64,000 bases of DNA from Tricholoma matsutake. Lineage: Eukaryota; Basidiomycota; Agaricomycetes; Agaricales; Tricholomataceae. Positions 1-64,000 of the stretch are shown here, in pieces. A model generated the notes under the pieces. That model was not told the DNA's origin, ran no database searches, and saw only the letters and a list, made by a program, of their open reading frames with translations. The translations under genes and the position numbers were made by a program. The DNA is taken from the NCBI GenBank assembly GCA_026075535.2, contig AP026542.1, forward strand, positions 12,276,001 through 12,340,000, in the 5' to 3' direction. The number at the start of each line of letters is the position of its first letter. Position 1 is the stretch's first letter.

Positions 1-795
1 CCACCATGAGCCACAGTATCACTACTGTCACTTGAGGTCTGAGGTTGAGATTCTTGAGGTAAGGAACTGAAGGTCCATGGTGGTGACTCTTGAGATCCCG
101 TGTCGATAACTCCAGGGATTTGGATGACATGGTCGCCAGTTGCATGCCACCCTTTGACCAGAGGAGAAATGTCATTATAGAGTGGGAATGACTCATCGCG
201 CCACCACCCTGCTGTGGGATGTGCCTGTTGTGCATGAGAAGTAGATGGCAGCATAGTGAACATTATACATACCTTGATATATGCCTCCCAAACTCCATCC
301 GTGGCAGTAACTATGTGTGTATCTTCAACCCAGCCCCAACCTGAGAACCCTCAAAGCTCTTTAACCACAATGAAATGACCTTTGAGCTTCAAAAATTAGA
401 TATGATTAGCTGACTGATGGAAACTGTGACTGTGAACTGTTACATACTGTTTGCCAATGACTATTGCAGCTACCTGCAGTCTTTGGAGCTCCACCACTTC
501 ACTTCTCACTGCCCTTGAGTTTATCAGCTGCAGCGGTCCACACAAGAGATTTCCAGCCACTGTCCAATTGGTTGCCAAGGGCTTGCTGCTCAGTCAGCAC
601 TTTGATCAATGTCGCATCATGAGCAGAAGACCAGCATGCATTCTTTGGTGGCTTCTTTGCTTTGGCTTTTGAGGGTTTGGCAGGTTTGAGAATAATCATC
701 AAGGGAGCATTGGGTGTCACAACAGGTGGGGTCTCAGATGGAGTGGGTTGTGCATTCTCCTTGTTGCTATCTGCTTTCGATGGTTTCCTGGCCAT
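1..795 (-). pseudogene. Myb/SANT-like DNA-binding protein, transposon-associated, decayed
   Basis: The first exon begins with an ATG at 795 and has a Lys/Pro-rich head (residues 1-50), then a SANT-like helix set with the motifs ACWSSAHDATLIKVL and DSGWKSLVW. After a stop at 499-501 the same frame continues with SGGAPKTAGSC and crosses an intron (387-447, GTATGT...AAG, in phase). It goes on through VVKEL, a second stop at 351-353, and GFSGWGWVEDTH. A second intron (225-272) leads in phase to a PTAGWWRDESFPLYNDI segment that runs off the window. This layout (SANT head, GGAPKT, GFGW, FPLYDD) is that of Myb/SANT-like proteins common around fungal transposons. Both stops are TGA where CGA (Arg) would fit, as expected from C-to-T change at CG. 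Family call fairly secure; exact function unknown. Confidence 0.72.
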
Positions 796-1309
796 TGTGG
801 CAGTTTAGAAGTGTATAAGAGAGTGAATAGAGTGAATATAGTGTAAGACACATAAGGACTGTGATTATGCATAGATGATGGCAAGATGGGGATGGAAACT
901 TATTGTCACACTAACTGTCACTCTAAATTCGAGATTGAGTGCAGCCAAGCAGGGGTCTCAAAATATTATTGGGTGGATTCAGGATTGAAATTTAGGGCTC
1001 TGATTTGGCTGAAGATTGAGGTACCTCAATTTGATGTTGGTGCAGCTGACCAGGCCCTAAGTCACCTGCAAGCTAGGACTTTGCTTGGACTCTGCTTGGA
1101 TTTTGATCTGACTTTTGTCTTTACAACTCTGAAAATCTTTTTACTGGGACTCTGGGCAGAGTCCGAGGACTGTCCATGGACTCCATGCAGACACTCTGGT
1201 AGGATTCTGCTTGGAGTCCATGGACAGCTAGGAGTATGTGTGGAGTCTGTGCGGATTATGTGGACAGTAAAGTACTGTCATTCCTTACCAAGACTATACT
1301 TGTGCTAGA
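796..1309. repeat. Subterminal-repeat fragment of the 9-bp-TSD element family
   Basis: From about 1060 this stretch holds many GGACTCTGC, GAGTCC and GGACTGTCC words. At 1118 it has GTCTTTACAACTC, like the left terminus of the large elements, and at 1263-1277 GGACAGTAAAGTACTG, like their right terminus. The words match the element at 50477-52583 best. It is probably a tiny deletion derivative or an isolated end. A clear target duplication was not found. No gene is supported. Confidence 0.5.
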
Positions 1310-2240
1310 GGGCCATTGCATTGCATGGCAATTCCAAGTTCTGTAGGGGGCTGGGGGCTTTACCTGCTTAGAGCATACACAGCCACTATTGCAGTGGCCA
1401 GCTGGCTTTGGCTTGGTTTTTGTAGAATCAGGGCCCCACTTCTGGCCATTCCATTTTGATCAATGTTCACAGGCGAAAAAGGGGAGCGGGGTTACTAAAG
1501 GGGCCTGGCAAGGTCCAAAATGGATGAGAATCAAAATAGGCCACTTCAGCAATTACCGCACTAATAGATCAGATGAGACATCCAGCCAGCTCAATCGACA
1601 ATACCTCATCTCAATAAATTGAGAACTCAGAATTACTTATTTATTTAAATTTAATAGTAACCATCCATTCATCCATGGATATCCCCAATGCAATATCCAT
1701 ATCCATATCCATCCATCCATATATCATATCCATGGATGGTCACCTGGATGATGGCCATCCATGGTAGTCCCTACCTACAACTGCTGCAACCCCCTGGTGT
1801 CAAGGAGGATGTGTGCTGAAATGAATGGTCACATTTCCAACATGTGATGTGGTGTGGGTGCGATACCATTGACATGCCAATGGCATGACTGATGGGCTGT
1901 TGGCCAAGGATAAGTGGTGACTGGCAATCCCCAAATTTACTTTGACATTCAGTGCCTTAAATCAAATCAAATATACATACTTATTTTATGTATACACTAT
2001 TTATCAGTAATATTATGACTTTTCAACTTGTCACTTTTGGACTGGCCACCAGGCAAAAAGCAAAAAAAGCTCACCAGCAAATTGCAAAGTTCCTGATGTT
2101 GTTCCTCCTGACATGCTTGCTTCCACTCGCCGAGTCAGCTATTGTTGACTCGCAAGCTCGGGGACTCAATGTTCTACCATGTACATAAAAACCATACAGA
2201 ATAACAGCAATAAGTATAACAGCAGGCATAAGTGCTAGGT
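1310..2240. other. No gene seen; short ATCC-type simple repeat
   Basis: No convincing coding sequence. Around 1660-1765 there is a short imperfect (ATCC)n tract with copies of CCATGGATATCC that forms weak palindromes. The rest is unremarkable and CG-poor. Confidence 0.4.
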
Positions 2241-2285
2241 TTTGGCCTCGATGTCATCTTATCCTCCGTTCTACCTTTGCCTAGA

Positions 2286-2440
2286 TCATCTGCTCGACCT
2301 GCCACTCGATCTTCCACTCGACGTTCTGCTCGACGTTCCTGCTGATGTTCCCCTTGACGTTCCTACTGATATTCCCCTCGATGTTCCTGCTGATGTTCTT
2401 GCTGATGTTCCCCTCGATGTTCTCTTCCTCGACTTGGAAA
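2286..2440 (-). repeat. Degenerate 15-bp tandem repeat coding the Crinkler tail
   Basis: Units related to GACGTTCCTGCTGAT (plus strand) repeat about nine times. Read on the minus strand they give the Gly-Thr-Ser-Arg/Ala tail of the Crinkler protein. Most period changes are multiples of three, so the frame survives. Confidence 0.75.
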
Positions 2441-5400
2441 TGTGTTGAACTTCATCTTGGGCATCACCTTTAGTTCGGACCCGCTTCAAAGACATGGACA
2501 AAGATGATAGCACTGAAGGCATAGCATCACATCTGGTAAGTGAGTTGAGTAGTTGAGCATGGTCCAGGCTGGCGAGAGGATGGTTGTCCTTTAATAATGC
2601 ATTTTGAACCTCCAATGATCGCGAGCCAAAGTTTGCATCTAGTGGGTATGCAGCAACGACACGCAAAACATTGTACCGCGCTCCAGTAAAACAATCCTCT
2701 GCCTTGTTGATGGCTTCAAGCATATCATTGATCTCTTGCTTGGCGGTTGCGCGCGTCTGTAAACAACGGTCAGCAAAGAAGGGAGTGGACTCACTGTACG
2801 CACCAAGCATGAGAAAATTTCGTTGGGGATCAATGATCGAATTGCTTTCGCTAAGACGGCCGCAGCAATGGTATCTAAGTTGCCAGTCAGATAGCATTTG
2901 ACCTGGAACAGTAGAAGTAGCAATCGCCCATCACTGAGGCGTAACCACGCCATGAGGTCGGGACCCGCATTTTGGCCTGGGAGGCACCACCCTGTGTGCA
3001 TCGACTTAATCCATTTCTTCACGTCTTCAGGATCGTCGGCGATAAAGGCGATACCGTTAGATGGCACAACAGGGTCCCCATTAGGGATATCGAAATCCTG
3101 GAGAGTGTCACCATTCCCCCGCGTCACAATTGAAGCAGACTGACGCGCCCAAGGCGGAATTTCCCCGTGGAATTGGAAAACCTGATCCAACCGGGCGCCT
3201 TGTCGAAAGAGACGAGTGCAAGCTAAGAGGACGGCCTCTTCAAACGCTACCCCTTTATTAACCTGCATGCGATCTCGAATAAATTTGTCGGGTGTAAGCC
3301 CTTCTGTTTCAAAATAGCGCAAGACGCTCATAAGAGCCAACGGCTCTTCAACGATGATATCGGGTCCTTCACCCATGAAGCGAGCAAGGCCGAATTCTAT
3401 GAGGTCTTGTCGTTCCGCGTACCACATAGGATATTCTCCTCTGGTTATAAAGTTGTATATCGAGCTTGATAGTACGTTTAGTAATCCTTCCACTGCGCGA
3501 CAATCAACGGAAACCTAACTCGATGAGTACAAAAACGGACAGACCTCGAGCAATTTTCTCCCAAGCAAAACCCTGGACCTTGGATGGCTTGACGTCACTT
3601 TCGGTGGCCAAAAGCGAGCCCTCACCATCGATCGGGGTATATTTGGTGTAAGCGTGGACGTATGCATCAAGTAATTTATGGGGGGAACTTGGGCATGCAG
3701 TCGTCCACTCTCCGCCTATCAGTTCCTCGAGATACCTGGCGGTAAATCGGTGACTTCCCAACGTAGATTAGATTTGCCCCACTACATTAACATCACTCAC
3801 CGGCCGCGCAGCCACTCGAACATCCGAGAGACAAGACTAGTGCCAGATTCTGAAAGAAGGAAAGACGGTGGAAGATATCGAGATATATACGACAACTGGA
3901 TACCCGGGTTCTTGAAGTCGCCGGTGTTGCGAACTACATCCCATTGGTCCGGAACTTTGCCTACGCCCGACGCCAAGACGGTTTGGAAAAGGTCAAGTGA
4001 AAAGCCAGTGCCGGATACGATGAATTTAATACACCTTTCGGTGCTGACACGACTCCACCCACGAACTACTGGACGGAGGACAGGCTGACGAATTGTGGCA
4101 CTCGCATCCGCAAAAGCGCCCATGTATCGTTGGCCGGCAACCTGACCTTCATCAAGGATGTAGAAGAAATTGTCGTGACCAATTGCTGACCCTAGGACTG
4201 CCGTGGGCCCGGTGACGTCCAGCAAATCCAGCAGCGTCTGCAGGGACGCCCCCGCCAGACAGGAATTCACGAAAGCTAAAAAAGGGTCCTTGCCATCGAC
4301 TACTACGAGGGGAAGTAGTTGAAAGATTAGCCAATCGTGTTTTATGTTGTTGGGCAAAAGTCCTCCATTTTGCTTTTGGGCTGCTTCGATGAAGGTGCGG
4401 AACACCATCCACCGCGCCAGCAGCACTTTGTAGATCCGATTGAAGGCGATCTTCTCGTTCTTCTCGTTAGCGTCCATAACGTCCTCTGGTGCACGATCCT
4501 TGAAGATATTGTCGACCCACCCATCAGTGGTCGACATCCTTTCGATCATGAACTCCAGGTCTTGGGCGCCGATCCCATTAGTGTCCCGCGCGGAAACAAA
4601 ATAAAAGCCCCAATGCTTGCAGAGGCCCCCGAAGAGAAGTCGGGTCTTCCCCGCGCCAGAGGTATTACATAGAATACTGGAATGTCGTCAGCAAGATCGA
4701 AAAGCCGGTACCAGGGGGACCTCACCGATGTCTCTCACCGCTGAAAAGGTTGTCTACGTGAGGATTCGAGTCTTTGCCGAGGTCGTGCAAAAGAAGGTTA
4801 GGTATGTTATCTTTGATGGTCGGAATGGCAATGTCATGGTAGAACTTGCGGGTTGACTGGTCGACGGTCTCGGGTGGTTCCCATAATGGTAGATGAGGGT
4901 CGGCAAGAAACACTTCGATCTTGGGGCGAAGGTTCTCGAGAAACTTGTTAATGGATGCCTTGACAGTGGAGATACACATTGGCGGTGACACTGGGCAAGC
5001 ACGGGATTCTGGCCAGGCGGGTTGTCTAGGGGTGCGAAGGATGTCAACTGAAAATCGGAAAGCGAGGTCAGTATAAGGACGATGATGAGATGAGTGGTTG
5101 ATACTCACCGTCTGGGAATGGTGTCATCGCCCATGGGAAAAGCAACGCGGTCATGAGGGCAATTAGAACGGTAAGTGATTTTGGGCAAGAAACTATCAGC
5201 AGTATTCAGCCATGGAAAAACACCCTCACTCACCGGCATCCGGTTTCCGTACAATGATATGTAAACGATCGAGGGGAGGTTGATCTGGGAAGACGGTTAA
5301 GACGCTATCCCCAGGGTCTAGTTCTTCCCCAGATTCCCTAATAGACGCGACACGGCCGGGCAGAGTCTGTTTCGGTTTCAGATTGATAGAAATCCCCTCT

Positions 5401-5659
5401 TTGGGCTGCAAAGATGACAAGTAAGCCATATAATCTGACATCGCGAATCTTCGATAGCACGCACCTTCCAGAGTACTAGGCTGTGGGCATCAACGCCGGC
5501 TAATGAACCATCTTTTCGCTTCTCTTGTATTTTCTCCTTCAGGTGGCCAACGTTGAATTTCGGATTGTGCCACAATGAACCTTGAACATTCACTGGAAAC
5601 GCCTCGGATTCGCCTTCGATGATGCAATGAAGCTGAAGATCGTCATCGCCGAGGTCCAT
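2286..5659 (-). CDS. Crinkler (CRN)-type protein: ubiquitin-like header, P-loop NTPase, PD-(D/E)xK nuclease-like domain
   Basis: An eight-exon model keeps one frame throughout: 5659-5465, 5405-5234, 5192-5109, 5047-4726, 4676-3801, 3753-3545, 3492-2804, 2756-2286, predicting 1005 residues. All introns are GT-AG, 41-61 bp except one of 86 bp. Residues 1 to about 121 look like the Crinkler N-terminal ubiquitin-like fold (VLWK at the exon 1/2 junction, LHIIVRKP near its end). A Walker A (SGAGKT, 264-269) follows, and a Walker B-like ILDE near 431-434. Exon 7 has a nuclease-like set: FEE (about 704), PD (about 797-798) and QVK (816-818). The C-terminus is a Ser/Arg/Thr/Gly repeat tail after KSRKR, possibly a nuclear signal. 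Crinkler-RHS-type effectors are known with this domain order and are thought to act in nuclei of the host or of rival cells; the role here is inferred. No stop or frameshift was found, unlike almost everything nearby. Confidence 0.85.
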
Positions 5660-6580
5660 AGTGGCCTCCGCTTGGTCAGATGTGGACGAGTGTGGGGAAA
5701 GGGTGTTGGCGTCCTTGGCTGGAGGCTGTGTTGGTCTCAAGCAATACGACACCTTTGGAAAACAGATCACATCAGTAAAGTGAGTGCGTGCCGAGTGTGT
5801 TCACTCACTTCATGACTTTTAATTTCTCTTGCTCCTCACGTCACCTGGTGGAAACACATGGTGTCGACGGGGGGTCTCTACTGGCAGTATGCTATGTTCC
5901 ACGAGGCGCGTCGAGAGTTGTCACGACGCGTCGCCCAGATTTTTTGTTACATTCCCATGTAAATCCTATATTATTGGCCAATACACATGTTTTCTCCCTA
6001 GAACCTTAGTTCCACTAGTTTACTGCACTGTTTGATGTCATACCGTCTTGATTCACCCCACTGAATGCTTAAACTTCGAAACTTCTTGCTTAAGCTGGAG
6101 TACATGTGATGTGGGTGTCATGTGATCTGTTTTCTAAAGGGTCGTATTGCAGGTGTTCTGTGTTGGGTTTGCTGATGCGTTATCGCCTTTTCTTGCCCGA
6201 TGGAGAAAGCTACTTACGGTATCAACGACCTTACTTTTCATAACGTACACGAGAGAATGCTTGTAAGGGGAAGGTTATCTAGAAGCAAACCTGGGGGTGA
6301 CCTTCACGACGTGACGAGTACAATCGACTGGGACGAACGCTCGTGAACAATGTTTGTGTGAGTCAGCTGACCTGTGCGCAGTGTTTGGTCTGCTTATATA
6401 ATGAAGAGTCGTTTCGGTAGCAATCCATGTTTCAAGGGCAACAACTCGCCGACAGGTCGAGCCCGAGTCTTCATCGTGTACGACCCGGTCCTCGAGCATG
6501 AGTGAACGCTATTAGTATTCACCAGGTTCTTCGCAACACGTGATTTTCGGGAAACACATGCTCAACAAGAATGACACCTA
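5660..6580. other. Upstream region of the Crinkler gene, no gene assigned
   Basis: This roughly 0.9 kb lies upstream of the Crinkler start and should hold its promoter. It still contains many CG dinucleotides, like the gene itself. Small open frames (for example 6275-6499 minus) have no recognisable motifs and are left unassigned. Confidence 0.4.
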
Positions 6581-6582
6581 AA

Positions 6583-6775
6583 AAAGGGCAAGATGGCTCA
6601 ATGGTTAACTCCATCATCTCATGTCAGGGGGACATACCCTTGCACTCTTGGTTCAAACCCTGATCCCTCCAAAGAGTTTAGTGGGTATTGCTGAAAGACA
6701 GTGGAAGTGGAGTCCCCACTACTGTTAATACATAATTGTAAGTCTGGCCCCACAGACTCATGACATTACGACAAG
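6583..6775 (+). repeat. tRNA-derived SINE-like sequence
   Basis: An A-box-like TGGCTCAATGGTTAACTCC starts at 6594 and a B-box GGTTCAAACCC at 6650, the spacing of a tRNA-type RNA polymerase III promoter. No full cloverleaf can be folded, because the acceptor strands do not pair. A non-tRNA body follows to about 6775. Its 3' boundary is a guess. Confidence 0.55.
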
Positions 6776-6784
6776 TTAATTTAC

Positions 6785-7440
6785 CTATGCCGCTATTACA
6801 CACTTCCATGGTGCTGGCACACCACACACATCACTGGCACAACCACCCTTGCTGCTGACACAGCCACCAGTGATAGCACAGCCACCTATGGCACATAAAC
6901 AACTCACCAACACCAGACATACCAATGTCTGTGTTACATTACTACTAGTGATGTGCAGGGCCTGGCTTGGTCACAGGCCTGTCACAGGCCCTGGAAAGCC
7001 CAAACGCTCTGGCAGTGGCAACTCCTGCTAGACAGAAAAAGTAAAACCATATTTAGGCTTGTTTATTGATGCTGATGATGAATTCGGAAGAAAATCTTAA
7101 AAATACCAAACATGGAAATTTTAAATCAATATTTCTCAATATTTGGTTTTGGATTCGGACTCAGCCAATCAGCCTGATTCAGAATTTGTCACATTTTGGA
7201 CTAGCTGGTGACCATGGCTGCATCACAGCAGTTGGGCTTTTGCAGGCTTTGTCACACACAGGCTTTGTCACAGGCCAGGCCCTGCACATCACTAATTACT
7301 ACACCACCATTACACACTTCCATGGTGCCAGCACAGCCACACACATTGCCGACACAACCACCCTTGCCACTGGTGATAGCATAGCCACCTATGGCACATA
7401 AACAACTCACCAACACCAGATATACCAATGTCTGTGTTAC
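6785..7440. repeat. Direct repeat of about 150 bp, split by a MITE
   Basis: The block 6790-6945 (from ATTACACACTTCCATGG to CAATGTCTGTGTTAC) recurs at 7303-7440 with few changes. A weaker third copy lies at 7465-7550. The MITE at 6946-7294 sits exactly between the first two copies. Confidence 0.75.
6946..7294. mobile_element. hAT-type MITE with 8-bp target duplication
   Basis: Terminal inverted repeats begin TAGTGATGTGCAGGGCCTGG and end with the complement. They are flanked by the perfect 8-bp duplication ATTACTAC (6938-6945 and 7295-7302). Length 349 bp, with no coding capacity. An 8-bp duplication and TAG-type ends fit the hAT superfamily. It must be mobilised in trans. Confidence 0.85.
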
Positions 7441-7560
7441 AGTGAGTTATGGCCACTCTACACAGCCAACACACTCCCACAGTGCTGACACAGCCACACA
7501 CATTGCTGACACAATCACCCTTGCCACCGGCACAGCCACTGGCGAATACAGCAACAACAA

Positions 7561-7645
7561 CCGGTGACATGCATCCTGGCAACAGCACCATACATCCTGG
7601 CAACAGCACCATACATCCTGGCAATGGCACCATACATCCTTATTA
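7561..7645. repeat. 21-bp tandem repeat
   Basis: About four copies of a 21-bp unit resembling CATCCTGGCAACAGCACCATA. The last copy is diverged. Open frames across it on both strands are repeat artefacts. Confidence 0.8.
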
Positions 7646-7849
7646 CTCTTCTATCCACATCCAGCAGTGCCGACATTATCCTATTGATGTGGTACCTTCC
7701 TATTATGTGACTACGCCCAATGCAGCCTTCCCAAATCACACACTATGCTTGATGTGGCATTTTACTTACACAGTCGATCTTTTTCTTATATATTACTTAT
7801 CTTTATTCCTTAACCTTCGTTCCTACTTCCATGCAATGAAGGTATAGTA

Positions 7850-9960
7850 ACTTCTTATTGTTTTATTTGTAGTAACTTATGGTTCCTGCTTCCATGCAAC
7901 GAAGATAAATTGATCCTTTCTTTTAGTAAACCTAAGTCTATGCCAAACTCAGCATCCTTCCAATAATGGTCAAGGGGGTGGTGGAATGGGAATTCCGAAC
8001 TGCAGTTAGGGGAGGGGGGGGGGTCCTGCCAGAGGCTGAAAAAAAAATTGTACTGTGGTATATACAATACTGATAGGCATCATTGAGCCACCAAATAGGT
8101 TCTATTACAGTTCTATGGACTTGTAAACTATCCAGAATGCTTTGTTTGGCCATGAATCACTTAGAATGGGTGTCAAATAGTTTTCTAACTCATATAAACA
8201 GATAGATTTACTGCAAATATATGTCATATCAACCCAATCCATGCTTGGCCCCCAATTCAATGTGGCTGGCTGCCACACCTTAATCTCCGGTCTACTGCCT
8301 AATCTCTCATGCTTTCAGCACCATGCCCTGGAGCTCAGCCATGACTGTTTCCCCTCACTAGGCAACCTTGCTCCCCACAATCCCACATGTGACATGGTGC
8401 CTGGTAGATAATTCATGGACTTCATCTTGTTAACTGATTTTGTATGAGTTCCGTGGGTTGTGGTACACGCAACATCGACTTGATGCCAGTATTTGGAGAT
8501 TATGACACTTAAGCATTTGGACAATGTTACCAATGTTACCACAGTGTAAAATACAACAGGATTTGGAATCTGGCAAGAGGAAGGAATTGGCAGTGCTTAG
8601 GGGACCAAGCTAGGACAGTTAGCTGGGGGAAGTCACTTGTAGTTGAGGGAGATGCCAGTGATGCGTCATCAGCAAGGTTTGAGCATGATAACACACTTTC
8701 TGATTGAATACAGATCATCCTCTGAATGGCAGCATGCAGGACATAGCAATGTTGAATCCAAAATCATAGCTAGCATAGTAGGAAGCACAAGGGCTGCACT
8801 AGGAAGTCAATACTATAGTTGGTGATGAAAATTTTTGTGAAAATTGCTTGGGAAAAATCATTGCATATGATGGGAAATTACCATATATGGCAGGAAGGGG
8901 GGAGGAGGGGTTGATGGAGGTCATGAAATAAAAAAGGTGAGTGGATGTCGGTTTTTCCTGTTCTGCCACCCACTTGATAATAGTGTGCATAAAAGCATTC
9001 TCTTTGGCCAGTGTCCTCCTAGATGTGCATCTTATGCATAGTCAGAGTTGACCATGGGCTTCAGGCTCAAACTGGTTACCAAAAAACAAAAACAAAAAAA
9101 GAATGACACCTAAAACTACAAACAAGCCAGATCACACACAGAACGGGCCTAAATGACAAATGATGATAGATGCTAGTTATGTTTTTCTATATATGTTTTT
9201 TCCTTGTTCTTTCAACTAACAGTCTTCCATTGTTTTCAGTTATAAACATGTTTGCTCATGGAGTGCAGCAACCCAAGCTCAACCCCTCCCCAGACATGTC
9301 ATGTGACTTGATGCATGGACACAAAACAATCAATGCATCATCAAACAAAGTTTTGACACATATTTGACATTTGTTAGGATAATTTTAAGCACTTATAAGC
9401 CAGCAATGGGTATTACAATCCTAATGTGTTTGATTTTTTGCTGTTATTTTTTGTGTGCTACTCTCGAGAAGTGTGGCAAATGGCTAAGCTGATCAATTTC
9501 AAAAAAAAAATGCAAGTGATCTGTATAGCCAGTGAAGAGCTGGTCAATTGAAAACCTAACTTTCCCACTTAGTGTTGGCAGAAGACCTGCCAGTGTTCAG
9601 AGAGATGTATATGCTCAAATATTCTCAGAATTTTATCTATTTTATTTAGAGTGATATTGAATTCTTTTTTCAAAATTGATAGGCTTAGCCATTTGAAACA
9701 CTAACATCGTTGAGTACAGACTCAGACTCAAATTTCATCAACAGAGCCAATTGAGGAAATTAACCATGATAAAAAAAAGCAGCAAGGGAAATAATTAAAC
9801 TGTTAGTCATTCCATGCATGAATGAATTATAAATGTGATTTGAAGACCAAAAAGTACACTGTCAACGAATTGAATTCTCAACCCTTAGCCACAGCATTCT
9901 ATGAATATTGCAAATACCACTAAGCTACACTGCCTTATTATATTGTACCTTCTCCTGAAA
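7850..9960. other. No gene recognised
   Basis: Only short scattered frames without motifs. One short segment (9262-9305, AACCCCTCCCCAGACATGTC) recurs inverted at 10022-10060. An element boundary could not be fixed from this. The region is CG-poor, A/T-rich in parts, and probably old transposon debris. Confidence 0.4.
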
Positions 9961-10351
9961 TATGTTGGCTAATTTATAGGAGGCACAATCTCTCATTGAT
10001 TTTAGATTTTGGTGCTTTCTCAGGCCAGTCATGTGACATGTCTGGGGAGGGGTTGAGCTGGGCTGGCTCACCCCGCAATGACAACAGAGGATCAGGTTCA
10101 ATGGAATCACCTAGGACTACTTTGACCTTCAATCCATCGCTAAGGATAATTACAGCAGCCACAGGGTCACCTTCCATGTGTTGAATCTTTGTGCAATCAA
10201 GGCCCATAGTCTGCCTGAAAAACTGAGTAGAGACCAGGGCAGGCTTGGTAGCCTGTCAGGAGGAGCAGGACTACATGGTATGTCACCAGGAAGAGGTTGG
10301 CGAATTAACAACGAGGTGGGTCAAGTATGCAGGGATTGAGAAACATGCACA

Positions 10352-10859
10352 GTGAAAATGCCCTGTACTTCACCTTGGCTGTGGGTTGTTGTTCAGAGGG
10401 AAACCAGGGCAATTTGTGATTGTGTTTTAAAGCAGAATAGCCCAACTAGGGCCTGGGGAGATGGTATTGGAGAAGTGGCTCAGTTGCTTCTTTGTCCAAG
10501 GCAAGGGTGGAGAATCTTAGATCATCAGTCTGAAGGCAGCTATGCTATGGCTTGAAGGTTTTTCTGCCATCTTCAGAGTCATTCATGACATTTTCGAGGC
10601 TGGAAAGATTCCTTCTCTGATTGCACTTCTTGAGGCCCTGCACAAACTCCCAAAGGACAAACTGAAACTGGTTCAAGCCTATGAAAAAAGTACAGAAATT
10701 GAATCTGCCCTTGAAGCATTGGTCAGAAGGGCAAAAGAGGATTGGGAATGGGAATTTAAGGATATCCACTGTGATTCAGACATGGGGTGGGATGCACTTC
10801 CTGTATGTGCAAAGCATGACTTTGACTGGAGCTTGGCAAGAGATATGCTTGTTGGATAA
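10352..10859 (+). pseudogene. Unrecognised coding fragment
   Basis: The frame from 10542 to 10859 encodes 105 residues with an acidic, helix-prone composition (for example LVRRAKEDWEWEF) and looks more protein-like than neighbouring frames. An overlapping frame lies just upstream (10352-10555). No family is recognised. It may be a fragment of a captured gene. Confidence 0.3.
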
Positions 10860-11154
10860 TCACAATGTTAGGCAAATTGTCTTGTTCATATGTCAATGGT
10901 TTATCCTATCTAGTTCAATCACCTTTGGTGCAGAATCTGATGTTTGCTGGCTGCAGACAGCAAAGAAGAAGAAATCTGGATCCTCTTGCAAGTGATGATC
11001 GACCATATGTTAAGGGTGAAGCCTCAACCACTCAATCTAGTTGATGTCATTCCATGAGGTGCTTCCTTGATGGGTTGTTTGGCACTAGTCTTACTCGGGG
11101 CATCCGATGTAAGATGGGTAGTGCACTCTAGCAGGTCTTCTGTGTAGAGTCGTC

Positions 11155-11245
11155 GGGGTTCATGCACTAAGGGGCTTCCTTAGTGGTTTTGAGTAAGTTC
11201 ACATACTAAGGGGCTTCCTTAGTAGTTTTGAGTAAGTTCATGAGT
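11155..11245. repeat. 44-bp tandem duplication
   Basis: Two near-identical copies of a unit containing CTAAGGGGCTTCCTTAGT, itself a hairpin, followed by TTTTGAGTAAGTTCA. Confidence 0.7.
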
Positions 11246-11279
11246 TTGCAGGTTAAGCATGTAGATTGCCTAGATCTAA

Positions 11280-11425
11280 ACTAAGGACATCCCTACTACA
11301 AGTCGCAGTACTTATACTAGGAGGGAGGTCCTTATCATCCAATCAGAAAGGTAGATGTGTATCAAGTAAGAATGGAAACAATAGGCCACATGCCTAGCAT
11401 GAGGTGTCTGATGTCTATTTCTATC
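11280..11425. repeat. Fragment of a dispersed repeat also found at 29.9 and 30.7 kb
   Basis: Words such as CATCCAATCAGAAAGG and CATGCCTAGCATGAGG occur here and again on both sides of the solo LTR at 30007-30690. The locus at 30 kb is therefore the same repeat with an LTR inserted in it. Possibly an LTR of another retroelement; the ends are not defined. Confidence 0.5.
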
Positions 11426-11458
11426 TGTATTCTGCTTTGGACAACTATAGTCCTCCAG

Positions 11459-11815
11459 TCACCCAGACCTGGGTGACCTGTATGTTTTGCCTGTTTTGGA
11501 GGTGTTCCTGACTGCATTTTGATGGTGAAAAGTGACTAGGCTGTTTCTAGGACTATTTCTGTTTGTTTGGGTGGTTTACATTTGTTTGATTCTGTTTGAA
11601 GCTGTCAGGAATCCTGCAGGATTCCTTGGGTGATGATCACCCAGACCTGGGTGATCTGTATGTTTTGCTTGTTTTGGAGGTGTTCCTGACTACTTTTTGA
11701 TGGTGAAAGGTGACTAGGCTGTTTCTAGGACTATTTTTGTTTGTTTGTGTGGTTTACATGTGTTTGCTTCTGCTTGAAGCTGTCAGGAATCCTGTAGGAT
11801 TCCTTGGGTGACAAT
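11459..11815. repeat. 177-bp tandem duplication
   Basis: Two adjacent copies of a unit starting CACCCAGACCTGGGTGA and containing GGTGTTCCTGACT, CTAGGCTGTTTCTAGGAC and AGGAATCCTG. They are about 90% alike by eye. Each copy holds two short palindromes, CACCCAGACCTGGGTG and GGAATCCTGCAGGATTCC. Confidence 0.85.
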
Positions 11816-11969
11816 CACCCAGGTGTCGGGTGATGTGTATGCTTGGTCACAGTGTGATCCTGGGGTGATCATGGTGAGCCCAGGGTGATTTCCCCCATGT
11901 GTGATTCCATTTTTGGTGGACCTCAAATTCCTGGCAGTTTGTTTCTTCAAAACAAATATGAAAAATTTT

Positions 11970-13162
11970 GCATCTTGGATCAGCAGGGGTGTGTGGGAGT
12001 GTGTTGTGATCATATTGATGAGGGGATTCTAATGGGGGTATGGATGTGAAATGGATTTTGTCCGCTTGGCTCTCATGAGGACTTTTGATGGCTGTCGGGA
12101 GATTTTGATGGTTATGCTAGGTCATCTGGACCATATTCATGAGATGATTCCGATGGTAGTACTCACATGAAAATCTTGGCATTAGCGTTGGCTGTCAAGG
12201 TTTATTGATGGCTTGGCTGTGCTGTGCTAGGTCATCTGGACTGTATTTGCAAGATGATCCCGATGGTGGTACTCACTCATGGGAAAGTCTCAGCATATCC
12301 ATGTTAGGCTTGGTTAGGCTTGTCTTGGTGGCCAAAGGCCACATTAGTGTTTGGCAGAGAGAAAATGTGGAGAAAATTACCCTTTTTCATGTAGCAAACA
12401 AGTAAAGAAAAACTGGTGAAAATAGATTTTTTTTTCTTTATTTTCTCTGTAATCTGCCTAAGGGAAAATATATCATTTGTGTGGAGAGAAAAAAATGGGA
12501 ATCTGAAGTGAAAAGAACTGATTTTCTCTTGATTTCCCCCTGATTTTTTCCTAGGAAAAAAAAGGTATATTTCCTGCAAGAGCAAATCAGAAATCTCTGG
12601 AGAATACAAGTTATTTATGGCCTAGAAAATTGCATGTGGAAAAGTGTAATTTTCTCCTCATGTTTGCCAGATTTTCACCTGGAGAAAAAGAAACTCCTGC
12701 CTGCTTATGTACAATGCCCCCCCAACCCCCCAAGGGGGGCTCATTGAACATTCTGACCCTAAGCAGCTAAGCCAAACACTAATGCAGCCTTTGGCTGCCA
12801 AGACAACCCTAACCAAGCCTAACATGGATATGCCGAGACTTTCCCATGAGTGAGTACCACCATCGGGATCATCTCATGAATATGGTCCAGATGACCTAGC
12901 ACAGCACAGCCAAGCCATCAATAAACCTTGACAGCCAATGCCAATGCCAACACCCAGATTTTTATGTGAGTACTACCATCAGAATTATCTCGTCAATACA
13001 GTCCAGATGACCTAGCATAACCATCAAAATCTCCCAATGGCCATCAAAAGTCCTTGTGAGAGCCAAGTGGACAAAATCCATTTCATGTCCATACCCCCAT
13101 TAGAATCCCCTCATTGATATGATCACAACACACTCCCACACACCCCTGCCAATCCAAGATGT
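11970..13162. mobile_element. Fold-back element with inverted arms of about 390 bp
   Basis: The left arm (about 11970-12357) reappears inverted at about 12770-13162. The outer ends read CATCTTGGAT...CAGGGGTGTGTGGGAGTG, and the inner ends meet at GCTTGGTTAGGCTTGTCTTGG. The central 400 bp is rich in GAAAA/TTTTC words similar to the element at 27047-27561. No coding capacity and no clear target duplication. Confidence 0.8.
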
Positions 13163-13429
13163 GAAACTTCTCATAGGGATAGACTTGGAGATATTGGGAA
13201 AGTTTTGCCCTGCCTGTTGTGTGATGCATGGAGTAAAAAAATCTAAAGTGGCCCACTAGTGAGGGGTGGAATTCATTGTTGTGGCACCCTTGTAAATGTA
13301 TTTGTGCAATGACCTACCAACAGTATTTTATTTTATTTAAGATTACAGTGATTTTCACATGTATACAGAAAACCAGAAAATAAAAATATTTGTATCATTG
13401 TGTGGTTGTGTTATATCTGTCATAGACCA

Positions 13430-14500
13430 TGATCCATGTCTCGTTGCCATATCTCAAAAGACTTGAAAGCATGCATTGCTGCACTGTTTTAGGAACAAGA
13501 TCTCACAGTAAAGGAGGTCTACAGGGTCCTTGGAATCAAGAAATCACTTGTCTATTCATCTCTCTTATACTTCAGAACTTATGGCATCACACACAATCCT
13601 CATGTTCATTGTAAAACTGGTAGACATCAATCACTTGTTTCCACAGATATCAAATTTGTCTCCTCCCTAATCAACCAAAGGCATACAATATATCTAGATG
13701 AGATCCAGATTCCAAGATGAGCTATATGAACATTGAGGGGTCCTTGTTTTGGTGCCAACACTATGCAGAACACTTTGGTGCCTTGACCTCACATGCAAAG
13801 TGGTATCAGCCCACGCACTGGAATGGGATGATCTTGTTCAGTCGGCATTCATGAATCACATAGCTGATGAAGTCCCAGATCCACAAATGATGATGTTCAT
13901 TGATGAAGCTGTGAGGAATTGAAGGTCATCCCAGTGGCCAAAGGGGTGGGCATTGATGCATCCAAAAGCCCTTTTTGGTCCATGGAGAACATTATTCCAT
14001 CCTAACTCTTGATGGCCTCATCACATACAACATTATCTCAGGATCCATGACCTCGGAACATTTTGTAGAATTTCGATGTGAATTGGTTGTAAGTTCAACT
14101 GCAAGCCCTGTTCAAAACCATCACTGACTCAGGACATATTCTCTGTCCAGATTCCTCTAACCAACCCATATCCTGGTCCTCACAGTGTTCTCATTCTTGA
14201 CAATTGTAGCATCCACCACTCAGAGGAAGTTCAAGCTCTTGTAGAAGATGAAGCCCATAAGTACTAGGTTGCAATGTTTCCCAACCATATTGACCTCTCT
14301 ACCAGAATGCAAGCTCATCTTCCTCCCACTGTATTCACCTGATCTCAATCCAATTGAGCAAGCATTCTTGTCCATCAAGGCCTTTCTTTGTCACCATTGG
14401 CAGGATTTCTCTCTTTCTGTGATAGACCATGCATGTCAGAATATTACAACAGACAAGGCTTGGGGTTTCTTTCGGGCATCAGGATATGTAGTATAACATA
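13430..14500 (+). pseudogene. Tc1/mariner (DDE_3-type) transposase relic
   Basis: Conserved blocks lie in order on the plus strand. FIDEAVRN at about 13898 holds the first catalytic Asp. VLILDNCSIHHSEE at about 14187 holds the second. LIFLPLYSPDLNPIE at about 14311-14358 holds the third. A 66-bp stretch between the last two begins with GT, ends with AG and fits an intron; removing it brings the last two acids to about the DD3xE spacing of Tc1-like enzymes. Stops (for example after AVRN) and frameshifts kill it. It would cut and paste DNA at TA. The N-terminal helix-turn-helix part is too decayed to read and no terminal repeats were found. Confidence 0.75.
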
Positions 14501-15240
14501 ATCACATTCATGACACTATAAGTACAACAATTCAGACATAATGCTAGTGATGATTCTGATGAACAGGGGATGCAAATGCAGAGACAAAAACATGGAAGAA
14601 GAATACAGAGAAAGATTTACTAAAAGTCATCATCAGAGTCATCAGGAATGCCATCCAGAACAGGAACATAACCATCCGGTGATAGGTCCACTGTGCACTC
14701 TAAGCTCTGGGAACGTCTCCAGAGGCATTGACACATCAACATGCACGCTCCCAACCCCTACAAACCCTGTGAGACCACTCCGAAATGACTTCGATTGATT
14801 TTGAACAATCTCAAACAATCTCAAACAATCTCAAATGATCTCAAATGATATCAAACGACTTCAAACAATGTCGCAGCACTTCAAACGCCTTTGGCCACCA
14901 TACACCTATCACACCGCCCTTCGGATACATGCAGCACACCTTGTAAGAGTTAGTGCATCACATATCGAGCACCACTGGACACGAGGAGACACAACGATGG
15001 GATTTTAGGACATGATTGTGGTGCTTTGACATCTTGATGATATACTGGATCAATGGGGACAGGTACCAGTGATAAATCATGCCTCTAGACTATTCCCTTC
15101 TTATCTTCTTTCATTTATTCTATGATTTGCAAAGATTCTCTATTGTTTTATATCTTGCCTCATGTATTCCTCATGTTTTATTTCCCTTTTTAGTATCACT
15201 TCTCCCAAACATATATAGCCTTGTACTAGCTACTTAGAAA
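14500..15240. repeat. Short CAAACAATCT tandem repeats, no gene
   Basis: At 14800-14875 there are about six copies of a 10-11 bp unit like TCTCAAACAA. An LTR-like stretch with TATATAGCC follows near 15210. No gene is supported. Confidence 0.5.
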
Positions 15241-15840
15241 AAAAAACACATTGTTCTCTCACACCAATCGTCTGATTTAAGAGCCATTCTCTTGAGTCCA
15301 AGCGTCTTGACTTAGTCTCAAAATTCAGTGTTTTATGCCAAATTTCCTGGAACTCTTTGTACTAGCTTCTCGAACCATCGCATATCGTCTATCCTCTCTT
15401 GACACCTTTCTACATCTTTATAGTCTATCTTCAGTCACCATCAAAAGTGTCTTCATCTTCTATAAAGGCCTTCAAACATCATTGCACCTCTTCAAACTTC
15501 TTCGAACATCGTTACACTCTTTGCACACTCGCAAACTTCACTAGAATTCCCTTGAATGCTATCACAGCACTTTATACACTTTTGATTGTTATTGAATTTC
15601 TCTCAAACATCATTGCAACGCTTCAAATACTTTCGAACCTCATCGGACTTCATCACACACCCTCTAGAGTCATTTTCATACCCTTGGTTTACAGCGGTGA
15701 TATTTAGTACCACCTTGCAACCTTCCTCTAACTAGCATTATACCATTCAAGCCCTTATTGTGGGTTTTGTTTGGGTTTCCTGGTTGAGTATCATCACTGG
15801 CAAAGGAACAAATTGCCCATGAGCTTCACACACATAGGTA
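15240..15840. repeat. Irregular TCGAAC/TTGCAC short-period repeat
   Basis: Between 15360 and 15670 words such as TTCGAACATCGTTAC and CTTCAAAC recur every 17-20 bp. Open frames here are by-products. An upstream TATATAGCC and a downstream C-rich stretch suggest an old LTR, but no matching partner is seen. Confidence 0.4.
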
Positions 15841-15879
15841 AGCTACATTGTATTGAATGATATGACCTATCAAATGCAT

Positions 15880-16478
15880 ACATTGTATCAAATGATACGG
15901 GTTCAATGGACACTGTTGAACTCACTATATAAAGTCACTATACTATATTAACCAATGACTACATTGTACACTGATTATTATACCTTACAATAGACATGCA
16001 TTAGGAATGTAATACAGACATTAGTAACGTTTGAAATGCAACAGGCACAGACACGGCCATGGACATGGGAATGGGCAATATTAACCTATGAATACTATTG
16101 ACTGTATACATTGTATTATCTGTTTTGATGGATGCCATTGAACTCACTATATATTTGTACATACTCTATTAATTAACCAATGACTACATTACTACTTTAC
16201 TTGCTGTACTGTACAGATAGACATGCATTAAGAACATAGTACAGACATTCGTAATGTTTGAAATGCAATTGCAGGGAAGGGGATGGGGATGGGGACTATT
16301 GACTGTATACATTGTATTATCTGTTTCAATGGATGCCATTGAACTCACTATATATTTGTACATACTCTATTAATTAACCAACGACTACATTACTACTTTA
16401 CTTGCTGTACCATACAGATAGACATGTATTAAGAACATAGTACAGATATTAGTAATGTTTGAAATGCAATTGCAGGGG
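15880..16478. repeat. 196-bp unit repeated three times
   Basis: Copies start near 15880, 16095 and 16292. They share GTATACATTGTATTATCTGT, GAACTCACTATATA, AACCAATGACTACATT, ATAGACATGCATTA and GTTTGAAATGCAA. Copies two and three are almost identical, copy one is older. Each copy keeps the TATATA box-like word, so this could be a repeated promoter or an LTR remnant. Confidence 0.8.
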
Positions 16479-16955
16479 AAGAGGATGGGGGGTGGGGACC
16501 AGGACTGGGAAGCACTGACATCAGGGCTTGACAGGACCACAAAAACAATGATATTACTATGTACAATGTACTACTACCCACAACATTATATATACATGAT
16601 GCATCATTCAATGTCAGTGTCTATCATCTCACCAGGGCTAGACAACCAAGTCTCATCAACATAACCGAACTCTGCAGGAGTGTAGATTGGCAGAGTGAAG
16701 TCCACAGGAGGGTAGGTCAGCAAAGTGATATGAGAAGGAGTGGGGTTCTCTATCTGTGATGTGGTAATGGAATTTCAGAATCAGCCTCAGCATCGGATTC
16801 ACCATTAGATCCAGTCTCTGAGGATGACAGAAAAGCATCTGCAGCATCAGATGCAGTGGGGAAAGCAGCTGTATCTGTCGAAGTTGGATTGGTGGCTGGA
16901 GACAAGGAGGTAGAATTGGAAAGATAAAAGGGAGCAGCATCAAAGCCAGTCAGGG

Positions 16956-17625
16956 TGTCAAGAACCATTCCTCCCCCGATCGGAACCCACATCCATCTGA
17001 CCCTTTTCCCCACATCAAACCTGACATTTGTCTACTCCTCCCAATTTTGTTCCTGGCTGCCTTGCACTGCCCACACTGCTGTGCACCAGGCTGCCATCTC
17101 TATTGCAAATTCAACTACAGATTCATGTGTGGCTCCCAGTAGGTAATTTATCTATGCAGTTGAGACACTGCTGCAGTCTTCATTCCTGTTCCGCATTTAT
17201 TCCAGACTACAGTATTTAAGCTTAGTTAGTTTTGCTTTGTATTCCTCAGTTTGTATATCAACATAGACTCGACTTTAAACCTGCCAATATAAATCTCCTT
17301 CTACTCATACCTCAGTTCTCTAAGAGTCTGAACTCCATTTGACTCGACCTCTAGTCTCCCTCTGAAGTTCTAACCTCATCTGAACTTAACCTAAGTCCCT
17401 CTGTACTCCTTCCCACATTTACCTGCACTTTCCTGCTCCTACCTCCAAACCTTTGTCTTGAAATTAGGACACCGGATGAGGTGAAGGGTGCAGCTTCTTA
17501 CAAGCTGAAGCCAAGTCCTTTCCATTTCCCCTCCGCATAATCTGCAACAACCTGACAATCTTCCACTATCATCACCTGCAGGGTCCAACCGGATTCTGAC
17601 ATACCTCTAGGATCAGTTCTGAACA
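16956..17625 (+). mobile_element. LTR, same family as the solo LTRs at 28.1 and 30.0 kb
   Basis: It starts TGTCAAGAACCATTCC and ends GATCAGTTCTGAACA. It is collinear over about 670 bp with 30007-30690 and inverted relative to 28107-28818. Unlike those two it lacks a matching 5-bp duplication (CAGGG versus TTAAG). It may be attached to copia internal sequence, whose protease fragment lies just beyond. Confidence 0.75.
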
Positions 17626-17677
17626 TTAAGACAGCACTCTTTCCCTTGATCATTGTGACACCAGTCATGGTCTTTAC

Positions 17678-17997
17678 TAGGGATCTGCACGGGTAACCTG
17701 CGGGTATTTTGCGCTGTACCCATACCCATACCCGTTGCGGGTTTTACCCGTGAACCCATGGGTCTTATCTACAAAATGCACTAAAAATCAAGCAAAACAG
17801 TCAAGAATTGAGTGAGTTATGATAAAAACAATCTTGTGTAGATTGTTTTTATCATAACTCACTCAATTCTTGACTGTTTTGCTTGATTTTTAGTGCATTT
17901 TGTAGCTTACGGGTAGGACCATCGTGACCCATACCCCTACCCACATGTACCCATACCCGTAACCCATACGGGTACATGAAACCCATGCAGATCCCTA
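17678..17997. mobile_element. Near-perfect palindromic hAT-type MITE
   Basis: Ends TAGGGATCTGCACGGGTA and its complement are flanked by the perfect 8-bp duplication GTCTTTAC (17670-17677, 17998-18005). The central arms, from TACAAAATGCACTAAAAATC inward, are almost exact inverted copies, so about 320 bp folds into one hairpin. It interrupts the copia protease region on the minus strand. Confidence 0.88.
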
Positions 17998-18005
17998 GTC
18001 TTTAC

Positions 18006-18338
18006 CCACAGGTGGTCACTTTTTTCAAGTTCCTCATAGGAGGCAAAGTCCTTCATTTCACCAGTGAAGTGCATTGAGGCACCTGAATCTAAGATCCATG
18101 TGGCACCTTTCTTACAACTTCCTGGGGCACACATTACACAAGGTTGCACAAGCAACTTAGCATTGAATGTGACAGTTAAATTTATTAAAAAATCTATTGG
18201 ATGTTCTATTCCATTGGAAACTACCAAAGAGAGCATCCCTGTTGATGGGATGTTAGTAATGATGCAGTTGTCAGGGAAGAGGACTGACATCTCATCATAA
18301 TCCCCAGTAAAGGGGGCTATGGGCTCGTTGACAAGCAT
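18006..18338 (-). pseudogene. Ty1/copia protease fragment, inverted relative to the rest of the element
   Basis: The minus-strand frame contains WILDSGASMHFTGEM, the aspartic protease signature with active-site DSG, followed by FASYEEL. In an intact copia element this lies upstream of and in the same direction as integrase. Here the integrase and RT fragments from 18339 run on the plus strand. The inversion breakpoint is near 18335. Confidence 0.75.
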
Positions 18339-19207
18339 TTGATCAACTGCCTTCCAGATCTCATGATCTGGAGCTGTTGTTTCAGAGACCAGGCTGACTT
18401 CATCGTCAATCTGGGCATTTTCTTAGGTCACAGGTATGGAAGTATGCAGCTGTGCTCTGACAATATCTCATTCTTTGACAAAAAGGGTAAACCTGTACTT
18501 AGAACTGTCCCTATGTTTGCAGGCAACACAATATATGTGGCTAACACCCATATTCTAAGTACTAAGAGATTAAATGTCACAACTATTTATGTTGCTGACT
18601 ATAATACTTGGCATCGGTGCCTTAGACATCCAAGTGAGCAAGCCATAAGACAGATGCCAAAGCACACCGTGAAATTTCCCAAGGACTTAATTCCTAGGGA
18701 CAGGCATATTTGCCCAGGGTGCACCGAAGGGAAAATGACATCAAAGTCTTTCCCTGAATTGGAATCTCAGGCCTCAGAGCCTTTTGAGTTAATTCACTCT
18801 GATCTAAAAGAATTACCTACTCTTAGTTATCACAAATACAAATATTACATTGTGTTTGTTGATGATCAAACTTCACACATTTGGAGTCAATGCCTGAAAA
18901 AGAAGTCTGACAGTGGTGAGTCAATCAGACAGTTTGAGGCCATGGGTAGAATGCAATATGATGCAAAAATAAAGTGTTAGTGTTTCTATCCTGGGGGGAA
19001 TTCCGTGATCATGAGCTCATTATGCAGCTCAAAGATCTGGGCATCAAAATTGAGATGTCCACACCCCACGTCCACCAACAAAATGGTCATACAGAATGTG
19101 CTATAAAGACATTAATGGAAAAAACCCAAACATTGCGCTTTACTACCTGCCTACCACAATCATGGTGGGAATTTTGTGTAGAGTATGCAAACCATCTCTA
19201 CAACTGA
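18339..19207 (+). pseudogene. Ty1/copia GAG-pre-integrase and integrase fragment
   Basis: The first frame (18339-18980) holds the zinc-binding pre-integrase segment NTWHRCLRHPS...ICPGCTEGKM and the integrase start FELIHSDLKELP. The catalytic-core Asp (HSD) and YIVFVDDQTSHIW are visible. After a frame change, 18974-19207 holds LKDLGIKIEMSTPHVHQQNG and the start of the third catalytic block (NGHTE). The rest of the integrase fold is cut short by stops. It would insert element cDNA if intact. Confidence 0.8.
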
Positions 19208-19285
19208 ACACCAATAAAGTGCCTTAATTGGTGCACACCAAACAAAGATCTAGATGGTGAAAAACCAGATCTATCAAATCTAAAA

Positions 19286-19936
19286 GTGATTGGATGTGGT
19301 GCTTACATCTACCTGCCCAAAGAGAAACGTCAAAATAGGCTAGCCCCTCGATTGGAGCTAATGATGTATATTGGCCTGGCAGATGGCATCAAGGCATATC
19401 ACTTCATGCACCCAAGCGGCTCAATCTTCATGGGTGCCATGGCACTCTTTGATGAAGCATTATTCCCACACTGTCAAGGAGCAACAGCTCCTGCCAATAC
19501 TGATCTCAGAGATAACCCTCCAGATCCCAGAGATCTCACCCACTCTGGGGGACAAGGGGGTGGTGGAGCACCTTTGCTGCCAGCAGCACTGCCACAGGCA
19601 CCTAATGTGCCTCCACTCCCACCACCTTCTTCATCAGGGTCTGATTCAGACCCTGAAATCCCAAAGGTACCAATATTTGGAGGCTATGGCAATCCTGTGC
19701 CTGGCCCCAATCTGTTTGCTCTGGCAGGAGCACCAGTACCTGCATCTCCACTGCCACCAGCACCTCCTGTTGTTGAGCCTCCTGTGGCTCCAAGGATATT
19801 GTGCAGGAAGAGACACATTCCAACCTGTCCCAGCAACATCTATGTTGAAAACTGCGACCCCATTCAAATTGAACAAGACATAGCCAGGGAGCATCATTGG
19901 TGGGAAGCTCAAGAGGAAGACCCCAACAAACTTTGA
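19286..19936 (+). pseudogene. Ty1/copia integrase C-terminus and Pro-rich linker
   Basis: A 216-residue open frame starts with GCGAYIYLPKEKRQNRLAPR, a block found between integrase core and RT in copia elements. A long proline-rich linker (about 70-165) follows, and then the region leading to RT. It is open but isolated by stops on both sides. Confidence 0.7.
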
Positions 19937-20139
19937 GGAACAGCCAGTTGCTGGGCAGTCCCAACCACCACAGACAAGTAGAGCTCTACTCCCTAGTGAT
20001 CAAGGGATCCTGTTGGAAGGGAATGACATAAACCCACAGCAGTGGTTTCAGGGGCCAGGAGGTCAACTGGGACACTATGTCCCAATGACTCCACATGGCA
20101 CTGACCCATATGCACACAGGTGAATGATCATTGAAGGTT

Positions 20140-21415
20140 GTGTGGATCTGATGTGCTTTCTGCTAAACAAAGCAGTTGCTCCATCTAAAGTGTCAGAACT
20201 CCCAATCCAGTATTGCGACATAGCGCACCTACCAGCACGCACTAAAACAGAGTGGAAGGATGCATGCCTAGAGGAATTAGAGGCTCTTTGAAAGAGGCAT
20301 GTCTATGATATTGTAGATCTCCCACATGGCCAAAAGGCCATTAAAAATAGATGGGTTCTCTGTAAAATCCAATGGAGAAAAACAGTCCAGACTTGTGGCC
20401 AAAGGCTTCTCACAAGTCGAAGGTGTTGACTTCAATGAGATTTTCTCACCTGTTGTCCGCTATGAGATGGTATGCTTCATGTTTGCCTTAGGTGCCTTAG
20501 AAGGCACATGATGGGACTCAATGTAAAAACTGTGTTCCTGTATGGCAAACTAGATGAGGAGATTTACATGCAACAACTGGAAGGCTTTTCCAGAGCGCAA
20601 AGTAATGCACTTACACCAAGCATTGTATGGCTTAAAACAAGCTGCCATAGCATGGTGGAGAGAACTGGAGGCATTTATGCAAAGCATTGGCTTCAAACAT
20701 GCCAGCTCTGATGCCAGCATATTCATTTACAAAGATGCCAAAGGCATTGTCATTGTGATAATTTATGTTGATGATGGCATGTTCTTGGGGCAGAACAAAC
20801 ACCTTGTAAATAAAAAGAAAAGTGCTTGCCTAAAGCACTGGGAGTGTCACCAAATTTCTTGGTATGTGCATAAAACAAAGTGCATCAAAAATCACTCTGG
20901 ACCAACAAAGCTACCTAGCCACCATGCTAGCACAGTTCGGAATGACAAATGCCAAGACTGCCCCAACTCCTCTTCTGATGGGATATGTCCCTATGGAAAA
21001 CACTGCAGTGCCTGATGTGGCATGTAGATTGAAGTATCAATCTGTGATTGGGTCTTTATTGTACCTGATGCTTGGAATGTGACCTGATATCACCTTTGCA
21101 GTAATCAAGATGTCACAGTTCTCAGCTAATCCAAGCCAGGAACATCTGGATAAGGCACAATATATAATGTGCTACCTTGTCAGTACTCAGAATTATGAGC
21201 TTATCTACGATGGTAGGCCTACAAGCATACACAGATTTGGACTGGAGATCTGACATAGTGAAATGAAGATCTACAATGGGCTACTTTTGATAACCCAGCC
21301 AATATGTTTACTAAAAATCTTGGGAGAATTCTCTTTGAGAACTTTAGAAGCTCCCTGGAATTAAATTCGAGGTTCAAACTTAGCAATAATCACTGCTGTA
21401 CAGTTTGTGGGGGGG
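20140..21415 (+). pseudogene. Ty1/copia reverse transcriptase and RNase H, broken
   Basis: RT blocks appear in three frames: GFSQVEGVDFNEIFSPVV (about 20416), QALYGLKQAAIAWW (about 20617) and IIYVDDGMFL (about 20760), where the YVDD catalytic pair is intact. Next comes SVIGSLLYLMLGM (about 21040) and a weak RNase H-like remainder to about 21300. At least three frameshifts and several stops are present. A G-rich tract (TTTGTGGGGGGG) just before 21416 fits the polypurine tract that primes plus-strand DNA. Confidence 0.8.
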
Positions 21416-21691
21416 TGTTGAATTTAAATCACACCTGTGGGCTGCCTACATAGGCATGTGACCCACTCCATATGGAACAAACATAGCCATACATCTGTAC
21501 ATACATGCTACAATATGCATATGACTATCATTCCATATGGTGATTTGTGCCTCATGGCTGAGTTGCTCATCCCTCTGAGCATGTGACCAGTAGACTCTAG
21601 GTGTATATAAACCTGCTGTATTTCATCCTGGGAATGCAGAGAGTTCTACACCTCTAACCCTAGTTACTAGCAGCACTAACCCAACCCAACA
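21416..21691 (+). mobile_element. 3' LTR of the copia element
   Basis: It begins TGTTGAATTTAAATC directly after the polypurine tract and ends ACCCAACCCAACA, giving TGTTG...CAACA inverted ends. Length 276 bp, with a TATATAAACC box near 21604. No 5' partner is visible in the window. Confidence 0.7.
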
Positions 21692-21699
21692 GGTAAATA

Positions 21700-22150
21700 G
21701 TAAGTTAGGTGTATGCCCACTGCATCCTATGCTGCTGCAACACAATGGCAACATCAACAGCACCTCCCACTGCCGCTGCAAGCCCTCTGTGCTTGTGGGG
21801 TGTGTGGTGACATGGCTACTACAATAACCACAACAATGACAATGCCAACACCAATGCCAATGATGCCAACAATACTGGGTCCAACACCAACAACACCACC
21901 CTACGATGACAGGTCCAACACCAACACCAACAATGACACCAACACCAACACCAACACCCATGATGATGACGATGATGATGCTGCTGCCAACACCAATGCC
22001 ACCGCCAAGCACCCTGCAAGCCATTGCTCACAGGGATTGTGTTTTTTATTTTTTATTTTTATTTCTTTTCTTTTTTTGTTTTCTTTCTTGTTTTATTATT
22101 GTTATTTCATTATGTAGATAATAGTCAGTAGAAATACATATTAGCTAGTA
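21700..22150 (+). mobile_element. Partial copy of the hairpin-exon element family
   Basis: Two GAGCAACTGCTC-type hairpins occur (21777-21812 and 22005-22034, CCCTGCAAGC...GCTCACAGGG). Next comes a T-rich intron-like tract ending in ATTATGTAG, as in the complete elements. Between them is an AC-rich simple repeat. Termini are missing. Confidence 0.55.
21825..22015. repeat. (CCAACA)n minisatellite
   Basis: Irregular hexamer repeat CCAACA/CCAATG/ACACCA, about 190 bp. All long frames across it on both strands are artefacts. Confidence 0.85.
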
Positions 22151-22326
22151 GATAATTGGTCCTGACCAGTTATGACTGGTCCAGTAACTGCTTGTAGCTG
22201 TAGGGGACCAGTCACACAAGTCCCAGTCTCAGTTTTGTAGTAAAAGTAGAATGAACATGACTGGTTTGGTCCTGGTCACAGTCCAAAATGGGCAAATGAC
22301 CAGACTGGACCGGACCTCAAAGCACT
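22150..22326. mobile_element. hAT-type MITE, right end only
   Basis: It is rich in GGTCCNGACCAGT words and ends GGACCGGACCTCAAAGCACTA, like the inverted repeat of the MITE at 30930-31758. The left terminus is not found, so it is truncated. Confidence 0.6.
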
Positions 22327-22329
22327 AGT

Positions 22330-23140
22330 TGTGTTCATGCTGCCTTCTTTTTCACTGCCATTTTTGGTTGTTTTATTGTTCTGTTCAGTGGATGAGTAAG
22401 TGCTGGCCTTGGCTGATTATGCAAGAAAGAAAAATTGCCCAAATATGTTATTTCACCTGGTTTTTGGTGCTTTATAGTCCCTCTTGGAGCCAAACATCTC
22501 CCTACACTATCAGTATATACTACAATATGTATACTTAATTTGGTGGTCTGAGGCCCTGTTGTGGAGGCATCCATTTTTTTTTCACAGCCTGCAGCTGGAC
22601 TAACTAACCAGGTACCAGTACAGAATTCCTGGGCTGGCACCCCCTTGACCCCAATTACTAAGCAGGCATTGATTTGGGAGATTTGGACAAGGGTGTACTA
22701 ATAGTGGCAGTCAGAGTAGATGATTCAACAACAATTCAGGGTGGCAATCCAACAGCGATTCAAGGTCTGTGTCTTAGCCTCTGATTTGAGGATATTGACA
22801 ATGTTGCAATGCTTCTTCCAAAACTCTTCTTTTCTGCTTTTGGCTATTGACCTTGACTTTAGATTGAAAGTACTAGATGATGAATAATCGAGATGTACAG
22901 GTGTAGTTACCAGATGTGATGTGATTCATAATGATATTCTCAATCTTGCCAAGTTTGTCAATCAAGCCCCTTGCTGTGTGGCATAGCCCTGTTTAGCAGT
23001 ATATATATTCTAAGTACATACTTCATAGTACCCATCAGTTATCACCAAAGTGGGCTAACACCCATTGTACCAGCCATAACACAGGAAATCTCAACATGAA
23101 GGTGATCATACTAGACACATAAGGTGAGTCAGAAGATGGA
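22330..23140. other. No gene recognised
   Basis: About 0.8 kb without coding motifs or clear repeats. It precedes the Ndc10-like fragment and may include its former 5' region. Confidence 0.4.
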
Positions 23141-23149
23141 TCAGCACCC

Positions 23150-23840
23150 ATGATACAATGTACTTACCCACTGAGTCTCACAGCCAGCTTGTTTGCATTT
23201 GAGGACCCAGCTGCAGCATCTGGTCTCGATTATTCAACCAATGCCCTGGATGCAGATGCCAATAGTGTTTACAAGAAGGTTATTGGTCATGAACAAGATG
23301 ACAAGGCAACAAAGCATGCATATGGGCATCAACTTGCTGCCTATCAAACTTGGTGGGAGCAGTATCAAGCACATGCAATGGCAGCTGACCCTGCCCATAC
23401 CTACATCCCTGTGCTTCCAGTCACAGTCTCAAAAGCAGTTGTGTTTCTTGACTATGAGTCAAATTGCCCAAAAAAGGTATGTAATTACTTTTTTTTTTGT
23501 ACACTTTCAGATGTTGACATTGAGTGTCTTCACCTATAGCATAAACACTCTGATGATCCCATGGTTCAATCAACCGTTGGCCTTTCCCAGATCAAGCAAG
23601 TTATAAATGTGCTTGAGCACTGGCATTTCACAAACCAATGATGATATAAGGATCAGCCTGATACTCAGTGGCCTCTGTGGGAGGATGTCCAAATCTCTGT
23701 GTTAATCTGCTGCAGCTCATTATGAACTGAAACACATCAAGATGGTGCAGGTTGTAAGGGCAATTTTATGATCCCATGCTCTCAGCAGGGATACTTGCAA
23801 GGGAGAATCCAAAGAGAAAAGGCTAAGGATTCTCCAATGC
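23150..23840 (+). pseudogene. Ndc10/recombinase-like N-terminal fragment
   Basis: The frame 23150-23539 contains KHAYGHQLAAYQTWWEQYQA and then a TVSKAVVFLDYE segment. A GT-AG interval (from GTATGTAATT near 23476) leads into another frame with STVGLSQIKQVINVLEHWHF (about 23570). This pattern of Y..WW, FLxYE and I.QVI.ALEHW is typical of the N-terminal part of large fungal proteins related to Ndc10 and Crypton tyrosine recombinases. The catalytic part is absent and stops follow. DNA binding or recombination would be its inherited role. Confidence 0.5.
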
Positions 23841-24179
23841 AGAGGGCAGGTATAAGTGAGAACTAATAATAGACACTACCATATGGTCTGGAACAAAAAA
23901 TCATAGGAAGCAGAAATTGGAGCAGAACAGTGGGGAAAAGAGTGGGAGTGATGAAGGGAGGAGCCTGGAATCATAAGCAAAATGTCCTGAGTCCAATGCA
24001 AGGGTTTGCAACTGTGTGTGATCTGTGTGATTGCCAATTGGGAAATCACATAAAGTGCAACAAATTGGTTTTGAAAGCAATATGAAACACAGACATTGTC
24101 AAAAGGAGATAAAATGTGATAAAGACAACAGATGATAACAACAATGGGCATGATAGACAAGGGGCAATAGTTTTGAGAT

Positions 24180-24420
24180 ACCAAGTAGTGGAATGAAGAA
24201 GTTCTTGGAAGACTGCAGAGTTTCGGGCTAAGACTAGAATTAAAGCTTAAGAGCAGAACTCTTAAGTCAGACGATAGATGATGGGTGAAGATGATTTCTT
24301 GTTGATACAGGTAGATAGTACAGGTTATATATATTTTAAAGAGATAGTACTAGAAAAGGAAAAAGGCCATGAAGCAAACATGAGGAAGACATAAGGCAGT
24401 AAAAAGGGTGTCCAAATCAT
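24180..24420 (-). repeat. LTR-like fragment similar to 46160-46310
   Basis: GTGAAGATGATTTCT, a GTAGATA word and TATATATTTTAAA occur in the same order here and next to the gypsy element around 46215-46285. It is probably a degraded solo LTR of a related gypsy family. Confidence 0.45.
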
Positions 24421-24949
24421 GAAGTAAATGAGACATGATGAGGAAGAAAATGTGCAAATTCATAATAAATCAAAGCCCTTTGTGTTGTTATTGCAGCAAA
24501 TCACAGATATATTGAAAAATGTTGCAATACATCCTAAAAAGCTTGGTTTCTTGTTTCCCCATGCCTGGTGTGCTCAATGTGTGATGTGTCAGTGTGTAGA
24601 ACATGTGCTGCACATGTCTGAAGTGTGATGCAATAGGAATACAGTGGCTGGGGGCATGCAATGTATGTAAACTTTGCACTCCCCCCCATATTCCTATCGG
24701 AGTCCTAGGAGTCCAAGTTTTCTGATAAGAGTCTGATTGGAATCCGATAGGAGTCCTACTAGTCCAACACTAGTCCTAGGAGTCCGATAGGAATCTGATC
24801 GGAATGTATCTTGATGACCATGTACTTTTATTTCCAAGAAATTCCTAGTAAATTCTGAGTAAAGTCCTATGCAATTCCAACAGGTAGTAGTCGGAATACC
24901 ACACCATTTCGGAAGACTTAACTTGATGAAAGTGCTTAAAAAATAAATG

Positions 24950-25034
24950 GGCAGAGCAGGAATTGAACCCCAGACCTTGGAATATAAGTGACATGACTAC
25001 CAAACAAGTGCTCAACCAGTTGAGCCACAGGAGC
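24950..25034 (-). ncRNA. tRNA-like Pol III promoter, right-type, facing outward
   Basis: On the minus strand: A box TGGCTCAACTGGTTGAGC with a perfect D-stem (GCTC/GAGC) at 25010-25027, then B box GGGGTTCAATTCC at 24959-24971. The acceptor arms do not pair, so it is a derivative and not a working tRNA gene. Confidence 0.65.
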
Positions 25035-25905
25035 ATTAATAAATATGTAATATCAAGTCCATTTAAAGCACTTAGGATTAGTTCACTTATTTTTAACCTC
25101 TCTCACAAGAGCTCAAAAAAAAATTGTTGAGCCCTTGCATCGTTGTGAGGGAGTAGATAACTAATATAGATTAAAAAAAACCCCCCATGCAAATGTAGAG
25201 GGAGAATTAATTATACTATTTAATTATACTATTTTAAATTCTACAAAATGAAATGGGGGGGGTGGTGGTGTGTCATGTCAGCTGTCTCGTCAGCCCTGTC
25301 CCATCGTTTCCCCTCCCTCTTGTCTCAGTTGTGTCGCGCCTCTCTCACCTTGCCTCCCCCATGGCTTCCCTCCCTTCCCTCCTCTCCCCTCCCTCCTCTT
25401 CTGGTCATCGTCTCCCTTTCCCCTAGTCATTTTGTCCCCCCCCTTGTCACCCTCATAGTTCATCCCCCTTGTCATCTGCACCCATGAACCACCCTACAGG
25501 CAGCTGCTCATAGGCATGTTGTTTGGTGCCATCATCGTCCCTCCACACCATTCCTGTGCTCTCGCACCCCATATACACCCCGCGAGCAGTCACTCATGGT
25601 GGTGATGGGGGGTGCTGGATGTCATTGGTGTTGTGCACTCACGATCCACCCTATGAGCAGCAGCTCATAGGCATGGGGTGGGTGCATTGTCAATTCATCA
25701 GTGATGTGGCACAAGGGGAGGGGTCGGGTGGTGCTTACCGGGTGGGTATTCCCCTTCTGGGGTCTCCTGGTGTTGCTCCCCACACTCCTGACCATGATCA
25801 ATACCCTCACTTCCTGTTTTGACAGGGAGGAGGGGGGTTGCCAGGGGCGTCATTGGGTGTGGGTTTGGCTCGCGTCAGTCTGTTGTTACTCATGTAGATT
25901 AGAAC

Positions 25906-25971
25906 CTAGAAACAAAACAAATGAATTAGTTAGTTTACAAAAGTAAAAAATGAATGAAAAAAAAAACTTAC
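25906..25971 (-). other. Intron-like segment in element copy 1
   Basis: On the minus strand it starts GTAAGTTTTTTTTTT, has CTAACTAATTC as branch site and ends TTTCTAG. It follows directly on a GGGCCA/TCGTTTGG palindrome (25974-26004). Confidence 0.65.
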
Positions 25972-26165
25972 TATGGGCCAAAACGATGATTGCATCGTTT
26001 GGGTGTCGTTCGGCATCAAAACCAGTCATTTCCAGTCTTGGGGGCTCATCTAGAGATGGGGGTGAAGTGGGAGTGGTGGGAGTTGCTGGGTTGAGGTGGT
26101 TGAGGTGGGGGGGATGGAGGTGGTGTGCTTGTCATCATTGGTGGTGGTGGTGGGAGTGATGAGCT

Positions 26166-26210
26166 GGCAGGTGTGATGACATGGCTATGTGCTTTGTCAT
26201 CACACCTGCG
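26166..26210. repeat. Conserved palindrome with TGACAAAGCACATAGCC core
   Basis: A 15-bp perfect stem (GCAGGTGTGATGACA and complement). Related sequences sit at the equivalent place in the other elements (46690-46740, 41052-41108, 50855-50902), always between the left-type tRNA-like unit and the exon array. Confidence 0.7.
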
Positions 26211-26248
26211 GGAATGGTATGTAGTGTAGTATGATCACTTACCTGTAA

Positions 26249-26335
26249 TGACTGTTTAGCCTAATGGTATTGTTGTTGGTTTATGCTTACATAATCTTCT
26301 GTAATGTCAAGGGTTCAATTCTGGTGTGCATGTTG
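26249..26335 (+). ncRNA. tRNA-like Pol III promoter, left-type, facing outward
   Basis: A box TTTAGCCTAATGGTATTG at 26255 and B box GGTTCAATTCTGG at 26312. It resembles the units at 46585, 50742 and 41146 and differs from the right-type units. Confidence 0.6.
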
Positions 26336-26589
26336 ACTTTTTATACTATATTACTAAGCAAGGCTGCTTTCATTCCTATCAGAATCCTATGTTGTCTGAT
26401 GTCTTAGCATAACTTTGGAATAGTCCTATGTGATTCCTATGACCAGAACTTCCTTGGAAATTCTGATAGTCTGATCAGAATCACATTGGACTAAACCTGC
26501 TATTTCATGTCAATTTGGCTGGTGAAAATGACATTGGAATATGGTCAGATTCCTATAGGAATAAAGGGGGGAGTGTAAAGACCTCCGAT

Positions 26590-27045
26590 GTACTGCGAAG
26601 TGGTGCTAAGTAGTTTGGAGCATCACAAAGTGTTTCATAGGCATTTTGTGCATTCATAGAGGTTTGTTTACGTTCATAGAACAATGGGTTGTGAAAGGGG
26701 AAGTGTCGAAGTGTGTGAGAATGTTTTCAGAGCTTGGAAGATGAGGTGGACCTATCATTGGACTCATCCTCTGAGATATCTACCTCCTTGTTAGATGGCC
26801 CATCTGAATCTCCTAGTGACTCTTTGGATTCTAGTGATTTGTCTAGTTCTTGGATCTGACTCAGATCTGGACACATCTACAGCTTCTGAGTCCTCTGGTT
26901 GATCTCGATCATGCTGCCATAGTAGATGCAAAGTGCTCATTAGTAATAGTGAGTTACCAACATCACTTACCTGGTATATAAACCCCCCGTACTTCATAGC
27001 AGAAAAAGAGAGGAATACAGTTTTTTTACCACTGTCAGTCTTACC
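26590..27045. other. No gene recognised
   Basis: A minus-strand frame (26791-27060) is acidic and Ser/Arg-rich but shows no motif and runs into the fold-back element. Left unassigned. Confidence 0.35.
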
Positions 27046-27046
27046 C

Positions 27047-27561
27047 AAGAGGCAGAGCAATATATTACCCTGGAGAAAATGTTGGGAATAATGGGAGAAA
27101 AAGACACTTTTTCACTGGGGAAAAATAAAAGGAACCATCAGTAAAAATATGTTATTTTCCCACACTTTGTCCTTTTGGTTGCTGCAGGAAAACAACTAAT
27201 CTGTTTCCAGGAGAAAAACTTGTGAACATTAGGGGGAAAAAGGTCATTTTCCCACATATTTCTCTGTGGAAAAATAACTAATCTGTTTCTAGGTGAAAAA
27301 TTGTGGAAGTCAGGAGAAAAAATGTTATTTTCACCAGATATAGAGAAAATGTGGAAAAAAAGATATATTTCCCCTCCATTTTCACCTGATTTTCTCCCAG
27401 GAATGGATGAGTTATTTTTGCTGAGCAAGAGCAAAGAGAAAAGTGTGGGAAAAACAACACTTTTTTACTGATGTTCCTTTTATTTTTCCCCAGGGAAAAA
27501 GTGTCTTTTTTCCCTATTATTCCCAACATATTCTCCAGGGTAATATATTGCTCTGCCTCTT
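27047..27561. mobile_element. Fold-back element rich in GAAAA/TTTTC
   Basis: The arms, about 105 bp, start AAGAGGCAGAGCAATATATT and are inverted at 27460-27561 (AATATATTGCTCTGCCTCTT). The interior holds two roughly 80-bp direct repeats with AACTAATCTGTTTC. The centre of the fold-back element at 11970-13162 has related sequence. Confidence 0.8.
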
Positions 27562-27564
27562 GTG

Positions 27565-28100
27565 TTAGTTCCAAATGTGTGCCATTACTGTGTTGTCACA
27601 CAAACTTCACAATAACCCTCCAAATCAGTACTGTGAAGGACCCTATTGTCTCATGCCTCAAGATATTCTCAGGGTATTTTGTCACAATAGGGGATTTTAA
27701 ACCCTGGGAAATCCTGACAAACCCTGTTGAACCCCTGCCATACCTTCCATTGGAGCACATGATGGACAGGGATTCACAGGGATTTGTGTGGGATTCCATG
27801 GTATCTCTTGGTGTTCAGTTCCCTTCCCATCCCTCACAGTACTGCAAAAAACCTTCAGTTTCCTTTATATGCCCACATTTCTTTACGAATATGATTAATT
27901 TTTGAATGTGCCACAATGCCTCCCAATGCTGCTCAATCCCTGCTGGTACCCTGTCCTCCCTTTCCCTCCCCTCATCTACCCTTTCCTGTTGAGATAGAGA
28001 GAGATGAGTAGAAAAACAAAAGAATGGCAGAGTTGAAAGGGAGCTGACATAAATCTTGGGGACATTGACTACATTGCATGTGTATTCTCCCCCCAGTTTT
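27565..28100. other. No gene; CCCTGG/GGGATT-rich stretch
   Basis: Around 27690-27800 words like AACCCTGGGAAATCC and GGGATTCACAGGGATT recur, and similar words occur at 29520-29600 and 39480-39560. They may be subterminal repeats of another element. No coding motif. Confidence 0.35.
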
Positions 28101-28106
28101 GCAAGC

Positions 28107-28818
28107 TGTTAAGAACTGATCCTGAAATGCATGTTGGAATCCAGTTGGACCCAGCAGGGGTTGATAGCAGAAGGTTGTCGGGTTGTAGCAGATTCTGTGG
28201 AAGGGAAATGGAAAGGACTTGGCTTCAGCTTATAAGAAGCTGCACCCTTCACCTTATCTGGTGTCATAATTTCGAGACAAAGGTTTGGAGGTAGGAGCGG
28301 GGAAGTGCGGGTAGTGTGGGGAAGGAGTATGGAGGGACTTGGATTAAGTTTGGATGAGACCAAAACTTGGGAGGAAGAACTAGAGGTTGAGTCAAATGAA
28401 GTCCAGACTCTTAGAGGACAGATGTAGGAGTAGAATGAGATTAGATTGGCAGGTTTAAGTCAGGGCTTTGTCGGGTCTATGTTGATATACAAACTGAGGA
28501 ATACAAGTCAAAACTAACTAGGCTTAAATACAAAAGTATGGAATAAGGGTGGAACATCATGGGAACTGTGGCAGTGTCTCAACTGTGTAGATAAATTACC
28601 TGGCAGGAGCTGCACAGGAGTCCATAGTTGAATTTGCAAAAGAGACGGGGGCCTTGGGAAGGCAGCCTGATGCACAGCAGTGTGGGCAGTGCAAGGCAGC
28701 CGGAAATGAAGGTGGAGAGGACTCAGTGAATGTCAGGCTTCCTGATGAAGGAGGAATGAGGTGTGGAAAAGGGTCGGAAGAGTGTGGGTTCTGATTGGGT
28801 GAGGAACGGTTCTTGACA
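28107..28818 (-). mobile_element. Solo LTR with 5-bp target duplication
   Basis: On the minus strand it runs from TGTCAAGAACC (28818) to GATCAGTTCTTAACA (28107). The duplication CAAGC is perfect on both sides (28102-28106, 28819-28823). Length 712 bp. A TATTTAAG-like box is inside. The internal region was lost by LTR-LTR recombination. Confidence 0.88.
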
Positions 28819-28824
28819 CAAGCT

Positions 28825-29990
28825 AGAGAAGAATCATTGTTGAAAACATGGTCTGGTGGCAAAGAAAAACACATACTGTGTCTGCTCGAGCCTTGTCTGA
28901 CCAATCTTCCAAAATCTCAAGAGCTTTCCATCAGCCTTACATGTTCTGTGGTGTCCTCAACTCAACTGTCATATGCTGTGAGATGTAGATCAGCAACACA
29001 ACACATCCCAAGGAAATGGGGATTCTGGCTGCCATACCTGTGGTTTTATTGTTGCCAATTCACTCATTTCTTCACATGGAATGGTGTGTGTTAGGAAACA
29101 ATGCACATGAGAATGAGGATAACTACATACCAACCACATCCCCACTCCACAAAACAGGTAGATTTTGTGTCAGTGGCATGCATATAGTCACCTAAAATTG
29201 TGTACCCAAAAAGATACCAGTCTTTCCCTTGGCCAATCCCTTCAGCTGATTGATTTTGTGACCAAATTAAAGAGGAAGCAAAGATGAGTAGGAAGTGCAT
29301 TGAGTGAGACAGACATTAGTGCAGGTGGCTGATGATGGTGGTAGTAGAGAAAGTCGGAGAGGATTGCAGCTTGTAGGAGATGACAAGTACTTATATAGCA
29401 CCAAACTCCACTGATGGGAGGATGGAGAACAGCCAATTGAATGGCACTTTTTGATCTTGGACTCAACAAACTCTTTATTGTGCTAGTGGATGACACAAAG
29501 ATTTGATCAACTGAAGTTTTTGTTCCACCAATGAGGCCTTAATGAGGGACTGAAAGGGATTCTAAGAGATGTGGAGGGATTTGGTGGGATTCACCAGAAT
29601 ATCCAGGTATGGACTTTTGACTGGGAGTAATGGCTCAGCCTTTCAAACTCACAACTTCTCTTTTTGTAAGTCTTGTGTCAGTCAATGTCTGAATAGAGTC
29701 AACTAATTGATATTCACAGGTTAATCATGTCCCTGTTCAATAATAATTCAGAATTCCTTCACAAACTTCATTACAAAAATTTGGAACAATTAGTATGTCA
29801 AGTTCGAGTTATCACAGCTAGAGGCGTTCTAAGCTGTCAAGTGTTCTGGTTGAGTTTAAGACTGTTAATTGAATTAGGTCAAGCTGAGGAATAAACTGAG
29901 TGTAGCTACAGCTTATATACAGTTCTAGATTACTTGTTGTCCAATCAGAAGGCAAGATGCTTGTCAAGCAATAATAGAAAGAACAATAGA
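28825..29990. other. No gene recognised; old repeat sequence
   Basis: No recognisable protein on either strand. The part after about 29750 belongs to the dispersed repeat also seen at 11.3 kb, into which the LTR at 30007 inserted. Confidence 0.4.
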
Positions 29991-30006
29991 AAAGTAAGCC
30001 TCATGC

Positions 30007-30690
30007 TGTCAAGAACCATTCCTTGCCCAATTGGAACCCACATCCATCTGACACTTTTCTGCAGCTCGAATCTGACATTCACCAACTCCTCCCATTTCAT
30101 TCCCAGCCACTTTGCACTGCCCACACTGCTGTGCAGCAGGCTGCCTTACCAAGGCTGCTGTCTGTTTTGCAAATTCAACTGCAGACTCCTGTGTGGCCCC
30201 CACTAAGTCCTTTATTTGTGCAGTCAAGACACTGCCACAGTTACTGTTCTGATTCCAGACTGTAGTATTTAAGCTTAGTTAGTTTTGACTTGTATTCCTT
30301 AGTTGATATATTGACATAGACTCAACAAAGCCCCAACTTTAACCTGCCAATCTAAATCTCATTCTACTCCTACCTCTGTCCTCTAAGAGTCTGAACTTCA
30401 TTTGACTCAACCTCTAGTTCTCCCTCCCAAGCTTTGGTCTCATCCAAACTTAACCCAAGTCCCTCCGTACTCCTTCCCTGCATTACCCACACTTTCCTGC
30501 TCCTACCTCCAAACCTTCATCTCAAAATTAGGACACCAGACCAGGTGAAGGGCACAGCTTCTTATAAGCTGAAGCTGAGTCCTTTCTGTTCCCCTTTCAC
30601 AGAATCTGCTATGACCTGACAACTTTCCATTATCAACATCTGCAGGGTCCAACCAGATTCCGATGTGCCTTCTAGGATCAGTTCTTAACA
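30007..30690 (+). mobile_element. Solo LTR with 5-bp target duplication
   Basis: Begins TGTCAAGAACCATTCC and ends AGGATCAGTTCTTAACA, flanked by CATGC on both sides (30002-30006, 30691-30695). Length 684 bp. Same family as 28107-28818 and 16956-17625. Confidence 0.9.
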
Positions 30691-30929
30691 CATGCCTAGC
30701 ATGAGGCATCCAATGTCACAGGGTGCTGCAGCATGTCAATTGATGGGAGTCAGATGTGGAAGGGTCTGCATCAGAATGAGTCATGTTGAGTGGGAAAGAA
30801 AAATAAAGTACCTGGTCTCGCCAGCATACATCGCAGGTTACAATAGCAACATCATAACAACAACAGTGGCTAGAAATGGGGGGTGATGTCTGTGTCATTC
30901 ATGGCCTACACTGCACCTGATGGCTGGAT

Positions 30930-31758
30930 TAGTGTTTAAAGGTCCGGTCTGTAGGACCAAAAAAAAGACCGAAACCGAACTGAATTGGACCAATTAGGAC
31001 CGGACCAGTGGTCTATTTATGGACCAGTCTTTTTCAGTCCAGTTGCTGGTCTTTCATTTTGAAAAATATAGTAGGACCAATAAAAAACCGGTTTCAACCG
31101 GTCACTCATCCCAACACGTATTGGACCTTACTCCCACACATATTTACTTCATTTTCGGTCCCTAGATCATCAAAAATGGTCAAGAATTGGTTGAGATATG
31201 ACCAAAAACATTTTTGTACAAGTATTTTGTTGTATCAGAACAACTTTGATTGCATTGCTTACTACCTGAGCTATAATTTTTTTTTGGACATCTATATGAC
31301 ATCATAAAAATACCAACAACACACCTAACAGTCTGTACCATGTGATTTTATTCATTTAACAGCCCAAATGAGTTGCAACTACAAACTACAAATTACAAAC
31401 TACAAACTGTAACTTGAATGCATGTCCTTTTGGTTTTGGTCATATCTCAGTCAAATCTTGATGGAATTGCTTAAATGTTGGATGAATCTATGGAGAATTA
31501 GAATCTGTATCCATAAACACAATATGTATGAGGTAATGCTTATATTTGTTGAGATACATATGTGTTATTTTGACAATAAATTTTATGACAAAAGACCGGT
31601 CCAAACCAGTCTTTTTTCAGTCCATGGACTGATTAGGACCAGTCCTAAATGGTCCGGTTGTGGTCCCCCAATATCAGGGTCGGTCCCAGACCGGTTGCAG
31701 TTGCCAGTTGCCCCGTTTGGAAGTCAAAAACCAGACTGGACTGAACCTTTAAACACTA
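30930..31758. mobile_element. hAT-type MITE, 829 bp, with 8-bp duplication
   Basis: Ends TAGTGTTTAAAGGTCCGGTC and complement, flanked by GGCTGGAT (30922-30929, 31759-31766). Subterminal GGACCAGTC repeats fill both ends and the middle is A/T-rich. No transposase. The element starting at 63732 belongs to the same family. Confidence 0.88.
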
Positions 31759-31769
31759 GGCTGGATGGT

Positions 31770-32880
31770 CATTGATGTGTGAGTGAAAATCTTCTGCTGC
31801 CGTTGCTGCTGCCATTGCCCATCCTGCTCCCAATCACAGTCATAAAAATGTTTCATAGTTGATGGCCACCCCTGCATGATCCTTCATAGACACATATAAT
31901 AATGAGATCACAGAGCTCAAGCACCACTTCATGGGCTATATCAAGGCTTTACATGCATCAGATGTTGCTTCAAGGTCAACAGTGCATGGTGACTCAATGA
32001 AAATCCAACTTGAGATGACTAGTGATGGGTTCCCCATCCTACCCACACCATGGAAAGGCTCACTGTACAAGAAAAAAGAGATGGTTTAAGTTGTATGTTG
32101 GGCAGCATTACAGAATGATCACTTCCTTTTCAATGAGTTGTTACTTATCTGCATGCAGAACTAGGGAACAATGGTCATAGTTGCCATGTCCCATTCACAG
32201 CAATTGCTGAGCACACATCAACATTCATCAAGCCTGAATATCTCCCAGCCAGGTTCAAATGGACAGACCCATGCAACATGCAAAAGAGTGTTATTTGACC
32301 ACATTCTGCAGCGGCAAATGGCACAGGGCCCTGAGAGGGCATTCAGGTTCAAAAGAATCAAGCTACACAATGGTAGTGTCTCTCCTGCACAATATCCTAA
32401 TGATTTAAATAGCCCTACACCTTCTTGACAGATGTGCAAATGCACTGGCTGACATAATGCAGATGCCGTTGCCATGCCCAATGTAGACTCCCCACTGCCA
32501 TGCCCAGTGCGGACAACCCACTGCAGTATCTTATACCTCAAGACATGTACATGAGGTACATGGGACCGATGTCAGGTGACAATGGGAATGACCACCCTAT
32601 TGATCTGTTGCTGTTACAAAATGACAACTCCACTCTGCCTCCTCAACAGACATCACAATGTCCTAAACCTTGCCCCCTTTTTGGGAAACATCATACAGTG
32701 GTTCCCACTTCAATGGCAATGGCAGGGGAAGGAAATGATCTGGAAAACACAACATCAGTGTCAGCAGCAGCCAGCATGGCAGTGGCCAGCTTGCCCAATG
32801 TAGGATCATCAGGGGTTCACTATCAACCAATGACACCACCCCCATCCCAACAGAACCTGACAATCAGTGGTTAGCTATCA
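31770..32880 (+). pseudogene. Hypothetical fungal protein fragments
   Basis: Across frames one can read pieces such as EITELKHHFMGYIKALHAS, LEMTSDGFPILPTPWKGSLY and ERAFRFKRIKLHNG (about 32335). A 125-residue open frame (32500-32874) follows. They look like parts of a fungal hypothetical protein often met near transposons. The family is not known to me and stops break it up. Confidence 0.4.
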
Positions 32881-33160
32881 ACCAATGACCCCATCCCCAT
32901 CCCAACAAAACCTGACAATCAACCAATCAGAGGGTCAATGCTGAAAGACAGCTGATGACCTTGCACAACAGGAGGCCATTTCAAACACAACCCTTGGTAA
33001 AAGAGAGAAGAGGAAAAATGTGAAATTTTCAGACTAATTATACAACAATATTTCTGTATGAATGTAAAATAAAATGTCCAACCATTACCTTTTTCTGCCT
33101 CGTTTGACCTCCTCTCTGTCCTCAGATGTTCCTGCTCTCTTCTTCAGGTTTGGCTGAGGG
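32881..33160. other. Short spacer, no gene
   Basis: Contains a duplicated word (CAACCAATGAC.CC) and nothing else notable. Confidence 0.4.
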
Positions 33161-33539
33161 GTGGTACTTCTCTAAGGCAGGGCAGGTGACAAATGGTGAG
33201 GGGACCAGCATAATTGTGGAGGAAGAGGGGAAGGACAGGGAGAATGTGATGCCAGTGGTGAAGGAGGGGTGGATGGCACAAACACATTGCTGGTGGATAC
33301 CATTACTGGTTCCACAGTGTCAGCATTGGGGATCGAGGGGGGTTGAAGGAGGGGAGGAAGGGGTGTGTCCACAGAGGTCATATGTTGAACTAATTCCTGA
33401 GAATCTTGTGGCATGGTGGAGACAACCTTGATTTGAGGACCCATGGGCAAGGGCTCAGCATCAGCATCAGCAGGCAATGAGAATAACTGCCCAACATGAA
33501 TGGGAGTGGCAGTGGCCCCATTGGCAATGGCCACTTGTC

Positions 33540-33810
33540 TGTTGTCCCCAGGACTCGTGGGAGTGGCCCCATGTCCTTCTTCCTCAAGCCCAGTTGGAGT
33601 GGCCCCATGTCCATCGTGCTCAAGCCCAGTGGGAGCAGGAGCAGCCCTGTGTCCATCTTCCTCCAACCCAGTGGGAACAGCTGGGGCCCCATGTCCATTG
33701 TTCTGAACACCAGTGGGAGTGGCCCCATGTCCATTGTGCTCAAGCCCAGTGGCAGTGGGAGCAGCCCCACATCTGTCTTCCTCAGGCCAAGTGGCCTCAT
33801 GTCCATCTTC
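33540..33810. repeat. GTGGGAGTGGCCCCATGTCC minisatellite
   Basis: Irregular copies of a 36-60 bp unit containing CCCCATGTCCATC and AAGCCCAGTGGGA. Open frames on both strands result from it. Confidence 0.75.
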
Positions 33811-34621
33811 CCCACTACTAGAATCAGCAGCAGATGGTGCTCCAGTTCTTGTATATGGTCATTGAAGTCACAGAGCTCCCCAGCAGTAACAGGAGCAGGA
33901 GAGGGTGAGGGAGAGGGCAAGAGCAGGCATTCGTGTGCAATGTCAACCATCTCAACATTGGAGGAATATGTTGCTGTGGTCAATGTTCAGTGGTTATTTG
34001 TATGGTGATACATAGTACTTACCCTTTGATTTCCCTTTTTTTCCCTTGTGAACCTCTGTGAGGATCCAGCCCTTTGCACCTTTCTTCTGGCCACACCCTT
34101 TTCAAGAGTTGCAGTTGGATCACTGATGGCAGTGAGGTCAGATATTTTTCTGTATGGATGGGTGCAATCTGAGCAGTGGTGGTCTTTGGCTGCCAGAATA
34201 ATTCCATCTTGTCTCAGAGATAAAAATGCCTCCATCAATTGCTAAGCCATCACAAAGTGTGAGATCAGTTCCATATGGAGAAGCAACTGTCCAAATAGAC
34301 TCCTGAACAAATGCTTGCCAGACCTGGCGGCATGTTACCCCATTGAAATTGACAGCTTGATGCTTTTTAAAGCTGTTATTCCAAAATTCTGCATATGCTG
34401 AAGCTGATGCATGGAAATTGTAGATGCCATTCAAGACACCATGAGAAAATGCCAAGTCCACCCATACACTCTGACCAATCTTGAGGTATCGGGCAGAATT
34501 CAGATAAACCCTGCTATATTGATGTGCCTCTCCAACTTCAATTGCCTGTTCATGGTCTGCTGAATATTTAGTCTTGCAGGTTAAGCATTCCCCAGTCAAA
34601 ACAAAAACACTTTCATGTATT

Positions 34622-35110
34622 TGGGGCAAGGCAGGGGTTACCCCTGGGTGTCAAATCTCATACCCTTACCCCTACCCCTGAACACCCTACCCTTAGGGGT
34701 AAGGGTATGGAAACATTTAAGGGTTGCCAAGGCTATGGGAGGGTTTGTCAAGGGTACAAGGGTTTGGCACAAAATCAACATATTTAGAGCAAAATTCATT
34801 TGAAAAGTGTTGATAACTATTGTATTTACTATTAATATCACATATTAATACCTCTTATTAACATATGAAAGCCATTATCATGTTGGACAATCCCAAAATC
34901 TGAATTTAATTGATGAAAATCTTGAATATGAGTCTTTGTAGCTGAAAAAATCAAATGATATTCTTACATAAGCATACCCCTGGCTTACTCCTGTACCCTT
35001 AGTAAGGGTACAGGTGTATGCAAGGGAATGAACTTCCAAACCCCTACCCTTACCCCTCATACCCTTAGCCCAAAAACACAAGGGTATACCCCTACCCCTG
35101 CCTTGCCTTA
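34622..35110. mobile_element. hAT-type MITE in a coding exon
   Basis: Ends TGGGGCAAGGCAGGGG and complement CCCCTGCCTTGCCTTA, flanked by CATGTATT (34614-34621, 35111-35118). The arms hold many CCCTTACCCCTACCCCT words. 489 bp, no coding capacity. Confidence 0.87.
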
Positions 35111-36095
35111 CATGTATTACTGAATTCTTGATCAGTGTGACTCAAGGAATATCCCATGTTCGGATGGTCTGGTGTAGTGCCCTTGAATTGCTATTTGCTG
35201 TTTCACATTCCATTGAGTTGGGACAAAGAACATGTACTGGCTGGATCAATTTATGGGATATGGGTTGTAATTTCTTTTGCAGATGTCCACGTGCATTGTA
35301 TGGATGCAAATTCAAATGTTTTGCAGCTGCATCAAGCTTGAGGCTGAGTTCAGTAATTTCTCATTCAGCATCCATGTTTTCATCAACCTCCTTCATCTTC
35401 AAAGGCCTTTGCTGATGTTTACCCATATTTTCTTTGATTGCCCATGCAAGACCCTTGATCCAACCTGATGCTATGACACAATTTTTTCCTTCACATTGAA
35501 TGTATTGCTGCTGGGCATGGAGATTCAACAACTCAGGATTGTGATATTTGGGAAAGGATCCTCTCCTGCTGGCATTGCAGAGGCAATAGGAATAAATGCT
35601 GACAAAACCACCCAAGTCCAGATGTGCCAGGGTACCAGATTGATGGCCAACACAAGGATTTTTGAAAACAGAGCCAGGATGTGGCTTATAATCGAAGTTG
35701 ATACTATCCAAGTACTGCAAAGAGAGATCATATAATTATTGATCATTTCAGTTTATCATCCCTACTTACTGGGCCTTTTTGCCAGTATTCTTCTTTCTAT
35801 TCACCCTTTCCTTCCCCTTCCCCTTCACCATTTCCATTTCCATTTCCATCTTCCTTTCCTTCCTCTTCTCCTTTCCTTTCTCCTTTTCCATCTCTTTTGC
35901 TTTTCCCTTTCCCTTTTTCTTGTTTTTCACCAATTTCCCATCCTCATCCTCATCTTCAAACTCCAAGGGCCCACCATTCAACAGCCAAGTATTCAAATCA
36001 GTGAAGGCATATGAAATCTTCTTGAACCCCCAAATGCCAATGTCTTCCTCATCAGTCGCCCCATCCAACCATGCCACAATCTGTGGATAAGCCAG

Positions 36096-36306
36096 TACTT
36101 TACAGTCCCCCACCTGTCCTAGTGGACTCTGACCGGACTGACCAGAGTCTGACTGGAGTCCGAGTGGAGTCTGAGTGGAGTCCAATTGAACTACACTAAG
36201 TCATATAGAGTTCAATCCCCCACTGGAGTCCAAGTGGAGTCCAACTGGGGTCCAACTGGAATGCATTTCAACCAAATGATAAGTCAATTAGATATGAGCT
36301 CAAAGA
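36096..36306 (-). mobile_element. Right end of a hairpin-exon element (same subfamily as 46309-48395)
   Basis: It starts CAGTACTTTACAGTCCCCCA and continues with GGAGTCCAACTGG-type repeats. It is nearly identical, inverted, to 48185-48395, up to GAGCTCAAAG. Homology then stops, so the copy is truncated or rearranged before its tRNA-like unit. It sits in the KDZ-associated gene. Confidence 0.8.
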
Positions 36307-36309
36307 TAA

Positions 36310-36960
36310 GTTTGTATTGAGACAGTCACAGTTAGTAATTGTTTGTATTGAAGTCAGTAAACAACTTTGTAGTGCAGTATTGGAAGCTTGTTGATACCAC
36401 CAGCCTGTAAATATGACATTTGTTACCCACTGTCAATACATTTACAAACAAAAGACTTACAAAATAACAAGTAGTAAAGAGGAAGTCATTACTTCTCTTG
36501 TAGAAGGCGAGGGGTTTTGTTTGGTTGTATTATGGCTGGAAACCACGAGGCGTGAAACTAGGTGTCCACTATATTGTGTCAGGCTTTTTTCATGTGCAAA
36601 GTCCCTACAACTACAAAAATTGTTACTGACTCCATTACAAAAGTGTTACTGAATTCATTGCAAATGGTAATTGACCAGTTACTAGCCTCAATACCAATTG
36701 TTTACTTACTTTATTACAAACTTACCTGTTTACAAATTGTTTACTTACTTCATTACAAACTGTTATTGACTTGTTACTAACCTCATTACAATTATTTACT
36801 TACTTCATAACAATTGTTTACTTACTTCATTACTATTGTTGGCATACTAGTTTTTTGGGTCTTTACAACTTATCTACTGAGTTTGAGTAATTAGGGTTTA
36901 TTCTTTTGTATGTACAAAATAACTACAAAAGAAAAAACTAATATGTACAGAGAGTCCCTG
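36310..36960. repeat. A/T-rich TTACTTCATTACAA repeats
   Basis: Between 36620 and 36840 a 30-40 bp unit with TTGTTTACTTACTTCATTACAA recurs about six times. No gene. Confidence 0.6.
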
Positions 36961-39440
36961 GGGCCTCCTCATCATCCATGTCGTCTCATCCCCATCATCC
37001 CATCATCCCCATTGTCTCAATTGTGGGTGTATGATAGTATTGTGTTGGCACATGTCTCTGGCAGTAGTATACTTCCTAAAAATGAACAAAATACATTATT
37101 TAGTTGAAAAGAACAAGGAACAGAGAAATGAACTTACCTAGGGTCCAAACGATGCAATCATCATTTGGGCCTGCATTGCACCCAAGAGGGTTCATTGGTG
37201 GCCATTGGTGGCTCTTGCTGGCATGGGAATGTGCATGGGAGTCATGGTGGTGGATGTTGATGGAGTGGAAAGGTGGTAATAGTGAGGTGAAAGGGAGGAT
37301 GGCAGCATCGTTGAAGGTGGTTATTATTCTAAGTTAATTCAGTTGTATAGAATAAGTCATGTGAGCGCCCCATGGGGCACTCTATTCTCATGGTATTTTA
37401 ATTCACTTAAACATCGTCATTTGGGCCCCTTGTAAGTTTTTATCTTCACTTCTTGTTCTTTTACTTCAACTAAATCAAGTTATATTAATTTACAGGTTTT
37501 GAGGGCTTCAAAGGCAACTAGTGTATGGCAGGGGTATGCCAACCCATGTGGGTATGGACCAAGGGTCGGTGCGGGTAGGGGTATGGGTATGCAAGATGCG
37601 ACCCTCAATGTAAATGGCATGTCACATTGTTTAAGATGTTCTGTGTTGTTTTGTTTAAACTGACTCTTTTTTTTGTTTAGGTTCTATCTATGGTACAATG
37701 ACACCACAATGCCAAAACCACAATGACGGCTGCCACAGCCACCACACAAGAGACCCAGAACTACTGCCATGAGCAACTTCTTGTGGGGTGGGAACAGGAA
37801 CAGCAATGTGCACTAGATGAAATGGAATGACAACAAATGGAACAATGGAATGATGAGATGACGTGGAGATGACAGAACAACAACATAACAATGAGATGCC
37901 AGGGAACAAGGGGGAGGAGGTAAACCAAATGAAAAAAAGGTGGAAGAGACATCATCTTGGGCCACCGGTAAGTTTTTTTTTTCTTTGCTCATTTCATATT
38001 CTTTTTACTAACAGGGTTTTTAGTTACAAAGCTTTACTATGGGGAGGAGCAGGGGAAAGAGAAGGGACACAATGATGAGAGGGGGAGGACAAGGGGATGA
38101 CAAGGACAAGGATGATGACCAATGTCAAAGCACCCCCAACCACAGCCATGAGCAACTGCTCATGGGGTAGAAACAGGGAGCAAGGTGATGGGAAACAAGA
38201 GACAAGAGACAAGAATGAAGATGGGGGAACAACAACAACAATGACCAGACAACACTGACAATACAGGGACAAGGATGAGGGGAAGGACGAGGGAACAATG
38301 AGAGTGAGGACCAGGACCAGATGACACAAACGACAACAGAAGGGGCACAATGATGGGAGGGGAAGGGGAAAGGAGAGGGACAATGATGAGACCATGACCC
38401 AGCACCCACCCCTGCCACTGCGAGCCACTGCTTGTTGGGGTATTAAGTTTTTTTTTTTAACTTTTGGTTGTTATTCAGCTAACTGCACCTTTTTACTCTT
38501 CTTTAGGACTTTTTGGCAACAAGGGCTGTCCCAGCCCACCTGTGCTCTCCTCCCCTTGCACATGGGATGTGAGATTGAATAGGAGGTATCAGAGAGCCCA
38601 GTTAGTGGGATAACTAACCACAAGGTAGGTACCTCCTGCCATGTTGCAACCTCCCCAGCTGATGAAACATGAGTGACGAGACAGCAATCTCCTATGCCCA
38701 CACCACTGTGACTCTGCTTGCAGGGTGGACAACAGGATGAAGAACAGCAGGATGAGCTGACACCATGACACCATCTCCAATCGCCGCCATGAGCAGCTGC
38801 TTGTGGGGTGGAAATGGGGAGCATGACTGGAATGAGGGGGAGAAATAATGACCCCACTACCACTTCTCACCTGTTCATGGGGTGGATCACCAGTGGAAGA
38901 ACAGGATGATGATGGCCAATCACCACTGCGAGGAACTCCTTGTGGGGGGAGGAAATGTGCAAACCAACAATGACACCAACAATGGGGAGGGGGATGACAC
39001 CAGAATGACAGGCATGACCCAGCAGCCCCAACTCTCCAACAACTATGACGATGAGAGGAAGACCAGCACAAGGATGGCCACCATCATCACCACCACCACC
39101 ACCTTTACAGCACCCCCAACCGCCGCCACAAGCAACTGCTCATGGGGTGCAAATGGGGAGCAGTAAGGCCAGGCACAACAGAGAGGTAGAGGGCACGATG
39201 AGGATGACAGGCACAGGGAAATGGCAACAAGGAGACAACAGTGTCAATGCATGATCGGATGACCCCTGCCCCATGCTTTGTGTGGGGGCGGGATTTTTTT
39301 TCTTTTCGGTTTACTTGTATTAGTCCATACCAGGATATTGGGGGTATTAAATTTAGTGCTTTAGTAACTATACAACACAAATGCACTATGTAACAATATA
39401 GAATGTGAAAAGGAAGGCAAAAATTGAGTAAAAACCACAT
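36960..39440 (+). mobile_element. Mosaic of hairpin-exon element pieces
   Basis: It holds an inverted piece (palindrome 37141-37171 and minus-strand intron 37076-37137). A plus-oriented run follows with introns at 37432-37495, 37968-38014 and probably near 38445-38506. At least six GAGCAACTGCTC-type hairpins lie at 37768-39150, and a GC hairpin CCCCATGCTTTGTGTGGGG near 39267. No termini were found, so several copies may be nested. All open frames appear accidental. Confidence 0.6.
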
Positions 39441-39734
39441 TGAATATACATGGTGTTGCACCTGTCATATTTCATGAACCCTGATGTGTCGCAGTGCATC
39501 ACGGGCTATCACAGGGCATCACAGGGTGATTCAGTGTGCCCTGGGAAATAGCCTTAACCCTGGGAAAGTCTGGGTCAGAAAGTAATTTTCCTGATGTAAT
39601 ATAAAGTGTATTTATGCACTCAAACTTGAACCCAAACCCAGGTATTTGTCTCTTGAAGCTCACAATTAAGATCAAACAAAATTTATTAACTACATTGCTC
39701 GTGTCTCATCATGCAAGGGATACACATTTAAAAA

Positions 39735-39935
39735 AAGACCTCCCTTGCACAAGGTGCAAGGGGGAGTCTTACCAATATTTACATATAAAACTAATCTCCC
39801 CACACATCGAACATGAGGGGAGCACTACAATTATAAAGAAAAAGAAAGAAAAACCCTCACCCACATAAAACACAGGGGAGGGAGAAGGCATTACCATAAA
39901 TAACAATTGAAAAAACTGCCCCATGCAAAATGCAG
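39735..39935. repeat. Ladder of four GC-rich hairpins
   Basis: Hairpins CCCTTGCAC/GTGCAAGGG, CTCCCCACAC/..GGGGAG, CCCTCACCC/..GGGGAGGG and CTGCCCCATGC/GCAGGGGCAG, spaced about 60 bp by A/T-rich linkers. Equivalent ladders lie at 47706-47955, 52030-52115 and 25098-25204. Confidence 0.75.
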
Positions 39936-40396
39936 GGGCAGCCTGGTGGGGGTTCATCATCACGCGTGGGCCCTGCTCCTGTTGTCCTTGGCCACTGATG
40001 GGGCTGGATGCAGGTGGTGTGTCATTTGGTGGGTGAGGCTGGGGCCTGTGGGGTCTGTTTGCTGTGCTGGCACCCATGATCCACCCTATGAGCAGGGGCT
40101 CACAGGTGTGGGGGCGGGTGGTCAGTCAGTATTGGTATTGTGTCATTGTCGTTGTCATAGTGGTTGTTGTCAGCCATTACACCCATGATCCACCCCATGA
40201 GCAGTTGCTCATGGGGCTGGACACAGGTGGTGTGTCATTTGGTGGGTGAGGCTGGGGCCTGCAGGGTCTGTTTGCTCTGCTGGCACCTGTGATCCACCCT
40301 ATGAGCAGGGGCTCACAGGTGTGGGGGCAGGTGCTCAGTCAGTTGTGGGTGTGGCCCATTTCGTGTTGTCGCCATTTGTTACCTGTAGTTTAGATG

Positions 40397-40458
40397 CTAC
40401 AAAACAAAGCAATATATTTTGTTAGCTTATATAAACAAAAAAAAAGGAAAAAGCACAC
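40397..40458 (-). other. Intron-like segment 4 of copy 2
   Basis: Minus strand GTGTGC...GCTAAC...TTTTGTAG, directly after a GGGCCC palindrome (40462-40490). The donor is slightly off consensus. Confidence 0.55.
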
Positions 40459-40517
40459 TTAGGGCCCATCCAATCGCGTTGTTTGGGCCCATGTTCTGTC
40501 TGGCAGTAGAGTAGAAC

Positions 40518-40582
40518 CTATAAAACAAAAGAAACAAGTTAGTTAGTTTATAAAAACAAAAAGCAAACAAAAAAAAACTTAC
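40518..40582 (-). other. Intron-like segment 3 of copy 2
   Basis: Minus strand GTAAGTTTTTT...ACTAACTAAC...TTTTATAG, four bases after the palindrome at 40586-40619. Confidence 0.7.
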
Positions 40583-40677
40583 TTAGGGCCCAAACGGTGT
40601 GATCTGCATCATTTGGGCCTGCATTCTGTCCAATCACATCATTTGGGCCCCTGTTCTGTCTGGCAGTAGAGTAGAAC

Positions 40678-40731
40678 CTATAAAACAAAAGAAACAAGTT
40701 AGTTAGTATATAGCAAACAAAAAAAACTTAC
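40678..40731 (-). other. Intron-like segment 2 of copy 2
   Basis: Minus strand GTAAGTTTTTT...ACTAACTAAC...TTTTATAG, 54 bp, following the palindrome at 40735-40769. Confidence 0.7.
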
Positions 40732-40796
40732 TTAGGGCCCAAACAATGTGATCTGCATCATTTGGGCCCATGTTCTGTCTGGCAGTAGAGTAGAAC

Positions 40797-40877
40797 CTAT
40801 AAAACAAACAAAACAAGTTAGTTAGTATATAAAAACAAAAAACAAAAACAAAAAAAGCAAACAAAAAAAAAACATAC
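40797..40877 (-). other. Intron-like segment 1 of copy 2
   Basis: Minus strand GTATGTTTTTT...ACTAACTAAC...TTTTATAG, following the palindrome at 40880-40914. Exon lengths between the four introns are about 59, 95 and 65 nt. Confidence 0.7.
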
Positions 40878-41145
40878 TTGGGCCCCAAATGATGCAATCA
40901 GCATTGTTTGGGCCTGTGTTCTGTCCAGTCAGCTCATTTGTGGGTGGTGGTGATGGGGGAGTGGGCATGGGAGTGGTGACAGTGGGTGTCCACGCAGTGG
41001 TGGTGGTGGTAGAGCAGAGAGGAGGAAGAGGCAGTGGTGTCGTCGAGAGTGGTAGTGATGGTTGATGTCTTGATGATGCGGCTGTGTGCTTTGTCATGCA
41101 CAGCTGCCCCAATGGTACCTAGAGCAGTTAGTGGATATATGTTGT

Positions 41146-41225
41146 AAATCTATGTGGTGTAGTGGTTATGTTGGCTGTGATATAACATTTGTCATCTAAT
41201 GCCAAGGGTTCAATTCTGGCTCATG
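41146..41225 (+). ncRNA. tRNA-like Pol III promoter, left-type, facing outward
   Basis: A box TGTGGTGTAGTGGTTATG at 41153 and B box GGGTTCAATTCTGG at 41206. Very close in type to 46585-46664 (minus). Confidence 0.62.
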
Positions 41226-41639
41226 ACATTTATTTTATTACTTAGTAGTAATAAAGACTCCTGGTTAAATCCCAGTGGAGTTCCAGTGGATTCCTGGTAG
41301 AGTCCTGGTAGAGTCCTGGTGGATTCCTGGTGAGTCCCAATTCCTGGTAGAGTCCTGGTAGAGTCCTGAGAATTCCTCCTGGAAGAGTGTAATTTACCAG
41401 GAATCAACCAGGAATCCCCCTGGAATGGGAAGAGCCAGGAATATATACTTGAGTCACAACATGAACTAGCATGAAGTGGAACATTAGAATTGAAACAATC
41501 CATCAGTTGATGCTAGCACTAGGCACAATATCAGGATTTGAGAGCATGCCTTTGGTATACCTTGCATTGACCTCGATGATAAGGTTTTACACCCCTATCA
41601 AATATAAACAAAGTGCCCCAAGGGCTTGATATAGACCAT

Positions 41640-43060
41640 AAAGTTTGAGTTTTGGTTGCGAGAACCAGGATTTGCGGTCATTGAGTGTGATTGAGCCAAA
41701 TCGACTGTAGTATCATTTTTGAGGGTTATTGCAGTTGCATTGCGCTAGAAAGTAGCCGATTGCAATGCTTGATGTGTCAACTGCAAGGATGACTGGGGTG
41801 TTTGAGGTATAGTTGATTGCTGAAATCACTGGCGAGTTTAGCAGTGCTTGCTTGAGATCTTCTTGTGCTGCTACCTGAGATGGGCCAAATTCAAAGGGTA
41901 CATCTTTTTGAGTAAGGTTGATTAGCGCAGCTGCTTGATGTGCGACCTTCTGAATAAAAATTTGACAAACTCCAATCATTCCTAAGAACACCTTAACTTC
42001 TGTGAGCATACGACACAGACCCCACTTCTGAATCTTATTGATACGTGTTGGATCAGCCATCTGACCTTGATTATTGCATCAATGACCTAAAATGATTATT
42101 TCGGGGACACAAGCAAATATCTTTGATCCTGAGAATGTCCCACCACAATACTTCATGTGCTGGACAATGCAATTCAGGTTCTTGAAATGCTGCCATACAA
42201 ATTGTTGAATGCCTGAGTTGTTGGCAATCATTTCATAAGACCCACCGATCATTTGATATTCCGATTTTGGACCCTTCACTGGTGTGTCATCAATATAAGG
42301 GATTGTGATATGAGGGGCCTCAGGTGGTAGGATGAAAGTGACATTGTCATGTAAGATCAGAACTGAGTTTGTCCAACCCATCAGTGGGGTGATGATTTGA
42401 AGTGCGCCAAAGGGGGTCTGGAAAGTTGTTAGATCTCAAGAAGATTCATCTATGAGCCTTTCATCGAATGTGACATATAAATCCAACATCCCTCCACAAG
42501 TGCATCCCCCAAACTGTTCAGCTAAATGTTTGGGGATCAGGACAACACCTGAGTGCTGAATTGTAACTTGGTTTAGCAGCTCAAGACTGTGGACTATTCA
42601 GAGCAATTTTGTGTCTTTCTTTGCAATGCAAAACTATTGCGATCAGTATGACAAGTTCAATGACTCATAAACTCCATAGAAAATTGCCTGGATGATTTTG
42701 ATTGATGATGTTTTTGTGTTTGAGGTTATATCAGGGAGTTGATTTGAATATTGGAGTATGGGGATTTAGTGGAGGCATGTCTTTGAGGGGATCACCCTCG
42801 ATGTGTCGAATAATTTGAAACTGATCAGGTAGTTCAGCCACGATTGGACGGACCTTCTGTGTGACTGGTTTATACTTCTTCTTTGTCGATAAATAATAGA
42901 CTGGTGATTGTTGGAAATAACTGAGGAAGGGGAAATATATGGTGAAGAAGTTTGCATAGGTATGAACACCATCAAGGCGTTTTGAGGAATGTGGAACTTG
43001 TCGCACGCAGATAAATATAAGTCAGAAAGCATTGCAGATAATTCTTTGGAGGAGTCGATT
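41640..43060 (-). pseudogene. Ty3/gypsy reverse transcriptase and RNase H remnant
   Basis: 42731-43032 carries the segment before RT. The frame 42079-42381 holds the RT end (GWTNSVLILHDNVTFILP, then CGGTFSGSKIFACVPEIIILGH), and 41713-42060 the RT connection and start of RNase H (VKVFLGMIGVCQIFI, PVILAVDTSSIAIGYFL). The RT catalytic centre region is missing or shifted. No integrase is found below 41640, so the 3' half of the element is lost. Confidence 0.75.
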
Positions 43061-43310
43061 TCAGGGATATTTGCAGTGCATTCAATAAATATAGAGGAGT
43101 CAGAAGAGTCGAATGAAATAATGAAAGTGCACTGTTCTAAAATTTTATTCTATAACGCTGAAAATCCTCATGAACTACTTTTTGATGATGGTGCGATCTA
43201 GAGATCGAGGGAATGGTAGCAGTCCAAGTTGAGTTTGGATCACATATTGTGATCGTTTGGGCTTCATTCTGATAGTTTCTAATGACACTTTCTGTTAAGA
43301 TGTCGAATGG

Positions 43311-43830
43311 TCATCCGAGTAGAATATCGTAAGCTGGGTCCCAAATAACATGTATCTGCATGTATAGGGTGATTCCACTGAGATTGCAGGGCACGTTGCA
43401 TGCTAAACTGAGTGTTTTGTCCACAGTGCCATTGGCAGACTGCATTGGAAGCCGAATTGAGGAGTCATATGCTAGACTGAGTTCGTGACAGACATCTTTG
43501 GCCATCAATATGATTGAGGAACCGGGATCGACAACGCTTTCTACCTGGTTGTTACCCTGAACATCCATAATAAATGATCTAATTGAGGAAGTTTCTTTAC
43601 CGACGACAAAAGGCTGAGGGATTTCACTGAGTTGAAGACTGCTAATATAGGTCTCATACAGGTCAGGCACAATAATCGTGTCAGGACTGAACATGTTTGT
43701 GGCATTGTTTCCAGTTTGTGGTACCCATTTTGGTGTGACCTGTTCTCTCCATTTTGTTTGAACCTTGGGTGAAAGCGAGAGTAGTTCTTCCGATGTAAGC
43801 ATGACAATTCATCTTCATCAAGCGCCAAAA
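43311..43830 (-). pseudogene. Ty3/gypsy aspartic protease fragment
   Basis: Residues VVDPGSSIILMAKDVCHEL hold the active site, but the usual DSGA/DSGS has become DPGS. The domain closes with IHVIWDPAYDILLG, the expected flap-end motif. Spaced about 600 bp from gag on the same strand. Confidence 0.72.
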
Positions 43831-44220
43831 GATATCATGGGTGATTTTCTCATTTTGTATGGGTGCCTGTGTTGCATACAATGGTCCATCTTTCTCCTTA
43901 CCCTTCAATGCACCAGCAAAGTTCCTTTTGTGTGGTGGCAAATAGGCATTCTCCCTGACCGATGCATACAGGTGTACCGAGGTTTGCATTGGGGGTATGG
44001 TGGTCAATGGCAAAGTGGTTGATGTGGGAGAAGTTGATGTCGATGCCGATGTTGTAGCTGTAGTTGAAGTTGAAGGGTTGACCATTGTTGATGAAGATGT
44101 CAATGGTGCTGGCATTGGGGCAGTAGATGTTGAAGATGCAGGAACAGGGATTGTCATGGCTGGAACTGAACTTTGAACCTCTTTGTTTGGACACAAAAAT
44201 GGTCGACCAGTTTGAAGCAC
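43831..44220 (-). pseudogene. Linker between gag and protease of the gypsy element
   Basis: Ser/Thr/Pro-rich low-complexity sequence (for example TSTSPTSTTLPLTT), then a basic NAYLPPHKRNFAGALKGK segment. Typical linker of this gypsy group; open on the minus strand but not separable as a gene. Confidence 0.55.
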
Positions 44221-44437
44221 AAATATCTCTCATTTGAGAGCTGCTATTCTATCTTCAGAGTCAGCTGTCAACATTGAGTTATGATAAATTCCTTTTGTTT
44301 CTGATCCTGATGTACATATAAACTGTGTTGGACTCTGTTATCGAAGTGATCACAGCCGAGGTTGAATTAGTTGAAGTCAAAAGTGCTGATGGTGTGATGC
44401 TGAATAAAAGTGTGGCTGCTGGTGTTGCATCCGTGTT

Positions 44438-45622
44438 CTATTTCCACCATTCGTCAATGTGTTTCTTGATAAACCTGCCAGGAATACTTCGAGGGGTGAA
44501 TTGTCCATTTGGAAGCACAATATTTCCTTCCATGTTTTGCTTACACTTTCCTTCATTCAAGTATGACTGACAAACCAAACAATCAGGGATAAAATGTCCT
44601 GATAAACTGCAAAATATGCAAAGAAGTGCATCAATGTGTGCCTGTCTGTCTGCCAAATTAGCGCAAGGAGAGTTAGTACCTGCAATGTGTGTAGCGATTG
44701 TGCTAGCAAATTGTTCAAACATTGCATTTAGATCTTTGGCTTTGATTGTAATAGTTCCGGGTGATGAGGTGACCATTTTTCCGATGCTCAATGTTGAGTG
44801 CAATGAAGAAGTTGATTGGTGTATTACCAAGTTCGATGTGTTAGAGCCTGCTAGTACGAGTTTTGCTGTGTCATGAATGTCATTGAACAGATATGGATCG
44901 TCAGGATAATGATCGGGGAATTTGAGTTTGAGTCGTCGAGCAATTCGAGTCCATAAGCCAGGTTGAAATCCCCAAACATAAGCTCTGCTTTGCTCAGCTT
45001 CCGAGATCCTATTCTTTGCTCGTAAAAAGTGAGTAATGTTGTAGAATGCCCAATAATACATTCCTAGATTGTTTGCATCGAATATCCCAACACATAGCTG
45101 TTCTCCCACTAATTTGTCCATGTCCAATATGCTCCACTTGCATTCATCTTCTGAGCCAGGATACAGTTTATGTACTGCTGTTTGAAATTCGTTGAATAAA
45201 GTGCCTGGCTGATATTCAGGAAGCGATTCCCAGAGTTCGGAAGAGTTGATGTCGAGGTAGCGACAAGTGTGTTTCTTCATCAGATTTGACTCAGTGATAT
45301 CGCAGGTTGGGAACAATAATTCAAGCTCTTCGAAGTATCGTTGGAGCTCTTGAGGTTGAGTAGGGTCGAATTTCGGAGCAGTCGAATGACCATGAGCTTG
45401 CATAGTGGTTTGTGTAGTCATGAATGCAATGACTCTAGGGGTAGGGGTTAAGACTTGAGTAAAAAATGGTAGAGGTGTCAAAGTTGTTGGAAGGATGTAC
45501 AAAGAGGTTGATGATGAGGATAAAGAAGTAGATGATGATGTTGAAGGCGATGAGATAGGTGAAGGAAATAGTCTACAATAAGTAGATTCTGCTTTGGAAA
45601 CAGGAATTAGAATATCTCCCAA
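44438..45622 (-). CDS. Ty3/gypsy gag, open frame
   Basis: A continuous 394-residue frame. It contains a capsid-like region (FDPTQPQELQRYFEELELLF, about 90-110) and a CxxC zinc knuckle (CIFCSLSGHFIPDC, about 335). It ends with a GRFIKKHIDEWW segment typical of this Agaricomycete gypsy group. The N-terminal 65 residues are Ser/Thr-rich, and the Met at about 66 (MTTQTTMQAHG) is a better start than the first one. Gag would package element RNA into particles in the cytoplasm. It is the only intact reading frame of this element. Confidence 0.78.
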   Translation of the reverse strand: MGDILIPVSKAESTYCRLFPSPISSPSTSSSTSLSSSSTSLYILPTTLTPLPFFTQVLTPTPRVIAFMTTQTTMQAHGHSTAPKFDPTQPQELQRYFEELELLFPTCDITESNLMKKHTCRYLDINSSELWESLPEYQPGTLFNEFQTAVHKLYPGSEDECKWSILDMDKLVGEQLCVGIFDANNLGMYYWAFYNITHFLRAKNRISEAEQSRAYVWGFQPGLWTRIARRLKLKFPDHYPDDPYLFNDIHDTAKLVLAGSNTSNLVIHQSTSSLHSTLSIGKMVTSSPGTITIKAKDLNAMFEQFASTIATHIAGTNSPCANLADRQAHIDALLCIFCSLSGHFIPDCLVCQSYLNEGKCKQNMEGNIVLPNGQFTPRSIPGRFIKKHIDEWWK

Positions 45623-45639
45623 TTGTTCAAGAGATTCAA

Positions 45640-46300
45640 AGGCATGGCGAGTATCACTATGAAGTTTTCTTGCTTGTGTTGGCCTAAGCCAAGGAAGTCA
45701 AAATTGGTCCAATGATGAAATGATTCAGAAACCCTCGTGGTGGGCTCCAAAAATGATGATACTCAACCTGGGAAAACCACCAAAACTGCCAATGATATTT
45801 GCACAAGTCAGAGGAAGGGTGCAAGATGTTCTGAATGTTTGTGGTCTAACCTATGGGAAGACAACTAGTTGGTACTAGTCATAAAGGTAGTTCTATAAAA
45901 GAGGAAGGTGTTTGGTGCGGTCCGATGGAGTATTGGTCGATATTGAGGAGGATCGATGATATCAACAGTGAACAATGTTTATCATTGATGGTTGATGTGT
46001 GAATGCTGAGGACTTTTTGTTAGGTCAATAGTATACGAAGGCTATAGCCAATGGCTAAAAGTGTCAGGATGGTTACTAGTGTTAATGATAAGAAGGTTGA
46101 AAGAGGATCAAGGATGAGGATGATCACAGAGGTTTCTCGTTGATTAAGAAAACTTGTAGAAGCTTAGATTGTTTTAGAGAATAGATCAGATTCTTAGAAC
46201 TCTATATGAGGTGATATGTGAAGATGATTTCTGGTCATTTCCAAGTAGATACATACTACAGAGTTTTATATGTTTTAAAAGAAACTTCCTAAAATGGTAT
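45640..46300 (-). mobile_element. Probable 5' LTR/leader of the gypsy element, left part
   Basis: Non-coding sequence upstream of gag (minus strand). It resembles 24180-24420. It is interrupted at 46308 by the 2.1 kb element and resumes at 48396. No LTR partner lies on the 3' side, so boundaries are inferred. Confidence 0.45.
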
Positions 46301-46584
46301 AAGAAACAAGGTCTTTACACTCCCCCACCTTTCCCGTTGGACTGACCAGAGTCTGACTGGAGTCCACTGGGACTGGTCACCAGCCAACTGCCTGCAAAGT
46401 TGCCAGTCCGATCCCAGTCCAGTCCGACTGGACTCCAAGTGGAATCCACTCAAACACCGGATTCCACTCGGACTGGCCCAGTGGAGTCCAGTTGGAGTCA
46501 GGTTGGAGTCTGGTTGAATTCCGGTTGGAGTCCAGTTGGATTCCACTGGGAGTCCAGTCGGATTTTGCTCAAAACATGTGTAAG

Positions 46585-46664
46585 AGAAGGAATCGAACCC
46601 AGATCCCTGTTGGTTGCTTATGTAATCATAACACACAATATAACTGTTACACCACAGTACCTTG
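46585..46664 (-). ncRNA. tRNA-like Pol III promoter, left-type, facing outward
   Basis: Minus strand: A box TGTGGTGTAACAGTTATATTG and canonical B box GGGTTCGATTCC (46589-46600). The variable part is long and the acceptor does not pair. Confidence 0.65.
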
Positions 46665-46689
46665 TTTAAGGTATCATCTACTTGTGCTA

Positions 46690-46740
46690 GGTACTGTGTG
46701 CGGCTGTGTATGACAAAGCATATAGCCGTGTCATCAAATG
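46690..46740. repeat. Conserved TGACAAAGCA palindrome, copy 3
   Basis: Reads GGCTGTGTATGACAAAGCA and then TATAGCCGTGTCATCA. Aligns without gaps to the core at 26166-26210 (minus strand). Confidence 0.68.
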
Positions 46741-46897
46741 TGCCTGCTCATCACTCACCACCACCACCACCACCATTGATGGCCGCCTCCCTCCCTCCTC
46801 TCTCTACCACCACCACTGCGTGGACACCCACCACCACTGCTCCCATGCCCAATCCGCCATCACCACCACCCGCAAACGAGCCCAATGGATGGAACAC

Positions 46898-46932
46898 GGG
46901 CCCAAACGACACAGATCACATCGTTTGGGCCC
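46898..46932. repeat. GGGCCC palindrome 1 of copy 3
   Basis: GGGCCCAAACGA, spacer, TCGTTTGGGCCC. The donor just behind it is mutated (ATACGT instead of GTACGT or similar), while the T-rich tract, CTAACC and TTTAG are still present. Confidence 0.7.
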
Positions 46933-47086
46933 TACATACGTTTTTTTTTCGTTTGCTTTTTGTTTTTATAAACTAACCAACCTGTTTTTTTAGCTTTCTA
47001 GGTTATAATCTACTGGCAATGACACCACTACTTGCAAATGAGCCAACACAGGCCCAACTACACAATCTGTGTCGTTTGGGCCTTAT

Positions 47087-47151
47087 GTAAGTGTTTTTTT
47101 GCTTGGTTTTTGTTTTTATAAACTAACTAACTCGTTTTTTTAGTTTTCTAG
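47087..47151 (+). other. Intron-like segment, copy 3, second module
   Basis: GTAAGTG...AACTAACTAACTCG...TTTCTAG; the upstream palindrome (47051-47082) ends four bases before. An alternative acceptor TTTAG lies at 47143. Confidence 0.68.
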
Positions 47152-47237
47152 GTTATAATCTACTAGTAACGACACCACCACCCGCAAACGAGCCAATGCG
47201 GGCCCAAACGACGCAGACCGCGTCGTTTGGGCCCTAC

Positions 47238-47301
47238 GTGAGTTTTTCTCATTTGCTTTTTGTTTTTATGAACTAACTAACTCGTTTTTTTAGTTTTCTA
47301 G
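47238..47301 (+). other. Intron-like segment, copy 3, third module
   Basis: GTGAGTTTTTC...AACTAACTAACTCG...TTTCTAG; the palindrome 47200-47234 (GGGCCCAAACGACGC...) ends three bases upstream. Exon and intron are about 85% like the second module. Confidence 0.7.
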
Positions 47302-47361
47302 GTTATAATCTACTAGTAATGACACCACCACCCGCAAATGAGCCAACACACCCACCCCACG

Positions 47362-47625
47362 CCTGCGAGCCCCTGCTCGTAGGGTGGATCATGAGTGTGT
47401 GCAGTTGACAATGACAATGACAACAACAACAACGCCTACCAGCACCCCCCAAAGCCAACAACACACCCACCCCACGCCTGCAAGCCTCTGCTCGCAGGGT
47501 GGATGGGCGGTGAGAGCCCGTGCTGACGAGCAGCTGCTTGTCAGGTGGATGGCAGGCACACCAGGGATAAGACAACCATGGCACCCATCCCCATGCCTAC
47601 GAGCAACTGCTCATAGGGTGGATGA
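47362..47625. repeat. Four GAGCAACTGCTC-type hairpins
   Basis: Hairpins at about 47362-47392, 47470-47502, 47516-47550 and 47592-47625. Stems differ but keep pairing, for example CTGACGAGC with GCTTGTCAG versus CTACGAGC with GCTCATAG. Each ends in GGTGGAT. Confidence 0.78.
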
Positions 47626-47705
47626 TGGGTGCGGCTTGCTATGGCGACGGACGCATGCAAGGAGGGGTGGGCGATGACACCCACCCCAGACCACATCCCC
47701 CAACC

Positions 47706-47955
47706 CCCCCTCCCCTGCATTTTGCGTGGGGAGGGGTCTTTATTATTTTTAATTTATCTCTGCCCCCCCCCTCGCACTGAATGCGAGGGGTGTATATATT
47801 GTAGTACTTATGAATCCCCCCCTCGCGCTGAATGTGAGGGGTTTAGTTTTTTATATACATAGAAATAATCCCCCCCCTCTCGCAAGATGCGAGAGGGGTT
47901 TTTTTTTTGCTTATTATTATATTATCCCCACTCCCTCGTGTCCTACACGAGGGAT
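47706..47955. repeat. Ladder of five GC-rich hairpins
   Basis: Stems CCCCTCCCC/GGGGAGGGG, CCCCTCGCA/TGCGAGGGG, CCCCTCGCGC/..GTGAGGGG, CCCCTCTCGCA/TGCGAGAGGGG and CCCTCGTGT/ACACGAGGG, with loops of 3-5 bases. They are separated by T/A-rich linkers of 35-50 bp. They resemble intrinsic terminators but lie in a eukaryote. Confidence 0.8.
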
Positions 47956-48057
47956 GTGGTTAATTAAAATTTTTTGATCTTAATTGTTTGAAAAATGCCT
48001 CCTCGAAGAATATGAAAAGTTGAGTCATAAATAAACCTTATATTGATCCCCAATAAA

Positions 48058-48145
48058 TCTCCTGTGGCTCAAGTGGTTGAGCACACTTGTTTGGTTTGTC
48101 ATGTGATTCCTTATGGTGATGTCTTGAGTTCAATTCCTGCAGTAC
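48058..48145 (+). ncRNA. tRNA-like Pol III promoter, right-type, facing outward
   Basis: A box TGTGGCTCAAGTGGTTGAGC at 48063 with perfect D-stem, B box GAGTTCAATTCC at 48126. Nearly the same sequence as the unit at 24950-25034 (minus). Confidence 0.65.
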
Positions 48146-48404
48146 ACAAATTTATTTTGTGGGTACTTTATGAAATTCACCAAGTCCGAAGTCCTTTGAG
48201 CTCATATCTAATTGACTTATCATTTGGTTGCACTCGGACTCCACTCAGACTCCAGTTGGACTCCAATGGGGGATTGAACTCTACATGACTTAGTGTAGTT
48301 CAATTGGACTCCACTCAGAATCCACTCGGACTCCAGTGGACTCCAGTCAGTCCAGTCGGAGTCCACTAGGACAGGTGGGGGACTGTAAAGTACTGTAAGA
48401 AACA

Positions 48405-49000
48405 TGTGTAGAACATGAGGCAAAAGATATGAGTTAAGACACGAGGCCAAAAAGGAGACTGGAATCCAAACAAGAAAGAGATATATCATATGATGAAGGA
48501 GTAATAAAGAGTATAGAACTAAAAGGGACTGTCCTTTGTGTATAAACCGCACTAAGTCTCACAATAATCCATCCAGCAGGTTCTGTATGTGATAGGGACT
48601 TGGAATGAGGCTGATCTATTATTAGCAAGTTTGAGCACAAGTTGGAATACTCCCTGGTGCATGGTATTCCAGCACTTAGGTAATGATGTGGCGCCCGATG
48701 TCACTCATAGTTTGTCGATATCAATTGATGATGCTTGATGATGGTCGACAATGTTCGATCACAGTTGCTGTTGTTCAAAGTTGATTGAGGATGTTCAATG
48801 TTTGTTTAGAGGGATCTTAGGGGCTTTCAAGGTAGTCCTAAGGTTGTGCGATGTGGTTTCTCTGTACGATCGATGTTGCTGGTGATGTTTCAATGCGGTC
48901 AATATGATATTGTGATCAATAGACTGGGTCATGCTGTGTCTGGGACATTGTAGGAGTTAGCCAATGTGATTAGAATGTGGTTGAAATGGTGAATTGGCCT
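48405..49000 (-). mobile_element. Continuation of the gypsy LTR/leader beyond the inserted element
   Basis: Non-coding, rich in GATGNTNGATG words, continuing what stops at 46308. The far LTR boundary is not clear. Confidence 0.35.
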
Positions 49001-50467
49001 TTGAGCCAAGGAGATAACCTATCATTGTTCTTGTCTTTGATGTTCATATTGTCTTTGTCTCAGTTTGGCATTTTTTTCTGCATCTGTAGGTTGGTGGCCT
49101 TTGCCTTTTCTTGCTCTTGCTGCAGCCAATTTCGCTGCTTCTTGTTGCCACTTTTCTTCTCATCTTTTTTCTGCTTCTTCTCTTCTCTGCCTTGCCTCTC
49201 CTCTTTTCTGATGTGTGTCATTGGGTGCATTTGAACTGCTGCCTTGGGGCTTGACCTCTGCTGGTTCAGGGTTGTGTGCAGGAGACTGTGGGGAATTGTC
49301 ACCAGTTGTCTCTGCAATCAAATTGTCAATTTACAACTAACTCCAGGATTAAAACATGGCTTGCCATGTTCACCCACTGGGATTTGTGGTGGCAATGGCA
49401 TCAGGACCATTGGCCTGGGGCCTACATCCTGTGTTGTGGCCAAGTCTTTGTGAGGCATGCCCTCTTCATTGTTCCCAGGGGTTGCATCTGGGGTATGCAT
49501 TGCTTCAACAGCCACATGTCTTGCTAACTCTTTGCGCTCTGGCAGCTGGTCAGAGGGCTTACTCATCCCACAGTAATAAATGCACCACCACCAAACCATC
49601 CTGACATCTCTTTGATGCTTTCATTCACAAGTATATGCTCAATGCAAGCGAGGGCCTGCTGCAATCATGGGAGAGTCTCCATAGTGCCATTGGCCACATT
49701 GATCAATGCCACCCACATTTCAAATTTGATGGCAAGCATCAGTTGGGGTTTGTTACCAGAAAAAACCTGTAGCATCTATAAACAAATGTAAGTAAGCAGT
49801 GTAATGGGAAAAATGGTCGCAACCAACTTCTAGAACAAACTTGCTACCAGCCGACCCATTCCATATAATCTTGTCTTGCAGGAGTGCAATTGACGAGAGG
49901 GAAAGTGCAATGCTTCGTGGGTTGCACAGGCAACTCATTTGCTTGTGACTGGACCCCTGGATTTGTAAAGCTTGACTGAAGAGAAATGATGAGAGTGGGA
50001 AATTTGTTTAACAGCTTTGCACCTGCCTCTGGACAGCAAGTTCTAGTGGAGAGCCAACTATGTCCCAGTGCCCCTAGATGGTGACATATTTACTCTAGAT
50101 CAAACAGAGTGTTGAGAGACATGCCTTCAGATGAACACTGAGATGCATTGCTGCGACTTCAAAATTGGAGAGCCATTTCTGGCCCTTGTTCTGTTTTCTG
50201 AAATTGATGATTGAGTTCAGCAAGCATTGTGTGGGGTCTTGTGAAGGATTGAATCCAGGCAAGTCGCTGTCGGATGCTAAAATGCTTTGGAGGGATGTTT
50301 TGGCCTGCATGAGCATGCTGGGCCAGTTTTTTTTGCATCATCTGTGCTTTCTGCAAATAGTAAAAGGCAATGGATTACATTCAACAGGGGAGGGTATTCA
50401 TATGCACCAGCTTTTGGAGAAGATCACTGTGAGTGCCAAGCAAAGTTGGTACTGCTGTGGTTTGCAA
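49000..50467 (-). pseudogene. 3' part of the JmjC-like gene (probable)
   Basis: Minus-strand frames: 50095-50356 (FEVAAMHLSVHLKA), 49753-49938, 49318-49599 and a Lys/Glu/Gln-rich tail at 49060-49317 (KKQKKDEKKSGNKKQ). FEVAAMHLSVHLKA resembles FEIAALHLSLLFKG at 56100-56170, so there may be an internal or tandem duplication. Connection to the JmjC part is inferred from strand and from the inserted element lying between them. Confidence 0.4.
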
Positions 50468-50741
50468 TGAAGCAGGAGGTCTTTACACTCCCCCCCCCCA
50501 ATCCAAGCAGACTCCACTCGGACACTTGGACTGTCCGAGTACTGTCCAAGTACTGTCTGAGGACTTTGCTCGGACTTTGCTTGGACTTCTTTGGCTGAAA
50601 GTCCTGCCAAACTAAATGTCCAGTCCGAGCTGAGTCCTCAGACTGTCCAAGCATCTGAGCGGAGTCTGAGTGGACCAGCACTTGTACAGTCCTAGGACTG
50701 TCTGAGTTGCTTATATAATTGACTGAAAAATCAGTGGCTAC

Positions 50742-50820
50742 TGCAGGGATTGAACCCTCATAGTCACATGATGAAGTACATTTAAGGCAACAATATAACC
50801 ATTAGACTAAAGTATCATTA
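50742..50820 (-). ncRNA. tRNA-like Pol III promoter, left-type, facing outward
   Basis: Minus strand: A box TTTAGTCTAATGGTTATATTG and B box GGGTTCAATCCC (50746-50757). Same type as 46585-46664 and 26249-26335. Confidence 0.62.
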
Positions 50821-51070
50821 CAGGTAGATAGTTTTATCTCTCTATGTACCACCCCAGCTGTGATCACAAATCAACACAGCTGCGTCACCAATGATGATGC
50901 CAGCTCATCACCGATCATCACCAACTACCACCACCACCATCACTTGATGATGACACCTCCCTCCCACGTCCCGCTGCTGCCACTGCCCCCTGAACACCCC
51001 ACAGCCATGGGCCCCATGCCAGCACACGATGAAATGGGCCCAAACGATGATAGAGTTGTTTGGGCCCCAG

Positions 51071-51135
51071 GTGAGTTTTTCTTTTTTCTTTTCTCATGTT
51101 TTCTTTAAGCTAACACATTTTTTCATTAATTATAG
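51071..51135 (+). other. Intron-like segment in copy 4
   Basis: GTGAGTTTTTC...GCTAACACA...AATTATAG. The palindrome 51036-51067 (GGGCCCAAACGATG...) ends three bases before the donor. Confidence 0.7.
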
Positions 51136-51630
51136 GTTATATCTATACTGTAGCAGCACAATGACCCCAAAACCACCCCAAACGAGGAACAATGATGAGA
51201 CCACGACCCAGCACCCACCCCCACCAGTGCAAGCAACTGCTCGCATGGGGAAGAGCAGCTGCTAACGACAACGACAATGACAGGGAATGACGACACCACC
51301 CACCCCAGCCCTATGAGCCACTGCTTGTAGGGTGGACAATGGGTGGAACAACAACAATTAGGGGAGACCCCAATGAAAGCCAGCACCCCCCATAACCACC
51401 ACAGGCAACTGCTCATGGGGTGGATGGGGGGTGTGAGAGTGCAGGTACTGACAGGGAGACAAAAAAGGCCCAAGAGATGTCAATGTCTCTTGGGTTCTAG
51501 ATAAGTTTTTTTTTTCCTTTTCTCATTTCATTTTTTGATGCTAACCAACTTTTTTTAGCTACAAACTACTACTGGTGACGACACCACCACCACTGCTGTG
51601 AGCCCCTGCTCACAGGGTGGAAGGTGAGGG

Positions 51631-51842
51631 TGAAGAGATGAGGGGGAAGGGAGACAAGGGGAAAGGGAGATGAGAGGGAAGGGAGACAAGAGGGAAGGGA
51701 GATGAGGGGGAAGGGAGACAAGAGGGAAGGGAGACAAGAGGGAATGGAGATGATGGGGAAGGGAGACAAGAGGGAAGGGAGACAAGAGGAAACAGAGATG
51801 AGAGGGAAGGGAGACAAGGGGGAAGGGAGATGACAATGAGTG
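51631..51842. repeat. GGGAAGGGAGACAAGAG minisatellite
   Basis: About twelve copies of a 17-18 bp unit alternating GGGAAGGGAGACAAG and GGGAAGGGAGATGAG. Purine-only strand; could form triplex or G-rich structures. Confidence 0.85.
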
Positions 51843-52192
51843 GGGACACCCATGACGACACCTGCCCCACACCTATGAGCTTCTGCTCATGGGGTGGTTC
51901 AGGGGGGAGAAGAATGGGGACAGGAGAGCGAGACGGCCAGGGGACAACCCGGGGAGAGACGAACACCACCACAAGCAACTATTGCTCGTGGTGAGTGTTT
52001 TTAATTTATTTTTATTATTGATAGTTATGGCCCCCTCCCATTGAGCTTGTGAGGGGAGGGCTTAGTATTATTTAATTACCCATATTAATTACCCCTCGCA
52101 CAGATGTGAGGGGGTCAATTTAATAATCCATTCATGATATATAAAAAATTAGATTTCAGTAATAAATAGATATGATGTATGTAACTTTAAAT

Positions 52193-52282
52193 GACTACTT
52201 GGCTTAAGTGGTAGAGTGTGCATGTTTTGTTGTCATGTGATTGCTTGTCCAGAAGGCTGTTGGTTCAATTCCTGCTGTGCAC
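52193..52282 (+). ncRNA. tRNA-like Pol III promoter, right-type, facing outward
   Basis: A box TTGGCTTAAGTGGTAGAG at 52199 with a foldable D-arm, B box TGGTTCAATTCC at 52261 with a T-stem of four pairs. Acceptor strands do not pair. Confidence 0.64.
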
Positions 52283-52592
52283 ACATTATTTTGTGAGACT
52301 TATAAGACTTTCTCTAAGACTGGAACTTGGACTTTACTTGGACAGTACTTTAGAAGGTGTAAATAAATGCACAATTGATGTTGTCTGAGCAAAGTCTGAG
52401 TGCAGTCTGAGTGCTGTCCTCAGACTTTACTCGGACAACTCGGACAGTCCTAGGACAGTCTGAGTGTCCGAGCAGAGTCTGAGCAGAGTCTGAGTGAAGT
52501 CCTTGGACAGTCTGAGTGTCTGAGTGTCCCAGCAGAGTCCAAGCAGAGTCCGCTTGGACTGGGGGGGGGAGTGTAAAGTACTGCGAAGCAGA

Positions 52593-54815
52593 TGGACTCT
52601 TGACCCATTGGCAAACATCCAGGATGTGGTAAGTAAGCATGCCGTTGACGGCTTTATACAGATGTCCCTCACCAATTTTATCAATATGACTGGGTTCAAT
52701 CCACAAGACCTTTCAAGCCGCTTGGATATCAGCTGAATTTCCAGCGAGTTCCTGTTCAGCTTCCACAATATTTCTGGAAAAACCCTGTATTAACTGTGTT
52801 CATATCAATTGTCACAGTAAGAGAAGATTATTGCATGCACATCAAGGGATGGATCTTGCAGACCCTGTGTCCCAAGAATGGTGTTTGTGTGCCAGGTTAT
52901 CTCAGAAAGAAGCTTGGATACTGCACAAAAAAAGGTAGACATGGTGTGAGGAGTGTGATGAGCAGATTGTAAGCCTGATCACATTTGAACACATGTGACT
53001 GGCTATATAGTCTGACATAATCCCTGTAATCCTAGTAACAGCAACCTAGTTGTTGTAGTGCTGCGGCTTTAAAATATAAAAATTGTACAGCCCTAATTGT
53101 TCAATATTCACATTATATATATTAGTGTACCAAGTTGGATTCTCATGCTTTTCTGCCCAACCTCATATGCTTGCTTGACCTTGCCGCTCATTCACTGGCC
53201 CACTGAACATCATTATGGTTGTGGCCATCTGCATTCCATGCAAGTTTTGCTAGAGTTCCCATGATTATATATGGATTAACTTGCAAAGTGTAGCTGTTAA
53301 CATACCTTGTACTCTGGGTGTTTGAATATCGACCACATGCAGGTCATCTTTGGGCCATGCAAATGTATCCAGTTTGATGTCTGCAAAGGACTCCCATTGC
53401 TCCCAAAATCCCTTGACATCTTGGAAGGAATCTTCTATCAACCTATGCACTTCCTTGGTGAGTGGTATGCCCGTGTGAGAATATGCTCCTTGTGAATCCC
53501 CAAATTTCTTGGCATAACAGACAGTGCATGCCTGGTATGCCAGATATTTCCAGTAAAATGTTTCCATCATCACAAGCACGATGTTGTAGTTGCTTATGAC
53601 CCAGGAAACAATCGCCCAAGACAAGAACTGACCTCTGATCATCTGCTGTCGCTGAGATACAGAAAGGCTGCCATGGTAGCTATCTGGGTGGAGTATGTTG
53701 GCCATCTCAATGATATTACACAGTGAGAATAGGTTGTGCATGCCATCAAATGTTGACGGATCGGGAACATGAGGGACAGGGGATTCTAAGGGTCCTGCAA
53801 AAAGAAAAGAAAAATTAAAGTATATTGTGGTGGCTGTTAGAGACAATTTAATACCTGCATTGTCCAGTCTCCCTTTGGTATAAACAGCATAGTAATGCAC
53901 CAACATTTTGTGGAATAAGAGCTGACAGGCAGATGTGTGAGTGGTGTTGATAAGTAGGGTGCTCAACAAAAACCCCATGAGGAACTCATAACATGTTGGC
54001 CAGAGATTCAATGCCTGCCATGGCATATCACTGTTTCTGGCATAAGAACAGCGTGGGGGGTATTCAGTTGCATATACCTAAATAATGATGAGTGTATTTT
54101 CAAATACAACAGAAATAATATGGACAGTCTGACGCTGGGAGTCAGGAGCACCACCTCTACTTGGATATCCCCAAGTGCTGCCACATCGAGTCCATCATTG
54201 TGGAAAGAATATGCTTTCTCCACACTTACAAAGGCAGAGGTATTCCTCTTGTCCTTGGGGCCGATGATGATCCACCACTTCAAACCACCTCTGTTCACAC
54301 AATAGATGGTGGTGGCCAGGCCATCAACATCAACATGAAACCCAGTGAATGTGCCCTGAGTAGCTGCAAGGCCCCAGCACATGTCCAGAGTTGGGTATTC
54401 TTCTTTTGTTCCCTTGCAGGCCATGGCATGAAAGGCGAGCAGGTCAGAAGAAAGCGCCATGGGTGGATTGCTACCATTGTTTAGCAGAAAATTGAGGGCG
54501 TTCAGAATTTTGCCATTTGCAGATTGGTAGCTGTCAAGAAGTTCAGTCATTGTTCTGTGTTGTTGCCTCTGATTCTCATCATTAGTGACAGCAATGGAAT
54601 AATCTGTTCGGAGGATGTGAGTGTGAATTGTGCATGTTTTGGAGATAGGACACACCATGTATGGTGAATACCTGGGATGGAGGAGCCAGTGTTGCCAATC
54701 CTTTGGCATCAAAGCCATATGGTGCTTGAGGGTATCCAGTGACCAGGAGATGTTGATCAGTGTGCATGTCTTGAAGCTCCTCGTCTTCCATTCGCTCAAA
54801 CTCTTGAATGGTCAT
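52593..54815 (-). pseudogene. JmjC-domain-like protein gene, broken
   Basis: The frame 54008-54799 holds a JmjC-type fold: DMCWGLAATQGTFTGFHVDVDG (about 54310-54390) with the Fe-binding HxD, KWWIIIGPKD, and LNTPHAVLMPE, whose His fits the third metal ligand. A frameshift near 54020 leads to 53265-54026, where a clean GT-AG intron (53795-53854) joins RLDNAG to a PHVPDPSTFDGMHNLFSLCN segment. Further fragments lie at 52593-52770. Copy 4 is inserted at 52583. JmjC proteins are Fe(II)/2-oxoglutarate dioxygenases, often histone demethylases. Similar genes are amplified in Agaricomycetes. Substrate unknown. Confidence 0.65.
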
Positions 54816-55158
54816 GATTCAGAAGTTTGAATGACTGGAATCTGTGATATGTAGTGGCTGTCCAGATCTGTGAAAGTCCTGCTCCACCCTATCCATGAGC
54901 TGTGTTACCACATCTAAATCTGCAGGATTCTAGATTGTTGAAAATTAAGCATCTAGTGGTCATATCAATAAAAACTGAGGTGTTACATGAAAATATGGCA
55001 TGTAAGAGAAAGCTTTCCCAAACACATCATACAAGAGACGTGGCGGCCCAGTAACATGAGCCTTTGTGGTGGTACTTTTTGTGAGTGATTGCTCAGGCAT
55101 TTCCTCCTGTTCAATACCATTGATCTATCAGAAGATTGCAGCAGGCATAGTCATGAAA

Positions 55159-56302
55159 TCATACCTTGTCTTGAGAGAGGTCTATAAGCTTGCACATCTT
55201 GCCATTGACACATACCTCCCATTCTGATGTGAGGTCAATTGGGTTTGTGAGTGAACTTCCAGGTGAGCACCTGCACTTCAAGGGTTGACCAACTGGCAGT
55301 GGAGGCACTGGCCCACCACTGACATCTGGGAGTACTTTGTCAGTGACCATGGCTTCCTTGTTTGGCTCCACATTGGCCATGTCATTGTGTTCCTGTCCTG
55401 CTTCCTGTGTATGATCATCTGTATCCATTGTGTGTTATCATTGTCAACCAACCATCCCTAGTAAAAAGCTAATTCAAGGTCCTTACTGCCATGGTTTTCC
55501 TCCACCTTGCTGGCATCAGTGCAGTTGTTAGAACCCTGTCCAGCTCTAGTTGGATCATCTACATCCATTGATGTTCTTTGAGGTGGGCTGTTTTGGTTGT
55601 CATAAATCGTTAGTATGAGGCTAATTAAAAGTTCCATACCACTGTCAAACCAGTCAATATCACCAACATCCATGCTAAACCCAACAAGCGTGTCTATTTT
55701 CTCGAAGGCCATGTTCAGGGTTCTGAGAGTGTGTCCTTCAGGTGATTGTGGAAGGTGTAGAACCACCTGCCACAGCTGGAGCTCAACCTCCTTTAGCAGG
55801 CAAGGCCATGGGCCTCCCATTCTTTGCCATAGCTGAAAATCTCCATGGTGAGTGTGAGTTTAATAATCAGGAAGGCGGCAACTTGCCTCTATGAGGCATA
55901 GTCAGCCAACTTCTTGCTTATGCAGCATGGTCTGCAGGAGTAAGACACATGGCGATACTGCAAGAGCCAGGTGTAAGGGGAACCGGAGGCCATGCATACC
56001 AGCATGCGAGGTGATCTCTTCTAGTTTCTGCAGGCCACTGTGGAAGATCCTCCAGATTTACAAAATACACCTTTAGGAAAATGCTGTACTTACAGGCCTG
56101 CCAACTCTGCAACAGTATCTGGATAGTCTGTTCCTTTGAACAGCAGTGAGAGGTGCAGTGCTGCAATTTCGAAGTTGATCAGCATTTTGTTGTGGTCCAT
56201 TCTGGATACGCACTGGCAGACCAACTCCAAACACTTGAGGGTTACATCAGTCTGGGTCAAAATGACTGACCCATCCACTTCTGCTACATATTGATATAAC
56301 AC
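55159..56302 (-). pseudogene. Upstream part of the JmjC-like gene or adjoining gene
   Basis: Three minus-strand frames: 56090-56302 (LINFEIAALHLSLLFKG), 55458-55820 (acidic, DVDDPTRAGQGSN) and 55159-55428 (SSLTNPIDLTSEWEVCVNG). The spacing suggests exons of one gene running into 54815, but splice sites were not fixed. No known domain. Confidence 0.4.
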
Positions 56303-56451
56303 AGTGCCTGCTTCTCCGATAAAACACAGCCAATCATTGCAGAGTACCTGCCAGCCCTATGCAGAAATTTAGTTGGAGAATTTGAAATGTGTGGAGAACA
56401 ACAAACAGGAATCGTTAGTGGAAGAACACTTTTCTGTGGCACTGTGCTACC

Positions 56452-56873
56452 CATAAGGGGACAGGGGGGTGCCCTGTGTGTTTCTCCTATTTTTTATGTT
56501 TGTTCTATATTTTTCCTCACTTCATTTCCTTCTATTCTTCATTTTCTATGATTTTTCCAGATTTTATTACTAATTTTCCCTTTCCATCATGTTTGTGCAT
56601 GTTGACAGTTTTATATTTAGAGGTGGAGCACCCCTTCTGACATCTACCCCTTGGTATGATGTCATTTGGCAGCCTTGATCTGCCTATCTCCGCCTTTTCT
56701 ATTTTTTTATTATTTGATTTTTGTTGTCTTCACATATACTGGGCATCGGCAAAGGGATCCTTAGAGTTTTCTCTTCTGATTTCCCTTTGCTAGGTGTGTC
56801 CCCAATCCCTGTACTATGTAGTATAATTTTAACTTTGGATTTTCCTTTGCTAGAGGCTGAGGTTGCCCTTATA
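56452..56873 (+). mobile_element. Chromovirus LTR, isolated copy in opposite orientation
   Basis: 422 bp running from CATAAGGGGACAGG to GAGGTTGCCCTTATA. It is about 95% like 57205-57629 and 62517-62950 but in the other direction. Flanks show no target duplication. An open frame starts inside it and continues into the helicase fragment. Confidence 0.85.
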
Positions 56874-57204
56874 AATGATCCTAAACAATCTTTTGAACTG
56901 TCCTCTTCAAATATTGTTAAGATTGCTGACAAATCTTATCTAACCAAAACAATCCATAAATCTGACACACAACAGGCCCTTGATACTGTAGTTGAGGAAT
57001 TCAGTCTTAACACCAAGCAAGAAAAAGCATTTCACATTGTAGCCACACATGCTAGTGATCCTTATTCAGAACCTTTACAGATGTATATTGGTGGAATGGC
57101 TGGAACTGGCAAGTCTCAAGTTCTAAAAGCTTTAAAATCCTTTTTCAAGAAGAGAAATGAATCACATCGATTTATAGTAGTAGCACCAACAGGCAGTCCA
57201 CCCT
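56874..57204 (+). pseudogene. Helitron (Pif1-like) helicase fragment
   Basis: About 110 residues: LNTKQEKAFHIVATHA, then MYIGGMAGTGKSQVLKAL with an intact Walker A, and RFIVVAPTGS. This is the start of the SF1 helicase domain of Helitron Rep/Hel proteins, which unwind DNA during rolling-circle transposition. It is bounded exactly by two oppositely oriented chromovirus LTRs and the rest of the gene is missing. Confidence 0.8.
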
Positions 57205-57629
57205 TATAAGGGCAACCTCAGCCTCTAGCAAAGGAAATCTGAAGTTAAAATTATATTACATAGTACAGGGATTGGGGATGCACCTAGCAAAGGGAAATCT
57301 GAAGAGAAAACTCTAAGGATCCCTTTGCCGATGCCCAGTATATGTGAAGACAACAAAAATCAAATAATAACCTAAACATAGAAAAGGCAGAGATAGGCAG
57401 ATCAAGGCAGCCAAATGACATCATACCAAGGGGTAGATGTCGGAAGGGGTGCTCTGCCTCTAAATATAAAACTTCAACATGCACAAACATGATAGAAAGG
57501 GAAAATTAGTAATAAAATCCGGAAAAATCATAGAAAATGAAGAATAGAAGGAAATGAAGTGAGGAAAAATATAGAACAAACGTAAAAAATAGGAGAAACA
57601 CACAGGGCACCCCCCCTAGTCCCCTTACA
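57205..57629 (-). mobile_element. 3' LTR of the chromovirus
   Basis: On the minus strand it starts TGTAAGGGGACTAGGGGG (57629) and ends TTGCCCTTATA (57205). 425 bp. Its pair is 62517-62950. The flanking bases of the pair (ACCCT, GATCA) do not match. Confidence 0.87.
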
Positions 57630-57724
57630 TCACCCCCTCTCTAAGATGCATTGCCCCGATGCATTCGAAATCACATACGACCAAAGTCTGTGACTTGAAT
57701 GCGACGCGGTGCAGCAGTGTGCCG

Positions 57725-58090
57725 TCAGTGGAATTCCTTGACTAACTGAGGGGCATTCACATCAGACTCTTCGACCCATGAGTTCTCCTCATACCCATAA
57801 CCCTTCCAATGCACCAAATACTGGAGTTTTCCTTGATGCAACCAGCTGTCCAAGATTGACTCGACTTCATATTGGGGTTCTCCCTCAATCACTATAGGCG
57901 GTGGTGGTGGGTGTGAATGGCATCCAGGGAATGGATCTGGGGGAGATGGAAGGAGTTTGATGACATGGAAGAGTGGGTGGAGTCTGGACATGGAGGCTGG
58001 GAGGCATAGATGATAGGCATTCATTCCAACACACTTGATGATGGGGAAAGGTCCTAGGAAGCGATGAGCGAGTTTCTTGGATGGATGCAT
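57725..58090 (-). pseudogene. Chromovirus integrase C-terminus with chromodomain
   Basis: KKLAHRFLGPFPIIKCVG is the GPF/Y-like integrase module. A chromodomain follows (YEVESILDSWLHQG, YLVHWKGYG, ENSWVEE), with the aromatic cage residues Tyr, Trp and Trp in place. Chromodomains tether such elements to heterochromatin marks. The frame is open to its stop. Confidence 0.85.
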
Positions 58091-58120
58091 AGTGGAGATA
58101 TCACTGGAGTCAAGATAAAC

Positions 58121-59064
58121 TCAATCACCAACCTTGTACTGAGGGGTCAGAGAATGGTGTTGGTTGTAAAAGTGTGCCATGTCATCCTTCACCTTTGCTA
58201 AGGCTGCCTTTGCCTCCTCCAAGCTATCCTGCATGCATTCTGTGAACTCATTCACTGTCTCAATGTGTGAGGGAGTTTGGTGAGGTTCAAATCCCATGCA
58301 TGGATGTTGTCCAGTGTCTAAGAGGAGAGGGGTTTGTTGCATGGAAGCATGGACATGCTTGTTGTATCTGAACTTGGCCAAGGGGAGAAGATTGTCCTAA
58401 TTGTCCTGGCATTCATTGACAAAGATGCAGATGTACTGCTCCAGTTCCTGGTTGACTTGCTCAGTCTGGCCATTGGTTTGTGGGTGATAAGCGGTGGAAG
58501 CAAGGAGTTTGATTCCCAGAAGTTGGTACAGCTCGCGAGTGAACTCTGCCATGAACTGAGGGCCATGATCAGAGAGGAAAGCACCAGGAAGTCCATGTAA
58601 TTTCCACACATGGTGGAGGCAGAGTCGGGCAGCACCCAGGGCACTGACAGTGGTGTGAGTGGGAATGAAGTGAGCACATTTTCCCACTGAATCAACTGTG
58701 CACATCACCGCATCAAACCCATTTGACTCTGGCAACTCCCCACAAAGTCAATGCTGACAACATCCCAACAACTTCCTGGAACAGGAAGAGGGTGTAGCTT
58801 GCCAATGGGTTTGCGATGAGGAATCTTGGTGCATAAGCAAAGGTCACAAGTGTGACAATACTGACCAATGAGCCATGACATTTGTGGCCACCAATAATTC
58901 CATGAGGTGAGCTCCAAGGTCTTCCAGCATCCAGGATGACCAGCAGTCTGTGAGTCATGGTGTTGGGATATGATGTGCTGGCAAAGGTCTGGGTCATTGG
59001 GGACGTAGATGTGATCCCTGAAATACAACAAGTCCTCTTTCTCAGCCCACTCTGCTGCACACAA
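58121..59064 (-). pseudogene. Chromovirus integrase core and zinc-binding domain
   Basis: 59064-58705 holds the HHCC domain (SQHHDSQTAGHPGCWKTLEL, CHTCDLCLCTKI) and the catalytic start VSIDFVG. 58735-58397 holds AVMCTVDSVGKCAHFIP, LSDHGPQF with the second Asp, and AYHPQTNGQTEQVN with Glu. 58381-58121 holds the core end. Frame breaks occur near 58720 and 58400. Confidence 0.85.
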
Positions 59065-59134
59065 GGAAAGGATGGATCCCTTCCTCAGTTCTTTAACAGC
59101 TCAGGCAACAACATCCTCATGTAAACCACTATGA

Positions 59135-59761
59135 TCATACTGTGTGATGAATGTCTAGTAGGATGTCCCGCTCCTCACCCTGGGGTGCAATGCCTTCCAG
59201 TGCCCAAATGGTGAACAGGTCTGGCTGCAACAACACAATGTTTTGGTTGTCATCACTGCCATCCCCATGGTCTGCACATCGGGAGAGGGCATCAGTCTTC
59301 CCCATGCTGCGATCTGGACGGTGGTGCAAGAAGAAGTTGAATCTGGATAGATACAGGGACCAATGAGCTTGACAATGGTTCAATTTCTTGGCCATCATAA
59401 AGTACTCGAGATTCTTGTGATCCATCCAAATTTCCACCTTGTGTTGGGCACCCTTGAGGGAGTGTCGCCACTCCTCAAGCGCATGCATTATCGCCAACAT
59501 CTCCTTGTCATGGATCTCGTAATTTTGCTCTACAGCACTAAGGCTTTTGGAGTAGAATGCAACAGGATGCCACTTCTGGTCCTCCAGAGACTGCTGAGAT
59601 AACATGGTGCCCATCGCAAAGTCAGAACTGTCGGCTTCTACATGAAAAGGACGCGAATCATCAGCAAAGGTAAGAATGGGAGCAGAAGTGACCATCTCCT
59701 TAAGCTTTTCGAACACCTCCTGTTGTGCATTATCCCACCTCCATGCCTCCTTTCCTGTCAA
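59135..59761 (-). pseudogene. Chromovirus RNase H domain
   Basis: ILTFADDSRPFHVEADSSDF, then QKWHPVAFYSKSLSAVEQNY, IHDKEMLAIMHALEEWRH and IWMDHKNLEYF. The RNase H acidic residues in EADSSD, DKEML and MDHKN are present. It degrades the RNA strand during reverse transcription. Separated from RT by a gap with stops (59762-59925). Confidence 0.83.
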
Positions 59762-59925
59762 GTCGAACAGTGGTCATGCATGATGTAAGAAATCCTTGAT
59801 AAAACACTGATAGAAATTGATGAAGCCCAGGAAAGACTGCACCTCTTTCTTGTTTGTGGGTGTCGGCCAAGCCGTGACCCTGTTCACCTTGATAGGATCC
59901 ATCTCCACCTGACCCTCCAAGATAA

Positions 59926-61116
59926 TCAGGCTGAGGTGCTCGATCTTGGTCTTCTCAAACTCACACTTGTCCTGATGAAGGTAGAGTTTGTACCATCAAA
60001 GCCATTACAGTGCTCTTCAACTGTGCAAGTGAAGATGAGGATGTTGTTGAGATAGATGCAGACAACACATTCGAGGATGAGGTCATGGAAAATGTTGTTC
60101 ATCATGGTCTGAAAGGTGGCAGGACTAAGGCCAAAGAACATGACAAGCGGTTCAAAAAGACCACGGTTGGTACGAAAGGCTGCCTTCCACTCATCTCCCT
60201 CCTTTATCCTCATATTATTGTAGCCCCAACAGACATCAAGTTTGGTGAAGTATCGGGCTCCATGGAGCTGGTTCACAAGTTTGGAGATGAGAGGTAATGG
60301 GTAGCAATTTTTGACCATGATGTTGTTGAGCCTTCTGTAGTCTTGAACCGGTCGAAGTGAGCCATCCTTCTTCTTGACAAAGAAAAAGGGAGAGGCCATG
60401 GGTGACTTCAATGGTTGAATATGTCCAGAGGCCAGGTGCTCGTTGATGAACTGGTCAAGCTGTCGTTGTTCTTCAGGAGAGAGAGGATAGACCTTGCAGG
60501 ATGAAGGGGTTGCACTGGGGGTGAGTTTGATCACATGATCCCATGGCTTGTGTACAGGGAGAGAGTTGAACGATTCCTTGGAGAACACATCTCCAAACTC
60601 ATGGAGATGAGGGAGCAAGGAATTAGTAGAGGATTTAGCAGCATTGTTTTTGTGGAAGGCCTTGGCGAGGCATTGGGATATGTTTGATGTAGCACACACC
60701 TTGTGCAATGAGCAAATCACAGTGTAGAAGATCTGATCACCTTCCTCCATTTCCTCTGGCTCCTCATCATCATCATCTGAGTCTGGCATCAGATAATGGA
60801 GGACCAGGTCTACAACCTCTCGGATGGCACCAGCTTCATTTGGGGACCCATCCACATTATACACAGGTATCGGACATGAGAGTGAGCGAGTATTTAGGCA
60901 ATGTTGTTGGGCAAGATGGGCATCAATGAAGAGACCAGTCGCACCAGAGTCCAGGAGTGCAGAGACGCTGAGTATCTGTCCAGTGTCAGTCATCTGCAGT
61001 TTGATTGCTAGGTTCAAGGAAGGTGTAGAGGGAGTGGATGCAACAATATATTTGCATGGTAGTTTATGCTCCCATGATTTAATTTTGGGGTGTGGAGATG
61101 GGAAGAGCAGGTACAT
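59926..61116 (-). pseudogene. Chromovirus protease and reverse transcriptase; RT active site YLNN
   Basis: A 396-residue open frame. Protease: SVSALLDSGATGLFIDAHLA (about 50-69) with DSGA intact. RT: HIQPLKSPMASPFFFVKKKD, RPVQDYRRLNN, FTKLDVCWGYNNMRI and FFGLSPATFQTMMN. The active-site box reads YLNN instead of YLDD. Both Asp-to-Asn changes are C-to-T on the plus strand at CG sites. The enzyme must be dead although the frame is open. The end is shifted after about residue 370. Confidence 0.88.
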
Positions 61117-61233
61117 CTTCAGCCAACTTCGAAGGGTCAGAGAGGGGAACGGTCACAGAAATGGATTCATTCTCTGGGGATTCAACTGACAAGACTTCGA
61201 AGTCATTATGGACAGGCAGTGAGGGCGTATGAT

Positions 61234-62516
61234 TCACTTGTTGCAAATAGAAAAATCCTGCTCCTCTACAACTTCTGACTTGATCTCCTCTGCAACCTGA
61301 TCCTTCGCTTCCTTGACATCTACAAGCACCAACAAGTCTTGGAGGAGTTCATCTTGCCCCTCGGGGGTGAGCATGTGGATATCGTGACAATGGCAACATG
61401 CTCCGGCCCTGTGCCCAGTTTCCCCACAGCAGTAGCAGAGATCCAACCTATGCACACAGCTGTGGGCTGCATCAACATCCATTGGTACTGGGACATTGAT
61501 GGCTGGTGTGGGAGTCTGACAAAGGGGAATGGGGTTAAGGCAGGGAATGGTTCAATTGAAGGTGTAGAGCACATGAGTGGTAGTTGGAGCATGAAATGCA
61601 GCATTAAACGCCACATTTGTGAGTCAGTTCTCATCACAGAGTGAAGCAGCTTCATACCAAGCATAGATATCATCGTCTGCTGGGTGCCCTTCCACCATCT
61701 GTGCAATCTGGTCCTGAATTTCTCATTGAGGCCCCATCAGAACTTCACCACCACTGGTAGCCCACTCCCATATCTTGCCATGTCCACCAAATCCTTAAAC
61801 TCATTGATATAATTGTCCATGGATCAATGCACCTGGTGGTAGGAGGATGACTCCAGTCATGTTACTGCTTGGTGGCTCTCGTTGAGGGGAAAAAAGTGGC
61901 ATACAAACTCAGCTCAAAAGTTACCCCAAGTGGAGAAAGGTAGAGAACCGAGTTCTTTAGGTTGATGCAGAATACGGTCCACGTAGAGATAGGCGCATTC
62001 AGATTTCATGTATGTGAAGGCCCAATAACTTTTTGCAGCCTCATCAACAAATTGATGTGACTGGAGACTGATGTATAACTCACAGGAATTAAGGAATGCA
62101 CGTCCCTGCACACATGTGCCATTAAATTCAGCAGGGGGAGATGGTTTGATCTGGGTGTGCTCTTTAGTGGGCACATTTGGCAGCACATTGTTGTTGGGTG
62201 CGCTTGGAGTTGCAATGGGGGGAATATTGGTCATGGGGTTAGTCTGGAGGGTCCTGACAAAGTTTTTGATTGTAGATTTAAGTGAATCAATTTGCATGCA
62301 TATTCTGGAAACATTGCTTTCAAGCGCGTTGAGGTGCTCTGATGTGTCCATGTCACTAGGGGGTGCATTTGGTGAAAATAGCAGCGCAGTAAAGGCAAGA
62401 CTGTCTGGAACGGTGTGTAGGGAGTCTGTGGAGCTTTGGGAAGCGTTGTCCACTCTGTACCTGCCTATCTTGGGCAGTGCATTCGTAATTTCGGGCCTTA
62501 GGGGAGAGTTTTCTAC
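61234..62516 (-). pseudogene. Chromovirus gag with zinc knuckle
   Basis: 61914-62516 gives the N-terminal gag: a Ser/Pro-rich head, then a capsid part with HTQIKPSPPAEFNG, FLNSCELYISLQSHQF and SYWAFTYMKS. After broken sequence, 61234-61482 holds the zinc knuckle LCYCCGETGHRAGACC. The open frame runs back through the LTR without a stop. Confidence 0.82.
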
Positions 62517-62950
62517 TATAAGGGCAACCTCAGCCTCTAGCAAAGGGAAATCCAAAGTTAAAATTATACTACATATTACAGGGATTGGGGAGGCACCTAG
62601 CAAAGGGAAATCTGAAGAGAAAACTCTAAGGATCCCTTTGCCGATGCCCAGTATATGTGAAGACAACAAAAATCAAATAATAACCTAAAAATAGAAAAGG
62701 CGGAGATAGGCAGATCAAGGCCACCAAATGACATCATACCAAGGGGTAGATGTCAGAAGGGGTGCTCCGCCTCTAAATATAAAACTGTCAACATGCACAA
62801 ACATGATAGAAAGGGTAATTAGTAATAAAATCCGGAAAAATCATAGAAAATGAAGAATAGAAGGAAATGAAGTGAGGAAAAATATAGAATGAATGTAAAA
62901 AATAGGAGAAACACACAGGGCACCCCCCTAGTCCCCCTAGTCCCCTTACA
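62517..62950 (-). mobile_element. 5' LTR of the chromovirus
   Basis: On the minus strand TGTAAGGGGACTAGG (62950) to TTGCCCTTATA (62517), 434 bp. It differs from the 3' LTR at perhaps 15-20 positions by eye, including one small insertion near 62930. Confidence 0.87.
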
Positions 62951-63660
62951 GATCAAGCCAGTGGATGTGGCTTGTATGATCAAGGAGCACATGGAAGTCC
63001 TATGTTTTCAGCAAAAAGTGGGGAACATGGAGAAGCAAATGGTCACCAAGTTCACTGATGTGTTCCAACCACAACCACATGTTGAGAAACTACCCGAAAT
63101 GTGACTGCTAAGATCAAATTCAAGGATGCAGAACAGATGATCAAAACATGTACATACACTTGCCCCCAAGAATTTTGTGATGTGTGGAAGACTTTGATCC
63201 AGGAACAATTGATAACATCTTGAATGACTGTGCCAAGGGGAAGATCTGGGGTACTATTGACATGATGAACTGCTTCTTCCAGATGCCAATGGAGCCTTCA
63301 CATATTCCCCTGATGGCAGTCTCCACCCCCTTCAGCCTGTTTGAATGGATGGTAATGCCAATGGGCTTGAAAAATGTGCCTGTGATCCATCAACATTGGG
63401 TTACTGCTGCCCTGCATGAGTGGATTGGGAAGATATGTAACATTTATCATGTGCTGAGCTGTGCAGATTGTCAATAGAACAAGCTGACAACAGAGAAACC
63501 CATGGGCCCCTTGCATCCACTACCGATACCTGATCAGCATGGAGACTCAGTGGTGATAGACTTCATTAGGCCATTGCCAGAGGACGAGGGGTATGATTGC
63601 ATTGTCACTTTTACTGACAGGTTGAGTTGATGGTGGGCATTGGTGACATGGCAGTCATGC
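62951..63660 (+). pseudogene. Ty3/gypsy fragment: RT joined to integrase start by deletion
   Basis: The plus strand reads QIKPVDVACMIKEHMEVL, then RT blocks KGKIWGTIDMMNCFFQM and FEWMVMPMGLKNVPVIHQ (63184-63440). It then jumps to the integrase zinc-binding end CADCQ and on to MGPLHPLPIPDQHGD and IDFIRPLPEDEGYD. The middle of RT, RNase H and the integrase N-terminus are missing, roughly 1.5-2 kb in a normal element. It is a different family from the chromovirus. Confidence 0.78.
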
Positions 63661-63731
63661 CACATTGGAGTCGTCATTGTCAGGGTTGGTGTGGCCTTCT
63701 GTCATCCCCCTGTCATTGGACCTGTCCACAG

Positions 63732-64000
63732 TAGTGTTTTAGGGTTCAGTCCGGTCCAGTTTTTTGACCTCTAAGAGGGTTAACCATAACTGTAACTGGT
63801 CTAGACCAGCACCCCAAGTCAGTTGGACCATAACCGAACTGATTAGAACCAGTCCTATCAGTTTGGTTACAGTCCAAAAAACTGGTTTTGACTGGTTTTC
63901 CCCCCATTTTTGTGGCACAACTAATTTTATGTATACAAAATAAATAATTACATAAACACCCTGCAAGCAGTTGCTCACAGTGGTGCAGTGTAACTACATA
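63732..64000. mobile_element. hAT-type MITE, cut by the window end
   Basis: Starts TAGTGTTTTAGGGTTCAGTCC after GTCCACAG. GGACCAGTC-type words as in 30930-31758. Near 63957-63985 it contains a hairpin CCCTGCAAGCAGTTGCTCACAG of the GAGCAACTGCTC family. Confidence 0.65.

Follow-up and report, generated by a model that had tools for sequence, protein, structure and literature searches.

A large, probably non-autonomous DNA transposon family with paired outward Pol III-type units in Tricholoma matsutake

A 64 kb stretch of the Tricholoma matsutake genome (contig AP026542.1, positions 12,276,001 to 12,340,000; hereafter the window) carries three near-complete members of one repeat family with both ends present, along with a degenerate relative and a lone end. 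Copy A, a 2088-bp element of subfamily T1 at 46308-48395 on the plus strand, is a complete non-autonomous DNA transposon, as seen from its ends, its target site duplication (TSD), and its empty site. The ends are inverted and have the form GAGGT/CAGTA-CTTTACA(C/G)TCCCCC. The left terminal repeat (46308-46334, plus strand) is AAGGTCTTTACACTCCCCCACCTTTCC, most other copies beginning with GAGGT, and the right one (48368-48395, minus strand) reads inward as CAGTACTTTACAGTCCCCCACCTGTCC. On both sides of the element is the same 8-bp TSD, TAAGAAAC (46300-46307 and 48396-48403), and the empty sister site, found at locus L006 of the same genome, has this target in a single copy.

Adjoining the terminal repeats are the left subterminal 11-bp repeats of the GGAGTCCAGTT type (46335-46565) and the right subterminal repeats (48225-48372). 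Next come two outward-facing Pol III-type units. The left one (46571-46654, minus strand) has the A box TGGTGTAACAG, the B box GGTTCGATTCC, and TTTT 14 nt beyond; the right one (48065-48158, plus strand) has the A box TGGCTCAAGTGG, the B box AGTTCAATTCC, and TTTT 17 nt beyond, and two AATAAA motifs lie immediately 5' of it (48030-48057, plus strand). Between the units, palindrome 1 (46898-46932) is followed by a candidate intron 1, placed by eye at about 46936-47001 and decayed at its 5' splice site. An imperfect palindrome 2 sits 5' of a putative intron 2 (47087-47151, plus strand; GTAAGT..CTAAC..CTAG, with an alternative 3' site, TTAG, at 47143), and palindrome 3, GGGCCCAAACGACGCAGACCGCGTCGTTTGGGCCC (47200-47234), is followed by a putative intron 3 (47238-47301, plus strand; GTGAGT..CTAAC..CTAG). 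The interior then continues with GAGC..GCTC hairpins (47350-47632) and a ladder of GC-rich hairpins separated by T/A-rich spacers (47700-47965).

The other copies in the window repeat much of this plan. Copy B (24667-26585, minus strand, subfamily T3) has both ends, both units, and the palindrome with its putative intron, and its TSD, CAATGTAT/CGATGTAC, is identical at 6 of 8 positions in flanks read by eye. Its palindrome carries one change, which places it outside the palindrome search pattern, and no GC ladder was recognised in it. Copy C (50476-52583, plus strand, subfamily T2) has a TSD, TGAAGCAG/CGAAGCAG, that agrees at 7 of 8 positions. A, B, and C all have two outward units and GAGC-type hairpins, and in each an intron-like stretch comes after a palindrome. 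Copy D (39470-41398, minus strand) is a degenerate left part that retains the left unit, palindromes, putative introns, and hairpins; neither a right unit nor a recognisable right end was found in it. A fragment at 36093-36305 (minus strand) is a lone T1 right end, 88% to copy A. The initial annotation had reported these three near-complete copies, the partial copy, and fragments; the copies are confirmed in place, and the exact borders of A, B, and C are now those given above.

The whole genome (161.04 Mb in 13 contigs) was searched for ends, right units, and palindromes with zero mismatches permitted. The end motif occurs 1183 + 1185 times as an exact match versus 6 + 5 for the reversed control, giving a total of 2368 exact family ends in one fungal genome. 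Among the 100 ends listed there are 17 facing pairs spaced 1.74-2.51 kb apart, 16 of which were fetched for study. In 25 distinct short copies, the 8-bp TSD is perfect in 19, has one mismatch in four, and is absent in two. When the flanks are joined, a match spans the joint for 8 of the 25 within the sequence examined, one of these matches being merely 58 nt long and two below 73% identical. All three empty sites read base by base (copy A/L006, L003/L068, and L057/L072) have a single target copy. Terminal inverted repeats, a fixed-length TSD with empty sites, and the lack of a transposase of its own are class II characters found in this family, which is probably a large set of non-autonomous class II terminal inverted repeat (TIR) transposons.

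Such elements would be moved by a transposase acting in trans, which would recognise the CTTTACASTCCC ends; the subterminal 11-bp repeats would probably be recognised too. A longer relative with the same ends and a transposase gene had been suggested; none was found in the small part of the genome examined, and no transposase could be tied to the family ends among the few transposase copies covered. One candidate source is the KDZ transposons, from which the elements may derive. They are abundant in this genome (831 candidates, 165 matches), one copy here likewise makes an 8-bp duplication, and two copies, at L069 and L073, adjoin a family end. However, of the 7 of 165 matches inspected, the single one between family ends, the 8.1 kb KDZ copy at L073, is a nested insert with ends (CACCTGATAATCC) and an 8-bp duplication (TGTTCACT) of its own, in a host element of the 2 kb type whose duplication is GGACCAA(C/T). 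Because this copy proved to be nested, KDZ was dropped as the autonomous partner for that clade. The other six KDZ stretches examined have no pair of family ends, the family end at L069 has no partner across the 15 kb examined, and none of 11 KDZ places taken from the first 5.09 Mb of contig C1 lies between neighbouring facing exact ends. Descent from KDZ is considered unlikely.

Other transposases have been considered as well. The 4.9 kb element L064 holds a DDE_Tnp_4 (Harbinger-type) transposase gene (Pfam PF13359), which was rejected as the family transposase since it sits in a nested stretch; within the element, T2 sequence spans about 1-1639 and 4790-4893, and the insert's own ends were not identified. 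No family end lies in the roughly 1.1-1.4 kb 3' flanks of 7 of 151 hAT matches, and among 8 of 60 MULE matches inspected with 1.5 kb flanks, five have no match and three have one unconvincing two-mismatch match. MULE TSDs are about 8-11 bp long. In hAT transposons, T at position 2 and A at position 7 of the TSD are preferred; the 19 family TSDs do not show this preference. With inverted ends, subterminal repeats, 8-bp TSDs, no transposase, and many copies, the family resembles non-autonomous TIR elements of the hAT or Zisupton/KDZ type. Non-autonomous TIR elements are typically a few hundred bp long. This family differs from typical hAT- or Zisupton-type derivatives in its 2 kb length, its two Pol III units, and its interior with intron signals, and it is assigned to no superfamily. 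A TSD of 8 bp is described for Zisupton and usually also for hAT (PMC12730594).

The outward units are found in most copies. An A-box/B-box unit facing outward is present on the left in 26 of 28 copies and on the right in 26 of 28, versus 1.7 and 2.0 in dinucleotide shuffles, the left hit in L049 resembling a chance match and the right A box of L051 being weak. This outward placement far exceeds chance. The same 28 copies have 31 further units elsewhere or in the other orientation (10.15 expected). In 50 of the 52 unit hits, the B box is followed 0-17 nt later by a T run. When the 64 kb window is scanned for an A box and a B box (at most one mismatch each) with TTTT, eight matches are seen; seven coincide with the outward units of copies A-D on their left and right sides, and one, the sole out-of-place unit that this stricter scan shows in A, is in the subterminal repeats of A, leaving zero box units outside the elements. 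In the genome, the right unit occurs 762 + 727 times (control, 0). Among the 64 right units listed on C1, an exact end lies 100-800 bp to the outside of 22 (0.4 expected), 37 have one or other end, and 27 lack any exact end where one would be expected.

The initial annotation had called these units tRNA-like. The promoter boxes stand, but a tRNA identity does not, as the tRNA covariance model, at E values up to 1, gives no tRNA-family match in the window, in copy A, or at 12 loci, and tRNA genes were rejected on that basis. Judged from their sequence, the units appear to be Pol III-type promoters whose tRNA fold is gone. ARAGORN, run at a lowered threshold with introns permitted, gives 10-15 calls per element among the calls listed, which were judged to be noise, and the sole tmRNA match (L018, 17.1 bits) is far under the gathering score of 47.

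tRNA-derived SINEs share the A and B boxes, the T-run terminator, and the lost tRNA fold. Internal Pol III promoter boxes, one of the criteria for a SINE, are present at the sequence level, and the type-2 boxes with their terminators could suggest a SINE-like retroelement in which the units drive retrotransposition. However, SINEs insert without inverted ends and with TSDs of variable length, and here the ends are inverted and the duplications are exact and 8 bp long. The empty sites also speak against a SINE-like element, the two units point away from each other, and the T run behind nearly every B box should end a full-length transcript. Also unlike tRNA-derived SINEs, the two divergent units are inside DNA-transposon ends, and no SINE-type 3' tail is seen. 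This evidence is close to a refutation, and a SINE-like retroelement is highly improbable. Another SINE-type repeat of the same genus is megB1 of Tricholoma, a dimeric Alu-like retroelement (PMC10627285, citing Babasaki 2007) that in section Caligata has a copy outside the rRNA gene (PMC10627285). Compared by description only, megB1 is similar in being a short SINE-type repeat and different in being described as a retroelement, the matsutake family being a DNA transposon.

A fixed internal order, despite heavy divergence, had been taken to imply selection on structure. The order itself is borne out across the diverged subfamilies. Both units were seen, facing outward, in T1-T4, only the right unit was seen in T5 (L063), and only the left in T6 and D; among five subfamilies the right units are plainly homologous. 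The step from order to selection fails, since common descent also yields order, and the internal order is explained by descent. One could then dispense with selection altogether, with the order inherited from a single ancestor and the box units being the remains of two SINEs inserted into it, as proposed for MER6. The homology of the right units agrees with this, and a MITE with a SINE domain is known: MER6 is described as an 865-bp mariner MITE that carries a V-SINE domain and makes a TA duplication (PMC6887750). As described there, MER6 is likewise a non-coding DNA transposon with a SINE-derived part, but it has one such part and a TA duplication, and the matsutake family has two outward units, an 8-bp duplication, and intron signals. 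Against the absence of selection, the boxes and T run persist where their surroundings do not. Conservation in the right boxes is 0.86 versus 0.64 between the boxes and 0.56 outside, and in the left boxes 0.74 versus 0.43 and 0.33, in comparisons of 5 and 6 representatives that are kin by descent. The survival of the boxes on each side in 26 of 28 copies and the outward facing of both units in T1-T4 also speak against it, and an origin by descent alone is rather doubtful. The greater conservation of the A and B boxes across subfamilies argues for selection, which appears best supported for these boxes.

The interior is less easily read. Putative introns of the form GTRAG..CTAAC..YAG follow palindromes in T1-T5, and intron signals extend beyond these subfamilies to D, L083, and the L030/L038 type. 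The first intron of copy A, placed by eye, has lost its GT. The putative exons are 86 nt long in 26 of 31 measured; coding exons were rejected since this length is not divisible by three, though 28 of the 31, taken singly, have one open frame. Ten of the 14 frames of at least 70 aa in copy A were searched in Pfam (70-152 aa), with no match, and as far as this goes the elements are non-coding, as had been claimed. The longest ATG frame in 20 T1 interiors (plus strand only) is 71-177 aa, the open frame over the palindrome has no protein relative at E <= 0.001, and all Rfam microRNA-like and sRNA matches are under the gathering score. The palindrome occurs in 58 distinct 35-mers whose changes are mostly CpG transitions, and its variation is mostly CpG decay. 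Standard Watson-Crick pairing exceeds expectation at three pairs (45 versus 34.5, 35 versus 28.4, and 40 versus 36.4), with no excess at four other varying pairs; RNA covariation was rejected as proof of selection on structure, as the excess is modest and the changes mostly CpG. In 20 T1 copies, ancestral CpG retention is 0.455 between the units (96 columns) versus 0.311 at or outside them (20 columns), a contrast that 0 of 10000 column permutations reached and whose direction agrees in 16 of the 20.

The palindrome arm with GTRAGTTTTT occurs 938 + 910 times in the genome (control, 0), and there are 4052 palindrome sites, more than exact-ended elements account for, suggesting that the interior may have a history separate from the ends. 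It could be an independent noncoding RNA gene family, or an older transposon, captured by several end types. For example, L083 has, by eye, a palindrome, intron signals, GAGC hairpins, and a GC hairpin with a T run, and no family end within its 1.2 kb. GAGC hairpins and palindromes are modules of A, B, and C, as had been claimed, but they also occur beyond exact-ended elements. Among the 81 palindrome sites listed on C1, 34 lack both an exact end and a right unit where these would be expected; on the other hand, 47 have an end or right unit, and 37 (3.2 expected) face an exact end at most 2.6 kb away. The initial annotation had named independent occurrence of the modules as a refutation of its plan, and the palindrome counts go part of the way towards it. 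The remaining palindromes may be old copies with mutated ends, as the searches tolerated no mismatch. A captured interior is rather unlikely.

The account preferred here, and the likelier one, is that of a non-autonomous class II family with two ancestral Pol III-type units and a gene-like interior. Before the subfamilies split, the ancestor would have had a type-2 Pol III promoter unit near either end, both facing outward, and these would have flanked a gene-like stretch containing intron signals, hairpins, and AATAAA motifs. Selection may have kept the Pol III boxes of source copies as the remainder diverged, as the conservation suggests, and most copies would now be decaying, chiefly at CpG. 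The units might produce short Pol III transcripts or serve as docking sites for TFIIIC that keep the ends or the interior open.

The usual view of non-autonomous DNA transposons is one of passive ends with filler. That a Pol III-type promoter pair outlasted its surrounding sequence suggests that internal promoters can matter to the success of a DNA transposon. We found no description in the literature of a DNA transposon with two outward Pol III promoters and an intron-bearing, hairpin-rich interior. The family may explain part of the 25.4% of unclassified repeats described for matsutake (PMC10211490). A more speculative and improbable idea is a self-insulating transposon, in which the units would be chromatin borders carried along with the element, protecting a spliced, hairpin-rich noncoding RNA gene from silencing directed at the ends, the RNA aiding mobilisation. 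The higher CpG retention between the units in the T1 copies is in line with this idea. The analogy is with tDNA/TFIIIC barriers and B2 SINE boundaries, described as experimentally tested borders (PMC2040200, PMC8136502), in which Pol III units likewise border silent chromatin; the border role in matsutake is a guess from this likeness. With its many copies, the family offers natural replicates for asking whether TFIIIC sites block the spread of methylation.

The family moves by DNA-type transposition. Its type copy A (window positions 46308-48395; subfamily T1) carries TAAGAAAC on either flank, as read from the sequence, and its ends, read inward, are AAGGT-CTTTACACTCCCCCACC and CAGTA-CTTTACAGTCCCCCACC; in most other copies, GAGGT replaces AAGGT. 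The genome searched comprises 161,040,721 bases in 13 contigs, with the window at C5:12276001-12340000. From it, 25 distinct short copies were assembled, namely copy A, seven other high-scoring matches to A, copy C (50476-52583) and 16 facing pairs, the last taken from 17 spaced 1.74-2.51 kb among the first 100 listed ends, with the pair at C1:5033079 (C1 being a contig) left out. An 8-bp duplication is perfect in 19 of the 25, has one mismatch in four (copy C and the numbered loci L005, L049 and L060) and is absent in two (L058 and L061). For empty sites, the element and one copy of the duplication were removed and the joined flanks compared with the stretches of the genome examined. Within those stretches, a match runs across the joint for 8 of 25 sites: the best are 78-94% over 259-298 nt (copy A, L003, L055, L056 and L057), L008 and L059 reach 67-72%, and the L052 match is just 58 nt. 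The target is unduplicated in all three joints checked letter by letter (copy A versus L006, 90%; L003 versus L068, 94%; L057 versus L072, 89%). It is from the duplications and these unduplicated empty sites, therefore, that the mode of movement follows.

The internal plan was mapped by patterns in 28 copies: 23 of the 25 loci other than copy A's own, copies A, B (24667-26585), C and D (39470-41398), and a T4 element around a nested KDZ copy. From the left, the order is end, subterminal repeats, left unit (minus strand), palindrome or palindromes, GAGC hairpins, GC hairpins, AATAAA, right box unit (plus strand) and end. It is constant wherever the parts are recognized, stray pattern hits aside, which bears out the fixed order proposed in the initial annotation. 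The accompanying view that no described element has this plan agrees with the open-access papers searched, among which none was found; Repbase lay outside the search. Recognition by the mapping patterns is incomplete. They miss the left unit in ten T1 copies (a looser box scan finds it in nine, not in L060, and the L049 match looks like chance), the palindrome in L059 and in B, which has one with a single change, the GC ladder in B, and the right unit in D and L051. Copy C also holds a G/A-rich tandem repeat (51644-51830; 16 bp, 11.7 copies), and a tandem-repeat scan lists no such 16-bp array in A. GAGC..GCTC hairpins occur outside recognized elements at window positions 20170, 38150, 38791, 39130 and 63965.

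The outward units near the two ends carry Pol III-type A and B boxes. With at most two mismatches allowed in the A box and one in the B box, 26 of 28 copies show a left unit (1.7 in dinucleotide shuffles; missed in L060 and the T4 element) and 26 likewise show a right unit (2.0 in shuffles; missed in D and the T4 element). The T4 element does have units of its own, with variant B boxes. Box hits elsewhere or in the other orientation number 31 across the 28 copies, versus 10.15 in shuffles. A stricter scan of the whole window, with a T run required, gives eight units, of which seven sit where the four copies should have them and the eighth lies in copy A's subterminal repeats. Both units are seen in T1-T4, the right unit alone in T5 (L063), and the left unit alone in T6 (L043) and D.

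These units had been called tRNA-like. The promoter boxes stand, and a tRNA identity is rejected, as a tRNA finder and Rfam at gathering scores return nothing in the window, and Rfam at E up to 1 matches no tRNA family in A or a further 12 loci. What comes closest is a tmRNA match in L018 (17.1 bits versus a gathering score of 47). We read the units as promoters, not tRNAs. Between subfamilies, compared through hand-chosen representatives, one per subfamily (five for the right unit, six for the left), agreement in the right unit is 0.86 in the boxes, 0.64 between them and 0.56 outside, and 26 of 5000 random two-block draws equal the boxes; in the left unit, it is 0.74 versus 0.43 and 0.33, with 9 of 5000 draws as good. 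Parts of the right unit outside its boxes, GTCATGT and the TTATTTT terminator among them, are well kept too. The right unit occurs 762 + 727 times genome-wide (control 0). For 22 of the 64 listed in the opening 5.09 Mb of C1, an exact end lies 100-800 bp away on the outward side (0.4 expected after random shifts; wrong orientation, 1). One end or both stand at the expected distance for 37, and for 27 neither does.

Between the units lies a repeated pattern: GGGCCCAAAC..GTTTGGGCC or a close form, within a few bases GTRAG or GTATG, then a CTAAC-type branch site and YAG. It is common to T1-T5, D, the L030/L038 type and L083, and is not demonstrated in T6. Judged by pattern, the intron set is complete in 33 of 50 units in T1, 4/4 in T2 (L059 left out) and 2/2 in D; in T3 (type copy B; 1/4), T5 (1/3), L030/L038 (2/4) and L083 (1/2) the denominators include wrong-strand hits, as does most of that in T4 (4/14). 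The intron-like lengths are 47-84 nt. Many T1 failures have ATAAGT in place of GTAAGT, which is what CpG decay would give. A palindrome arm followed by GTRAGTTTTT occurs 938 + 910 times genome-wide (control 0), and from such signals we infer splicing. Of 31 T1 exons flanked by introns, 26 measure 86 nt, a length with which any frame would shift at every repeat; because of this, and because ten copy A frames have no Pfam match, we read the interior as non-coding.

The palindromes tell against the selection on structure that the initial annotation proposed. Among 58 distinct palindromes (65 sites), pairing exceeds independence at three varying pairs (45 vs 34.5, 35 vs 28.4 and 40 vs 36.4) and does not at four others, and the changes are mostly transitions at CpG positions, with most remaining stem positions invariant. 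Palindrome sites number 4052 genome-wide (control 0). In 37 of the 81 sites listed for C1, the palindrome faces an exact end no more than 2.6 kb away (3.2 expected). Independence of the modules from the common plan holds in part: an end or a right unit accompanies 47 of the 81, in keeping with the plan, and the remainder depart from it. By eye, L083 (C1:860300-861500), a palindrome site, shows intron signals together with GAGC hairpins and a T-run-bearing GC hairpin, and has no exact end nearby and no CTTTACA end. The site count, the partial association with ends and L083 together point to an interior that extends wider than the exact-ended family, through copies that are old, additional end types or a distinct element. 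Among the listed sites, identical copies of the L083 palindrome lie at C1:957473 and 1052066.

In T1, copies differ from the majority by about 1-5% at non-CpG sites and retain 27-47% of ancestral CpGs, depending on the segment; this low divergence with heavy CpG loss suggests methylation. Retention is 0.455 between the units (96 columns) versus 0.311 at and outside them (20 columns), with 0 of 10000 permutations as large and 16 of 20 copies agreeing in direction, a contrast limited by the small number of outer columns, by uneven base composition, by internal hairpins and by columns that are not independent. Fission yeast tDNAs stop heterochromatin via Pol III and TFIIIC (PMC2040200), and mouse B2 SINEs can act as DNA methylation borders (PMC8136502). 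An insulating role for the Pol III-type units would fit, though support for it is weak.

Transposase matches are abundant in the genome (KDZ 165, hAT 151, MULE 60). The longer, transposase-encoding relative with the family's ends that had been anticipated did not appear at the 7 KDZ, 7 hAT and 8 MULE places examined. In the first 5.09 Mb of C1, none of 16 transposase places (11 KDZ, 3 hAT and 2 MULE) is enclosed by adjacent exact ends that face each other at a spacing under 400 kb. The KDZ copy at L073, the most promising one, was rejected as a source, being nested, with its own ends CACCTGATAATCC and its own 8-bp duplication TGTTCACT; its host is the T4 element, with duplication GGACCAAC/GGACCAAT. 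The nested transposon is 8.1 kb long (L073 position 3103 to L075 position 1743, about C1:3002102-3010243), with ends CACCTGATAATCCCACC.

Genome-wide counts of CTTTACASTCCCCC are 1183 and 1185 on the two strands (reversed control, 6 and 5). Scanning the genome with the 2 kb element gives 3198 candidates and, with 40 of them scored, at least 198 matches. A core is common to at least six end subtypes: T1, T2 (type copy C; end CCCCCCCC), T3 (end CCATATTCC), T4 (GAGTA..CCACCTATTCC), T5 (CTGAA..CCACAGAGTCC; 79 + 77 genome-wide at one mismatch or fewer) and T6. The 100 ends listed for C1 include 11 neighbouring pairs that face each other across more than 2.6 kb, and four of these (L063-L066) were examined. 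L064 (C1:4930579-4935861) is a T2 element with a nested stretch that carries a DDE_Tnp_4 gene; L065 (C1:5070605-5075872), 140 kb away, is nearly as long, with flanks that match in reverse orientation, and the two look like a segmental duplication. L063 (C1:4679823-4686508) may be a composite: its two CTGAACTTTACACTCCCCCACAGAGTCCT ends are identical, no target duplication flanks them, and the 6.3 kb that they enclose hold a coiled-coil-like frame twice, along with part of a gypsy-like integrase frame (frames named by eye). At L045/L046 (C1:1782688 and 1786068), a pair of family ends 3.4 kb apart point the same way, and their 8-bp flanks are reverse complements of each other (GACAGTAG/CTACTGTC), as if an element had been partially inverted. 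Retroelement-like frames, judged by eye, are also present in the window.
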